From Antedon mediterranea (lineage: Eukaryota; Echinodermata; Crinoidea; Comatulida; Antedonidae), in the NCBI RefSeq assembly GCF_964355755.1, contig NC_092671.1:9931001-9995000 (forward strand): DNA of 64,000 bases, given 5' to 3'. The position numbers and the translations under genes were made by a program. The notes beneath the pieces were generated by a model. That model did no database searches and was not told the DNA's origin. It was given only the letters and a program-made list of their open reading frames with translations. Positions 1 through 64,000 of this stretch are shown here, piece by piece. The stretch's first letter is position 1; every line of letters begins with the position of its first letter.

Positions 1-2384
1 AATTCAGAATAATTTTACTGTACATGTATTTTTATGTCGTGCAGCATGAATAAATACAAATAAGAAGAATGCAAATACCTCGGTAGTAACTTAATTAAGA
101 TAGGCCTACAGAAAAAGACATTAAAAGAAGATCACTTAGCAGCTATGGCAGTAATGCATATAGTCATCAATAGTTCAAATCATCTATAACACAAAACGAT
201 GTCCATTTGTGAAGAAATGCCGACTGTTTGATGAACATAGAGGTAGTATTTTGTTATATATATACATAATGAACTCTGGGTACCCAACAAAATATTGAAG
301 GATCTATAGCATAGTTATCACTGCAAAATGTTGCGAAAGATAATGAATATTAAATTAACAAATGAAACTACAAAGAAAGTTACAAGACCGAGACAAAAAG
401 CAAGCTGGATAAACCAAAAAAAAAAAATGTAGACTTTAGCACAATCACAAACCATCCTGCCCAAAACAGAAAAATATGGAAACAAATCATGGAAAGCATA
501 ATGTCTGAATAGCGGAAACGGAAAGAAGCAGCATCAGCATCAGGAATCGGAAACTTTAATTCTCTCCATGACGGGTTCATCCTCCTTTAAAGATCGGTAC
601 CTATCGTCGGAACAGGGAGTTGTAAAATAAGCACAACTCCCTGGTCGGAAGGATGCAATTGATAAAAATTCGTTTTGGTTAAATTATGTACTTGCATGCC
701 TTTTGGATACATTATACAATGTATCGAAGAAGGCATGATTAGGCCTACCTCTGATAAGCTGTCAGGGTTAGCTAAGGACCGTTGTGGCTGGGGGAAAGGT
801 TGTAGTCGCCTGCTCCGCAGCCGACTGATGATGATGATGATGATGATGACAATGTATCATTTTCAATTTACAAAATAAATAACAATACTGTACTTGATTA
901 AAAATTAAAAAATAACATTTACGACTGTGGCATACTGCCTCATACTATGTAGGTTTACTGGGTGAAAGTTTGAAAATTGAGAGGTGATTAAAATATTTGT
1001 TTTATATGGAAATAAGCAACGGTGTATATTCCATTGCTAATTGCTCCTTGATTATTATACCATCTCATTATACTTTCATAAACAATTTGTTACAATAAAA
1101 TATTTTATTAAGAACATCGATCGCTTGAAAGGGCTTGTAAAGAGCAGCCAGGGAGTGGCGAATAGCTTTATTACAAAAGAAACAATGTTCTAATTCGTAT
1201 TTGGATCAGCTTTTAGGCCGACCGATCGATGATTGTCTAACTTGACTTTGAAGATGCCGACTATTGTAATTATTAAGTATATCATAACGATAAAAGAGCG
1301 GTAGCTTAATCCGGAAAATGATCGGTATGTAAAAGCACATTAATTTGAATAGAATTATTTATTTTATTTTAACAATATTTGACGACGGTGGTCCATCCAG
1401 CGGAAGCTGATCATCAGCGACAAAAATACAATTTGACAAGGAATTAACATACAAATAAACATTAAAAAAAATTAACAATATAAAATTAATTAATTGAAAT
1501 TATTGGCAATGAAGTAAAAAGTATCAAAATTGGGTTCAGATATATGAAATGTTAAACTTTCAGCACACTTTTAAATAGTAAGTTTCTCCACGATTGATTT
1601 AAAAAGCATTTTTTTTCATGTAGGTCGATACGCGGTCTTTTTTTTTTTTGGTTTTCTTCGAATAAATTTGGTTTTAAACAAAAAATCATTTATCTACATT
1701 AGTAGTAAATGTTCGAACTAGATCCCAGTGTCAAGCTCGGTATACCTGGTTGGTACGCGGTACGATTCGGTTTGTATACATCATACTGTACTAAGTGTTG
1801 ATACTTGGAATACTCATTTCTCCATGGTATAAGAGTTTAGGAGAAAACGAAGAAATTTAAATGCACTTTATTTGACCATTTGACTGTTGGTCGGGTTGCC
1901 CAATAGTACACTTGACAATGAGCGGAAGAACACATTACAATCAGAGAGAATCGAATAAAGAATGTCGGTAAGAATGTACTTAAATTAATAGGATCTTTGC
2001 TTAGACAAAGGGAGTGGATATTATTGATGGAATAGCGACTATTGACCCAAAGTACTTGTAGCTTTAATTAATATCTTCCAAATACGGTGTATGCGGCCCC
2101 GCTAGAAATTTAATCAGATCTCAATAAGCCAATCAAAACGATCCGTTTGCCGTATCAATAGACTCGGCGGTTCTTTATGACTTCACTGTAAAGTAACACC
2201 TCACTTTTTACAACCGAGACGTAAATACTAGGCCAGCATTTTACGAGCTCAAAAGCATGTACTTATGATTCGACCAGGCAGAAGGAAAGCAGTTTTCTCC
2301 CGAGGCTTATGATACAGACTGCATCAAACCTATTTGGAATGTACTATTGATTTGTTGCGTAAAGTTTATTTATATTTTTTACAG
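1..2384. other. Non-coding left flank
   Basis: AT-rich sequence with no exon I can defend. It contains a short perfect hairpin near 614-644, a degraded LINE-like patch near 735-850 and a minus-strand open frame at 380-580. That frame has one hydrophobic stretch but no homology I recognise and no clear splice signals. The 5' UTR and promoter of the NGFR-like gene probably lie at its right end. Confidence 0.5.
735..850 (+). mobile_element. Possible degraded 3' end of a non-LTR retrotransposon
   Basis: The translation reads LAKDRCGWGK followed by a basic stretch and then a run of ATG/TGA triplets. A short 'A-x-D-R-x-x-W' tail ending in a TGA-type microsatellite is common at the 3' ends of RTE/CR1-like LINEs. 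No upstream reverse-transcriptase frame is present, so this would be only a truncated relic. The match is by eye and weak. Confidence 0.3.
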
Positions 2385-2496
2385 GTCGTTTGGTTTTATA
2401 TATTATATGTGTTATATATCGTCATCTACTACTATGCATATAAATACGCAGGAAATCACGTGTGCATTGTTGACGTTTATTATTATACTTTCTTCG
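2385..2496 (+). CDS. NGFR: NGFR-like exon 1: signal peptide (predicted)
   Basis: ATG at 2434 opens MHINTQEITCALLTFIIILS, a weakly polar start followed by a hydrophobic core. A consensus GTAAGT donor follows at 2497 and leaves phase 0. The next exon at 6060 also starts in phase 0 and would place the signal-peptidase site around VLG|SPIC, just before the first cysteine repeat. An acceptor-like tract ends at 2384, so a non-coding leader exon may lie upstream. An in-frame ATG at 2347 would give a longer leader if that intron is not real. The splice and phase fit is good, but no homology supports a signal peptide directly. Confidence 0.6.
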
Positions 2497-5400
2497 GTAA
2501 GTTTAGTTATGTTTTTAAGCAACTTATCTTTCCTTATCATAGTAAACATTTTAACCATTATCCGCCAATTTATTATTTTAAAATAGGCCTATATAATGTA
2601 TGCTTTATGGCTCTATCTGCTGAGGATCCGACATGTAGAATTGTATAATGACTGTGTTACGGTAACTATAATGTTCTGATGTTCAGGACGGGATCGTACA
2701 TTTAAATTGTTCCAAATTTTTTGAAAAATATTCTCACAAAGTCGACAGACGTATGCTTTAATTGACAACTAACGAAAACACCTCACTTTTTGCGTACGTA
2801 GCCCCATTTCATTGTTGACAAATATCTAAAAACAGAAACCGTTAATTTCACGAGATATGAAAAATGTAAGGAGAGAAAAGAAAAACACGAAAATTAGATA
2901 CAGTAGAGAAAATGAAGGATCCGTCCAAAAAAAGTGTTAGAAATCGTTGTTGAAACTTGAATACTCGAAATTTGTAGAGTTGTTTCAAGAGTTCCGTGTA
3001 AAGATATTGATAATAAGGATTAATTCTATGTATAAAAGTACATTTTAAAGGTTGTGAATCATAATATCATAACTGAACTGGGTCATGATAAATAGAACTA
3101 AAAGTACAAGTTTGTGTAATAGTGATTACTTTCGGGGTGTACTTTTTGTAGGCCTAAAGCCCATTTTCTCTACAGTAATTGTTTGAGTCGGTCGCGCTCT
3201 AAATATACCTGTAGCTAGCTACTGTACAATTCAAACAGCTCTTTTAAATTAAATGTTCTCGGTGTATAATATACACACAATCAATCAATAGGTATTCAAT
3301 TTTGCAGGCGATCATCCAATGGGATCCAGTCAAGTCGCCCCATCGCAAAGTCGCCCCATACAAAGTCGCCCAATACAAAGTCGCCCCATCGCAAAGTCGC
3401 CCCAAAACAAAGTCGCCCCGGCACAGTCGCCCCATCTCAAAGTCGCCCCATTACAAAGTCGCCCCATCGCAAATTCGCCCCATCGCAAAGTCGCCCCAAC
3501 GCAAAGTCGCCCCAACGCAAAGTCGCCCCATCGCAAAGTCGCCCACGGTTTTAATCATATCGGTTGCGTTTGATATCGATTGCGTTGTTACTTTGGTCGC
3601 GCTAAATGTCGTATACATTAATGTTTATCCTATTATATACATAATATGTGTTTTAATTTGTATTTTACAGGTTTTAATGGAGTGATGTGCTTTTTAAAAA
3701 TCATTAAAAAAATAGTCCCTTGTTTGAAAGTTTTAAAAAGATTAGGCCTATCCCTGATTTATAGTTTCGAAAATGTTAATTTAATATGATTTTAAAATTA
3801 GTTACCAGAGCCACAATTACAATTTCTTCAACCTACGCGATACCAGCTCATTTTTTAGGATAATATAATAAATGTATAAATGTGTAGAATAAAAACAAAA
3901 ATCAATTATTAATATAGGCCTAATAATAATAATAAATATTCATCGACCAAAGTAAAAATAATCTAGATCGTATAACATCATTTTATCGCGACCGATTTCG
4001 AACGCGACTGATATCATCGTAAAACTCCGGCGGGGTTTCCCCATCTTCAGATGGTGCGTTGTAGAGTGCGACAACGGCAACGGCGGAGTAATTACGGGGG
4101 TTTCCCTCTGGTATAAGCTAGCACGTTCGTGCGACCGCGGAGTGCGACCGAGTGATTAGTCGGGGGCTTCCTCTCTGATGATTGGGGTGCGTGCCGATCG
4201 TGTGACCCGAGACTACACTACTTCCCCTTTTATGCCTACACGTTCCGTGTTATTTTGTGTATCATTGCAACATTTTACGCACTTGTAAACTATTTTTTAA
4301 CGTTTTGGGGCGACTTTGCGATAGGGCGACTTTGTGATGGGGCGACTTTGCGATGGAGCGACTTTGCGTTAGGGCGACTTTGCGATGGGGCGACTTTGCG
4401 ATAGGGCGACTGTGTCGGGGCGACTTTGTTTTGGGGCGACTTTGCGATGGGGCGACTGTGTAAGGGGCGACTTTGTATGGGGCGACTTTGCGATGGGGCG
4501 ACTTGACTAGCATTCAGAGTATCCATATCTGGCCTTGTTTGCAACTCTATTGTCTGTGATACTGATCCCTTTTGCCTTTATTGTTTGCCGCTGTTTTCTT
4601 TTCTGACTTTACTTCTTTTGTTGTGTATTCTAGCATGCCAATTGTAGAGATTACAGCACAGGTAAACGGTTCGTGTAAACAATACCAATGCTAGATTTCA
4701 TCTTTGTGTTCGTTTTTTTTATTGCTCTGCAGAGCTAACTTGCCGACGATCAACAAATCGCTGTTTTAATCTAGGACCTGATCTAAAACTAATAGATTTT
4801 TACTTTTAGAGATAAACCTAGGCCTATATTAAAATGTATATACGTAGCCTGTATTAAATGAGCATTAACTGCTAGAGGATGATTGGTAACAAAGACCAGA
4901 CGAATTATGAGAATATCAAAACAATATTTGAAAAACAAGAGGGTCCACTAACTCAGGAATGAATATAAAAAAAAAATAATGGCATGCCAAATAAAGTGCG
5001 AAAGAATCATTTTTTGACTTACTATGACTTCTCGGAGTTTTTAAATTATATTTTTTTTTTTAAATTCAAAAAATTTTGAGATTTATTTATCCATGGAGGA
5101 AATTTATTTATTCCTCCATGATTTATCTCAATGATGGATAACATTTCCGACAACTTTTTGGATTAAATACATTGATTATTCTTTTAGTTTAATTTCGCTA
5201 GTATAGTACTATATAAGATAATGTTAAGTCTAATCTTATACCAGGTTTATTGGTTTTCAATCGTAACGGCTTAGTTTCTGCTATTGGCATTTCCTCTCGA
5301 CGTATTGCACACGTAAGTCCTTTGATCTTGCCGACATACTGATTAATAACCACCAGCATGCGTTGATCGTAAAAAAAGCCGCTTTGATGTACCGGTTTCT

Positions 5401-8400
5401 TGAGCCATAATTATTTGTAATTGCGCGATGGTTAATTATCATACAAGCCCAGCATTAATTTTGATCGATTTTGCATGACAAATTTTGATTTAATTTTCGA
5501 TATAAGTTCATTATAAAATGATTTTCGATATTGTTTTGTATAAATACAAAAACGCGTTTCACGAGTTTGAGACGCTTAGGAGGCCAAGGGGTAATGGATG
5601 TTCTCCCCAAGTCCAAAAGATATTGGGAAAGATTTTACGTTTCAAATCATCTACCACGTGGATTCGCCTCTAAACAAAAAACTACGGTGGTACGCTGGTC
5701 AGGTCACCCCTGAAATTACACTACATCAGCCAGTGAGCTTTTCTATTCCATAATAAAGGGTATTGCTAAACACCGCAAACCTCCCAAAAAATCAGAGAAA
5801 ACCCGATCCAACCAACATAAAATATGATAATAAATAGCTGTCTCTTAGTTCGTCATAAAAAAGTTACTCTTTTAAGTTACTCTTTATGTGTGTAACTTTC
5901 CGTCTACACAATCAAATACAGTTTAAAACCAATAGCAACCTTCCCCAACAATTATGACCGGTGGTAGATAATAATATAAAGTTAAAACTGTGTTTTTGCA
6001 TGACTAGAAGACACCTGACAAACAAATTAATAACTCAAAGAATATTTGTTATTTGTCAGGTTTTAGGGTCGCCAATATGTCCAAGTGATCGGTGGCTTTT
6101 GAATGGTGAATGCTGCGAGGACTGTGCAGCAGGGTTTGGCGTTGTTTCACCGTGTGGACAAGAAAATAACACAATTTGCGAAGCATGTATACCCGGCACA
6201 ACATTCTCGCCATCATCAAGTGGAGGCGACGTTTGCAATATGTGCAGCAAATGCCCAACTAATGAACTAGTCAAACAACCGTGTAATATCACACACGATA
6301 CAATCTGTGAATGTAAAAAAGATTTCTATAGAAATAAAGACGATTTCTCGTGCAGGCAGTGTGATCTCTGTTTGAAGGGGTATGGTGCGCAAACACCATG
6401 TTCTGCAGACCACAATTCTGTATGCGTTAAATGTGGTAATTCAACATTTTCTGATGAGTATAGCAATGTCAAAGGATGTCAAGACTGCAGCATATGCCCA
6501 GTAGGTTCGAAAAAGATCAGCAACTGTACCTGGCTACAAGATACAGTTTGTCAAGGTAAGTTGATTTTTAAAAATATTTTTTTTCATTTTCTTATAATTT
6601 GAACAACATTCAATTCATTCTTTTTATAAATAAAAAATTATCTCTTTTCAATTAGTCATACCATAGAGATATTATATTGAACTATAATATATCTATGGTC
6701 ATACAGGTTTGATAAAGCCTACAGGTATTCCTGGGATATTTGATATCTACCATTGAATTTTCAGATTTTCTGTTTTCTTATAAATCCTTGATGAATTTTT
6801 CAAGCCTTGGGACAGGTTACATTCACACATGTCACGCTTCATTGAACATAAGATTGCTGTTCTATTCTATTTCCCCAAACGTGCTGTCTTGCGAATGTAG
6901 CTTAAATCCGGTCGCTATGGTTTGGCCATTTTCAGCAGTCAGAGTGTAAAAAAGTACAGTGCTACAGTAGTACTTTTAATGGAAGTTGAATTGATACAAA
7001 CAACCATAACTTCAACACTTTACAGTACACAATCATTAACAGACATCAAGTTATCAATACAAATTCATGTATAAAATGTCCACATTTGTGGGTGTGATCA
7101 TCAACATAATAATTAATGTCGGTATTTTGTATCAAATACCGCCAGGATGTCAGCTGTTATGCTCATAAAATATTGTGATATATTTATGTTGAAAAGAAAA
7201 TACAGAAATTCTTTCAACCAGAACACATAAGTGCATGGTTACCTACATTCAGATTAGACTACATTGGCGTACTGTAAAGTGTACTGTACTACGTACCAAA
7301 CTTGTTTTTTCAAAATACAGTCGTACTTTCAAACTAATATACTGTATTTTAACTTCTTTGTAACGGGTCCTCTTTTAGTAATACAATTCTTCAATACCTG
7401 CATCTCCACAGCAGTAGGCCTGTAAACAAAAATACAATAAAATTTATTAATTTGTTCTTTCAAAATACAGTATAGTAGTAGACCAGTACAGTCAACAATA
7501 AAAACTAATATTTTAACTTCTTTATATTGGAGTCCTCTTTTAGTAATCACAATTCTTCAATACCTGCATCTCTACAGCAGTAGGCCTTTAAACAAAAACT
7601 ACAATAACATTTTAAAAATGTGTTCTTTCAAAATACAGTTATTAGACCTACAATACAGTACAGTCAACACTACAAACTAATATTTAATCTTCTTTGTATA
7701 ACAGGTCCTCTTTTAGTAACACAATTCTTCAACACCTACATCTCTACAGCAGGCCTGTAATGCATACAGTAGAAAAAAAGTAAAATAAAATTAGAAAATT
7801 ACTCACATCTTAACATTATTCTTAACAAATATTTTCATGTTTAATTCTTCTAATAACTTAAAATATCATTTATAATTCTTATTTATTAATTTGTGTATAC
7901 ACAACATCTGAAATTATTTTCATAAATATCAATATTTGATAGCAAGTCGTAAACTCAAGTGTTAAATAGATTATAAACTAAATTATTCAAACAAGGCTAC
8001 GAGTGTATTCGTAGTAAAAACCAGTTTTTAGTAGGCAACTGTCGTCATTGTGTGGAGCATTAGGTCAAGAGGTCAACATTTGGTAAAGCTGGAGTTTTCG
8101 AGCTTTCTTTACTGCTACATAATTCAATTATTTTTAAATTGTGACAGTAATGTAACTAGACATAAAAACTTGGAACATTATTAAGTACAGCAGTTTCTAG
8201 ATTTTAGTTGCATAAAAAAACCCAAAATCATAGCCATTCTCCTCTACTTTGCTATTGCACTAAATCTGCCATGGAATATTTTTATTACAATTTGTTTCAA
8301 TAAAATTAAAATAACTGAAACATATTATAAGTTTATTGTTTTAAACAGAGTTTAAATCATATTTAATATGCTTTAACAAAAAAAACAACTTAAAGTGACT

Positions 8401-11400
8401 GTATAGCAGAACAATAGAGATACTGTAGAACCTTTTCAGGGGGACATCCCTATAAGGAGACATTTTGCTGTGAAATGAATAAGGACAATAATGTTATGTT
8501 TTAAAGGTGTAGAGTACACAATACAGGGGACACCTGAGGCACGTTGTTGAGCCCCAAAGGTGTAGAGTACACAATACAGGGGACACCTGAGGCATGTTGT
8601 TGAGCCCCAAAGGTGTCCCCCTAGGGGTTCATAGTTCGTAAAATGTTCAGAAATTACAAATTTGCTTGCTTGTTAATTCAGAAACAAATGGCTGAAGAAC
8701 TGAAGTTAAGAATGATGTAGCAAAATTGCATTTACATTGGTGTTTTTGTTACAGAGCTTAGGATGACTATTTAGTTGTTTGTTGTTGGTACTCTACTACT
8801 ACCTGTATAGTATTACAGGTACAGTATATGGATAAATTAACTTACATAAAGGTGTAAGGAAGAAAGAAAACAAACGTCTTATCAAAAACATTAATCTGAA
8901 ATTCATTAATCAATCTCATATGAAAAAGGAAATTCATAGTTTAAAATAATAATACAATACTGAATTATAATGTTATCCCATTGTACTATTTTTCAGGAGG
9001 TCGATAGCTTAAAGCATTCCATGGTCTAATTTTAACAAGATCATATCGAAATAGTTGTTTAACAATTGCTTTTTATTGTTTGCAGTGTGAATATATAGCA
9101 CGTTACAGATTAGTGTTATAATTCACATATAAATTAGTTAGTTGTTGTACAGTTAGTTAATTTAACTCCTTTGTTAAAGTTTTAGTTGCAAGGAACACAC
9201 CGACAAAAGAACATTGTGGCTATTGTGTATTGTGAACTTTTCGGCAAGTTGCAATGAGAATTAAAAAAAATAAATTGGATTGTACAAGAGCTTGATTAGA
9301 TCTAAAATAAGAATTAAATGTTTTTTGTTAAAAAGTAAAATGATCAATATCTTAGAAATTAACACAAAAGCTGGATTGAAGATTGTACTCTGATGATTGA
9401 ACATGTCTCATGTAAATAAAACATAATGTTTATATAATATAAATATATATAATAATATACCGGTAGTCTTTTATATATTTATCATCAGTACTTACACTGG
9501 TTTACAGATTTTTTTTTTCCATTTGTGCTGGGTTTGCGCTAGTATTATTAGTTAAAAACTTCTTTTACAATTTGTTCAAGGAATTTACTGTTTCATTAAT
9601 ATACTTTGAATTGAGAAATAAATAAACTGTAGATTGCCAAATACAAGGTATAATTAATAATTAAATATAGATAACTATATATACAGTAGTAATACAATAC
9701 AAGTACAATATAAGTAATAGTAATATTTGTACTATTTATTTACATATAGAAACATGTTTGCACTTTATAAACCTTCCTAAAATATCTTAGCATAAACACT
9801 TTATAAAATTTCCACAACATTAGATGTGTACTTAATCAATTTACTCAGTGAGTAGAATCCATGGGAAGCTAGGCCTTAGATCAAGTGTGACTCATCACAA
9901 ATAATTGAATATGTCAGCGAATGATTCGTTCCACGGCTTGAAACAGGGCGAGCAAATCGGCAACAGTATCGTCTGCCAATTGCACCCAAAGTCAACCGGT
10001 CTGTTGATATAATATGGCACCTGTTTAGAAAATATGGTGGTAATTTTGTAAAATTGAAATACGTGGAGGTAGATGCGTATCTATTAAATATGTAATGGTA
10101 GTAGGGTTAGATACCTCAAAGAACTGGTGCTGAGAACTCGGTTGGATTGTTGTAAAAGCGCTGAAAAAAGCAGGCTTTGGAATTCACAAAAATCAACTCA
10201 AAGGTTCATGGTTCATTATTACGAAAATATTTAAATTCAAATTCACAATCTTTAGATTAAACCTTGAGATATAGCTTGGGTATAAAAGATATTTAAAGAA
10301 AGTATACGTATGATGGTTTGGCAAATTTTTTTTATGGACCTCATTGAAAATAAGTTAGACTCTGTGACTTAATTGTTTTATAAATGGAAAAATTTTGTAT
10401 TAATACGGTAATTTTATTATTTTATACTTTTTTACTATGGAATATCGAAGAATGTCAATTTCTAATTTATCAAGTTTAGCAATCACTTAAAAATAAGTAA
10501 CTTTACTTACTGCTTTGCTGTTTATTATACTCACTAAATTCATTCCAAATCCAATTATTTTAATTGGGGTTATAAATCGGGGTATCATCAGCAAACAATA
10601 ATTTATGTACCTGAAAAGAAAATAATGAAATTAATTTTCTTTTTTTGCCTGTGTACATGTTATCTGATTAATGTTTGATTAGATTATTTGTCCTATTAGT
10701 ACATTCTCTGTTCAATTTCTACCAGTAATTATATCAAATAGTTGTATTAACTATCCCTCGCCGAAAGAAGTTTTGCCTATCCATCCAATTAATGAATTCA
10801 TTTGCGTATGAGAATCCAGTCTATTCATGGTTCGTTGCTGTAATTTATTGAACTAATGTGACAAAATTACCAATTATCCATAGCTGGTGTATGGAATTTG
10901 AACGCAAGAATTTGATACAGATAGATGCCGCTTATAAATAACCAACGCCTACTTTCTCACTTTTCAAATTTCTAATTTATTTGCATCAAATATTTTTGTT
11001 ATAATCAGGAACAATCTCTCAAGAAAGTTTGGATTTCTGAGCTTCCTTAAATCCCTGTACTAATGTATGATGTCTGTTTTTCAACTTTTAATGTAAGTTT
11101 CTTCTGCAGTGCAGTCTCAATAAGGATATAGAGAAGTTTACAATCAGTGTTTGAGAAATTAGTACTGTACTGTAGGCCTACCTACACAAGCTATTTAAAA
11201 TACCCTTTTAGTTACACTGTTTGATTATGCAGAACCAGTTCTTTGGGACACCCTATTCAGGGAACACTTTCTTGCGTCCCTAGGTGTCCTATTGAGGTTC
11301 TACTGTATTTTTGTCTTAATAGTTCAAAAGTAAAACTAATCTAATAGCTAATATTATATTTTTAGGTAATTCTTAGTTATCTCCTTTTCCCCCCACCTTC

Positions 11401-14400
11401 CCACTTTCTTGGTATTATACTTTAATGGTTGTTGCGATTGTATGTACGTGGTTTAAGGCAACTACTACTACTACTACTGTTTCATCTGAACTCTTAGTAG
11501 CCTCTGTTGTTTTTATGTCACATATTAATTGCCGTTCCCAGCTGTTACTTGTAATATTTTATCTAGCATTTCAAATATCTCGAGAGAGATCACTTCACCT
11601 TCCTCGATCCCCGGTGCTAAGCCAGACTACCGTGATGAGTCAGAGACGAAGCTTGATGCCGTATCGCGATGATAACACCCTTCGCTTGCACCAGTTCGGT
11701 AGTTTAAAAGTGTGATGCGTGACCTAGGCCAAACAATTCACATTACACAGTTGACTGAAGTGTACTAACTATAACACTCACTGAACCAAACATTTTAAAC
11801 CACAAATGGCCTGTTATTGGTTTTCAATTGATTTTAACAGTGCTGTACCCAAACTATTATTCATTACCAACAATAACATTCAACAAAAGGCTGTTTTAAA
11901 CCTGTATTAAATTCTTTTTAGATTTCAGTTTACTTAAATTAGTTCACCGTTAGGCCTACAGATTTTACTGTACTCTATCCATTTCTTCATTAGTTATGTT
12001 TCATATACCATACATACAAGTACATTATACATTATACAGTACATACACATGAACGAATGACATAATTTTGTATGGATTAAAAGCACATATTGAATTTAAT
12101 TTTATTAAAATACTTTTTTGTTATTGAAATTTTTTAAATATTTGTTTAAGAAATGGTATTGTATCAAAGTACATATCACCCAATAATGTCATTACAGTTG
12201 GTAGACTGGTAACTTTTAGTAGAAAATAAAAATATGATGAATAACGGTTATGATCAATAATACTCATTAAAATGCATTCAAATAATATTAAATTTGCATA
12301 TCTGCTTTGTTACTGACTGACAAAACAAAGTATGTTTCAGGTAAAAAAAAAACCAACAAACTAATTTATTTTTGATAATATGTTTGTAATATTATTATAC
12401 ACTGAAATTACACATGTTAACATTTTGTAAAGTAGTGAGATATAAAACATATTAAAGAATAATAATATTTAGATTATAACTAGTAAACCTACAGGCTACT
12501 GCCTCAGGGCATAATCAGTCAAAAACTACAGTTAAATATCATTCAAAATATGACAATTGGAAATATATAGAGCAATTATTCAAAAATATGCATACACTGA
12601 TAAATGACAAAGGCAATATTTTACAGTCTTATGATTAGTCTTACAATTAACAATGACAAATGAATGATAATATTGACAACATTAACAAGGGTTCATTGTT
12701 TGAGTAGAATGATGACCTTATACCATATACATTAACACATTATTTTACAATTCAAATAAAATTAATTTATTCTATTTTTCTGAATTAATTCATTGTTAGG
12801 TCAAAGCAATAAATGTAAGGTCATGATGTAATTGAACTTGGCTGTAACACTACCATTTCACCCAGGGTTAAAGTAATTAAATGGTCAGCCAGTGTAGGTG
12901 TTCATATCAAAACCCCAGTGGGTCGTATAAGTTGTCTACTGCTTGTGTTTGTAGTACTTATGTTGCAATTGTTACAACATAATTTTGTGTGGTATTTTAT
13001 AGTTTGTTTGCGGTATTCTTGTTTGCTATACAAATATAAAAATGTAGCATAAACTGTTTCTATGAAAAGGCACGCAAATGTTGTATGTGACATTTCTTAC
13101 AACTGTTTTGTACATGCATTTCATTAACATATACTAATTACTATATAGAAGGATAATACACATGTTTATATTGCTTTACCAGGTCTATTAATTGTAGTAC
13201 TGTATATAGTAAGATTAGAATGCCAATTTTCCAAAAACTGAACAATATTCACCACATCTCAAACCTTTCAACCCACAAAAGCCAGTTTTTCTGAAAAGTG
13301 GTTTTAAATATAAATTGTACAGATTTAGGATGGGTTATGGAATGTTTCTTTTTTCTTTTTGTATAAATATTGAAAAACATTTTTTTAGAGGATTTTAAGG
13401 AAGTTACAGTTTTTAGGATATTTTCTATTTGACTGTAGTTGCTTTGTAGTATTTTACAATAGCCAAAAAAAGCATCATAGGTAGAAATAATGGTGAGTGT
13501 TCTAAAAGGAACAGCCATCAACACATTAATTTTCTTTGGTTCATTCTGATCATGTTTTAAGACGTACATAACATTTTCATGTTCTCATTAAGTGACTATT
13601 GCTGCATGTTGTCGCCTCCAATGCCGGCTTTGTTTAGAAATGTTTATAATAATTTTGTGTTAAAAGGTTTCTTTGCGTACAGCACAATATAATTATTACA
13701 GTAATATAGATCTTATTATAAACGTTGGATACTCAATATTGTTGAATGTTTATAGGTTTATAGTTAGTATAAATTACTAGGATACAGACGGTCTTGCTGT
13801 TAGTTTGCTAGTTGGTTAGTTGATTCTAACTGCCATTTCCAGGCAAATAAACTCTTCCTTACCTGTTCAAAAGAACAGAAATGAGTACATTTTGGTAAAT
13901 AAGCCTACTTTTATTAGCCTATAGCTCATGAGAATGTTTTGCCAATCCTATGTACATACATAGGTAAGTGCCCCTTTTGTGGTTTTTTTTTCCTGTCAGT
14001 GCTACGGAAGTATTGTATTGATGTGACTTTGTTGTAAAGCTCTCAGACACATGTTCATTCAACCTAAATTTGAAAATAAAATCAATTTGGAATTTGGCCC
14101 AATTTTCCTGCTCAGATGAGCAATCTCACAAATGAAAGAAACGTCCTTGGCAAAAACGCAGATTAATTGATTGCAAAGGATGAAAACATTTTTTTGCAAT
14201 TATACAACTTCTGATGCCTGAAAAACTAAATGATGTTGTAGCTAAAACATACCCTAAAGAAACGAGTGGCGACAAGGATAAGAAAGCCAGAAGCAAGCCT
14301 AAAAAACACATGAGTGGCTATGCATAGAATATTGATAATCATTTCAAAGTCTTCACTCATATAAACACTTCAGGATGCTGTGGTATCTCTTCCATCGATC

Positions 14401-17400
14401 TCAATTTCAGTAGGTATTTCACTTGCAGATGTTCAAAGTGTTAACAATTATCATGTAAACTCAATTTTTATTCATCTGGAAATGTGCTGATGTTATTATG
14501 TTTCGAATGATTGATCATGTTATTATCATGTTGTTAGAAACAGATTAGTACATGATGATCATGTTTCTTGATGTCTTTATAGACATAGATCTTTCAACTC
14601 AGACTAAATAGACTATGTAAAATAACACTTCCAAATTCAAATAATCAATCACAAACGCTTGATCAAAAATGGTGGAAATTGATCAGTATAATACTGTATA
14701 CTACTGTATATAACTTTTATTTTACTTACTCTGGACACACATTCATTCAAGAAGTGTGCCACTGTTTCAAAAGTGTATCTTCCAAATAAATTACTATTAT
14801 TATATACAGTAATACTACTGTAGTACTGTATAGATGTATAGTGATATAAAGTTCAATTGACTTACTAACAATTACGTACTTACACATATCAAGGGGAAAA
14901 GACATCAAACATTAAGATCATAAAATCTCAAGGTTGATTTTTTATAATTGATGACAAATATAACTGTAAAAGACCAACAACAACATTTTACAACCAGCTT
15001 TGACCAGGGCCAAAGCAGTAAACTTGCATTAGGTCTGGCACCAAAAATGACCACTTGCATGGGAACAGCAAAAATATCATGCTGTTTTTTAGTCTGGACA
15101 TTTATTAACCATAATTAATTTGATGGTTAAAATTTATCCACAGGGTTTTTGGACAGTTAATGACCATTTAATTTAATAAAAAGAATACACCTTCTCATAA
15201 AAGATTGTACCAAAAGGTGATAGTGATTTCAGCCATTATTGACCATAATAGTCAAAGCAAGACTTCTGACATTTATTGACCTATAATTTCTTCATGATTG
15301 ACCATTAAGATGGAAGTGGTCAGGTTTTAGCCAATAGAAGGAAGTGCTAATGATGGTGTTTTCTGATTGGTTGGTGGTGGGAAGTGGTCAGTTATTGGTT
15401 ATAAGTTGATTATAACAGTTTTAGTTGTCTCTCATGGTTGCTATAATGGTTGCTTAATAAACTAATTGTTTTAATCTGAAGTAGTGGTAGCTTATTTAGT
15501 AAAAGGTGGATTTTAAGAATTTAAAAAGTCAGATATTTAAATTGTTTATTCAATCAACCAAAAACAACAGCTACAAATTGTGAAATTTAAATTATTGAAT
15601 TGTTTCCATTAAATGAACTTATTTCCTGAATTTTGAGCTAATTTTCAGTAATTTTTATCCATTTGTGTGTTAGCTTCCTTGTATAAGTCATATCCCTTAA
15701 TATATTTAATCATATACAGTAAATGAACTGAATTACCTATTGTTGCATTTTAAGTACTGGAAATTAATTTAATTTGAAAACGTATTTTACCACAAAAGGG
15801 TAGGAATCAATCTCATAGAAGGTTATTGACTACCGTAGGAATGCTAAGTGGTTGAGGCCTAGGTAATATAACAATTTTATTTCTTTATTTTGCTTAGTAA
15901 TGACCAATCAAATCTCCTTCAATCTACCAAATTGACCTCTGCGGAACAGTTGCACTGACCTCCGTTAGAGTTTTATAACTTTGTTGCCATGATGTGGTAT
16001 TTCTACAAAACTAGTAAAATTGAATCAAGTACACAAAAGTGTGTTTGGTTATCTACTTAAAAGGATCATAATTTGTCTCAGAGTCCACTCGTAAATTATA
16101 AACAGCGCTCTAGAAACACAAGTTGACAAACAATGATGTCGGCGTGTTTATTGTGGTTTTTTATAAGCACTATGTATGACCTAACGGGTTTCATATGCTC
16201 TAATGTAATAAAAGATATCAACAATGTGTATTGTTGCAGAGCTTTAAGTTAATTATTTTATATTTTATCATTAATAATTATATTATGTTATTGAAGGGAA
16301 TATAGGTCATGATACCAGCAAGGTATCAAAAATAGCTAACAATCTTTATTCCTTTATCCTATATGGTGTATTAAAGTTTAATTAGCGTCCTACATTAGAA
16401 AATCTTTCTAATGAGCGTAAGCAAGGACAATGAAACACAACTTTTAATATTATTAAATAACTAGCGACATAAATTGCTCTTTGTACACAGTGTGTTTTTG
16501 CCAACAAAACTTCAGTTTTATAGAGGTCCATTGTTAGCTATTCCCTCCCTAACACAATGTGATAATGTATCATATACTGTAATTACAAAATAAATCTTCA
16601 ACAACAGGTATTAAAGATAATAATTGTGTTGTTTAATTAATTATCTATATAAATTATATTTATTGATTCAATCCTGTTATGGGCGACTTTGGTCGCTGTT
16701 GGATGAAGATGAAATAAAATAAAAAAAAAAAATAAAAAATTAATTTGTCTTATTAAAAAAAAAATATTATCTTTGTTCGTTTTTTTTTCAACAAAAGTGA
16801 ACAAATTTATTCAAACTGAAAAACTACATATTCAAAGTCTGAATTTATCAATCTTTGTTTTTAAAGTTTTCTATTTTACATCTTTAATCTATCGCTATTA
16901 TATATTAATAATAGTATAAAGATTAAGATATGCAAACAAGTTTATGGATGTATTTTCGTCTATGGGTAAGTAAAGTAAATAGTATAATTGTATAGGGCAA
17001 AGTCTTCAGTATGCCAAAACAACCATTAGGCACATTTCGGTTTGTTGAACAGTATCAACGTGCAAAGTAAACTTATTTTACTTTATCAAATTGCATTGTA
17101 TCGATTACAACCTTAGGTAACACATTGATTTGTACATGGTACAAAAGGACAAGCACCTAGATTAACAAACCAGGTTAAATATAACATCAATAATTTAGCA
17201 CCAATTATTACATGGTTTTATACTTAACTTACAATTTAAGGTGAAACTTACACAAAACACTACACAATAAAATTATATACAAATTTGTTTTTAATATAAT
17301 CATTTCTATACTATTCAATACTAAAATAATGCTATAGTGTTTATTTCCTAGTAATATAGGCCTACTGTACATAATGTTTCTTTTTTTGCGTGTTCCAATG

Positions 17401-20400
17401 AGCAATATAGTTATTATGTTAACAATTTCTGTTAATATTTTATTTCATGTTACAAATATCAAATACTGAGATCAGAACAAAATTTAGTAAAAGCATTTAT
17501 TGATGAAATAATGTTTTCTTTTCAAAATTTATTATCCAGTTTAGCTCCGATTCTATTCTATTTTTAAATGATTCTGATTATGATGGCGTCGTCGAGGGAT
17601 TGCTGGTGGATCTAGGGCAAGGTTTATGTGGCATATGTATTCTTCACTATATCCCTCATGTCTCAATCGACATTGTAAATCCTTTACTAGGAGTTAATGT
17701 ATGAGAACTGTGTATGAATACAAAGCTTAACAGGACTCAACCAAGTTCAATGAACATTTTATTTTCACTTATCATAATATTCATTTAGTTTACAATATAG
17801 TTTAAATATATTATTTTCTAAATTAGAAATTAACAATTAGCAACACTATGTCACCATGAAATGGCAACATGGCATAAACAAAATTGCAATAAATTAATGT
17901 TTGGAATGGAATAATACCAGGGTTGTAGTTTATACAATAACATAATGAAAAATAGAACCTATCACTGTGTGAATTATTTTAAAAGGTGCTCAGAGATAAA
18001 GATCAGTATTTTTGTACTTGACTGATTTAGAAACAATTGTCAAGTTTACTGTAGATTGTAGGTATTATACTAGCGATAGCAGCACATAGGTCATTTACTC
18101 GGCTTACTTTGATGTTGCGAAACATGCCCGAGGCAAAACCTATCGTGCATGCCGGTCATAAAAAATGCATATTTTAAAAAGTACAAGCAGAAAAGATTAT
18201 ATTGTAGGTTAACTATGTATGTATCAATAATAAAGAAGTACTCATTCTATACAACACTGGCTAATACCTTATAATCTTTATATCTACTTTACATTTACTA
18301 TATTAATTGTGTTCTTTCATATTTACAATCAATTGTCATATTTGTACTCTAGTTATTTCTTTGTCAATTCTAAATCTTTTATTTCGAAAATTTACAGTAA
18401 TGCATTTCAAATTTTAATTGAATACATTAAGTTACTGCATTTGTTAGTTTATTTCTTTCTGTCAATTAGCCTATATATTTCAAACTAAAAAAAAAGGCCA
18501 AGACATAAACCCTAGATTTAACTTATCAATCTGAACAAATATCACAAAAAAACTATTTAAAGTACAAAATAAAATAACCTTTATAAATCTATAGTATGCA
18601 TCATAAATTCAACATTTGACTTAAACTGGGTCAACAATTGTAAGATTTGTGTCGAACTTGAATTGAAGCAGAATTTAGAACAAATTAGAAATTGATTACA
18701 CATCAAATTGCATTATATTAATAAATAGTATTAGTGTATGGGGTCTTTCAATTTAACAATGACAACAAGGGGAGAAAGACATCTGCAGGTGTTACTCTAT
18801 ACAATTTCCCCTTCCTACTGTTTAGTACAAAATTGACAGTGGAAAAGAGGTTTATAAATATTTTACCTAAAATGTGCATATATCTACACAAACATGTACT
18901 GTAGGAGTTAAATATTAAGAAAATCCTATATTACGCCAGTTTCTATAAAAAATGAGATGCTGATGGCGCATTGACACAACAATGCATAGATGAAATCATT
19001 ATTTACTACTACATAATACTGTATGTAGGTTAGAGTTGATGCCAAAAAGAGAAAAAAATAGTGGGCAGGGCAGGAAAGGGGTTTACAGAGGGTTTGATAG
19101 TATCAGCAGAGGGGTGCATCCCCTCTTTCAGTCTATGCACTTTAATTTAAGTGTGGGTTTAGAATGGGTGCAGAAATGTAGACTGGATACAACAACTTCA
19201 TCCAGTCAACCCTGTCTACAGTTGTATATAACTGTACATACAGTAACCTTATTTTAAATATTATTAGTGAATGCCCTTTTCCTTCATTATAGGAAAAATT
19301 TCATCTATGGCTTTAAGGTTTGATCTTAGTCAACCTGTGGTAGATACAACGAAATTAAATTAACATAGTTTCAGCATTAATGTTATAGGTCACACAGTCC
19401 AAGGGATGGTTATGTTGTTTTTTGATCATTAAAATACAGTTATTGAATAATGTCAATACAAAATGACACAAAACAAATACAGTATCTAAAAAGCAATATA
19501 AAATTACACTATGAAAGTAACTATTTAAGGAGAAAGTATTCTGGAATCTTTGTGACATCACAAAATGTTATTACAATGTTAAGAATAATAGAACGCGTCC
19601 ATATGAGCGTGTGAAAAACAGGTGGGTTCTGTGTTCATTGTGTAAAATGTTCTTCTCTCGCCTATAACTCACAAATAAATGATTTTAGCAGATTTTCCAT
19701 TATCTCATTGAAGATTCATTTTGCATCACATTATATCTATAAAACATTATTTCATTGGCAGATCCAGGATTTTGAAATAGTGGGGGACCAATGCTTAAGA
19801 ATTTATTTGAATTAAGTGTTGAGCTTAAACAATTAATGTTTTATCTTTTACTATGTAATTTTTTTCAAAATGTAGGGGGAGAGGCCAGCTAGGCTTCGGC
19901 ACCCCCTCCCCCTGATCAGCTCATGCATTTAAAAATGTTTTAAATACTTATGGTAAGTATTTGATAATGAATATTACTCTGTATGTTCATAATGGTTTCT
20001 TTTTGCACCCATAAGTAATCAGTTCCTTTTCCTATTTTTTTTACAGTAATATCGCCAGTGACCATACCTGTACCAGTCGATCATACAACACATTTTTATT
20101 ACATTAACCAAAAACAAAGTGCCAACATAGTACCATTATATTGCGCAATACTTGGATGTGTGGTGCTAGGACTTGTGGCTTATGTTCTTTATAAGAAGTG
20201 GTCATTTTATAAAATTAAAGTGCAACAACAAAAACCTCACAGGTAAAGTAGATAATATTTATACTATTTTATTCTATATAATAATTATCTTATTTCATAT
20301 AATATTTCAAAATTTTTTAACCATTTTTATAATGATTTTTGCCTTTTTACTTTAACTTTAATAACAGTATAGTAAGGTATTTCTTTTTATTTTTAATATT

Positions 20401-23400
20401 TAATAAAACTATAGATTTCTGATTAGCCTAGTGTAAAATTTAATAATTACATTTCTGATCATAGATTTTAAATAAATTTTACAATTTGTTAAATTTAAAT
20501 TAGTAATTAACTTTTGCTCATTCAATATTCATTTCTTAATTAATTCCATCAAATCATTGGGGATTTAAATAAAATTTAATTAATTATATTAATTACCAAT
20601 TTAATTTACCATTCAATTATAAGTATTGCTGTTATTTACCAATCCTTCAATAAAATGATTGTTCATTTGATAAAAAATGATGATTTTTAAAATGAATGAA
20701 AATTATCCACACAATCTGGATTTTTTGCTATGGTAACTAGTGTTCTACTTTGTACAGGTAGATTAGTTGCCATGGTTATTCTTCTGCAAACTCTCAATTC
20801 CTTGCGGATTTTTTTCAATTCTGTGCTATATATAATGTGGCTTATGATATGTTTGATGTTCCTTAAAATAATGTTTAATTTACAATAATGTCCTCCTTTA
20901 TTATTAAAAGTTTGTTGAAAAATTGTTCTCCATGCTTAAAAAATGGACCTACAGGTGTAATAGTTTTTGTGTTAAGATTCATTGTTGCTGCCTTACAACA
21001 ATCTGCTTAAATGTTATTAAGGATATCAACAATTTTATATGATGCTGTAAAACAGAATTTAATAAAAATTGCCTTAACCGAACAAAAGCAATAAAAGTCA
21101 TTTTATTTATAAGAGGGATATGTTTTTCTTCACATTATTAGTTTCAAGTTGATTTTTTTTGTACATTATTTGCAAAGGACAGGTTCCTACAGTGTTTCTT
21201 AGGACAGTATTTGATTTATATATCTCAGCCTGTAGTTTATTACTAGTCCATTTACTGCTGCCAAGTTCAACACCATTAATATGATTATCATACTCGGCAT
21301 CTTGTTGGTCTTTCTCCGCTTCTTTTTGGTCTATCGCAAATAGCTAAGAAATTGTTACATTGTGTGGCTGGTATGGAGGGCCGCTGGGCCTTAACTCAAA
21401 ACCAGTTGGATAGCATTACAGAAAACATGTATAAGAGGTCAATTTAATCAATCGCTAATGCCATAAAATAATTCACTCTACTTTATCCCCACACACAAAG
21501 TTTTTTTAAAAATAATGTTTGTAACGTAAATTTATTATAAACGTATGTTTTTACAGGTTAGAATTAAATTTAATCTGTTTAATGCTCCAACAATTATTTT
21601 TATAAATACATTTTATAATTTTTCAATAATTATTTCAAATGTGTACATTTTTTTCTTCTCCTAAAAAAGTATATCATTGTATTTTTGCAGATTAAATAAT
21701 GGTGAAGGTTTAACAAAAGAACAACTTAGTCTGCATTCTTCTAAGCTATCTGCTCCATATTCTAGTAGTCTACAAAGTCAAAAGTTAATGGATAGTATGC
21801 CGAGTATCCATGCTCCACTCATGGCAAGTAAGTATACACTAAATCATCATTATCACTCACTCATATTCCTTTCTTTACTTCCACAACAGTTACCCACACC
21901 ACCTCAACCCCAAATCCTACCACTAGTACCACTGTATCTGTTGAATGTACTAATTGTTACAATTATTTGTTGTATAGTATTAGTAGTATTAAGTACTGCA
22001 AAAATCATGATTAATTTTAAAAAGCAGGCAATAGAAAATAAATATAACAAATATGTAAGTTATACTATAATATTAATTCAACAAAATTTAAAGTTTAACT
22101 ACATGTATAGCTAAAATAAAAATTTTAAATATTCGTATTGGTAAAGTTTAGAAAATGTATTTAGTAAATTGGATAAGCCTTTCTACATTGGTGTTCGACT
22201 TAAATATTCTGTTAAATTACATTTTATAGTAGTACAGTACTATTTATTAGGTCAATTTGGGTTACCTGTAATATAAAGCTTCATTTGTACTCAAAACTAC
22301 TGTATGCCTTAGGTCAGTTGTTAATAAATAGCATTGATATTTTGGTTAACAACAAAGTTATTCTAACAGTTTGTGACTTACAAATCAGCGAGTTGATCTG
22401 AAATAATTTCAGATGCTTTTAGTCACATATGACCGACAAGGACATTCAGTTGAACTAAACGATTATTTTGCTTACGATGTAATTACTAATTGGTTTGTTT
22501 GTGCTATTTTTATGCTTGCTTTCATGACAGTGTATCCATAGATATACTTTCTCATTCTTCATGATCTAAACAATTTAATGGCTTGATTATTTATTGTTAC
22601 TTTGTCCTAATTAAAGTTTGAGGGCTTTAGGCACAACCTTGTTGCATCAGTAATAATAAGCTATTGCAAATTTTATACTGTACTTCATTTTAATTTTGTT
22701 TTTCTTATTATTATACAACGGTTGCCACATCAACTAATTATGTTTGTCCTTCCAGTCATAATATCCTTGTTGTTGGGATTTATATTATTATTCATATTAA
22801 TTGCATGCAATATCCAAAGATGAATACAGGTTATAGGCAATTTGGCACCTCTTTTAACTTACAAAATATTTACATACCGGTATTAAAATTATCCATTATG
22901 TCTTATGCCGATAAAATATAAATGAAATATGTTTTAATACTATTTTATGATGGTTTCTATAGCAACATTTCAGTATAGAGTACATTGGCTTCATAAAAAC
23001 GTAGATATTAAAATCTAAATTTGCTCGTGAAGTAAACATGTTATTGTAAAACCATGTCCTGTAGTCTTAGTGTGATATTTGTCGGCATATAAATTGCTTT
23101 TTAAATCATGCTTTGAATTAGTAATTACCATAGTCATTAACACTAATCGTAAGAAATAAAGATTATTATTGCATTTAATATAAAAACGTACATATGGTTG
23201 TCTTTTTCAATAACAATCATTTATCTCACATTGGAAATGAAATAAGATCAATAATTTTAATTATATGTCTGCTTAAAATGTATAGGGGGGGGGGGGGGGT
23301 TACAGAAATGTGTATATAATTATAGCCAATGTTCAATTGACCCAAACCAATTAAACCTGTGAAGTACCATCGTTATCTTAAGTACACACAAACAGTGTGA

Positions 23401-23932
23401 GAAAAGTTAACCTACAACTGTCCTTAAATTGTACTTGTATTTTTAATAATGATTATTAATAATTATTATTTTATTTAATTCCATATAACCAATTGAATTA
23501 TTGTTAATTAAATTAGAACAGCAACACTGATGTGGAATTTAGAAAACACAAAATATATCAAGCTTTAATTAAAAGTACTAATTGGTAAATGATGTTTAAA
23601 TTTTTTCTTTTTTTTCCCCAGTGCCCGTAGGGATGTTATATGTTGATCTGCCTAGCGAAAAGAAAAAAGAAGTAGAGAAATTGCTAGGAACGACGCGTCT
23701 TGATCGTCGTGATTGGCGTGGACTTGCTTTTGAGCTTGGTTTTACTGAAGAAGATACAGTCAGTTTGATTAAAAACTCTAATAAACATTTACCTGCTGAA
23801 AAAATGCTTATGATTTGGAGTCGACGTGAGGATGCAACTTTAGGACTATTGGTGGCAGCATTACATCGAATTGGACGAACCGATGTATTAAATGTAATTC
23901 CAGTTTATGTTAGCTTATCACAAATCACATAA
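2434..23932 (+). CDS. NGFR: p75 neurotrophin receptor-like TNF receptor superfamily member 16
   Basis: Five exons join in phase: 2434-2496, 6060-6555, 20047-20242, 21691-21827 and 23622-23932. Together they give 1203 nt, a 400-aa protein (human p75NTR is 427 aa). It is a type I membrane receptor for neurotrophin-like ligands. Layout: signal peptide about 1-24, four cysteine-rich repeats (Cys28-Cys185, exactly six Cys each), a short stalk, a transmembrane helix about 214-235, a juxtamembrane linker 239-297 and a death domain about 303-390. Four NxS/T sites lie in the ectodomain. The death domain keeps the p75 pattern (LPSEKKKEVEKLL, then W-x-x-LA-x-ELG), and the transmembrane Cys219 used for receptor disulfide coupling is present. 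Exon 1 is the least certain part. The second intron is about 13.5 kb. Orthology to NGFR rather than another TNFR rests on the repeat pattern, membrane segment and death domain together. Confidence 0.92.
3328..3550 (+). repeat. Minisatellite, AAGTCGCCCC units (left arm)
   Basis: About 14 tandem units of 15-16 nt. The core AAGTCGCCCC is nearly invariant and the unit ends vary (ATCGCA, ATACA, AAAACA, AACGCA). Open frames through the array on both strands are by-products of the repeat. Confidence 0.92.
4306..4508 (-). repeat. Minisatellite, same unit in inverted orientation (right arm)
   Basis: About 13 tandem units of the reverse complement of the left array, with cores reading GGGGCGACTTTG. 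The distal units match the left array unit by unit. Confidence 0.92.
6060..6555 (+). CDS. NGFR: NGFR-like exon 2: four cysteine-rich TNFR repeats
   Basis: One 496-nt exon bounded by AG (6058-6059) and GTAAGT (6556). It encodes all four ligand-binding repeats. Counting from the predicted start, the cysteines fall as 28/39/40/43/53/61, 64/80/83/86/96/104, 106/119/122/125/135/143 and 146/161/164/167/177/185. This is the p75NTR spacing, including the CC pair in repeat 1. Acidic residues are scattered through repeats 2-4, where vertebrate p75 binds basic neurotrophin loops. The open frame runs a little beyond both splice sites; those extensions are intronic. Confidence 0.93.
7310..7760. repeat. 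Three tandem copies of a 165-173-bp repeat
   Basis: The block GTCCTCTTTTAGTAA, followed by ATTCTTCAA-ACCT and an AGCAG-AGGCCT word, recurs starting near 7367, 7532 and 7705. Flanking words (TTCAAAATACAGT, ACTAATAT) recur in the same order. The copies have diverged by substitutions and small indels. Confidence 0.8.
8503..8625. repeat. 53-bp tandem duplication with partial third copy
   Basis: The unit starting AAAGGTGTAGAGTACACAAT begins at 8503 and again at 8556, differing at a single C/T in the visible copies. A truncated third start (AAAGGTGTCCCC) lies at 8609. The near identity implies a recent duplication. Confidence 0.9.
9895..10160 (-). pseudogene. Possible minus-strand exon pair or exon relic
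   Basis: Two stretches look spliced on the minus strand: 10160-10115 (after TTTTTTCAG, before GTATCT) and 10020-9895 (after TTTTCTAAACAG). Joined, they can read AFTTIQPSSQHQFFE then VPYYINRPVDFG and on to a stop. A second frame is also open across both, so the reading is ambiguous. A further candidate upstream (10610-10511) has an in-frame stop in its best frame. I recognise no family. It may be a decayed gene fragment inside the intron or chance. Confidence 0.25.
11567..11698 (+). other. Possible extra NGFR-like stalk exon (speculative)
   Basis: A GC-richer patch in a very AT-rich intron. It follows an acceptor-like ATTTTATCTAG at 11566, has length 132 nt, and starts and ends in phase 1, exactly as needed to sit between exons 2 and 3. 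It would add a Ser/Arg-rich stalk (SLHLPRSPVLSQTTVMSQRR). The donor (GTAGTT) is poor. It may be an alternative exon or a chance open frame. Confidence 0.2.
20047..20242 (+). CDS. NGFR: NGFR-like exon 3: stalk and transmembrane segment
   Basis: Starts after TTTTTTTACAG (AG at 20045-20046) in phase 1 and ends at GTAAAG (20243). It encodes a short S/T/P-containing stalk, the membrane helix NIVPLYCAILGCVVLGLVAY and a basic stop-transfer stretch (YKKW, later KIKVQQQK). Cys219 (20142-20144) is in the position of the human p75NTR transmembrane cysteine. Its phases match exon 2 and exon 4 exactly, so a direct 6555-to-20047 splice keeps the frame. Confidence 0.88.
20243..23621 (+). other. NGFR-like introns 3 and 4
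   Basis: Apart from exon 4 (21691-21827), this is AT-rich intronic sequence. A run of 16 or so G residues lies near 23285-23300. I see no other exon, RNA gene or element with defined ends. Confidence 0.6.
21691..21827 (+). CDS. NGFR: NGFR-like exon 4: juxtamembrane linker
   Basis: A 137-nt exon between TTTTTGCAG and GTAAGT that keeps the frame to the death-domain exon. It encodes about 46 residues rich in Ser, Leu and Lys (LSLHSSKLSAPYSSSLQSQK), equivalent to the flexible linker between membrane and death domain in p75NTR. The open frame continues past the donor to 22114, but that part is AT-rich intron. Confidence 0.8.
23622..23932 (+). CDS. NGFR: NGFR-like exon 5: death domain and stop
   Basis: Starts after TTTTTTTCCCCAG and ends with TAA at 23930-23932. 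The encoded death domain begins LYVDLPSEKKKEVEKLL and keeps the helix pattern WRGLAFELGF, EEDTVSLIKN, AEKMLMIWSRRE, ATLGLLVAALHRIGR. It resembles the human p75NTR death domain across its length. The C-terminus (SLSQIT) does not end in the SPV-type PDZ ligand of vertebrate p75. AT-rich 3' UTR follows. Confidence 0.93.
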
Positions 23933-26900
23933 TGTTAATATAAATATTCTTAAGTTAACTGTATATAAACGTTGTACAGTGTAAGATATGTAGATATCAG
24001 TTGGTTTTTACTTTTATATATATTTTATTTAAGAAGAGAGAGGAAAGCAGAGAATCATTACATTTATTTTCAAAACTATAAACATTACACCCAAAGAATA
24101 GAATAATAAAAACTACACTAAATTTGGCTATATGACCATGTATTCTGACTACTTCCCCATCTAACAACATATTACAGCATATAATGTAATATTATTACAA
24201 TATTTATTTAGGTGCTGATAATATTTTTATTTGCTGTATAGTGTAAATGCTGCTGTACTTCTGAATGTCATTCCAGTTAAACATTGGCCTACACAGTACA
24301 CTGCAGTAGAGCACTTAAATTTACCTTTAAAAAAATCAGTCAAGCTATGTCTTGTATATTTGAAACTTGCAAAATGCCAGATAAAAACATAATAATACAG
24401 CATTGTCCTTTTTTCCCCTTCTCCTTTATTCTTTTAAGTCGATCGTATATGTATTCAGTAGACTCTAGAGGGAGCTACTTGTAAACTGTGTACTCACAAA
24501 TGGCCAATCTAATCTGACCTACACAGTATACAGTATACTCTATAGTTACTGTAGTGTACTGTACGCACAATGCAAATTTTCTTTGAAATGTTTAGGTTTA
24601 AAATACACACAAGTTTCTTTCTGCATTATTTTTTAATGTATTTGTTTATAGAAAAGTTGTTTTTAAATTCAAATTTAATGACGTTTACTCACACCAGATA
24701 ACTATTAGTTAGTCAATAAATATAGATTTTCAAACTATTATATTTTATTTCTACCTACTTTTCATCTGCATCTGTAAAGCTATGGTGCTCTGTAATGTAT
24801 TTTATTATTTTATAAAGAAAAACAATTTAACTTTATTTCTAAAATGCCCACAATAGTTTTGAAGGACTTTTCAATAGATAAATTATATATTTTATTTGTA
24901 GATATTTACAATTTCAATGTATAATATCAGGTGGATAAAGGCCCATTTACACTAGGGCAATAACGATCGACGATAAATAGATAAACATAGATTTTTGTTT
25001 TGATAAAACGAAAGAAATTAGAACATTTTTCATTCTAGAACTATAGGATAATCATATATGCTGTATTTAATAAAAATATTATTTTTGAAAAACCAATCAA
25101 ATGATGTCATGATCAATGAAAACAATAAAACCGTTGTATTGTAACGATATTATTGCTCTTACTAATCATGACGTCATTTGATTGGACGTGTGGAAATATT
25201 ATTTTTATCAAAGGCAGCATAGATGATAATCCTCTAGTTCTAGGATGAAAACTTTTTAAAATTCTTTTGTTTTAGGTATGAAAAATGCATATTTATCTTT
25301 TTATCGTCGATCGTTATCGCCCTAGTGTAAATGGGCCTTAAAGATGGCAAGTAAGAATAAATAATATTAACAGAGTAATGTAAATTGCATTAATTAGTAT
25401 GTAAACAATTTTAAAGTAATCTATTAAACTAATTGATCACATGGTTATAAAGATCTACAATCAGTAAATAATATTAATAGTATTAGTAGATTAAATGGTT
25501 CACGACAGAGGTTTGTTCTACTGCAGTAAAAAAAAAAAACACATTTTTAGGCATTATGATTCCTTAAATAACTACAATATTGTATTGATTTAGACGCTTT
25601 TTCAGAACTTTAAATTGTTATGTATATTATTAGAGGATAAGCCACAATGTGGATTACTGCAGTAAGACGACATCCAAGATCACAATTACTAAACAATGCT
25701 GATGTGATAAGTTATTTATATTACTGTATACATTGGTTGAAACTTTTCATATTCTTGCCAGTAATTGTATAAAATCATCCACATTTTATTTGGTTACAAT
25801 AAACAAATTGTTGACTATTTGAATAATATTTCATGTGTACAGTTTTATTTAGTCTTTAATCCATAAGAAGCACATCGATTTCTTTGATGGGAGTTGTCGT
25901 ATAGCATTTCAGCGGTAGGAATCAAATTGTTGTGGGTTCGATAAAGTTGAGCGACGTCTGATCCCGAACCCTTCCCATCGTGCATTGACGATTTGTTTTT
26001 ACTCGCCAACATTCGATCTCCTCAGAGTATATACCAATCGCAGTTGCATCGTAATAGTGTGTTGGATCTCCAATATTGGGCAGTTGCTAGCTATCTAGCT
26101 AGCTCTATGTAGTAGGCCCTACCCTAGTTAGTACTAGGCCTAGTAGTGTAGGTCGTCGATAGGCCCTGCCAGCCATAATAAGTAAGACAAGCCTAGCCTA
26201 GTCCTACCTCTCTCTAGACCTAGCCTAGGCCTAGAGTAAAAATAACCACCGGGGCTAGAAATAACCTAAGACTATGTATACACAAACAATCAAACTCACC
26301 TTTGCCTCTTAATAAACTTTTCAATAAGTTGGAAAAGTTGTCAAATTTTCTTTTTCAATTTACTCTGTCTCTGCTGACCGTACCTGCTGTTGAAAATAAC
26401 ATGATTTCATGGAGTTTTTATAGGCTCATCTCCACAGCCGTTCCGTTGATTTTGTTTTTCATTTAGGTTAGATTGCTACTGATTGGTCCACTGTAAATTA
26501 TGTTTGTCCAGTACTAAATAATTTTTCAAATAGAGGTAATCAAATTCAACTAACCATACATATCTATTTCATTTCTTTTATTAACAAACTTGGAAAAACT
26601 TCTATTTACATGTTCTTTTTGTTTTCTTTACATAAAAAACCAAACATTATTATACACATCGACAACTTGTATTAAAAAATCAATATTAACATGAATCTTC
26701 ATTTTATCATTTAAATCCATCTTTTATATTTTATGCTGATAATTTATAAACATGTAATTCCTCTTACCTCACCAATAATATAAATTCAAAATCATGATAA
26801 TTCGGAACCCATGAAAGATTTTGAAAACTGAGACAAGTCTCAGCTTCAGTTTTTGTATTTTACCTCTAAACTGTATCTGCAATTAGCCATATTTTCTTCT

Positions 26901-27296
26901 TTTAAAAAAAGTTTGTATACTGTGTTGTTTAGCCATGGCATGGCAATTCCAACATATATTCAACAACATTGAAAGATTTTAGAAATAAAAGCAATGATTT
27001 CGTTCATAATGTTATTTTTTGTAAGTTTCTTATAAATTAATGCTAAAAACAAAATGTGTATTTTTATTTGCTTGATAAGCTTTCTCTATGTTACCTGTAT
27101 GGTTAGAAAATAAGATACATAGTCCCTGATAGTTTTTCCGTTATTCTTATCATTCTTTATCATTGATCTTAAACGTAGCCAATGATGAGGCACTGTCCTA
27201 ACTTCCTTCTATTGGAATATATCGATACGCATCAATGGCATTGTCTACATCATATTGAAATGTTCTAATCTCCTTACAATACTTGCACCCTATTGA
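23933..27296. other. Intergenic region between NGFR-like gene and SETD2
   Basis: The two genes converge here, so it holds both 3' ends. Besides the MITE at 24938-25340, a GC-richer stretch near 26090-26240 is rich in CTAG/GGCCTA words. No coding exon is supported. Confidence 0.6.
24938..25340. mobile_element. Long quasi-palindromic MITE
   Basis: The left end AAGGCCCATTTACACTAGGG and the right end CCCTAGTGTAAATGGGCCTT are perfect inverted repeats. The following ATAACGATCGACGATAAA block also pairs. Similarity between arms continues inward, including the paired CCAATCAAATGA words near 25092 and 25180, so the whole 400 bp can fold back with mismatches. It has no coding capacity, so it is a non-autonomous DNA element. 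Confidence 0.85.
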
Positions 27297-27625
27297 GTAC
27301 CGCTTGTCTTGTTGAGTGATTCCTGTCTTGTTGAGTGACCCTGTCTTGTTGAGTGACCTCTGTCTTGTTGAGTACCCTCTGTCTTGTTGAGTGACCCCAG
27401 TCTTGTTGTGTGACCCCCTGTCTTGTTGTGTGACCCCCTGTCTTGTTGAGTGCCCCCTGTTTTGTTGAGCGCCCCCCCCCCCCACTTTCTTGCGTGACCC
27501 CTGTCTTGTTGAGTACCGCCTGTCTTGTTGAGTGACCCCTGTCTTATTGAGTGCCCCCTGTTTTGTTAAGCACCCCACCTCCATCTTCTTGAGTGACCCC
27601 TGTCTACTTGAGTACCCCACATCTT
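27297..27625. repeat. Minisatellite downstream of the SETD2 stop codon
   Basis: About 16-18 degenerate units of roughly 17-20 nt built on TGTCTTGTTGAGTGACCCC, with variants GTACC, GTGCC and a C-run at 27473-27483. It begins about 30 nt beyond the SETD2 stop (27655, minus strand), so it probably lies in the SETD2 3' UTR. The 140-codon minus-strand frame through it is repeat-driven. Confidence 0.88.
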
Positions 27626-27654
27626 GTTGAAGACTCCTTGTTGCTTCTCAAACG

Positions 27655-28159
27655 TTAATCAGGTTCTTTTCTATAGAGTGATCCGTACCTTCCCATGTAC
27701 TTGCGAATGTATTCTTTGGCTTTGTGTTTCACATTTGCATTCACTTCTAGATCTTCCATGTTTTTGCAATGTTTTAATTCTTTGGCCATGATACCATGTG
27801 TTAACTATACGAATAAAATCAAATATATTTTATATTGAATTGAATATAAAACAAAAGTTTTTAAAAATCCAGTATATTACAGGAATTGACAATACATTTC
27901 TTTGCAATATGTGTACTGTATATTATTGGCAATGGGTGGTTAGGGTAACATTGATTTCTTGGTGTGTACTGTACAATATTTTCCATTGGAATTACTGGTA
28001 CTACTAAACTAACTTAACTACTAATACTTAAATGGGCTAATGGGTACAATGTATTACCTTTCTCGCCAAGTGCTTAAAATCCTCTGTGTTTGTGATTCGT
28101 CCAATTTTGCATTCAGGTTTCCTGTAGGTATTTAATACTGTCACTACGTAACCAGACAT
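27655..28159 (-). CDS. SETD2: SETD2 C-terminal SRI-domain exons
   Basis: Exons 28159-28058 and 27804-27655 (stop TAA at 27657-27655). They encode [40 protein letters not shown] and [20 protein letters not shown]. This is the Set2-Rpb1 interacting domain that docks on the Ser2/Ser5-phosphorylated RNA polymerase II tail. The domain is complete and close to the vertebrate one. Confidence 0.96.
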
Positions 28160-31100
28160 CTGACAAATAAAAAAACATTTTAAACATCTTTGTATGCATA
28201 AAATTATATAGTCAATTATATAAATCCGCTGAGTTCTTATTGGTCGGATAAAGAAAGCTCACGCATAATCCAGACCAATCACGATACGGCTGATATCTAT
28301 TCACTACCAGAGAGTGTAGTTTTTCTCTTATGTTTTGCAATAACCCATGACAATACACAAGGTCTCCCACTAACAGATTTACTGTATTTTGTACATTATT
28401 TTTTTAGCGTATAAACATTTCTCTATGGTAGGCAGGCGTCCTAAAGTAGTTTTTAAGTCTTACTAATAGGCATAATATTAAAATACTGTACTAACCTTTG
28501 ACCTGAAATGATCTTTACACTTTTTAGCTGTTTCACTGGATGTATCTGCTGCTGCTGTTGTTGTTCTCCTGTGCTTTCTCTCGTCGTATGTTGGTGTACC
28601 TAAATCCATGTCTGCTTCTTCCTCGCCAGGTACAGCATCATTCCCATCCCATGATGGTGGGTCCCACTGAGTTTGTCTGGTAAGATTATAGAAATAATAA
28701 CATAACTTCAATTGAGCTTTCACAAAATTGATAAATGTACATGTGTGGAATGGTTAATGGGATTGAATTATATATATATATATATTATATGATGAAGGGC
28801 TAGTGTTGCCCAAAAGCTCTGCTAACTTTTCTGGCTGTTTTACTTTATTGTTTTGATTTAGCTTTTTGCTTGTTTTTTTTGTATCTCCATTGAGATCCAG
28901 CCACTGATACCCACAGCATTGTCATTTGTTCAGTAATTTGCCTTTGGATTTGTATTTATTAAATATTGTAACAACAAAAAATCTATCCAAAAAAAACATC
29001 TAAAATCAAATATATTTTTGGTAAGAAACAAAACTTAGGAGGCATACCTGGTAATAGCATGATAATAGTACACTTTACCCTCCGAGTCGGTAGCTGTTTT
29101 CCAATTAGGGGGCAGTTTATTTGGCGGTGGTTTAGGTGGGGACGGTATATCATCCTGAACTATGGTTTGCATTGATGTAGAAGAGGCTTGCGAGTTGACT
29201 GCAACTGGAGTTAGATTTTGGTTGATAAGCTGGGTCTGTAGTTGCTGAAAAGATATTGAAAATCATTTAAAAAGATATTGACAAATTCACAATATAATTA
29301 CGCTACAATGTGTCCCTTTAATAGGGGTGTCCCTTGTATAGGGGTTGGCCATAGTGTCAAAACATATACAGTAAACTTTCCCAATACCGGACTCTCTGAA
29401 AACCAGAAACTATCCCAAAACCAGACAAAAGGTACACATTTTTAGCATTAAAAACACATTCTAAATACCAGACTTTCCAGACATATTAGGCAAGTCCAAA
29501 GCTGTCCTTTTGTTCATTTTCACTAGGTGAATAGGGATGTTCATAAAAACTTGCATATCTTCCTTGCTCATGACATTTTGATTTAGCCTTTGTTTCTTGC
29601 TTTTTATTTCCAATTGTTAAATTCATTTTTGATTTACATAACATTGAGAATAAGAACTACGCTATTTATTAAAATATTTATATTGTACATATACAGACAA
29701 CAGAAAATACTTCAGTATAATCTACAAACCTGATGTACATTAGGGTCAGCAAGTGGTGTGATAGTTTGTGTAATCAGCATACCATCTGGTGTGATGAAAG
29801 TTGTTGTCTGAGCTTGGGCTGGCGTTTGCTGTAAAACACAATCAAAATGGTTATAACAACAACATGAAACTAGTAAATAATTAAACCGGATTACAATATA
29901 TGTAACAAACATAGTGACAATGATGAAGAAAACATGAGTATGATGATGGTAACAAAGAGAATTCTGCTGCTGATAATAAGGGTGATAGATTTTGAGGATG
30001 ATGGACTTTCAATTTTGAGATGACCTGGTATTTTAGTTACATTATGATAATTCATTGTGCCATGTAGTGACATTCGGACATGTTTCTTCACTCAATCCCC
30101 TGACACAATTTTGGTGGTTTCTAGATCCAGACAATGTGTAGGTTTTTCGCAAATTGGAAACTCCCTAATATAAGCCAAGCTTCTGGATAATAGCCTAGTA
30201 TTGTTTGAAACTCTTTTTTTTTACGATAAATATAATGGTAACAATAACAATAATGGTATCCTAGTCATGATGCAAATGGTAAAAGAAAATAAAGATAAAA
30301 AATAAAAGATTAGTATAAAGTTGTTTTGGTGATTTAATTGGGAAGTACAGACATTGAAGTCTTTACCTCAAGATTAATTAATATGGTTATATACACATAA
30401 CACTGTTAAAGTAATTATTATGTTATTTTACAAAATGTTTTGTATGTTTCATTGATATTTTAATTTACTTTATGACATGATTATTTATTAAAACATGAAT
30501 ATCGACAGAATTACTGGAATGGAAAGAAGAATGAAGTTTACAGAAATTTTACTTGAAATTGCTGAAGTACACAACTAGTAGCTACCATGTGACTCCTGTG
30601 ATGATTCTCATACTGTGTAATATTCAATTAACAGTAAATCAATTAATATTAATTGAAGTTAAGAATTTGACATAATGCAAAGATTACCGTTTTTGTTTCA
30701 AATCATTCAGTACACAAGGCAATAGAAAATGTTTATATGAGAATCATGCATAGAAATATAAACAGTATGATTTTTTTAAATATATTTCTTTTCCAATATA
30801 GGACCACTGATCCCGACTTTTTTTCAAATATTGTACTAAGTTCTGTATCATGCACATGTGCACGGGACCAACAGATTTACCTCCCATCTGAAGGATCAGG
30901 CAATGGGAGCAAAGTATCTTGCCTAAAGATACAAGCAATGTGGTACAGACAAGTCTTAAAGTTTAAACCCATGCATGCCTCTCACATGCTAGCGCGATTT
31001 ACACCATACCACTTTAACTCTGCTGTTATATCAATATATAAAATATATATATTGTTAAAAATACATATTTTTGTCATAAGCATGCGTTAACACATCTCAT

Positions 31101-34100
31101 GATGCAAGCTAGATGTCTTGTCATGCTTTCACACCTGTTTTATAGCTCGTCTCATGACAAAACCTAATTCACAATCATCACCCCCTCGTCCACGGGATTG
31201 TATATCAGGTACATTATGCTTCGTCTCCCAGGGCTAGCAAAGTTTATCAATATTTTAATTAATATTAATCAGGATACAAATATTTTCAATTGGCTTTAAA
31301 TTAGAAAATATCTTTTCAAGAGTATGCTAATGAATTGATTAAAAAAATAAAAAAGCAATATATATACATGAAGCAGTATGCAACTAAATGTATGGATAAA
31401 ATGGAATTTAAACAATGTAACAGAAAGAACAAGAAACTACTTCTATGGTATGATAGAAGAACTAAACTTACTGCTGCAGGCTGGATATGCTCCATGTGCT
31501 CTTGTACACCTGGTGCTACCATGTGTTCAGGTATACCAGGTTGTACCATATCTTGAATGCCAGGTGGTGGTAACATATGGTCTTGAGGTTGCTGAAACAT
31601 TGGTCCTCCTCCATGACTTGGCTCCCAACCCTAGAATCACAAATTGCATATATCAAAGGTGGAATTTTAATTATTATACCCTAACAATGGCTGAAGATTG
31701 TACATGAAAATAGCATTTGACCTGAATATAGTCCCATGTGGCCTGGGTATGACATTTAAAGAATTTGGAAATTTAGTCTTGTTTTCCAAATTTAGCCTAA
31801 ATTAGTGAGTTAGATTAACTATGGAATTATACTTGTTCATAATTATACAGTAATAAGACATAGAAATAACTTAAATTATAGCAAAAAACTTAATTTACAT
31901 ACATGTGGTAATTGTTCAGGTGGTATCACTCCTTCAGGTCCGTGATGCATAGGGGGTTCTCCATATATTGGCATACCATTTTCATCCATATACATCATAG
32001 CATTAGGATCGCTACCGTCCATAGGTGGCATCACGCCATCCGGTGGAGGAAGCATTCCTGGTTCCATGTGTTCTGGAAATGGCATCATGAAAGGGGCCAT
32101 CTCTGGGTCCATTGCATAATGTGCTGGTATTGGAAAACCATTATTATCAACATAATGATATTGCATGTCCTCCTCATAGTAATCCATCATATGTTGTCGC
32201 ATCATTTCTTCTTTATATTTCTTTTCTTCCTCTTTTTTCTGGATTTGTTCTTCCATCTCCCTTTCAAAAGCTTGTCTTCTTTCCTGTTTGCTAATTTCTT
32301 TTGCTCGTTTTCTTTCAGGCTCATCAGTGATTTGATCTTTCCAAGGTTTACGTAGCTTCGGTAACGTTTTGCTCTCGCTCTCTCTTCGGTCTTCCCGTTC
32401 TCTACTACGTGAACGAGAACGCTTTTTATAGTCCCTCCTTCGATCTCTTCTATCGCGATCTCGATGCCTGTCGCTGTCCCTATCATACCTGCTTCTATCA
32501 CGTTCCCGACTTCTTTCTCGGTATCGATCATAATCTCTGTCTCTGTTGCGATCTCTTTCGCGATCACTGCGATCTCTATCCCGGTTTTTGTCACGATCCT
32601 TTCTATCTTTGTCTTTGTCCAGCTTAGGAATTATGTATATTTCCTGGAATAAATAAAACATGCTAATTAAGAATAATTGTTTTATGTTTTCTTTGATTTT
32701 TTTTATATATTTAGGAAAATTGCCAAAGATAACCATAAACGAATTAATTAATTAGTTTGAAATCTTGTTCACAAGACAAACATATACACAAATACTCTAC
32801 ATAAAAAAAGTCTTATAACAAGGCTTTGGGAGTGGAGTTGTAATTTGCCATTAGAAAAATCCTGACATGACAGGACTTAAACCCAGGACCCTTTGATTGG
32901 TAACCAAGCTTTATAACCAAGCCACACCAAAAAAGAAGTTACATAACACACAATGTACTGTTGAAAATGTACATAAATCTAAATGCAAGAATTACAGAAG
33001 GAAAATTCAAATTGTTCACTAATGGAAACCTACATCTCCAGATAACTAGTTAGTTATGAAAGGATTAACTCTTTCTAAACTGTGTCGGAAAGACGATTTT
33101 ACAAGAAAAAAAGTGTCTGTGGGATACAGTATATTGTATTACTATTTATTGTGATAATACTTCAAATAACCCAACACATTTTTTACAGTTACCTTAAGTG
33201 TACTCCAAGATTCCAAAAGTGACGCTGCGATTTTAGCAATGGATGGTTTAGCATCAGATTCAGCACTGACAACATCCTTACTTGCATCATCAATCTTTTC
33301 ACCATCTTCACTTTGGACATCCTTAGTTAAATCAATGACTGCTTCTCCTTCCGTTTCTCTTTCAGAAACATCCTCCTCGGTGCCACTAATTTCTTTTGAT
33401 TCAGAATCAGAAGATGGCGCTGGTAAAATTCCTTCAATCTGTAACTGTCTTAGGAGTTTCTTTTTTGGCGGTTCACTGCCATCTTTGATACTTGTAGGGG
33501 TAACAGCTACATCATTGTCACTTTTTTGTTTGACAGGAGTGTCAAAATCACTGTCTTCCTTTACATCAGATGTCACATCTTCTTTTGTTGATACTGGAGT
33601 GTTTGTGATGGAAGGGGTTTCTGCTCGTGATGGAGTCTCACTGGCACTAGAATCTTCCACTTCAGGTTCTGAAGCTTTTGCTGCCAATGCTGCCTCTTGC
33701 GCCCACTTGTTGACAACCGATCTCACTTTACTGTCCTCAAGCATATTTTTATGAGGAATTGGTAAAATATCCAATGTTGCAAGTATCTATTGAATTAATG
33801 AAAACATGAAAATGTCTTTTACTAAAATTTTGAAAAATAAATAAGGTATAGTATGAATGAACAGATTATTTCAAGGCTTTCTGATGTCACTTAACCTAAT
33901 AAGACAGCTGGCATAGGGGTCCAGCTTTATTAATTGCCCATTCAGTCCATTATCCAAAATGTACAGCTAATGAGAACAAGCCTTTATAAAGTCTGACAAG
34001 CACAAACTATCTTTTCTGTCTGGGGATGACACAGCAGGGTAAACAGTGTTGTTATTAAGTTTTAAATCATATTATTGTTTAAGCATTTACCTGCATTTGT

Positions 34101-37100
34101 AATTGTTCTTTGTTATCACCTAGATCTACCATCCAGCTCCAAATAAGCGCCAATCCATGATGTGTCAGAAAGTATTTCAAACAGTCTTGCTTCTTGGTAT
34201 CCTACAAATGCCAACAATTACAAATACATTAAAAAGACATTTTAAAATATAGATAAAAGACTTACTTAATGAATTTGGGCAAACTCGAGAGCATTACCTG
34301 TAATACTTGCAACAGTTTTAGTCTTTGACTGGATGTCTCTGCTCTGACCATGAACCTTGAGAGTTTCAATGCCTGGTCTGCTTTCTGGAGACCATCATTT
34401 TGCATGTCAGAACACATTGTATCGATTTCTTCATCCAACTGAAGATAATTACAAAAATATATATTATTCATACAAACTGAATTTTTAAATCAATTTTTTT
34501 TGCTGCAATGTAGACAGAGAAACTACACACTAACCCAGGTGAGACATGTTGTGTATCATAAATAAACAGTGTCAAAGAGATATAAAAAAGGCGTCATGTA
34601 TACTCACAGAGATATCTTCAAAACTTTCTTTCTTGCGCCTATCTTGGGTACTTCTTCTCCGTGGTGTGGTATCACGTCCTTTTGGTTGTGCTTTTCTCTT
34701 ACCAATATATCCCCTGCATGTGTCTGCACCACAACAGCATTTCTGAGCTTCCTCACTGGTATAAAGATTGATGCAAGATTTATAACAATTGAAATTATCA
34801 AAAGACAAAAACCAAATACTAACAGGAAACACAAATCTACTTATACTCTAATATATATCAACTCATTTTCAATCTAGAACCAAACAAAAACCTTACCCAT
34901 AAACTTCAAATTGGTAGTCAAAGGTAAGTTCTTCACCCACTTCTAAAGTTCTAGTTGTAAAGAAGCCAACTCGCAAGGATCCATTAACTGTCCACTAAAA
35001 AAAAAACTCCCAGCAATTAATATGACTGCAATCGTCGTACAATATTACAAACTTCTATTTGGTTTTGGTGATTATACCTCCTGATAAAAGAAGAATGATA
35101 AAATTACTCAATAAATTTCCAAAATACTTACCTTTTGTGTTTCACAGTTAGGTTGACAACTGTGGTTGATAAATCTGGATGTGTTACCACGCTTAGTAGC
35201 ATCAATTATCTTAAGATGGAAAAACAATTTTTTGTTAATCCACATGTTATGCTTAAAAAATAATTACAATGTGCTTAAATTTCCCCAAAAAATAGTAATA
35301 CAATTATCAAAATTATTCATAGTATTTATAAAACACTTTAACCATAAGCCCTCCTTCTAGAACATCAAATTCAGTGGACACTTATGAAGAGGAAGTATAA
35401 ATATATTGTTCCTACAGGACACTTGGGTTGTACTGTAATTACCAGTCTTTTCTTTTTAACAAAAGCTATTAGATATACTCATTTGTAGTTTCTGTGATTG
35501 TCAATTGTTATTATTATGATAAAAGTAATTTGCAATCTGCATGAAATAACCTTTGTTCCTACCTCATCTGTCTTTAGAGCCATAAAGTAAAAGTGATGTT
35601 GCTTGGCTTTATTGTATTGCTTCACCCTCTGCTGAAATTCATGAAAATTAAGCACCTCACCGCAGTACTCCATTATAAATGCACCTCTATAAATCAAGTA
35701 ATTTAAATAAAAATAGAAATTAAACAAATTATAAGCGACATCTGTAAACATACAAAAGTCCTCAACCAGAAATTATTTAAGCGGCAGATTCAGCCTTCTT
35801 GAAGATAGGAGAGGAAGGGTGATTGTTCACAATGCGTGATGAATAATAAACTTGCTGGCATTAGGGATCCAGTTTTAATCAACATGCACAAAGTCTGCAC
35901 TACTATAATTCCATTAATGGAAAAGTATAGTAAACATTTAGTATAGACAGGCAAGCAGTATACTTACTCTCCGATCTCTCTCAATGCCTTCAAACCATGC
36001 CCCTTATCTTTACTATAGAAAACACCAACAGGTGCATATTCACGCTAAATAAAAAGAGAATGAATAAACAACTTTAAATTTTAACCACAATTTTTTTTTT
36101 TTTAAACAATACTGTATTTACAATTTTTTTAAATAAAATGATTGATTACAATAGCAATTAATTAGATGTTTTGCCCTACTCTGACGTAATTTGTACTTTA
36201 TACTAAGTACATTTGAGAATACTAGTATCAGAAAATAGTTCTCGGGTGGGACTCGAACCCACGACCTCCAGATCACTAGCCTGGCATTCATACCTCTAGA
36301 AATTAAACAATTATTAAGATGAGACAAATATCATAATACAAATGAAAATGTCAACATTTCATGTAAAATACCATACAATTACAAGGGCTTACCCTGGTAC
36401 AATACTACCATCTTAGTTTTTGTATGTACTAATGTACATACAAAATGTAATGTAATTGTATATAAATAAATAACAAAATTAAAACTTACACGCTGGAAAC
36501 GCTTATTTGTACAATAGTCTCCACATGGGCATCTCGAAGAGCTGAATCAGAAAAAGTATTTTTTTACAACCAACAAAATTAGTAATATAAAATGAGTTGT
36601 CCTCTTTATGTACAGTAATGTATGTATTTGTTTGATATATAATATATAAATTTTTAAATAATTTGATAGTATGATTTATATATAATTTACAGTGCTATGC
36701 AACATTTGATTTATAAATGTACGGTGTATGTTTTGTTATTCATTCACCCTATATTGTGTATTTACATATATTGTAATAATATTAAATAGCACCATACCAT
36801 TCAATCATTAACAGCCTATTTAAACAATCCTCATCACATGCTCTAAATCCTCTACGTCTATCTTCAGATGATGTCGTACATTCACACAACATCCTGCGAG
36901 CCTCTTTACTCGATTTTGATCTTTTTCTATAGAATACAAATAGAAAAAGATGGAGGAATAATTTAAACATATGAAGTATGAATATACGTTAGCATAATAC
37001 TGTAATGATTATTATCTAATATTATTTAAATGTTCACATGGGAGATAAACAATAATCAATTAATTAATAGTAAGGTTTGCTTGATAATAATGCACTTAGG

Positions 37101-40100
37101 CACCTAGCTGAGACTATATACAGGGCTTGGTTTTGGTTCCAAAACTTATGTTGGCATGAAACTAACCCTAAAGATAACCCCAGTAGGTGCGATAGTGCAT
37201 TAGTTACGCCAGAATATGCATTCACTTCCTTTTGGAGACACATGTTAATTTTTATATAGATTGTTGTTACATACAAAAACACTATTTATGCATCTATAAA
37301 AAAATATAGTTGCCATTTCTCCTATAGCCTACTTCAGCTGTGTTTTGTTTTAATTTATTTATTTAGGCAAATTGCCAAGGATAACCATAAGCAAATGAAT
37401 TCACTATCCTTCTTAAAGGTGGCAATCCTGTTCACATGACAAACATATACACAAGATAAATAAAAAAAATGTCTTATTACAGGTCTTTGTTACATACAAG
37501 ACACTTTATTTGGTAGCTAATAGAATTTTCTAAATATCTCACCTTTCTGTAAGATAAATGTTTTCTGTAAGACTGTCAAACTCTGGGTAATCACGTTCAC
37601 TTAGGATTCCCATTGCCTTGTAGTCCGGTACATCTTTCACATGTTGCCTATCTGATGGCTTACTAGATGAGTTACTATCAACTTGCTTGGAAGCACTATT
37701 CTCTTCAGCCTCACTGGTGATATCAACACCCAAATTTGAGCCTAGCAGCTTTGGCTTATCTTCACCACTTTCATCCAGAAATAAATCCTTAACACTTTCA
37801 CTAGTTGTTGTATTTTGATCTTCATAAGTTGTAACTCTCACTTTAGCACTTGCTTCATTTGACGTTAACTCATTGTTTGTATTAGGCAAGACCTCTTCTT
37901 CCTTAGCACCCGAACTAGTTAAGCATTGTCCATCAGAAATTGAACTTTGACTTGGTTCTGTTTCACATATACCAGCTTGGGAATCAGACAATGGAATATT
38001 AGAAACTTGGGGAGTCATTGCTAGCTGCTGTAAATATGATTTGGTAAAGATGATATTAGACCCATCATGGATATTATCTGTAATTCCATGCACAGGCGAA
38101 TGTTCCTGAGAACTATTTCTTGATATGTTCTTAACTTGTTCTACAGTTTTTGGAGATTCTTTTCTTTTTCCTTCTAATGACTTTATTCTACTACTTCTCC
38201 TCCTCTCTTTGCCAATTGGCTCTGCTTCATCTTGAGTGCTCTCTGAATCAGTATTCCACCTTTTTCTCTTTCCTTTACTTTTTGATAAGAAATCATCATT
38301 GTCTGCGTCGGTAAAGTCACTGTAAGTTTGTTTTGTCACAGAGCTCAACTCTTGATTTCTATCAAAATTTTCCGAGCGAATAGAATCTTGAAACGCAATC
38401 ATGTGACTATCAAATTGTTCATGATCTTGTGGCAATGTTTGATTATACCCTGCATTTGGAACCAAAGCATTCTCAGATTCCATCGATGTTTTCTTATTGG
38501 ACAAAGTTTCAAATTTCAGAAGACTAGAATCTGGGATTTGCTCAACTGTTTCTGGTTTCATTATGTTGTTGCCAACATCTTCAGAAAGAGGTTTAGAGAT
38601 GGAATATTCTGTTGATGGTTCCAAGCGTTTGAGGTCACTCACCTCGGGGTACATCTTCTTTTGTACATTGCTACTACAAGTTACAGACTCAACTATAGAA
38701 AGAATATGGCTACCATTATCAGCATTCTCTTGTTTTGCATCTCCTTCAATTGGTATGCTATTTTTATTTGGCAATTCTGACAAAGGAAACATCTCACTAA
38801 TGTTAGTTCTAGCTTCAGAGGGCATTATGATGTGCCTTGCTGTTCCTGTTGTTGGAATCACTTTACTTAACTCTGTACTTTCAGATTCAGGAGAAGTAAG
38901 CACCTTTAAGCTTCGAACTCTTTCAGGAGATACTTTAGTTGCACCACCGTTCTCTCTACTGGAGTAATGAGGTTCAACTACAGAAATCGTCTTCAAAGTA
39001 CTATAATCATTAACCATACTTTCATGAGGTGGTTCTGATGGTATTTCAAATTTAGGCAAATGCATTTTTGGTTCACTTTTTTTAGAGTTACCTTTCAATG
39101 CATCTTGAGTTTCAATTAAAGGTATCATCTTTAGGTTTTTATTCCCTAAAGGAGAGAATACATTACCTATAGTCTCAATCTTTGTCAGTTGATTTTCGAA
39201 TGAAGGTATAGGTTTCAATTTTTTTTGTCTACGCGTCCAAAAACTACCTCCCATAACACCAAAAACTTCCTTACTTTTATGGTGCGATTCAGTTATTGAA
39301 GGTATTGGTTGCATGTTTTTAGTTCTTCCAGAAGACAAGTCAAAGAGTTTTTGTGTTGCATCCTTATTTTCCTCATTCTCATGAATCTGGGATTCAAATA
39401 GTGGTATTATCTTTAAAGTCCTATTTCTTGGAGAAAACATGCTTGTTTCCTCTGTTGGTGGTTCTGTATCTGGAGTTTCTGGCCGTGGCAAATGTATTGT
39501 TGGTATGATTTTATTGCTTTCAACATTTTTACTCGTTTCATCTTGACTGAGAGTTTCAGATAGAGCTATTGCTTTTAAATTTGTAGTGCTCTCAATAGAA
39601 TACATATCAAGTCTTTTTGTTGATGAACTTTTTATCACGACATCTTTAATTGGTTCGTGTAAAACCTTTAGATTTGAAGATATTGGTGAAACCAAATGCA
39701 AATCTTGACCTGTTGATGACTCAGCATCTTTAACATGAGGAATTAGTTTCTTTTCAGAACTTTCACCAACATTTTTTTGAATAAGAGACCTTTCATCATC
39801 AAGGTTATAAAGTTTATGTGTCACTTTTTTCTGGTGTTTTTCAAGTTTAAAGTTAGAAATATGTTTATCCTGTCTACCAGAGACAGAAACTTCAGGTTTA
39901 TATATTTCCTTTTCCTTGTACAGTTCAGCGACACTAGACTGAATAGCATTTGACTTTGTCGTCAGAAACTGTCTTGACTCAAGTTCAGTGTCAACCTTAT
40001 TATATGCAGTGGTAATCGGTTTAATTCCAATTTCAATGGAATTAATTTCATTCAGTTTTATTTCAGCAACTCTATTTCCAGTATGATCTAGATTAATTCT

Positions 40101-43100
40101 AGTTTTAACTGGTTCAATTGTAGATTTAACTAGTTCACTTCTAGTTTCAACTGGTTCTATTTTAGTTTCAACTGTTTCAATGGTAGATTTAACTGGTTCA
40201 GTTCTAGATTTAACTGGTTCTATTTTAGTTTTAATTGGTTCAAATTTAGTTGTAACTGGTTCAATTGTAGATTGAACTGGTTCAGTTATAGTTTTAACTG
40301 GTTCAATTGTAGATTGAACTGGTTCATTTACAGTTTTAACTGGTTCAATTTTATTGTTTAAGATGTGTTCTTCCTTAACGAGTTCCATTTCATTTTTTAG
40401 ATTCTTAGAAGCAACAAAATCAAACGCAATCTCTTTTCTAGATTTCTTTGCCAGTGTACTAATACTAGTATCTGAAGGTTTAGTATCAACTGTTAATTCC
40501 TTTGTGTGAACAGCTTCTTTTTCCACAATATGTTTCAGTAATTTATTATTACTTTCAGGACTTGTTTTAATAGATGGCTTAGTGTCCTCTTTAATCTGAA
40601 TTTCTTTGGAGTCAACATTTGGTTCAGAAATGCTCAGAGTCTGTACAACTGGCTTTGTATCAATCAAAGTCTTACTCTCCAATTTAGGTTCAGGAATTAT
40701 TTTTGTTTCTTTGATTTCCTTTTTGATTGCATCTAATGAACTTGCTTTGTACTTGGCCTTTAACTTCATTGATGGTATTTTGCCAGTAAAATGTTTTGGT
40801 GGTCTATAACTGCTTTCTACAACATGTTCACGGTCCTCATTCCCAGGAAATGAGGATTTCATTTGAAACGGCCCTTTCATGGAAAATCGCTCCGTTGTAT
40901 TTTGCACTTTGATAACAAATGGTTTAAACTCAAGTCCTTTCTTTTTCTTTTTCAGTTTCGTAGGGCTTTTTAATTCAATTTGTTTTTGTGGATCACCTCC
41001 AATATTTGTTGTTAAATTTGTTTCCTCGCGTGTTGGCTCCTCCTCCTTCTTCACATCATCTATTAATTTAGTTTCAGAAATATTATATTCCGTTTTGCTT
41101 GTACCCATTACTTCAAAGTTAATATCAGACTCATTTTTTAGTGAGTTGTCTGCTTTCAATTTCTTAGAAAGCATTTCCTGCTCAAGCTCAAGAAACATTT
41201 TTTCTTCCAATGATGTGGAAACATTTTCAGAATTCAGTTTATTTGCCGCTAGCTTTTGTTTGGCCTCAATTCTTTGAAGGAATTGAGGTTTGATGTCCCA
41301 TTTTGATGCTTTGGGTGATTTTTTCTTAACTTTATCAGTTCTTACAACATTACTGTCCTTCCAAACAGCTCCGGTCTTGGCTTGTTCTTGCTCCTTTTTG
41401 TGCGACACACAAACAGTGGCCTGAAAATCAGGTGCAGTATTTGAATCAGGTACAGGAACATTTGTTAAAGGCAGTAGATCAGGCTCTTTTGGTAATGGTA
41501 TATTGACAATAGATTTTAAATCAAATGATTGATTCACAGATGATTGGTCTTTATAACTTGTATTTTCTGTCACAGAACTACTTATGTCCTCTTCCTTACA
41601 AGGTGGTGGAGGTGGGGGCGGTGGTGGAGCAAGAAGTGAACAAATTGATTTTTCCCATTCCTCATCAGTTTGTTGTGGTGGCGGGGGAGGTGGTGGTGGA
41701 GGAGGAGGAAGGGGAGAGGATAGGAACGCAAGATTAGTTGAGTCAAATGAAGAATCCGCAATTGGAGGTGAAGAACAGAGTGCACTTAATCTTGGAGATT
41801 GTTTTGATTTATCCTCTGGTGGTGGCGGTGGTGGAGGCAAAAAATCTTCTGAAATTGTCTGAGGTAGATTTTTATATGGATCAAAACGTTTTGGTAGTGG
41901 AGGTGGCGGTGGTGGAGGTTCCTCTATTACACTGTGTTTACCATTTTTGTTAGGTGGTGGTGGTGGTGGGGGGAGATTGTTTTCTTTTAATTTTGGAGGA
42001 GGCAATCCACTGAAAAGGTCTATTTCTTGGGGCGGTGGTGGTGGAGGAGGAGGTGGAAGTCCAATTTCATCAATTCTTATTGATTGCTCCAACCCATGCT
42101 TTGGAGGAGGTGGTGGTGGTGGAGGTGATGAACTAGAGCTACCAACAGTATCATCCGACACCACAATGTCTTTAAACCTCTTTTTCTTTCCATGTTTCTT
42201 TCTTTTCTTCTTTTCCAAACAAATCTCCTCATCAGATGTTTTAATCTAAAAATAAATTTCTCTATATTAATAAATAAAAGCACACTTTATGGATGAGGAT
42301 ATTGGCATGGTCAAACTGTAATTTAGTCTTTGATAGACATGGTTGACCATGATGATTGTTAATATTATACTAAAAATCATTATTTCTTGCTTTCTTTCTT
42401 TCTATTAAATTACACAGGCTCACTTGAGACACACCCGGAGACACACCTTGAGACACACCCGGTCCATGATAGGAATAAATGGCAGAAAATAGAAGAATGT
42501 GTTAAGTGTATTGATGAAATGTTTACAGGTTATTTTTGGGTAGTAGTAATAGCAGTAGAGAGGTTACTAACTGTAATACTTACAATTCCTATATCTTCAC
42601 TGAATCCATTAAAGAAAATCATGAAAGATAAAAAAAGAAAACATTATATATGTTAATAATAGTAATAATAGCATTAATACTAATAACTAACATATTCAAT
42701 GAATACAGTATGTTAGTTACAATTTGACCAAAGCCCAGTAAATTGTCGCAAACCATACCTACACTAGGTTCTACTGTATAACAAAACAAGTACTTCTATA
42801 TTATACCGTAAAGAAAAATATGAATTCTTTAATTTAATTTTTTTTTACTTTTCTCCATGCTTATACAATAATATGAAAGGAAACAAAACATTGCAACCAT
42901 GTTTTAACTATATTTTATAATATTTGTTGATTTTGTTTATACTTCGAGGTGCAAACAATTCTACTTTGTATGTTAGTACTTCTACAGATTAAGGCCTAGC
43001 ATTTCTGGTTGGTAAACAGTCAGGGAAGAACAAAAGCTAAGCAGTATGATAACACATTGTTCATCCATGTTGAATTCCAGGCTTAATCACTGTGCTAACA

Positions 43101-46100
43101 TGGGGTGTATGTTGTCACAGGCTGATTTAATGCAATTGTACACAATCAACAGATTTTTAGTGTATATTCTTACACTATATAAGGTTTATAAAAATTAATT
43201 TACAGTTTATAGTTGAATACTACCAACACAGTACCAAATACTATACTTTACTAAGTGAAGATTTAACATAATGTAGTCAACTTATGACATAAACACCACA
43301 TTTTAAAAAAGATATCTGAATGTATTATTGGATAAATAATAAAAATATTAAGTGTAATATGAGTAATACAACAAAATAAATATCACAACACCATAACAAA
43401 TATATATATTCTCCCCTTCTTTTAAAAATGGAATGGTCTTAAGGCAAAGCTGCAAAATGCATCATCGGTAAGGAAGAGCTGTAATGGCTGAGAGCTGTGA
43501 CAAATTATCACACAGAGAATTTGCTGTTACTAGGCTTAGGAGTCTTGTAGAACAAGTCTGTAGGCCTATTACCATAGACTTATTTAAAATACGCTTTATA
43601 CAGTATAATGGCTGTCATAAACAGTTTAAAATGCCAAACAAAGCTCCAAATTCACATCCTAATTTGTTATGAATTTGTTCACTGAATAAACAGTGTTCTC
43701 AACAATAATGTATTGATTTGTGTGAATGCATCTGTGCAATTGAAATGATTGAAATATATTTAATTTTAACCGTGAAGCCTAATAATATGTTTTAAAGGAC
43801 CATCTTCATGAATTCAGTTACAAATTATATGTTTTACTCATCTTTTGGATAATAAATATATTTAATATACTACTTTTACTATTAATATCCTTCCTTGTGT
43901 TTAGTAATAAAACCAAAACCTATAAATAAATTAATTGGCAAAATACATGAATTATTTCTATAAGGTCTCTCATTACAATACAGTACAAGGTTCTAAATTT
44001 TCCATAAAATTTAGACAAAGAGTTTAAATATACTAGATACCCAAATTCTACAAAAAAAATGTGCATAATATTTTTGGAGACTCATTTCAACGAATAAAGT
44101 ATAAGTAGCATATGTTTTGACTTCAACAACACTCTTTTGGAATGTTTCAACATTTGATAATGAATTATTTAGTTTGTAGTCTGTCTTTGCAGCTAAGAAC
44201 AAATTAGAAATTAACTTGAGAATCCAATATTGTAGCTCATTATAATCTTAAGGTAGCATTCGTCTTTATTAAGGCTAAAAATGACTTGATCATTACCAGT
44301 TGTGTTTGAGTGAGCTATGGGCAATCTTGTGTAATATTTCCTTACAACCTCAGAAGCTATTCTTATTATAAAACAAAGCTCTCATCTTATGCTGTTAAAG
44401 ATTGAAAATTCCCCAAATCAAATGATATTACTGTATGTTGTATATCAGACTGAACATAATATTTACTGATGCTAACTTCAATCAATCTCTATTCTTTACT
44501 ATATTTAACATTAATAGTACATTGATAGTATCAACAATGTTAGGTGTTCACTTTCCATAATCTCATTAATAAATTCACTACATTAAAATGTTGCAATCAC
44601 AAATGACTTCCTTTGTTTAAGCCTGCTACTAGCTTCAGTTTTTCCCTTTTCTGCATACGATCAATGGAGGGTGGAACAACTGAACTATTCAACCATGGCC
44701 TCTACATCCTCTTAGCCAATCAGACGATAGTAAACATAACAAAGGTCAACTTCTATGATCACTAGTGCTTCAAAACATAACCTGTAAAAATTACGTCAAG
44801 GACACTTATAACATACCAAACGGTGTATTATTCATTGAGGTATTAAAGACGGACTAGAGAGCTAACTAGTCAAAATCAAAGGTTTGGGATGTTCAAAATG
44901 AATGTATCTATTCATAAGTATTGCTAAATGCTATATAATTGTCAATCAATGGAAATACAATGAATAATTTATTGGAAAAGTTTTGGATATGTTTGCATAC
45001 AAAGACCGTATGATAGAATTAGAAGACATTCTCGCATTGATATACTCAACATACTGCAACACAGGCGTAGTCGTGAGTGAATGCGTGCAACTGATCGGTC
45101 GATTGATGCCACCTTATTCCTTGGTTCCTTCCTCATGGAGAAACACTATTTCTTCTGCGATTACATACAACCTAAATGTATAATCTAAGATATTATTAAA
45201 TTATAGATTATCAAATTCAAAGAAAATTCCACCATATATATAGTATAAAACTGACATTCCTGATGAAGATCGAATAAAGATTGAAACGTTGAATCATGGC
45301 TTGCCTCTCATTATTTGGAGTCCGTTTTATACTGTTATTTTTACATAATCAGTGCATCTATAGTATTAGTTCTACCATATAAACAGGATATTTCTAAATG
45401 ATCAAGCAGATAAAAACGAGTATCTCTGTCATGAGATATTCTCCAAAATTATTGAATCATGTACTTGAGTTGTTTATACAGTACAGTTAGATCTGACTGC
45501 ACAAACTCAACACCTTTGTTGAACTGGTTCAAAATTGTATGGCTTTCTGTTATGTTCAGTAATCACAATGCATTTCACGGAGTGTGAAAGAATTTGGGAA
45601 TACCATAAATAAAACAACTATACTATAACTAGTACATACCTATACATATCAATAACACCATCTGTAGCCTACAACTGTACTAACCAAAAGACAAACCTAC
45701 CTGTACTGTATCATAACATTACAAGGGTTTGCATCTAAATAGTATACCTGTGATAGAAATGGCATTTACAGCATCTCTAAATCTTAATGGTATCATTGTC
45801 CTTCACAGTTTTACATTTTTTCTTAAATCTCTCTGATTAATGATGTTTTTTAAATAACAACGACTGAGCAAAAACATTGTGTTACCAGACCATCTATGCA
45901 CTTGTTGTCTAAGTTCATACAGAAAAATAGCTATTCAGAAATACTGTTTGTTACGATATTCAGAGATTGCAGTCATTGGCATAATATAAAACAATTGAGG
46001 GACACATAGACATACTGTCGGTTACTGTTTCTTGATGGGTAACATGCTTTCTGTGTTCATTTCCTTAATCTTCCACATTGTGTAAAAACACCATTGGTGC

Positions 46101-49100
46101 AATTCTCTATTTTGGTAGTTGTTAAGTATCTGTTGGAATTATAGTATGTTTAGCAACTGAATGTTGGATATAAGTAAAGGTCTATCTACATTATCAAACT
46201 TTATGTGACAAAAAGATGTGATGTGTCCATACATGGACATGATTATGTCATATCACTACCATATTTGGGCATATCACCACCATATTTGGGCACATCACAC
46301 TTGTTTTGTCAAACGTGTTTGATAGTGTAGACAGAGCTTTAGTTTGATGAATTTAAAGTTAATCATAGTTTTTCTAAAAACCTATTTACATAATAAAGGA
46401 TAAATTAGTTATTCCTTACAGTCTTTTTGTTTGAAAAAAACAAACCCCCTAAATTTACTGTAGAATAATTAGGTACTTATTTTTTATATATAAAACATTG
46501 GGTGATGATGTTTTATAATGCATACAGTATTTTATGATCTGAATACAGATCCTTTGTTTAGAGAGTGAAGACTTAGATTTCAAAAATAATTTGCCAGCAT
46601 AATTGAATAAACTATTCCATTATGAAGTTCACTATGAAACAACCATGCAGTTATTCCTTTAAATTTCATTTTGAAAACTCACTGCATTGTGGAATAAACA
46701 AACTGGAAAGAACTGGAGTGGAGTTGTGGCTTGGTGGTTATGATGCTTGTCTACCACTCCAAGGGTCCTGGGTTTAAGTCCCGTCACATGTCAGGATTTT
46801 TTCTAAGGACCAAATTACCCCACTCCCAAAGACTTGTAATAAGACTTTGTTTATGTAGAGCATCTTGTGTATATGTTTGTCTTGTGAACCTCTGAGGGTC
46901 CCTAATGATCAGCAACAGCTGGATGGATCACCCTCATTAAATATGGTAAAAAAAATAAATAAATAAATAAAACCATAACAAAATTACTAAAGGAAACTGA
47001 AAATATGTTGTTATCCAGAGGTTAAACAACATTTGGATATACTGTACATTCTACAGATTAAAACGCCTTTGAGTGGATCCTATGAACTTTAAACTTAAGA
47101 ACCGGTTTGTACCGGATTAGTTAGCAATAGACTGAACAACCACAAACACTGCAAAATAGAGTCAAAAAGGGAATTTTATTTTTTTTTTTAAAACCTTCTA
47201 TATCCATCTTAGTTTATCAATTTATACATCAATATTTTTTCTGAACATATGTTCAAGTGATACCTGGTTGCTATTCAGTTTTTAGGAACAGAACCTATCA
47301 GACCTATCATTTAATTACATATACTCACGTACATGTAATTCTAAGCAAGCCCAGCCAATGAAAGCACAACAAACCAAACACACTGTTTATGAAATACAAT
47401 ACTGAATTATAATTGATTATGAGTAGTTACGAGTATATCACTAAGAAAATAAGCTGAAATTCTATAAAAAAAATAAATATTTGTAGACTACTGTGTATCA
47501 CAATTTCTGCATGGTTTTTGCATTGTGCTTGTTTATCTAATTAAAACTTGTATATTTAGGCCTATATTGAGTTTGTACTGTATAAAATAACTCTGTACTC
47601 AGTATACAAATATCGCTTACTGTAAATGATATTTCAACACTTATATTTATGAAATTTCTCCTACCACGAAGATTAGGGGACAGTTTCTGTATCCAGATCC
47701 CAAATCAAATGCTCTATGATAATTTTGAATTATATTCTGTATTGTTTGTATGTCTTGTTTTACAAAATGTTGGCATTAAGCTCTGTCCACACTATCAATC
47801 TAGTGTGATGTGCCCTAATATGGTAGTGATATGCTTAAATATGGTAGTAATATGACATCATCATGTCCATATATGGGCACATCACATATTTTGGTCACAT
47901 AAAGTTTAATAGTGTAGACAGAGCTTAATAGCAGTTTATCTGTTTAGACCTATACCTATTGCTTGATCAAGATTGCACATTAATTTTGCCAAATAATGTT
48001 GTTCCACGGTTTTCAGTTGAGAATTTGTATCGGTTTTTAAAAATTAATTACAGTTGTTTGGTGATTTAGTCTTCTACTTCTAAATAGATATGATGTTACA
48101 ATACAAACATGTTTATTGTTATAAACATGTTGAAATATGTATTTGCAACACACATTGGTTTTAGGATTGCATCACTGTATTAAATGTGTTAGTCCTAAGA
48201 ACTAAATTCACCACACAAAAATGGATAGTAATATTGCACCTTTACCAATATAAAATTACAAATTTGGAGAAATTTAATGCCAGTCTGCATGAATAATAAA
48301 CAGGACCTACATCATAAATCTCACTCTATTCTACTATTCACAAAAACCATAGTTTAGCATAAAGACCAAATAAACTATGTACAGATTATACTTTGCCAAT
48401 AGCCAAGACTCAAATAGGTGCCAAGATGACAGAATTCAGCTGTATGTTACCATTATTATATTAGGATATATCCTATGTTGATGCACAGTACTATCTATCT
48501 GTTATGTCTGCCATATAACAGTATAGAAGTTGCGCTTAAATTTATTTCAAAGACTTAAACCCAGATTTTTGTCAACATACCCTTAATTTTATATTAGCCT
48601 ACTTTAAAAAGCTTTGGTAAAACAGTATATGCAGATATATTGTCAACTGCTGGCTGCCTCTAAAATTGTTTATACCACTATATTTAATTCAGGGTTTTTT
48701 CATTCACTCTATTGGCCTAAACAGTTTAGTTTAACTAATGTACAATATGTAGGTGGATTATTTATATAATCATTTGCATCATAAACCTAAACTACTGCAC
48801 TATTAAAGAACTCAACATTTGAAAAAAACTGGGAGAAGCGGACGCTGTCTTTTTTTCACAAACTCTTTATGTCTAGGTTAATCTCATACATTGTAAAATT
48901 CTCACATTAAAAACATTTTTTACAGGAAACACAAAATTCATATCACCCAGAATGTTGTTGGAGCAATAAAATCAGACCAATAAATAAAACACTGAACCTA
49001 ACCTTTAAATCTAGCACTCTTCTAAATAATCTCTTTTCCTCAGGCCTAACACATTTGAAAACCATGACCTTACAAAGTTCCCTTCCAGAATATAGAAAAT

Positions 49101-50034
49101 CTGCCATCATTATTTGTATACTAGTTAAGCCTCCTAAACCTGGATTTGAAGCTCAAAAAATAAATTTGAAATTGTCTTCTAACCATCTTCTATTCTCAAA
49201 ATCTCAAATAAGTAAGGCTTTTAGATACGATGAACATGTAACCAAAATCTCATCTCAAATTTTTAAATATTACAAATTGTGTTGTTTCAAAGAAACCATG
49301 CCTCCTAAACCTGGATTTGCAGATCAAAAAATAAATTTGAAATTGTCTTCTAGCAATCTTCTCATATCACAAACCTCAAATAAGTAAGACTTTTAGATAC
49401 GATGAACATGTAACCAAAATCTCATCTCAAATTTCAAAATATTAAAAATTGTGTTGTTCATTACAGCAACAAGGTACGTTTGGAGCAGGACAATTTCTTT
49501 GGATAGAAAATGCACCTACATTGATGTATTAATGTTTTTGAGTACAGCCAAATCAATCAATCGATGCTTTGAATTTCAGTACCACAATATCCATGTATGA
49601 TCACTTTTACAATTGCTAAAATATACAAATTGTTAATAAACAACAATTTATATCCTATTGACTGACACAGCAGTTGTACTTAAATTAAAATGGTCTTCAA
49701 TCTTCCTTCTTTCCATCCAGCAACAGACTTACCTTTGATTGAATGAAGGTGATACTACATACTGTAAAAATTGTTTAATGAAAATTCTATGGGAAAAATT
49801 AACATTAACAAGAAGAGTCAAAACTGTTTTCAATAATGTGCCACGGTTCTAAGCTAACTTGACAGATGCAAAGAAAGGAGGTTTAGACAGGGCAAAATAC
49901 CTGAAATGCAAGCGCTCCCATCTTTTTTTACCATAGAATTTCCAGCGTTTTTGTTGTTAATTCTAGCCTTAACCTTATTACAGTATATTGATTACTTACT
50001 CTGTGGGAAATGCTGGATCATACTCCTCGGTCAT
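27655..50034 (-). CDS. SETD2: SETD2 histone H3K36 methyltransferase
   Basis: Twenty exons join in phase to 7935 nt (2644 aa; human 2564). High-to-low coordinates: 50034-50000, 42599-42584, 42245-37543, 36926-36798, 36541-36490, 36044-35968, 35686-35563, 35209-35132, 34994-34897, 34755-34608, 34438-34298, 34201-34091, 33786-33193, 32643-31903, 31630-31472, 29828-29730, 29244-29048, 28676-28496, 28159-28058, 27804-27655. The protein trimethylates H3K36 on transcribed chromatin in the nucleus. Domains: disordered Pro-rich N-terminus; AWS about 1597-1645; SET about 1646-1770; post-SET about 1770-1800; RD/RS-rich and Met/Pro-rich linker; WW about 2478-2510; SRI about 2540-2640, which binds phosphorylated RNA polymerase II CTD. 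Nearly every conserved block matches vertebrate SETD2. Exons 1 and 2 are inferred from splice signals and phase. Confidence 0.96.
28496..29828 (-). CDS. SETD2: SETD2 WW-domain exons
   Basis: Exons 29828-29730, 29244-29048 and 28676-28496. The WW domain reads [20 protein letters not shown] and is completed across a phase-2 intron by [10 protein letters not shown], with both signature tryptophans and the YYY core. A Pro-rich stretch directly precedes it, as in vertebrate SETD2 where it contacts the WW intramolecularly. The next exon has [10 protein letters not shown] and [17 protein letters not shown], the start of SRI. Confidence 0.95.
31472..32643 (-). CDS. SETD2: SETD2 exons with RD/RS-rich and Met/Pro-rich linker
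   Basis: Exon 32643-31903 starts [11 protein letters not shown], then carries a long Arg-Asp/Arg-Glu/Arg-Ser alternating tract of the kind seen in splicing-linked proteins. A charged helix follows (about [24 protein letters not shown]), then a Met/Pro/His-rich low-complexity tail. Exon 31630-31472 continues the low-complexity sequence. The tract is far richer in RD dipeptides than I recall for the vertebrate protein. Open frames on the plus strand here are antisense shadows. Confidence 0.9.
32703..32929 (-). mobile_element. tRNA-derived SINE copy in a SETD2 intron
   Basis: Read on the minus strand, it has a tRNA-like head (GTGTGGCTTGGTTATAAAG; B box GGGTTTAAGTCC) and the body CAAAGCCTTGTTATAAGACTTT and GTGTATATGTTTGTCTTGTG. 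Its tail ends in GTTATCTTTGGCAATTTTCC and an AT run. The same body occurs at 46715 (plus) and 37352 (minus). Confidence 0.8.
33193..34438 (-). CDS. SETD2: SETD2 exons after post-SET (conserved middle helical region)
   Basis: Exons 34438-34298, 34201-34091 and 33786-33193, all phase 0. They encode [12 protein letters not shown], a [20 protein letters not shown] segment, a hydrophobic [20 protein letters not shown] block and [14 protein letters not shown]. All are recognisable in vertebrate SETD2. An acidic, Ser/Thr-rich disordered stretch follows. The last exon ends LLESWSTLK, joining EIYIIPK of the next exon, equivalent to human SWKDLKEVYRIPK. Confidence 0.92.
34608..36926 (-). CDS. SETD2: SETD2 catalytic core exons: AWS, SET and post-SET
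   Basis: Seven short exons encode the methyltransferase core. AWS carries zinc-binding cysteines ([32 protein letters not shown]). SET carries a SAM-site motif [37 protein letters not shown] (catalytic NHSC) and [11 protein letters not shown]. Post-SET has C-x-C-x-G-A-D-x-C-R-G. Every intron phase matches across the joins. The key N-H-S-C and F-D-Y residues are all present, so the enzyme should be active. Confidence 0.96.
36236..36300 (-). repeat. tRNA-like B-box fragment in a SETD2 intron
   Basis: The minus strand carries GTGGGTTCGAGTCCCACCCG, an excellent T-arm and B box with its stem, preceded by CTGGAGGTC. The 5' half does not fold into D and acceptor stems. It is therefore a tRNA-derived repeat or pseudogene rather than a working tRNA. 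Confidence 0.5.
37352..37490 (-). mobile_element. 5'-truncated SINE copy in a SETD2 intron
   Basis: Minus-strand copy starting inside the body (AAAGACCTGTAATAAGACAT). It continues through GTGTATATGTTTGTCATGTG to the tail GGTTATCCTTGGCAATTTGC and ATTTATTT. The tRNA head is missing, as expected from incomplete reverse transcription. Confidence 0.78.
37543..42245 (-). CDS. SETD2: SETD2 large exon 3: disordered N-terminal region
   Basis: A 4703-nt exon with about 1567 codons and no stop, bounded by a TTTTTAG acceptor and a GTGAGA donor. It opens with a basic [12 protein letters not shown] cluster, then at least six runs of 7-12 prolines (41600-42140). Next comes Ser/Lys/Glu-rich sequence, a 7-residue EPVKSTI-type repeat array (40093-40346) and a second basic [17 protein letters not shown] cluster, both likely nuclear signals. 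It ends ENIYLTER, which is nearly identical to the vertebrate junction just before AWS. Glycine-rich frames on the other strand are antisense shadows of the polyproline runs. Confidence 0.95.
40093..40346 (-). repeat. Coding 21-nt tandem repeat in SETD2
   Basis: About twelve in-frame copies of a seven-residue unit, consensus E-P-V-K/Q/E-S/T-x-I/T, within the disordered N-terminus. The period is 21 nt, so length changes keep the frame. Copies such as EPVQSTI occur twice unchanged, which points to recent slippage. Confidence 0.88.
42584..42599 (-). CDS. SETD2: SETD2 microexon 2 (16 nt, predicted)
   Basis: On the minus strand, TTTCTTTAATGGATTCAG is followed by TGAAGATATAGGAATT and then GTAAGTATTA. 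Exon 1 ends two bases into a codon and the large exon begins in phase 0, so any intervening exon must be 1 mod 3. Sixteen nt fits exactly and gives PT-DEDIGI-IKTSDEE without a stop. The acidic run mirrors the acidic stretch at the same place in vertebrate SETD2. RNA evidence would be needed for certainty. Confidence 0.6.
46175..46341. mobile_element. MITE family copy A
   Basis: Ends TAAAGGTCTATCTACATTAT and GATAGTGTAGACAGAGCTTTA are imperfect inverted repeats. The centre repeats the word CACTACCATATTTGGGCA and includes TGTCCATACATGGACATG. A TA duplication fits the borders. It has no coding capacity. Confidence 0.85.
46715..46972 (+). mobile_element. tRNA-derived SINE, full length
   Basis: The head resembles a tRNA: A-box-like GTGGCTTGGTGGTTATGATG and B-box-like GGGTTTAAGTCCCG. 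The body is CAAAGACTTGTAATAAGACT and GTGTATATGTTTGTCTTGTG. It then ends with a tail different from the other two copies (CAACAGCTGGATGGATCACC) and an AAAT microsatellite. Confidence 0.85.
47776..47928. mobile_element. MITE family copy B
   Basis: Terminal inverted repeats TTAAGCTCTGTCCACACTAT and ATAGTGTAGACAGAGCTTAA. The internal words TAGTGATATGCTTAAATATG and CATGTCCATATATGGGCACA are shared with copies A, C and D. Confidence 0.87.
49130..49470. repeat. 171-bp direct tandem duplication
   Basis: CCTCCTAAACCTGGATTTG starts at 49130 and again at 49301. The following sequence (AAAAAATAAATTTGAAATTG, then TTTTAGATACGATGAACATG) repeats in register. The period is a multiple of three, which keeps a plus-strand frame open across both copies, but I find no splice or homology support for coding. 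Confidence 0.85.
50000..50034 (-). CDS. SETD2: SETD2 exon 1 (start codon, predicted)
   Basis: On the minus strand, ACCAAAATGACC begins [11 protein letters not shown] and runs to a perfect GTAAGT donor, leaving two bases (GA). Human SETD2 begins a similar stretch with DFYDPEHPT, so the YDP-x-x-PT motif supports the start. The exon sits about 7.4 kb upstream of the next coding exon. GC-richer sequence upstream (50100-50580) is a likely promoter or leader region. Confidence 0.72.
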
Positions 50035-51655
50035 TTTGGTATTTCGTTGATATTTCTGATCTCGTTTGAAGATGTACCCCTACTGCTACTGTACTGACAA
50101 TGCGTCGTAGTAGGCTGTGATTCCAGACCTAGGCGTAAGCCTGGAAACACAACCTGCTCATCGGATGTGTGTAATTGTTGAACAGTACGCTTATCAACAG
50201 CAGCCTACGGGGAGTAGCAATCTAGGCTAGGCCCTAGCCTGACGTCGCAGCCCGCCGTCAACCAAAAGCCTGACAAATGAACTTGAAATTTAAAAGGACA
50301 CAGCCTAACAAAAACAAAAATTTAAACGTGAAGCTACTACTATTAAATGATAATAATACTTGCTATATAGATCTTGAGATACCTAGGCAAAGCAAAATTG
50401 AGCTGAATTTTATAGTAAGATCATTAATTTCATATTATCTTGTAAATTACCTTTCTCGTCGAATAGCTCAAAACAGCCACGCTAACTTGAACTTCTTTGC
50501 GCTGCTGCTGTTCGGCGGCTCATTCATCATCACAAACCCCATCGGTAAAAAAGTATGACCTCCTCAGCCTCGCTTTCAAAACCCCGGGAGCTTGGTTTGT
50601 GTACCACGTGGTGCAACAATAGAGGGTGCTATTGATGTTTTTCTTCATATCACATGAGTTTTTTCTGAGTTTATGATTGACAGCCAGTGACAAAAAAACA
50701 ACCTTACTTTTAAATTATCTACGGTAATTGATTTCTTTTGGTTTAATTAAACATTTTGTTTCATTATCGTCCTACCGCGTCATAACATTTCTACATTACA
50801 TCATCCACGTCACCTCATTACCGTCATCCTTTTTATTGTCTGCTGTCAAACAAAATAAATTGACAATTCACATGATTTATATAAAATATTTGGTGTTATT
50901 AATGCCAAACGTGGTGTGTACAGTTGTACAAAATTCTCGTTTAAAAACATAATACAGTAGCTTAATTAAATCATAGAGCAAAGCAAAGTTCGCTCTATGA
51001 CTACTAAAACATGCATATATTATTTTCACAATTATGCTTCTTCTTTTAAATTATCAAAATTTACATATTGTATAAATATCGTCTCTCTATTTACAAATGC
51101 ACAAAATATTATTTCTAAAAAACATTTTTAAAATATAAAAACTACTTTTGTTAGTTGAATGTGTTATATACATATAAAATTCAACAAAAGGTAGGTATAT
51201 ATGTTACCTACGTCATTATGTGTCACATGATCTGAATGAACTCGTGGAATGCATGTCATAAATACAGACAACTGGATATGTTGCTAGGAAATTATTTAAT
51301 TTAAATCATTGTAAAGCTCTGTCTACACTATCAAACTTTATGTGACAAAAAATGTGGTATGCCCAAGGACATAGCGACATAATATTACTACCATATTTGG
51401 ACACATCTCACTTTTTTTGTCAAACTATTTTAATAGTGTAGACAGAGCTTTAGAAACAGTTTTTGTGTGCCACAGCACAGCATGATTGAAAACGTAGACT
51501 TCGCCACAAGTCTAGTTGTTTTTATATAGCGCCATCAGCAGGCATTATGACACACTACATATACTAAAATGGCTCATTTTACAAAAAATTAACCGCTGTC
51601 TCTAATCTATAGACTATTATCTAAGTTTCAGTATTATTAAATTTAGACCTATTAT
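50035..51655. other. Upstream region of SETD2 and 3' flank of PIDD1-like gene
   Basis: Sequence at 50100-50580 is GC-richer and likely holds the SETD2 promoter and leader. A minus-strand donor (GAGAAAG|GTAATT, lower exon edge 50451) suggests a non-coding first exon. A 93-codon plus-strand frame at 50277-50558 is unrecognised and lies antisense to this leader. A MITE sits at 51312-51452 and a 9-bp-stem hairpin at 50975-51004. Confidence 0.4.
51312..51452. mobile_element. MITE family copy C
   Basis: Terminal inverted repeats TAAAGCTCTGTCTACACTAT and ATAGTGTAGACAGAGCTTTA are perfect over about 20 bp. The element is flanked by TA if TA is taken as the target duplication. The interior shares TTTATGTGACAAAAAATGTG and CTACCATATTTGGACACATC with the other copies. 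Confidence 0.9.
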
Positions 51656-51841
51656 CAGTGGTGTAACGCAGAGGCATCAGAATTCTAATTTAAACACCCT
51701 AAGTAGCCCTCCAACGCTGGAGGCCATGGGTGCGTTTTTAGCCCTTTTTTTTAAATGCCTGTTTTTCCTCTGGGCACTGCTCAGGGACCCCTATAAATCC
51801 TAGGGCATTTGGGTTTAGCGCTCAAACCTGTTACACCACTG
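51656..51841. mobile_element. Non-autonomous hAT-type MITE with 8-bp target duplication
   Basis: Ends CAGTGGTGTAAC and GTTACACCACTG are perfect 12-bp inverted repeats of hAT type. CCTATTAT directly flanks both sides (51648-51655 and 51842-51849), an exact 8-bp target-site duplication. At 186 bp it has no transposase. It lies about 50 bp beyond the PIDD1-like stop, probably in that gene's 3' UTR. Confidence 0.93.
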
Positions 51842-51888
51842 CCTATTATCCAAATACAATATATATAATTTATATATATATATTTCTT

Positions 51889-52715
51889 TTATTCTGTAGC
51901 ACATATTTTCATACAATCATTGGCTAATGATTTCTGCTTTATATCCATGAGTGCACTATACAGTCCTCCCTTTGTACATGTGTCCGTGTACTCAGTTTTC
52001 CATTTCAGCATCATCTGTATTGCATGGTCTTCTTTTGAAAAGTACTCTTTCTCAATGTTTTTTATGTCGTTCTCAATTTGGTCGTCACCGCGTACCAAAC
52101 GGGCAATCTTCTTCCAGTGCGTCTGGGTTAAAGGAGCGATACGATAAATCTGTCGATGAGTTAACTCTTCTTGACTTTGTCGCAAAATTTGCTCGTTAAA
52201 CAATGCTGGCATAGGAGTAGTTGACTATAACACACAAAAATATATATATAAATAAATAATATCAGAAAACACAATAAAACAAGGGTACTCCAAATAGAAC
52301 ATACCACCAAATGATTTGGATACATTCCCCAATCCATTCCCTAAAATACTTACTGTTGATGAAGAAGATGGTACATTTGCATAAAATGCTGACGTGTTTG
52401 GAGCGTTTCCTACAGACACCATGCTAGACATTCGGGCACTTGGTTGGCTACCAACAACCGTCGTATTTCCGGAAATCTGTGACAGGGTCGGTAACGGCGG
52501 TGAAGACCGAGAAAAAGATGGAATGGAGCCATAAAATTGTGGTGAGCGTGGCGGTGTTCTTGGGGGAGTGTCACCTGGTGGACTGATCTGAAGGTTTTCA
52601 AGAAGTTCATCGTTGCTCGATTCTTGGTCGTAACGCATACGTTTTTTTGCGGTAGCTGCACATGTTGGGTGAGCACGCTTTCTGGAACGTCTGGTTACAC
52701 CTCTACTAGTACTTG
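51889..52715 (-). CDS. PIDD1: PIDD1-like exons: Ser/Pro linker and C-terminal death domain
   Basis: Exon 52715-52354 is disordered: a basic NLS-like pair, then SPPGDTPPRTPPRSPQ (several S/T-P sites, possible proline-directed phosphorylation) and Ser/Asn-rich sequence. Exon 52224-51889 has APLTQTHWKKIARLVRGDDQ, AIQMMLKWKTEY and a helix GGLYSALMDIKQKSLANDC, a second death-domain-like fold, ending ICATE-stop. The linker-to-domain join is phase 0. A longer open frame past the linker donor is intronic. Confidence 0.8.
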
Positions 52716-55700
52716 CTGTAGATATGAAAAACAGATTTTGTTGAGACGGTGTTTACACAGTTTATAAATACTTGTACTGTTCGAAATGTTATCAGTGTAA
52801 ACATATATCATTCAACAAAGGCTAATGAATATATTGTTTGTTTCCATTATAACTATTATGCTCTAAAGGTCAAAATAGAGAAAAATGTGAAAGCACTAAA
52901 TTAAGATTTGATGCCATTTACAGTGGATACTTACGTTGATCTTCATCTAACGTACTGGTAGACCTAGCTGGTGAGCTTGCAGCTGAACTAGATTGAGATC
53001 GATAAAAGAATGATGGCCACCAGCTGGATGAAGCTGGTCGATTTTCAGACTCAAGTGAATAGTGTCCTAATCGCAGCTTCCTTGCAACCTCACTCATTGT
53101 TTGAGAAAACAGCTCGTGCATGCCACCTCGTTGACGATATGATGCCACTAATTTCTTAAATGGATCTACTGATTGACTAAACTTGAAGATCTCCTGGTCT
53201 GTGAAACCCAATTCATGGCTCAATACCTTCCAGTTATCTTCGAATATTATGCCATGCATTTCTTTGGGAAAAAAGTATTGTAAAACAAATACGCATTATT
53301 TTTTTACTTAAGTTATAGCCACATTGACTAAAGGAGAATGTTAAAATCTTTTGCATAGCCCCAATGAAGCACAACCCTGTGTTGATCCGAGTCTCTGTGG
53401 ATCAACATTGAACTGGAACTAGAGGTTAGTAATTAAATTGTGTCTGCCTGTTAGTTTTCTTTGAAATGATTTAGCTCTAACTTACCAGCTAATTCAACTA
53501 GAGGCTGCATTGACCAGGGGTCTTGGCTCGACTGGTCTGGCTCGTCTGAACTCTGAAACACCAATTGAGTCAATAGATTATTTATAAAACCGAGCTTTAT
53601 GGAAATAATATAGTTTAATGTCAGTGTCAAACAATTCCACTGAAAAACATCAAAACCTCAGCTAACTCAAGATTATAAGAGGAGGTACAATACTGTAAAA
53701 AGCTGGATCTATTATACAAATAATGAGTGTTTAGGAGTTGAATTGTAGTAGAATATCTTCATGAGTTAAGTAGACGTGCCTAACCACAAGGATGGATCGG
53801 AATAATGCATACAGTACAGTACATGATACAGTATGTATTCAACCAATCAAATGGCCAGGATGCACTTAAGTATACATAATATAAACTAACCTTTATCAAA
53901 TTAAACTGAAACAGTGATATTTCCGATCCATCTTCTTTCTTTTGAGTGACAAACACTTTGCCAAACACGCCTCTCGTAAGTTTTTCACCTTTAAACTTGC
54001 AGGCAAACTGTTTTTCAAACTCATTTCCATGAAAACTCTTTTCAATTTGAATGAGGGAGGCATCTTCTCCAGTCCCAGTGTCTGCCTCAAAATAATCTGA
54101 TTTTGCCAGTCTCACTTGTATGTCTCCACCTGTATTTAAACAAGGATAAAATGTATAATGATTGCTATATGTTATTTCATTCAGCAAAAGATTACATACA
54201 AATAAACAACACAATAAATGGAGTGGTGAATGAAAGAGTACAGTAGAGATACCACTACTGTATCAATAGCAATGTTCAACTCCAGCTTCTAGAAACATAA
54301 CTCAAAAAAGCAGATGACATAAACAATATTTTGCACACAAATCAATTATTAAAATGATATACAATAAGTCAAGAATTAATAGAAATAAATATAATAAACA
54401 ATTATAAGTAATTAATTAAAAAACAGGTATTTAGTTGTTTGTTTATGTCTCCCCTTTTTTAATGATTAAAACTGAACAATTACATTTTACTCTTTAAAAT
54501 TTGTAACAGGGAGGTTTCTACTTATTATAAGCTGTGTTTCAGAGATTCCCCTTTTCCATTCTTTTGTTTTTTAATGACTATTTATGTATGTTTATGTTTT
54601 TGTGAATGGAAATAAAGAAATAAAGAAACAAACAAAGTTAATGTGTTAACTATTAGTCATGAGTTTACTAATATTTTACAACAACTGTAAAAGTGTTGCA
54701 GTCATACTCACATCAGTGTACTTACCCTGTTTTATTGTCACTGGTTTAATACTTCCTCCAATTCGTCGAGCATTTCCAAAATCTTGAAGCGTATTTGCCG
54801 CATTGTGGCAAACTACAAGAAGCGAAAATTTATCTTCCGAGTCTAGGTCCTCAACCGGCATAAATGCTTGGCATTTAAAATTAACATCGCGGTTCGACCA
54901 AGTCCACGACAGACCCAGTCTACTTTGGTTTAGCTGTGAGGCCAGGCCTTTAAAGAATCCAGCAAAGCCAGTAAAATGTGGCGTTGAGAAGATTACGTTA
55001 TATATGCCATCACTAAATGTAATTTCAAAGTCAACATCTAATTTCCGCCATTTCGACGGTTTCGTTTCTAATGTCTCCGTTGACCAGATTGTCAATTCTG
55101 CTAGTGATCCTAAAGTCTGACAGATCTCTGGGTAATTTGGCAATGGTAACCTAATGGTGACAGGATCTGAAGCGACAGAGTGGAATTTACAACCATGTGG
55201 TCCTAAAAAGACAACTGGTGTTGCTAAAGCATCGTCCTGATTCAAACCAATTCTGAGATTTTGAGGTAGATTAGAAAAGTACATGTTAGCCGAAGCAGTA
55301 ATGTCTTTCTTAAGACATCCTTTTGGAAAGTTTACATAAAATGATGGTATCTCTGGAATTTGAAGACAGCCTCCATCCTCTACTGTAACGTAGTGTGAAA
55401 CATGGATAGCAGAGTCTTTAACCAAAACAGTAAATAACGAAAAATGCTCTGCTTTAATCTCCACATAATCATTAAACACTTTGTAGTTTGTAACTGGCAT
55501 CTGTAACCAGAACGGATCCTCATCTTCGCCGGTATCGCTATAAAAACAAACAACATTATCTTCACAAATGCTGCTTACAAAGAGTGGAAGTTTAATTCTG
55601 GCTGGTTTATCCGGATAAAAACAAGTCCGATGGGGAGTTAGCGACACAACATGACTGGCCAGTGAGGTATGCTCATCAACTTCAGGCTGGTAACGCACAT

Positions 55701-56703
55701 CGGATAAAATGTTCATGGAGAATTCCGACTGCATATGATGATTCCGATTGTGCTCCGGAATAATCACTGCAGCATTGCGATATACAATAAATTTACAGCG
55801 ATCTTCTAAGCGTCCTTCATAGTACACGTCATAATCTAAAAAAGGTTCTTTACAAAGAGGTCGTGAGCAAACGTCGCATAAATCAAAATCATGTTCCTCT
55901 GAACAACAATTCAATTCCTCACCACACTCACTACCGTGGTCACCACTACAACTGTTGCCGCAATCATTTTCAAGTTTTAAAAAAAGCTCTGAGCTCTGAT
56001 TCTCTTGACTTGATCCTGAGCAAGAAACGTAGTCACTTGTTATGATAGTGTTAGCATCCCATCCTACAGCATGATGCCCTTTGCTCTGGGCAAATGCAGG
56101 AACTACCTTCCGAAGACTTACATTTTTTAACTCATCGCATAAATTACTCTCAATTTCATAATCAATCTTTAGGCATATAGGCCTACTTTTAAAACTAATA
56201 TTAAAATATTTCCACAGTGCAGGCAACCCATTAATGTACACATCCCGTGGAATGTTTTTAATTGGGTTTCTTGTAACATGGAATGATTTTAATTTTGGAA
56301 GTAGTAAGCTCTCTTTTGTAAGAGATTTCAATAAATTGCCTGAGAGATTAACAATTTCAAGTTTCTTTAGTTCAGTAAAACTTTTTGGAAGCTGACTAAT
56401 ATGATTTTGTGCTAGGTTGAGTGTGGTTAAGTTTTGGAAATGTTGGATCCCATCCGATAGCAAAACAAGGCGATTGTTTTGGGCAAACAACTGTTGAAGG
56501 TGAACCAATGAATACAAGCAGTCTGGCAACGTTTGGAAAATGTTGTGGCTGATGTCCAGCGTAGTGATGTGTACTGGACACAGCAGGTGCCATGTTGGCA
56601 GAGTGTTCAGATGTAGGTTACTCAACTGTAACCTTTTATCTTTGCTCTTTAAATTTTGTTTTGTCTTCAACTGTATCACCTGCAACTGCCACAAATCTGG
56701 CAT
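51889..56703 (-). CDS. PIDD1: PIDD1-like LRR-ZU5-ZU5-UPA-death domain protein
   Basis: Six coding exons join in phase: 56703-54726, 54129-53891, 53552-53486, 53261-52935, 52715-52354 and 52224-51889 (stop TAA). They total 3309 nt, 1102 aa (human PIDD1 910). PIDD1 is a p53-induced scaffold that nucleates caspase-2 or NEMO/RIP1 complexes after self-cleavage. Order: LRRs about 25-180; a Cys-rich acidic insertion 228-284; ZU5-1 about 300-430 ending in HFS (420-422); ZU5-2 about 445-585 ending in HFT (576-578); UPA-like region about 595-740; death domain 1; Ser/Pro linker with a basic NLS-like RRSRKRAH/AKKRMR pair; death domain 2. The HFS motifs in human PIDD1 are the autoproteolysis sites. The second death domain, the HFT variant and the Cys insertion are departures from human. 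A non-coding exon probably lies upstream, since an acceptor is seen at 56716. Confidence 0.85.
52935..53261 (-). CDS. PIDD1: PIDD1-like exon: first death domain
   Basis: Encodes DNWKVLSHELGFTDQEIFKF, KKLVASYRQRGG and SQTMSEVARKLRLGHYSLE. The W-x-x-L-x-x-ELG start, the basic loop and the final amphipathic helix match the death-domain fold. A Ser/Trp-rich tail follows. This domain is in the place of the single human PIDD death domain. Confidence 0.78.
53486..54129 (-). CDS. PIDD1: PIDD1-like exons: end of UPA region and linker
   Basis: Exon 54129-53891 begins GDIQVRLAKSDYF and ends EISLFQFNLIK. It is beta-rich, with charged loops like the UPA module after ZU5 in PIDD/UNC5/ankyrins. Exon 53552-53486 adds an acidic linker SSDEPDQSSQDPWSMQPLVE. 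Both are supported by standard AG/GT signals and matching phases. Confidence 0.78.
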
Positions 56704-56715
56704 GTCATTTGGAGC
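54726..56715 (-). CDS. PIDD1: PIDD1-like exon: LRRs, Cys-rich insert, two ZU5 modules
   Basis: A 1990-nt exon after a TTTTTTTTTAG acceptor; the first ATG is at 56703 (MPDLWQLQVI). About seven LRRs follow the L-x-x-L-x-L-x-x-N-x-I/L pattern (HITTLDISHN, NLTTLNLAQN, KLEIVNLSGN). ZU5-1 holds ASHVVSLTPH and ARIKLPLF; ZU5-2 holds VNFPKG, FLGPHGCKF and VTIRLPLP. The donor is GTAAGT in phase 1. Three bases upstream of the ATG are codons without a stop back to the acceptor, so a start in an earlier exon cannot be excluded. Confidence 0.88.
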
Positions 56716-58221
56716 CTAAAAAAAAAATTTTTAACAATTATAGTCATGATATAATAATTAAGTGTATATATACATTATAAATTAATTTGTGTATACAGTA
56801 CTGTATTTGCATTATATTTATACAATATTTTATGTGATAGTATGTGGTTAAATGATGTTGGCCTAATAATACTAATTTGTGCTATAAAGTTTTTCATCAT
56901 TATTAGAAGACATTAGTAAAATTGTTCATTCATAATAATAATATATTTAAAAACAAAGAAAAAATTGATATTTATTTTTAAAATTCAATTTCATTTATAT
57001 TCTAGGCCTAATTATATTTGCAATAATAAAATTGTAGAAAAAGATTGTAATGTAGAGCTTCTCTGAATTGTTCATTTATTAATTTGTTTTTAATCACAAA
57101 TAAATATACAATATTTATATACAAAATTTGAAATTTTGGCACAGCTAAAAAAATCCTTTCTTGTTGAATGTTGACTGCAAGATTTTAGGCCTACTAAAAG
57201 CCATAATATATGCCCTCCCAAGCTAGTACGTAGGCTACCCTGGCCTACTAGGCTAGGCCTAGCCTAGGCCCCTAGTAGTACTACTAAATTTTTTTTTGGT
57301 AGAAAAATTATTATTATTAATTAACTTTGGTTTCATCATCAATGCATTGTTATATAATAGGCCTACACTTATACTGTATATATAATATATTACCTTGTAA
57401 ACTTTGACATATGTCTAGGCCCATTACTTTTCTCCAGGCCCGCATACGTCAAATTTCAATGGACCAATGGCAATTTTCACCGCCGTTTTTTCAATTTTAA
57501 TTTACACACGCGATCCAAACAATGGGCCTAATTTATCAACAACACTGTACATATTAAGATAATATATTTAGATTACATAATGCATAGTAATACTTGTTAA
57601 ATATATTTATAGACGCAAGAGAATATTACGAAACATAATATTTATGTTTTTACAACTAAAAATTTGAATAACCGCAACAAAACCTTGTCTAGACTTGCCT
57701 TTTAGAAAACATAGAAACAGCAACGCTTCAGAAAAGACGCCATCTTTAGATAAGTGTATAAACTTGACTCTGATTGGTTGAAACAACAATAACGTAGAAA
57801 TTGGTGAAGGGACTTTCCCTCCTTTTTAATAAATGAATACAAGTTATCTTTTAAAGTTTTGATTAAATAAATTGCATGCCAATATACAGTGTTGAAAATC
57901 TGAAACGGTTGGTGGAAATTGTTTTCTGTGATTATTATGCAAAATTGACGACGAACGTAGGGCATTCATTTATTTGAATATATACTTTTTAATCAGCGGC
58001 ACACTTTAGTAAAAAGTTTTATACTTTAAAAATAAGCATTACAATTTTTTTTTTTTAAACCATGAAAAGAATTGAAGAGGAAAAACAATATTTTCAAGAT
58101 ATATAATACTGTACACGTCTAGCTAATCAATTGATACGACCACAACTATTTAAAGTCCTATTTCCACCATCCCTTCACTTCAATTTATTTAATAGTAAGA
58201 AAAGTCTAAATTAGGATGTGT
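56716..58221. other. Divergent intergenic region, PIDD1-like and RNF41
   Basis: The two genes point away from each other, so both promoters lie between 56.7 and 59.1 kb. There are GC-richer CTAG/GGCCTA-rich words at 57220-57280 and 57410-57500. I cannot place TATA, initiator or leader exons reliably. Confidence 0.45.
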
Positions 58222-58311
58222 AGAATGAGGGCTCACCATCGAAATTAGTAAATTTTGGACTAACTGCGGTTAGTCCAAAATTTACTAATTTCGATGGTGA
58301 GCCCTCATTCT
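58222..58311. repeat. Perfect 43-bp inverted repeat with 4-nt loop
   Basis: Arm 58222-58264 and arm 58269-58311 are exact reverse complements, separated by TGCG. The outermost bases on each side no longer pair. It is not terminated by any transposon end I recognise. It lies about 0.8 kb upstream of the RNF41 coding exon, in its presumed promoter or leader. Confidence 0.97.
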
Positions 58312-59089
58312 CTCAGGAATTACGCCCGTTAGACTCAGTTTCCAGTCGCTCAGCTTTAGTAAACACGTACAACAGTACTATTGCACTGTCGATGTTTTTG
58401 GTGGTTGTTGGTAGTCGTCGTTTTTCGAAGTTTACCTGGATGAATTAGTTTATCAAATTGAATCATTTTGGAGTGCGTGTATGTATTTTTAACACTACAT
58501 ATAATTAGTTTAATTATTTATGTTATATAAGACGTTGCATTTAGGTATATTATTTATATATATCACTGATATTTAGAATAGATTTGTTGGTTCAGATGAC
58601 GTGTTTGGTGAATGTGTCACTGACACTACACGGCTAGGCCTAGATAGATAGGAGTGTCTAGACGGGTGTGTAGCCTGTAGGGTTGGACTGGAATTTATGA
58701 GTGGAAGAATGTGTGTAGTGTACTGTACTCGGTGTTAGAGCCTACACGTAATATCTTAGCAGTAAAATCGTATTTGCTATCATTTTCCGTAAATGAATGG
58801 TAACGGTAATAAAAAGCAAAACTTGCTCAGCAGGATATCCCGGGCCTTGTTTTGTTTGTTCATTTATTTTCTTAATATTATTCATTCCATCTTCTTTATA
58901 ATCTGGTCTGGTGATTATTTTAAATTTTTTTTCAATGCTACTAAGGCTAAATTATAGTATGGATGTATGATTTCATTTAATTGATTTATTGCTTATTTAA
59001 TGATCCCCACAGCGTAAATTAACAGACCTAGCTGTTAAAACATTCTTTTTAATTGACTGATTTGTGTATTTTTTAATGTATATTTTCAG

Positions 59090-60054
59090 ACATAATGGGA
59101 TTTGAAGTGCATAGATTTGAAGGAGATGTCGATGAAGAATTAATTTGTCCTATATGTAGTGGGGTTTTAGAAGAGCCGGTTCAAGCACCACAGTGTGAAC
59201 ATGCTTTTTGTAGTGCATGTATCCAAGAATGGCTGTCACGGCAACATACATGCCCTGTAGATCGCAACCCTATAACTCCTCAGCAGCTTAAGCCTGTGCC
59301 TCGAATCCTACGCAACCTTTTGGCACGGTTGCGTATTGCATGCGATAATGTTTTATTCGGCTGCAAAAAAATTGTCAAGCTCGATACGCTAACACAACAT
59401 TTAGATGAATGTGAACATAATCCTAAAAGACCAGTGCAGTGTGAATCTGGTTGTGGTATGGTGATCCCCAAAGATGAGCTTGTTGATCACAACTGTGTGA
59501 AAGAACTTCGCCATTTAATCAAAGAACAGCAAGACAAACTATCTGGTTATCATATTGAACTATCCGATATGCGACGTTCACAAAACGATAACAAAAGAGA
59601 AATTCAGATGCTGAAGGAGTACATCCGTGCCATCAGAGTGGCAAATCCTAGCAATAGTCCATCGATACGTGCCATAGAGGATGAAATTGAACAAAATGAA
59701 GTGTTACGCTGGGTTAACTCACTACCCCTTGCAAGAGTGACACGTTGGGGTGGGATGATCTCAACACCAGATGCGGTATTGCAAGCCGTCATCAAGCGCT
59801 CTTTGATCGAAAGTGGTTGCCCCGCACATATTGTAACGGAACTGATGGAAAATGCGCATGAAAGAAAATGGCCACCAGGACTAAGCACTTTAGAGACTCG
59901 GCAGATGAATCGACATACTTATGAACAATACGTGACCAGACGAATACCAGGCAAACAAGCAGTCGTTGTCATGTCATGTGATAATGCACATATGGGAGAA
60001 GATCTGACCCTTGACCCAGGTCTTGTTATGATTTTTGCACACGGTATAGAGTAA
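59090..60054 (+). CDS. RNF41: RNF41/Nrdp1 RING E3 ubiquitin ligase
   Basis: A single-exon CDS, ATG at 59095, TAA at 60052-60054, 319 aa (human 317). The exon begins after TATATTTTCAG at 59089, so a 5' UTR intron exists upstream. RING residues Cys18, Cys21, Cys34, His36, Cys39, Cys42, Cys53 and Asp56 give the Nrdp1-type C3HC3D set. A TRAF-type zinc finger follows (CDNVLFGCKK, CEHNPKRPVQCESGCG), then a coiled coil about 135-180 and the C-terminal USP8-binding domain (VNSLPLARVTRWGGMISTPD, GLVMIFAHGIE). Nrdp1 ubiquitinates ErbB3 and other substrates and is stabilised by USP8. It resembles human RNF41 end to end. The lack of introns in the coding region is unlike the vertebrate gene. Confidence 0.98.
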
Positions 60055-60857
60055 AATTAAGTAAATTCTTAAATTCCTATGTCTTATAATACATTTTCCA
60101 AGAAGATATATCGCCCTGTCCATGATTTTCTAAAACTCAGTTTCAGGGTATTTTCTACAGTGACAAGTACTGTAGCCAGTTTGTATAGAAAAATTGTACA
60201 TTATGTGAAAAGTAACATTTTTTGTAACCAAATTTTTAGAAGTTTTTTTTAATTCATTTTGAAAACCTGGTATTGTATAAAAGTATTAGAAAATTGGTAG
60301 ATTAAATTGTTTATATTTAATCTTTATTCTACTAACCTGTAAAATATAATATGTTAATATAGTCTGTATAATAATCAAAATATTTTGCATTTATATTTTT
60401 TAAGATAAAATGATACGACAATATTACAAGTCAGCTTAAAGTAAAGTTACATATGTATGACATTTGGTGCTGAAATATTGCGTCTATTATTGGACCTAAT
60501 GGAAACAAACTTTATTGACAAATATATATTATTTCTGGGGTTTTGTGTATTTAAAGTAGCTTTATATTGATAAAGTGTACAGTATAAATATTCTAAGCAG
60601 AATATTCCGAGTTTGAATCAAATAGGTTTGCTATTCCCATTATCACAAATTATCCCATCTTCACTGTTAGATTTACAGTAATTGGTTAACTTCCAGTGTA
60701 TCACTGACCTGTTTAGAGTTTCTCCCATGCCTATCAAATGATATATTAATGGCAATCATACTGTGTACAGTATTTGTTTAAATATATTGGTTATAATAAT
60801 AGGTTGCTGCATATTCAGCAGTAGAAGACCAGGCTTGAACTCTGGCCAAGTTACTTG

Positions 60858-61030
60858 GGAGGGTGGTTCTCTCCTGCGTCTTGCAGGGGATGCTGCCCAG
60901 TAGAGCCAAGCCTAGGAGCATGGGAGGGTGGTTCTCTCCTGCGTCTTGCTGGAGATGCTGCCCAGTAGAGCCAAGCCTGGGAGGGTGGTTCTCTCCTGTG
61001 TCTTGCTGGGGATGCTGCCCAGTAAGCCAA
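60858..61030. repeat. Three tandem copies of a roughly 55-65-bp repeat
   Basis: Units begin GGGAGGGTGGTTCTCTCCTG at 60858, 60920 and 60977 and share GGGGATGCTGCCCAGTA. They differ by a few substitutions and small indels. The short frames on both strands here are repeat-driven. Confidence 0.88.
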
Positions 61031-61932
61031 GGTGGAACTTTATAAGCTTCTTCCAAAACCCCTCCCTATTGTATAGGCGCAAGGGCGTATAGTATTTATT
61101 ATTTTTTTTATAATGTTGAGAACACTGTGGTGTGTTCTATTTTGGGGAAAAATTGATTAATTATAGTCTATAGAATCGATGTCATCGCATCCATATATAC
61201 CTCCTGACAACATGTTAAGGTCTCAAATTATGTTCCTGTTCCTTATGTGCTATACTAAACGTACTAAACTCAAAATGTAAGTTTAAGCAATTGTCATTAA
61301 TAAATGTAATACTGTCATTAATCTGAATTAGTTTCATGTTATTGTTTGTGAAAAATATTAATTTTCATCATGAAAGTAGGCCACAGTCTGATCTTGGGTT
61401 TATTCGTAGAGATCTCTATGGTTTATTGCATCTCTTCAGTAATTGCCAGTGTTCTAAATAGTATACAGCAGAGTGGTTGATGGTAGACGTAAATAACATT
61501 GGGCGACATCGAGATTTAAGTTCTGAGTGAAACCAGCAAATGAAATATTATTAGGCCAAAACAATGTCAACCTCTGAATAATTTCAGTGAAGGGAGGGCA
61601 TTTTTTAATGTACTATATTTTAATATGTCATACACTGACACAAAATCGTTAAAACATGAACAAATAGTGTTCCTGTACACGTAATCAAATGTTTTCTTTT
61701 TTTTATTCGTAAATGTCAAAATGAAAGAACTTGCTCTTTCATTTTTTAATATTCCATCTTGATCTGGTCATTTTTATTTTAAAAAATTAATCCGATTTTT
61801 ATTGAAATTTTTAGTTGCTTTTTTGTCATAAAAATAACAGGGGGAGAGAGAGGCGTTTGTTTATTGTTTTGTTGGCCTTATCATCAAGTTACACAGTGTC
61901 ATTATCACGTATGAAAATTCATACACATCGCA

Positions 61933-62052
61933 TAAAGTCTTTTCTACACTATCAAACTTTATGTGACAAAAAAAATGAGACAGACGTGCCCATATATGGA
62001 CATGATGATGTAATATCACTACCATATTTAAGCATATCACTACCATATTTGT
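61933..62052. mobile_element. MITE family copy D (3'-truncated)
   Basis: Begins TAAAGTCTTTTCTACACTAT and shares CATATATGGACATGATGATG and two CACTACCATATTT words with copies A-C. It stops without the right inverted repeat, at a T-run. Confidence 0.75.
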
Positions 62053-63672
62053 TTTTTTTGTTGTTAATTAACAAGTGCTGCATTATTGGATATACGATCT
62101 TTCGATTCAAAAGTATTATTCAAACGAGATGAATAATAATGATAATAAATTTAATCATGGATAAAATTAGTAGCACTTATTGTATCCATGCATTAATTAA
62201 GACTGTAATGTACATTAAAGATGTAATGTACATTAAAGATGTATTGTCCCTTGAAACACAAAAAAATGAAGGTCAAAGTATTCTAATTTTAAATTGGCCA
62301 TATCAAAGTAATAATTATTAAAGTTATTCACTTTAAGTCGAAAATTTGAGCCCAAAACAACGAGTTTATGTAATTAACAGGTAAATTAGTTTGATTACAT
62401 TTTGTCTGGAAAATCGTCGCGAGCGAAAGTAAACAAAGATTTCAAACCCTGAGTGCATTACATTATATTATATATACATACAGTATGTATGCAGTATGCA
62501 TGATGCTAATTAGGATTTTCACGGTTGAGAAGGTGTTTTCAAACAGGCGCGTTGCATTATGAGATATGTTTTGATCGAAAACTTTGACTGGAAGTCAAAG
62601 TTTTTTTTTGAACAAAAAATGACTGTATTTCAGTTAAATGATATTTTTTTCTAATTTTGGTGAAAGTTAATAACTATTATGATACTTCAAAATGACCCAC
62701 TTTTTCCGAAATCTTTTGAAAAAAAATTGGCACACTTCAACTTGTGAAGGTGCGTCCGAAAGAAACAACTACTAGATAGTGTATGCAATTTTACAGAAGA
62801 AATAAGATATAAAGGAAGGAGAACTTTAAACAAGGACAATAAAAAGGAAATCACGACAGGAAGGCTAACGAACCTCTTAGAACAGTATCGTCCTTCAACA
62901 AGGTAATTTATTTCCGTTAAAACCGCAGATATCCCCACTTAATTTAGCTACACCATGGCTACACCGACTGCTATCAATGGTCGCACTTTGTAATAACAGG
63001 ATTTGTTATTTTAACTGTTTACGTCGTGCTTTTTTAAACAATTAAATTTGCTGTGACGATTATTTAATAACGTGCGACGTAAAATACTGACTCTAACTTT
63101 TGGGGACTGTATGAGCCTCGGTACCCGTAGGGATCTGGTTTCATTTTATAAAGTTAACAAGTAAGAGGGCGTACTCTATATTTTACGACAACAAATTCAA
63201 CAACAACAACAACACACAAAAAAATCAACGACACGTGAGAACCGTCGACAGAGGAGAGGTAGGCTTAGCACATAGGTCTATAATATTTAGCCTAGTCTAT
63301 ATAATTTGAATAAGCGACTCGCTTAGCCCATTAATGCTTACTCTCTACCTAATAATATACTAAAATAGGCAGGCTATAATAAGTTTATAGAAAGTAGTCT
63401 AGGCCTCTAGCTAGGCTCCTTCTTAGTTAGGCCTAGTTAGTTAGTCGCTAAGCCGCCGAGCCGAGCAGATAGTCCCGGGCGGCCGGCCCCTACCTAGAGA
63501 GCTACACCTGGTATTCAGTCAGGCCTAGCTACTACTAGCCAGAAAGAGGCCGCCTACTCTAAACGGTATGTATTGTTATATGTGGACAAATGTAGCAACC
63601 TTATTTTTTTTTTTTTTTACAAAATATTTTTCACAAAAATAAGTATTTGAATTGGTTTCAATTTCTGTACAG

Positions 63673-63832
63673 ATTTGACATACAGTAACATCATGGCAGA
63701 GTTATCATGTTTGCCAACCCCTTCACTCGTTGTTGATCTAAACAAAGTGACACAGAATTGTGAAAGGATGTTACAAAAATGTCAAGAACTGGGTGTTAAA
63801 CTTCGACCTCATACTAAAACCCATAAAACCCT
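63673..63832 (+). CDS. D-serine dehydratase-like PLP enzyme, first coding exon (partial)
   Basis: Exon after TTTCTGTACAG; ATG at 63693, donor GTAAGT at 63833, leaving two bases in the codon. The 46 complete codons read MAELSCLPTPSLVVDLNKVT and on to LRPHTKTHKT. The TPSLVVD start and the RPH-x-KTHK motif mark the N-terminal PLP-binding barrel of the DSD/D-threonine aldolase fold-type III family. Lys42 is the expected Schiff-base lysine. Such enzymes (zinc-dependent in chicken) convert D-serine to pyruvate and ammonia. The gene runs off the right edge, so the C-terminal half with the zinc site is not visible. Confidence 0.88.
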
Positions 63833-64000
63833 GTAAGTTCATTAATCTAATCATTTACTTTTCCATCTAATAAGAAACTTAAAGTTAAAAGAGAAAATTC
63901 TTTAAAAATTTTGTTTGTATAATTGTTGTCGTGTTTCCTTTTGTCTGTTTTGTTTTGGCATCCCTGACACAAGCATTTGCTTTCTTATTTAGAAATAAAT

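Follow-up and report, generated by a model that had tools for sequence, protein, structure and literature searches.

The PIDD-like gene described here probably encodes a PIDD1-type self-cleaving scaffold in which leucine-rich repeats (LRRs), two ZU5 domains, a presumed UPA region and a death domain (DD1) are followed, behind a flexible Ser/Pro-rich linker, by a second and dissimilar C-terminal death domain (DD2). At the sequence level, the two-death-domain protein looks real. As read from its sequence it is a variant of the cell-death scaffold PIDD1: the second death domain is new, and the evidence points to no new mechanism.

Gene model and surroundings

The gene lies in a window of 64,000 nucleotides from Antedon (C2:9931001-9995000; the genome comprises 354 Mb in 18 contigs), to which all positions refer unless a contig is given. 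Its six minus-strand exons join in phase to yield 1102 aa counted from the first in-frame ATG, with GT-AG at each of the five introns. The initial annotation had proposed this joined 1102-aa protein with the phase kept throughout, and both its exon borders and its reading frame agree with ours. The exons and the nearest poly(A) signal are as follows:

Exon 1: 54726-56715, minus strand; first in-frame ATG at 56703; LRRs, ZU5-1, ZU5-2 and the start of the region in the UPA position
Exon 2: 53891-54129, minus strand; end of the expected UPA region, UPA being without a Pfam match
Exon 3: 53486-53552, minus strand; helix 1 of DD1
Exon 4: 52935-53261, minus strand; remainder of DD1 and start of the Ser/Pro-rich linker
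Exon 5: 52354-52715, minus strand; Ser/Pro-rich linker with a bipartite basic (NLS-like) motif
Exon 6: 51889-52224, minus strand; end of the linker, DD2 and stop codon
AATAAA: 51888-51893, minus strand; overlaps the stop codon, and another begins at 50837

A search for AATAAA and ATTAAA from 53619 to 51893 returned none that would terminate a shorter transcript. Together with the phase kept across exons 4, 5 and 6, this supports a single transcript, short of proof. Alternatively, an ordinary PIDD1-like gene could stop after DD1, with exon 6 forming a small separate death-domain gene (ATG at 52212, 107 aa). Such a gene is conceivable because exon 6 holds an ATG of its own (residue 996), and death-domain genes are plentiful in this genome. 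However, the acceptor of exon 6 is a good one, phase is kept from exon 4 through exon 5 into exon 6, and a poly(A) signal is absent between exons 3 and 6, so that we regard a split into two genes as improbable.

The 3' end of the gene (51449-53216) recurs at a single other place, on contig C7 (C7:7536049-7548775), at ~96-98% identity. We considered this copy as a close paralogue and rejected it as a dead fragment: it begins inside exon 4, carries a frame-shifting gap, shows 13 amino-acid-changing versus 3 silent differences, and is interrupted by an insertion of 11 kb, flanked by a 5-bp repeat. Being dead, it is uninformative on the function of DD2 or selection on it.

Just downstream of the gene, a MITE-like element bounded by terminal inverted repeats of 27 nt occupies 51309-51455, and related pieces are found at 46182, 47841 and 61932. 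On the opposite side, a perfect inverted repeat with 43-nt arms and 4 nt between them (58222-58311), present as a single copy in the genome, lies in the interval from which the PIDD-like gene and an RNF41-like gene diverge. The latter is a single-exon RNF41/NRDP1-like gene (59077-60054, plus strand) with a RING and a USP8-interacting domain (281.8 bits). Elsewhere in the window, four TNFR/NGFR cysteine-rich repeats (5958-6602, plus strand) are followed 17 kb on by a clear death domain (23600-23932, plus strand; 44.8 bits), and the two probably belong to one TNFR/p75NTR-like receptor gene.

Domain order and the two death domains

The joined protein reads, in order, LRRs, ZU5-1, ZU5-2, the stretch where UPA is expected, DD1, the Ser/Pro-rich linker and DD2. 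Pfam matched the N-terminal LRRs (PF13855, 39.9 bits) and the two ZU5 stretches (40.5 bits together; alone, 26.1 bits for ZU5-1 and 19.9 for ZU5-2, just under the cut-off of 21). About 150 residues without a Pfam match separate ZU5-2 from DD1, i.e., occupy the expected place of UPA, and the ZU5-UPA part is followed by death domains, DD1 below the Pfam cut-off and DD2 over it. These LRR, ZU5 and Death matches support the PIDD1-like identity first given to the gene, and an assignment to the PIDD type is supported by domain order rather than by direct alignment to human PIDD1. LRRs, two ZU5 domains and then a death domain are shared with human PIDD1, as is an HF/S site after ZU5-1 (human S446). 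The human protein differs in having one death domain, at residues 774-893 (PMC7791037), as previously noted, whereas the Antedon protein has two, with a linker of ~180 residues between them. A further difference is that the second cleavage site is HF/T in Antedon, and because it reads HFT instead of HF/S we use the name "PIDD1-like" and not "PIDD1".

The ankyrin ZU5-ZU5-UPA-DD tandem (PDB 4D8O) has the same domain order as far as DD1, and ZU5-2 weakly resembles ankyrin-2 (E 0.0037), but ankyrins carry ankyrin repeats instead of LRRs and only one death domain. The LRR region also matches LRRD1 (leucine-rich repeats and death domain containing 1; PDB 9IJJ, 9FQR); this match is limited to the LRRs, leaving the ZU5 part outside. 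As expected, no relatives of the protein were found in viral and prokaryote collections.

Pfam Death (PF00531; curated cut-off 22.6 bits) was found twice in the joined protein, at 30.8 bits in all. Scored alone, DD2 (exon 6) reached 23.9 bits (E 4.6e-5) and passed the cut-off, while DD1 (exons 3+4) stayed under it at 17.6 bits (E 0.0044). An independent profile, for which 49 other death domains from this genome were used, gave 22.7 bits for DD2 and 15.2 for DD1; among 10,000 shuffles that kept the composition (5,000 for each domain), the top score was 12.7. The two death domains predicted by the initial annotation are thus borne out, by two Pfam matches and by scores above all shuffles, but of the two only DD2 passes the curated cut-off in its own right. 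DD1 keeps the W-x-x-L-x-x-E-L-G-F core of other death domains. When its sequence was extended from exon 4 only to exons 3+4, its match to the p75NTR death domain improved a hundredfold (E 0.23 to 0.0018), which places helix 1 on exon 3. DD1 therefore crosses the exon 3/4 junction and is tied to the ZU5 part. A death domain had previously been placed at 53261-52935; it is indeed there, but that range misses helix 1 on exon 3 (53552-53486). A PDB sequence search returned chance hits only for DD2 and, for exon 4 of DD1, p75NTR alone and weakly. Both domains were also missing from the 149 matches of a genome-wide six-frame Death search in which the best candidates were scored.

Single-sequence AlphaFold2 models of both domains were weak (mean pLDDT 50 for DD2, 60 for DD1), with helices in places fitting a six-helix bundle. 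Even so, the weak DD2 model retrieved mostly death domains: FADD, which came first in Foldseek, Fas, TNFR1, ankyrin and the PIDD chain of 2OF5. On realignment, ankyrin G and the PIDD chain 2OF5_H had Z values of 5.9 and 5.5, respectively, with rmsd 3.1 over 82 and 3.4 over 84. Because shared packing of helices can be enough to produce such values, they offer support short of proof. The DD1 model, which omitted helix 1, found TNFR1 and p75NTR first, with E >0.5, and on realignment gave a mixed list including acyl carrier proteins. Structure prediction, suggested earlier as a check on both domains, therefore gave low-confidence support for DD2, but the fold of DD1 rests on its sequence profile and its place after the ZU5 part.

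These differences could mean that DD1 is decayed or non-functional and that DD2 has assumed its role, the protein then acting as a one-domain PIDD. The lower scores of DD1 fit such a scenario, as does the position of the PIDD chain 2OF5_H as second-best match of the DD2 model, tied with ankyrin G. We nevertheless consider it unlikely, given that DD1 retains the conserved core, lies in the expected place after the UPA region and has a profile score above all shuffles.

Relationship and origin of the pair

No similarity that could be aligned was evident between DD1 and DD2 (score 23, out of register), and their exon structures differ, DD1 being split by an intron and DD2 intact. In a mostly unresolved tree of 51 death domains, the two grouped in 4% of bootstrap trees, their end branches were the longest and third-longest, and neither could be assigned as the counterpart of the human domain. 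Such dissimilarity and lack of grouping make a recent duplication unlikely; the pair possibly arose by an old duplication or by capture of a second domain.

Tandem duplication of a single PIDD death domain is another candidate origin. Such duplication is seen in a ZU5 gene on another contig (L024; C10:14957500-14965500) that carries two near-identical death domains and whose neighbour (L025) has one. This gene resembles the PIDD-like gene in that two death domains, set apart by a low-complexity spacer, come after ZU5, but no LRR was seen in the stretch read, and its death domains are near-identical recent copies. It thus demonstrates the kind of duplication that could have given rise to DD1 and DD2. 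For the PIDD-like gene, we view this origin as quite unlikely in light of the missing similarity, the different exon structures and the rarity of DD1-DD2 grouping among bootstraps, which would still allow for a very old duplication.

Overall, the genome has 118 death-domain clusters; in 25 of them, among which is the L024 locus, two or three such domains lie on the same strand within 2.5 kb. The clusters derive from the 149 Pfam Death matches (best candidates), are defined by proximity and not by gene models, and include some recent copies of each other. On this count, tandem death domains are a common form in the Antedon genome, so that the PIDD-like architecture is less surprising than it first appears, and finding a pair says less about a special mechanism than the initial annotation had assumed.

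In this group of animals, PIDD might also normally carry two death domains, the second being absent or lost in vertebrates, in which case the species would not be special. We consider this a genuine possibility, if a somewhat less probable one than its opposite. The strong divergence of DD1 and DD2, with their long end branches, is what an old arrangement might show, and PIDD and CRADD homologues have been reported in molluscs, so the gene itself is old. On the other hand, no PIDD with two death domains is described in the literature found, whose coverage was partial. Should the pair turn out to be the rule among these animals, the present gene would be of chiefly evolutionary interest.

Self-cleavage and candidate partners

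Each ZU5 domain of PIDD is followed by an HF/S site at which the protein undergoes self-cleavage (PMC3210808). In human PIDD, cuts at S446 and S588 produce PIDD-C and PIDD-CC, the latter being the RAIDD-binding fragment (PMC7308375, PMC7791037). The corresponding positions in the Antedon protein are:

HFS, residues 420-422, after ZU5-1: 55438-55446, minus strand; predicted to be self-cleaved, corresponding to human S446
HFT, residues 576-578, after ZU5-2: 54970-54978, minus strand; position of the human S588 site, with Thr for Ser

Self-cleavage, as anticipated by the initial annotation, is hence plausible at the first site, where HF/S is kept, but the HF/T at the second makes release of the shortest fragment uncertain. 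Thr is listed among the nucleophiles of HF/S self-cleavage chemistry (PMC3210808), so that HF/T is no bar to cleavage and a second cut is possible, if uncertain. This site would reveal the extent to which the second cleavage depends on serine.

The linker proved Ser/Pro-rich with an NLS-like basic pair, as had been noted: it contains 22% Ser and 12% Pro, a bipartite basic motif, RRSRKRAHPTCAATAKKR, at residues 879-896, and six Ser/Thr-Pro sites between residues 858 and 942. It would be flexible and is possibly nuclear-targeted.

Two genes carry a CARD and a death domain on neighbouring exons, whose joining is inferred:

L022: C9:2115000-2121000; CARD-death-domain gene, a good CRADD/RAIDD candidate
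L023: C9:24348500-24353500; CARD-death-domain gene

Both halves of L022 are closest to RAIDD/CRADD in PDB (E 5.7e-8 for the CARD, 6.3e-6 for the death domain). The death domain of L023 has CRADD as one of its top PDB matches (E 1.0e-5), behind ankyrin-2, and the CARD of L023 is nearer CARD9. A third death domain, at C7:15266610, clusters with that of L022 in the tree of 51 death domains. The genome thus encodes a CRADD-like adaptor, probably more than once, which makes the recruitment of two adaptors, as suggested in the initial annotation, conceivable.

For the PIDD1-type scaffold that we favor, we propose a self-cut at F421/S422, and perhaps also at F577/T578, which would leave both death domains on the resulting C-terminal fragment. 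One of them would dock a CRADD-like adaptor, which would in turn recruit a CARD caspase, and the other would either raise the valency of the assembly or dock a second death-domain partner. Either domain may be the binder of the CRADD-like adaptor, since DD1 has the human position and DD2 the better scores. A more elaborate scheme, in which DD1 and DD2 engage different partners, i.e., each another CARD-death-domain adaptor, or a CRADD-like adaptor plus a second signalling arm, would create a two-arm caspase-activating assembly; we regard it as very doubtful. To our knowledge, no such two-arm PIDD assembly is known in vertebrates. Mammalian PIDD1 fragments, which share the same single death domain, are reported to have competing outputs, caspase-2 via RAIDD and NF-kB via RIP1 and NEMO. 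In a naturally occurring PIDD whose two death domains differ, the choice between outputs could be dissected by deleting one domain and seeing which output goes.

Caspase-like sequences were also encountered in a repeated element (C9:14160500-14169500 and C4:16565500-16574500; L067 and L068, 99% alike over 5 kb), in which a CARD-caspase-like ORF adjoins an ORF that by eye resembles a family B DNA polymerase. The element is present in some five copies, on C3, C4 and C9, and is perhaps an endogenous DNA-virus-like element carrying a caspase.
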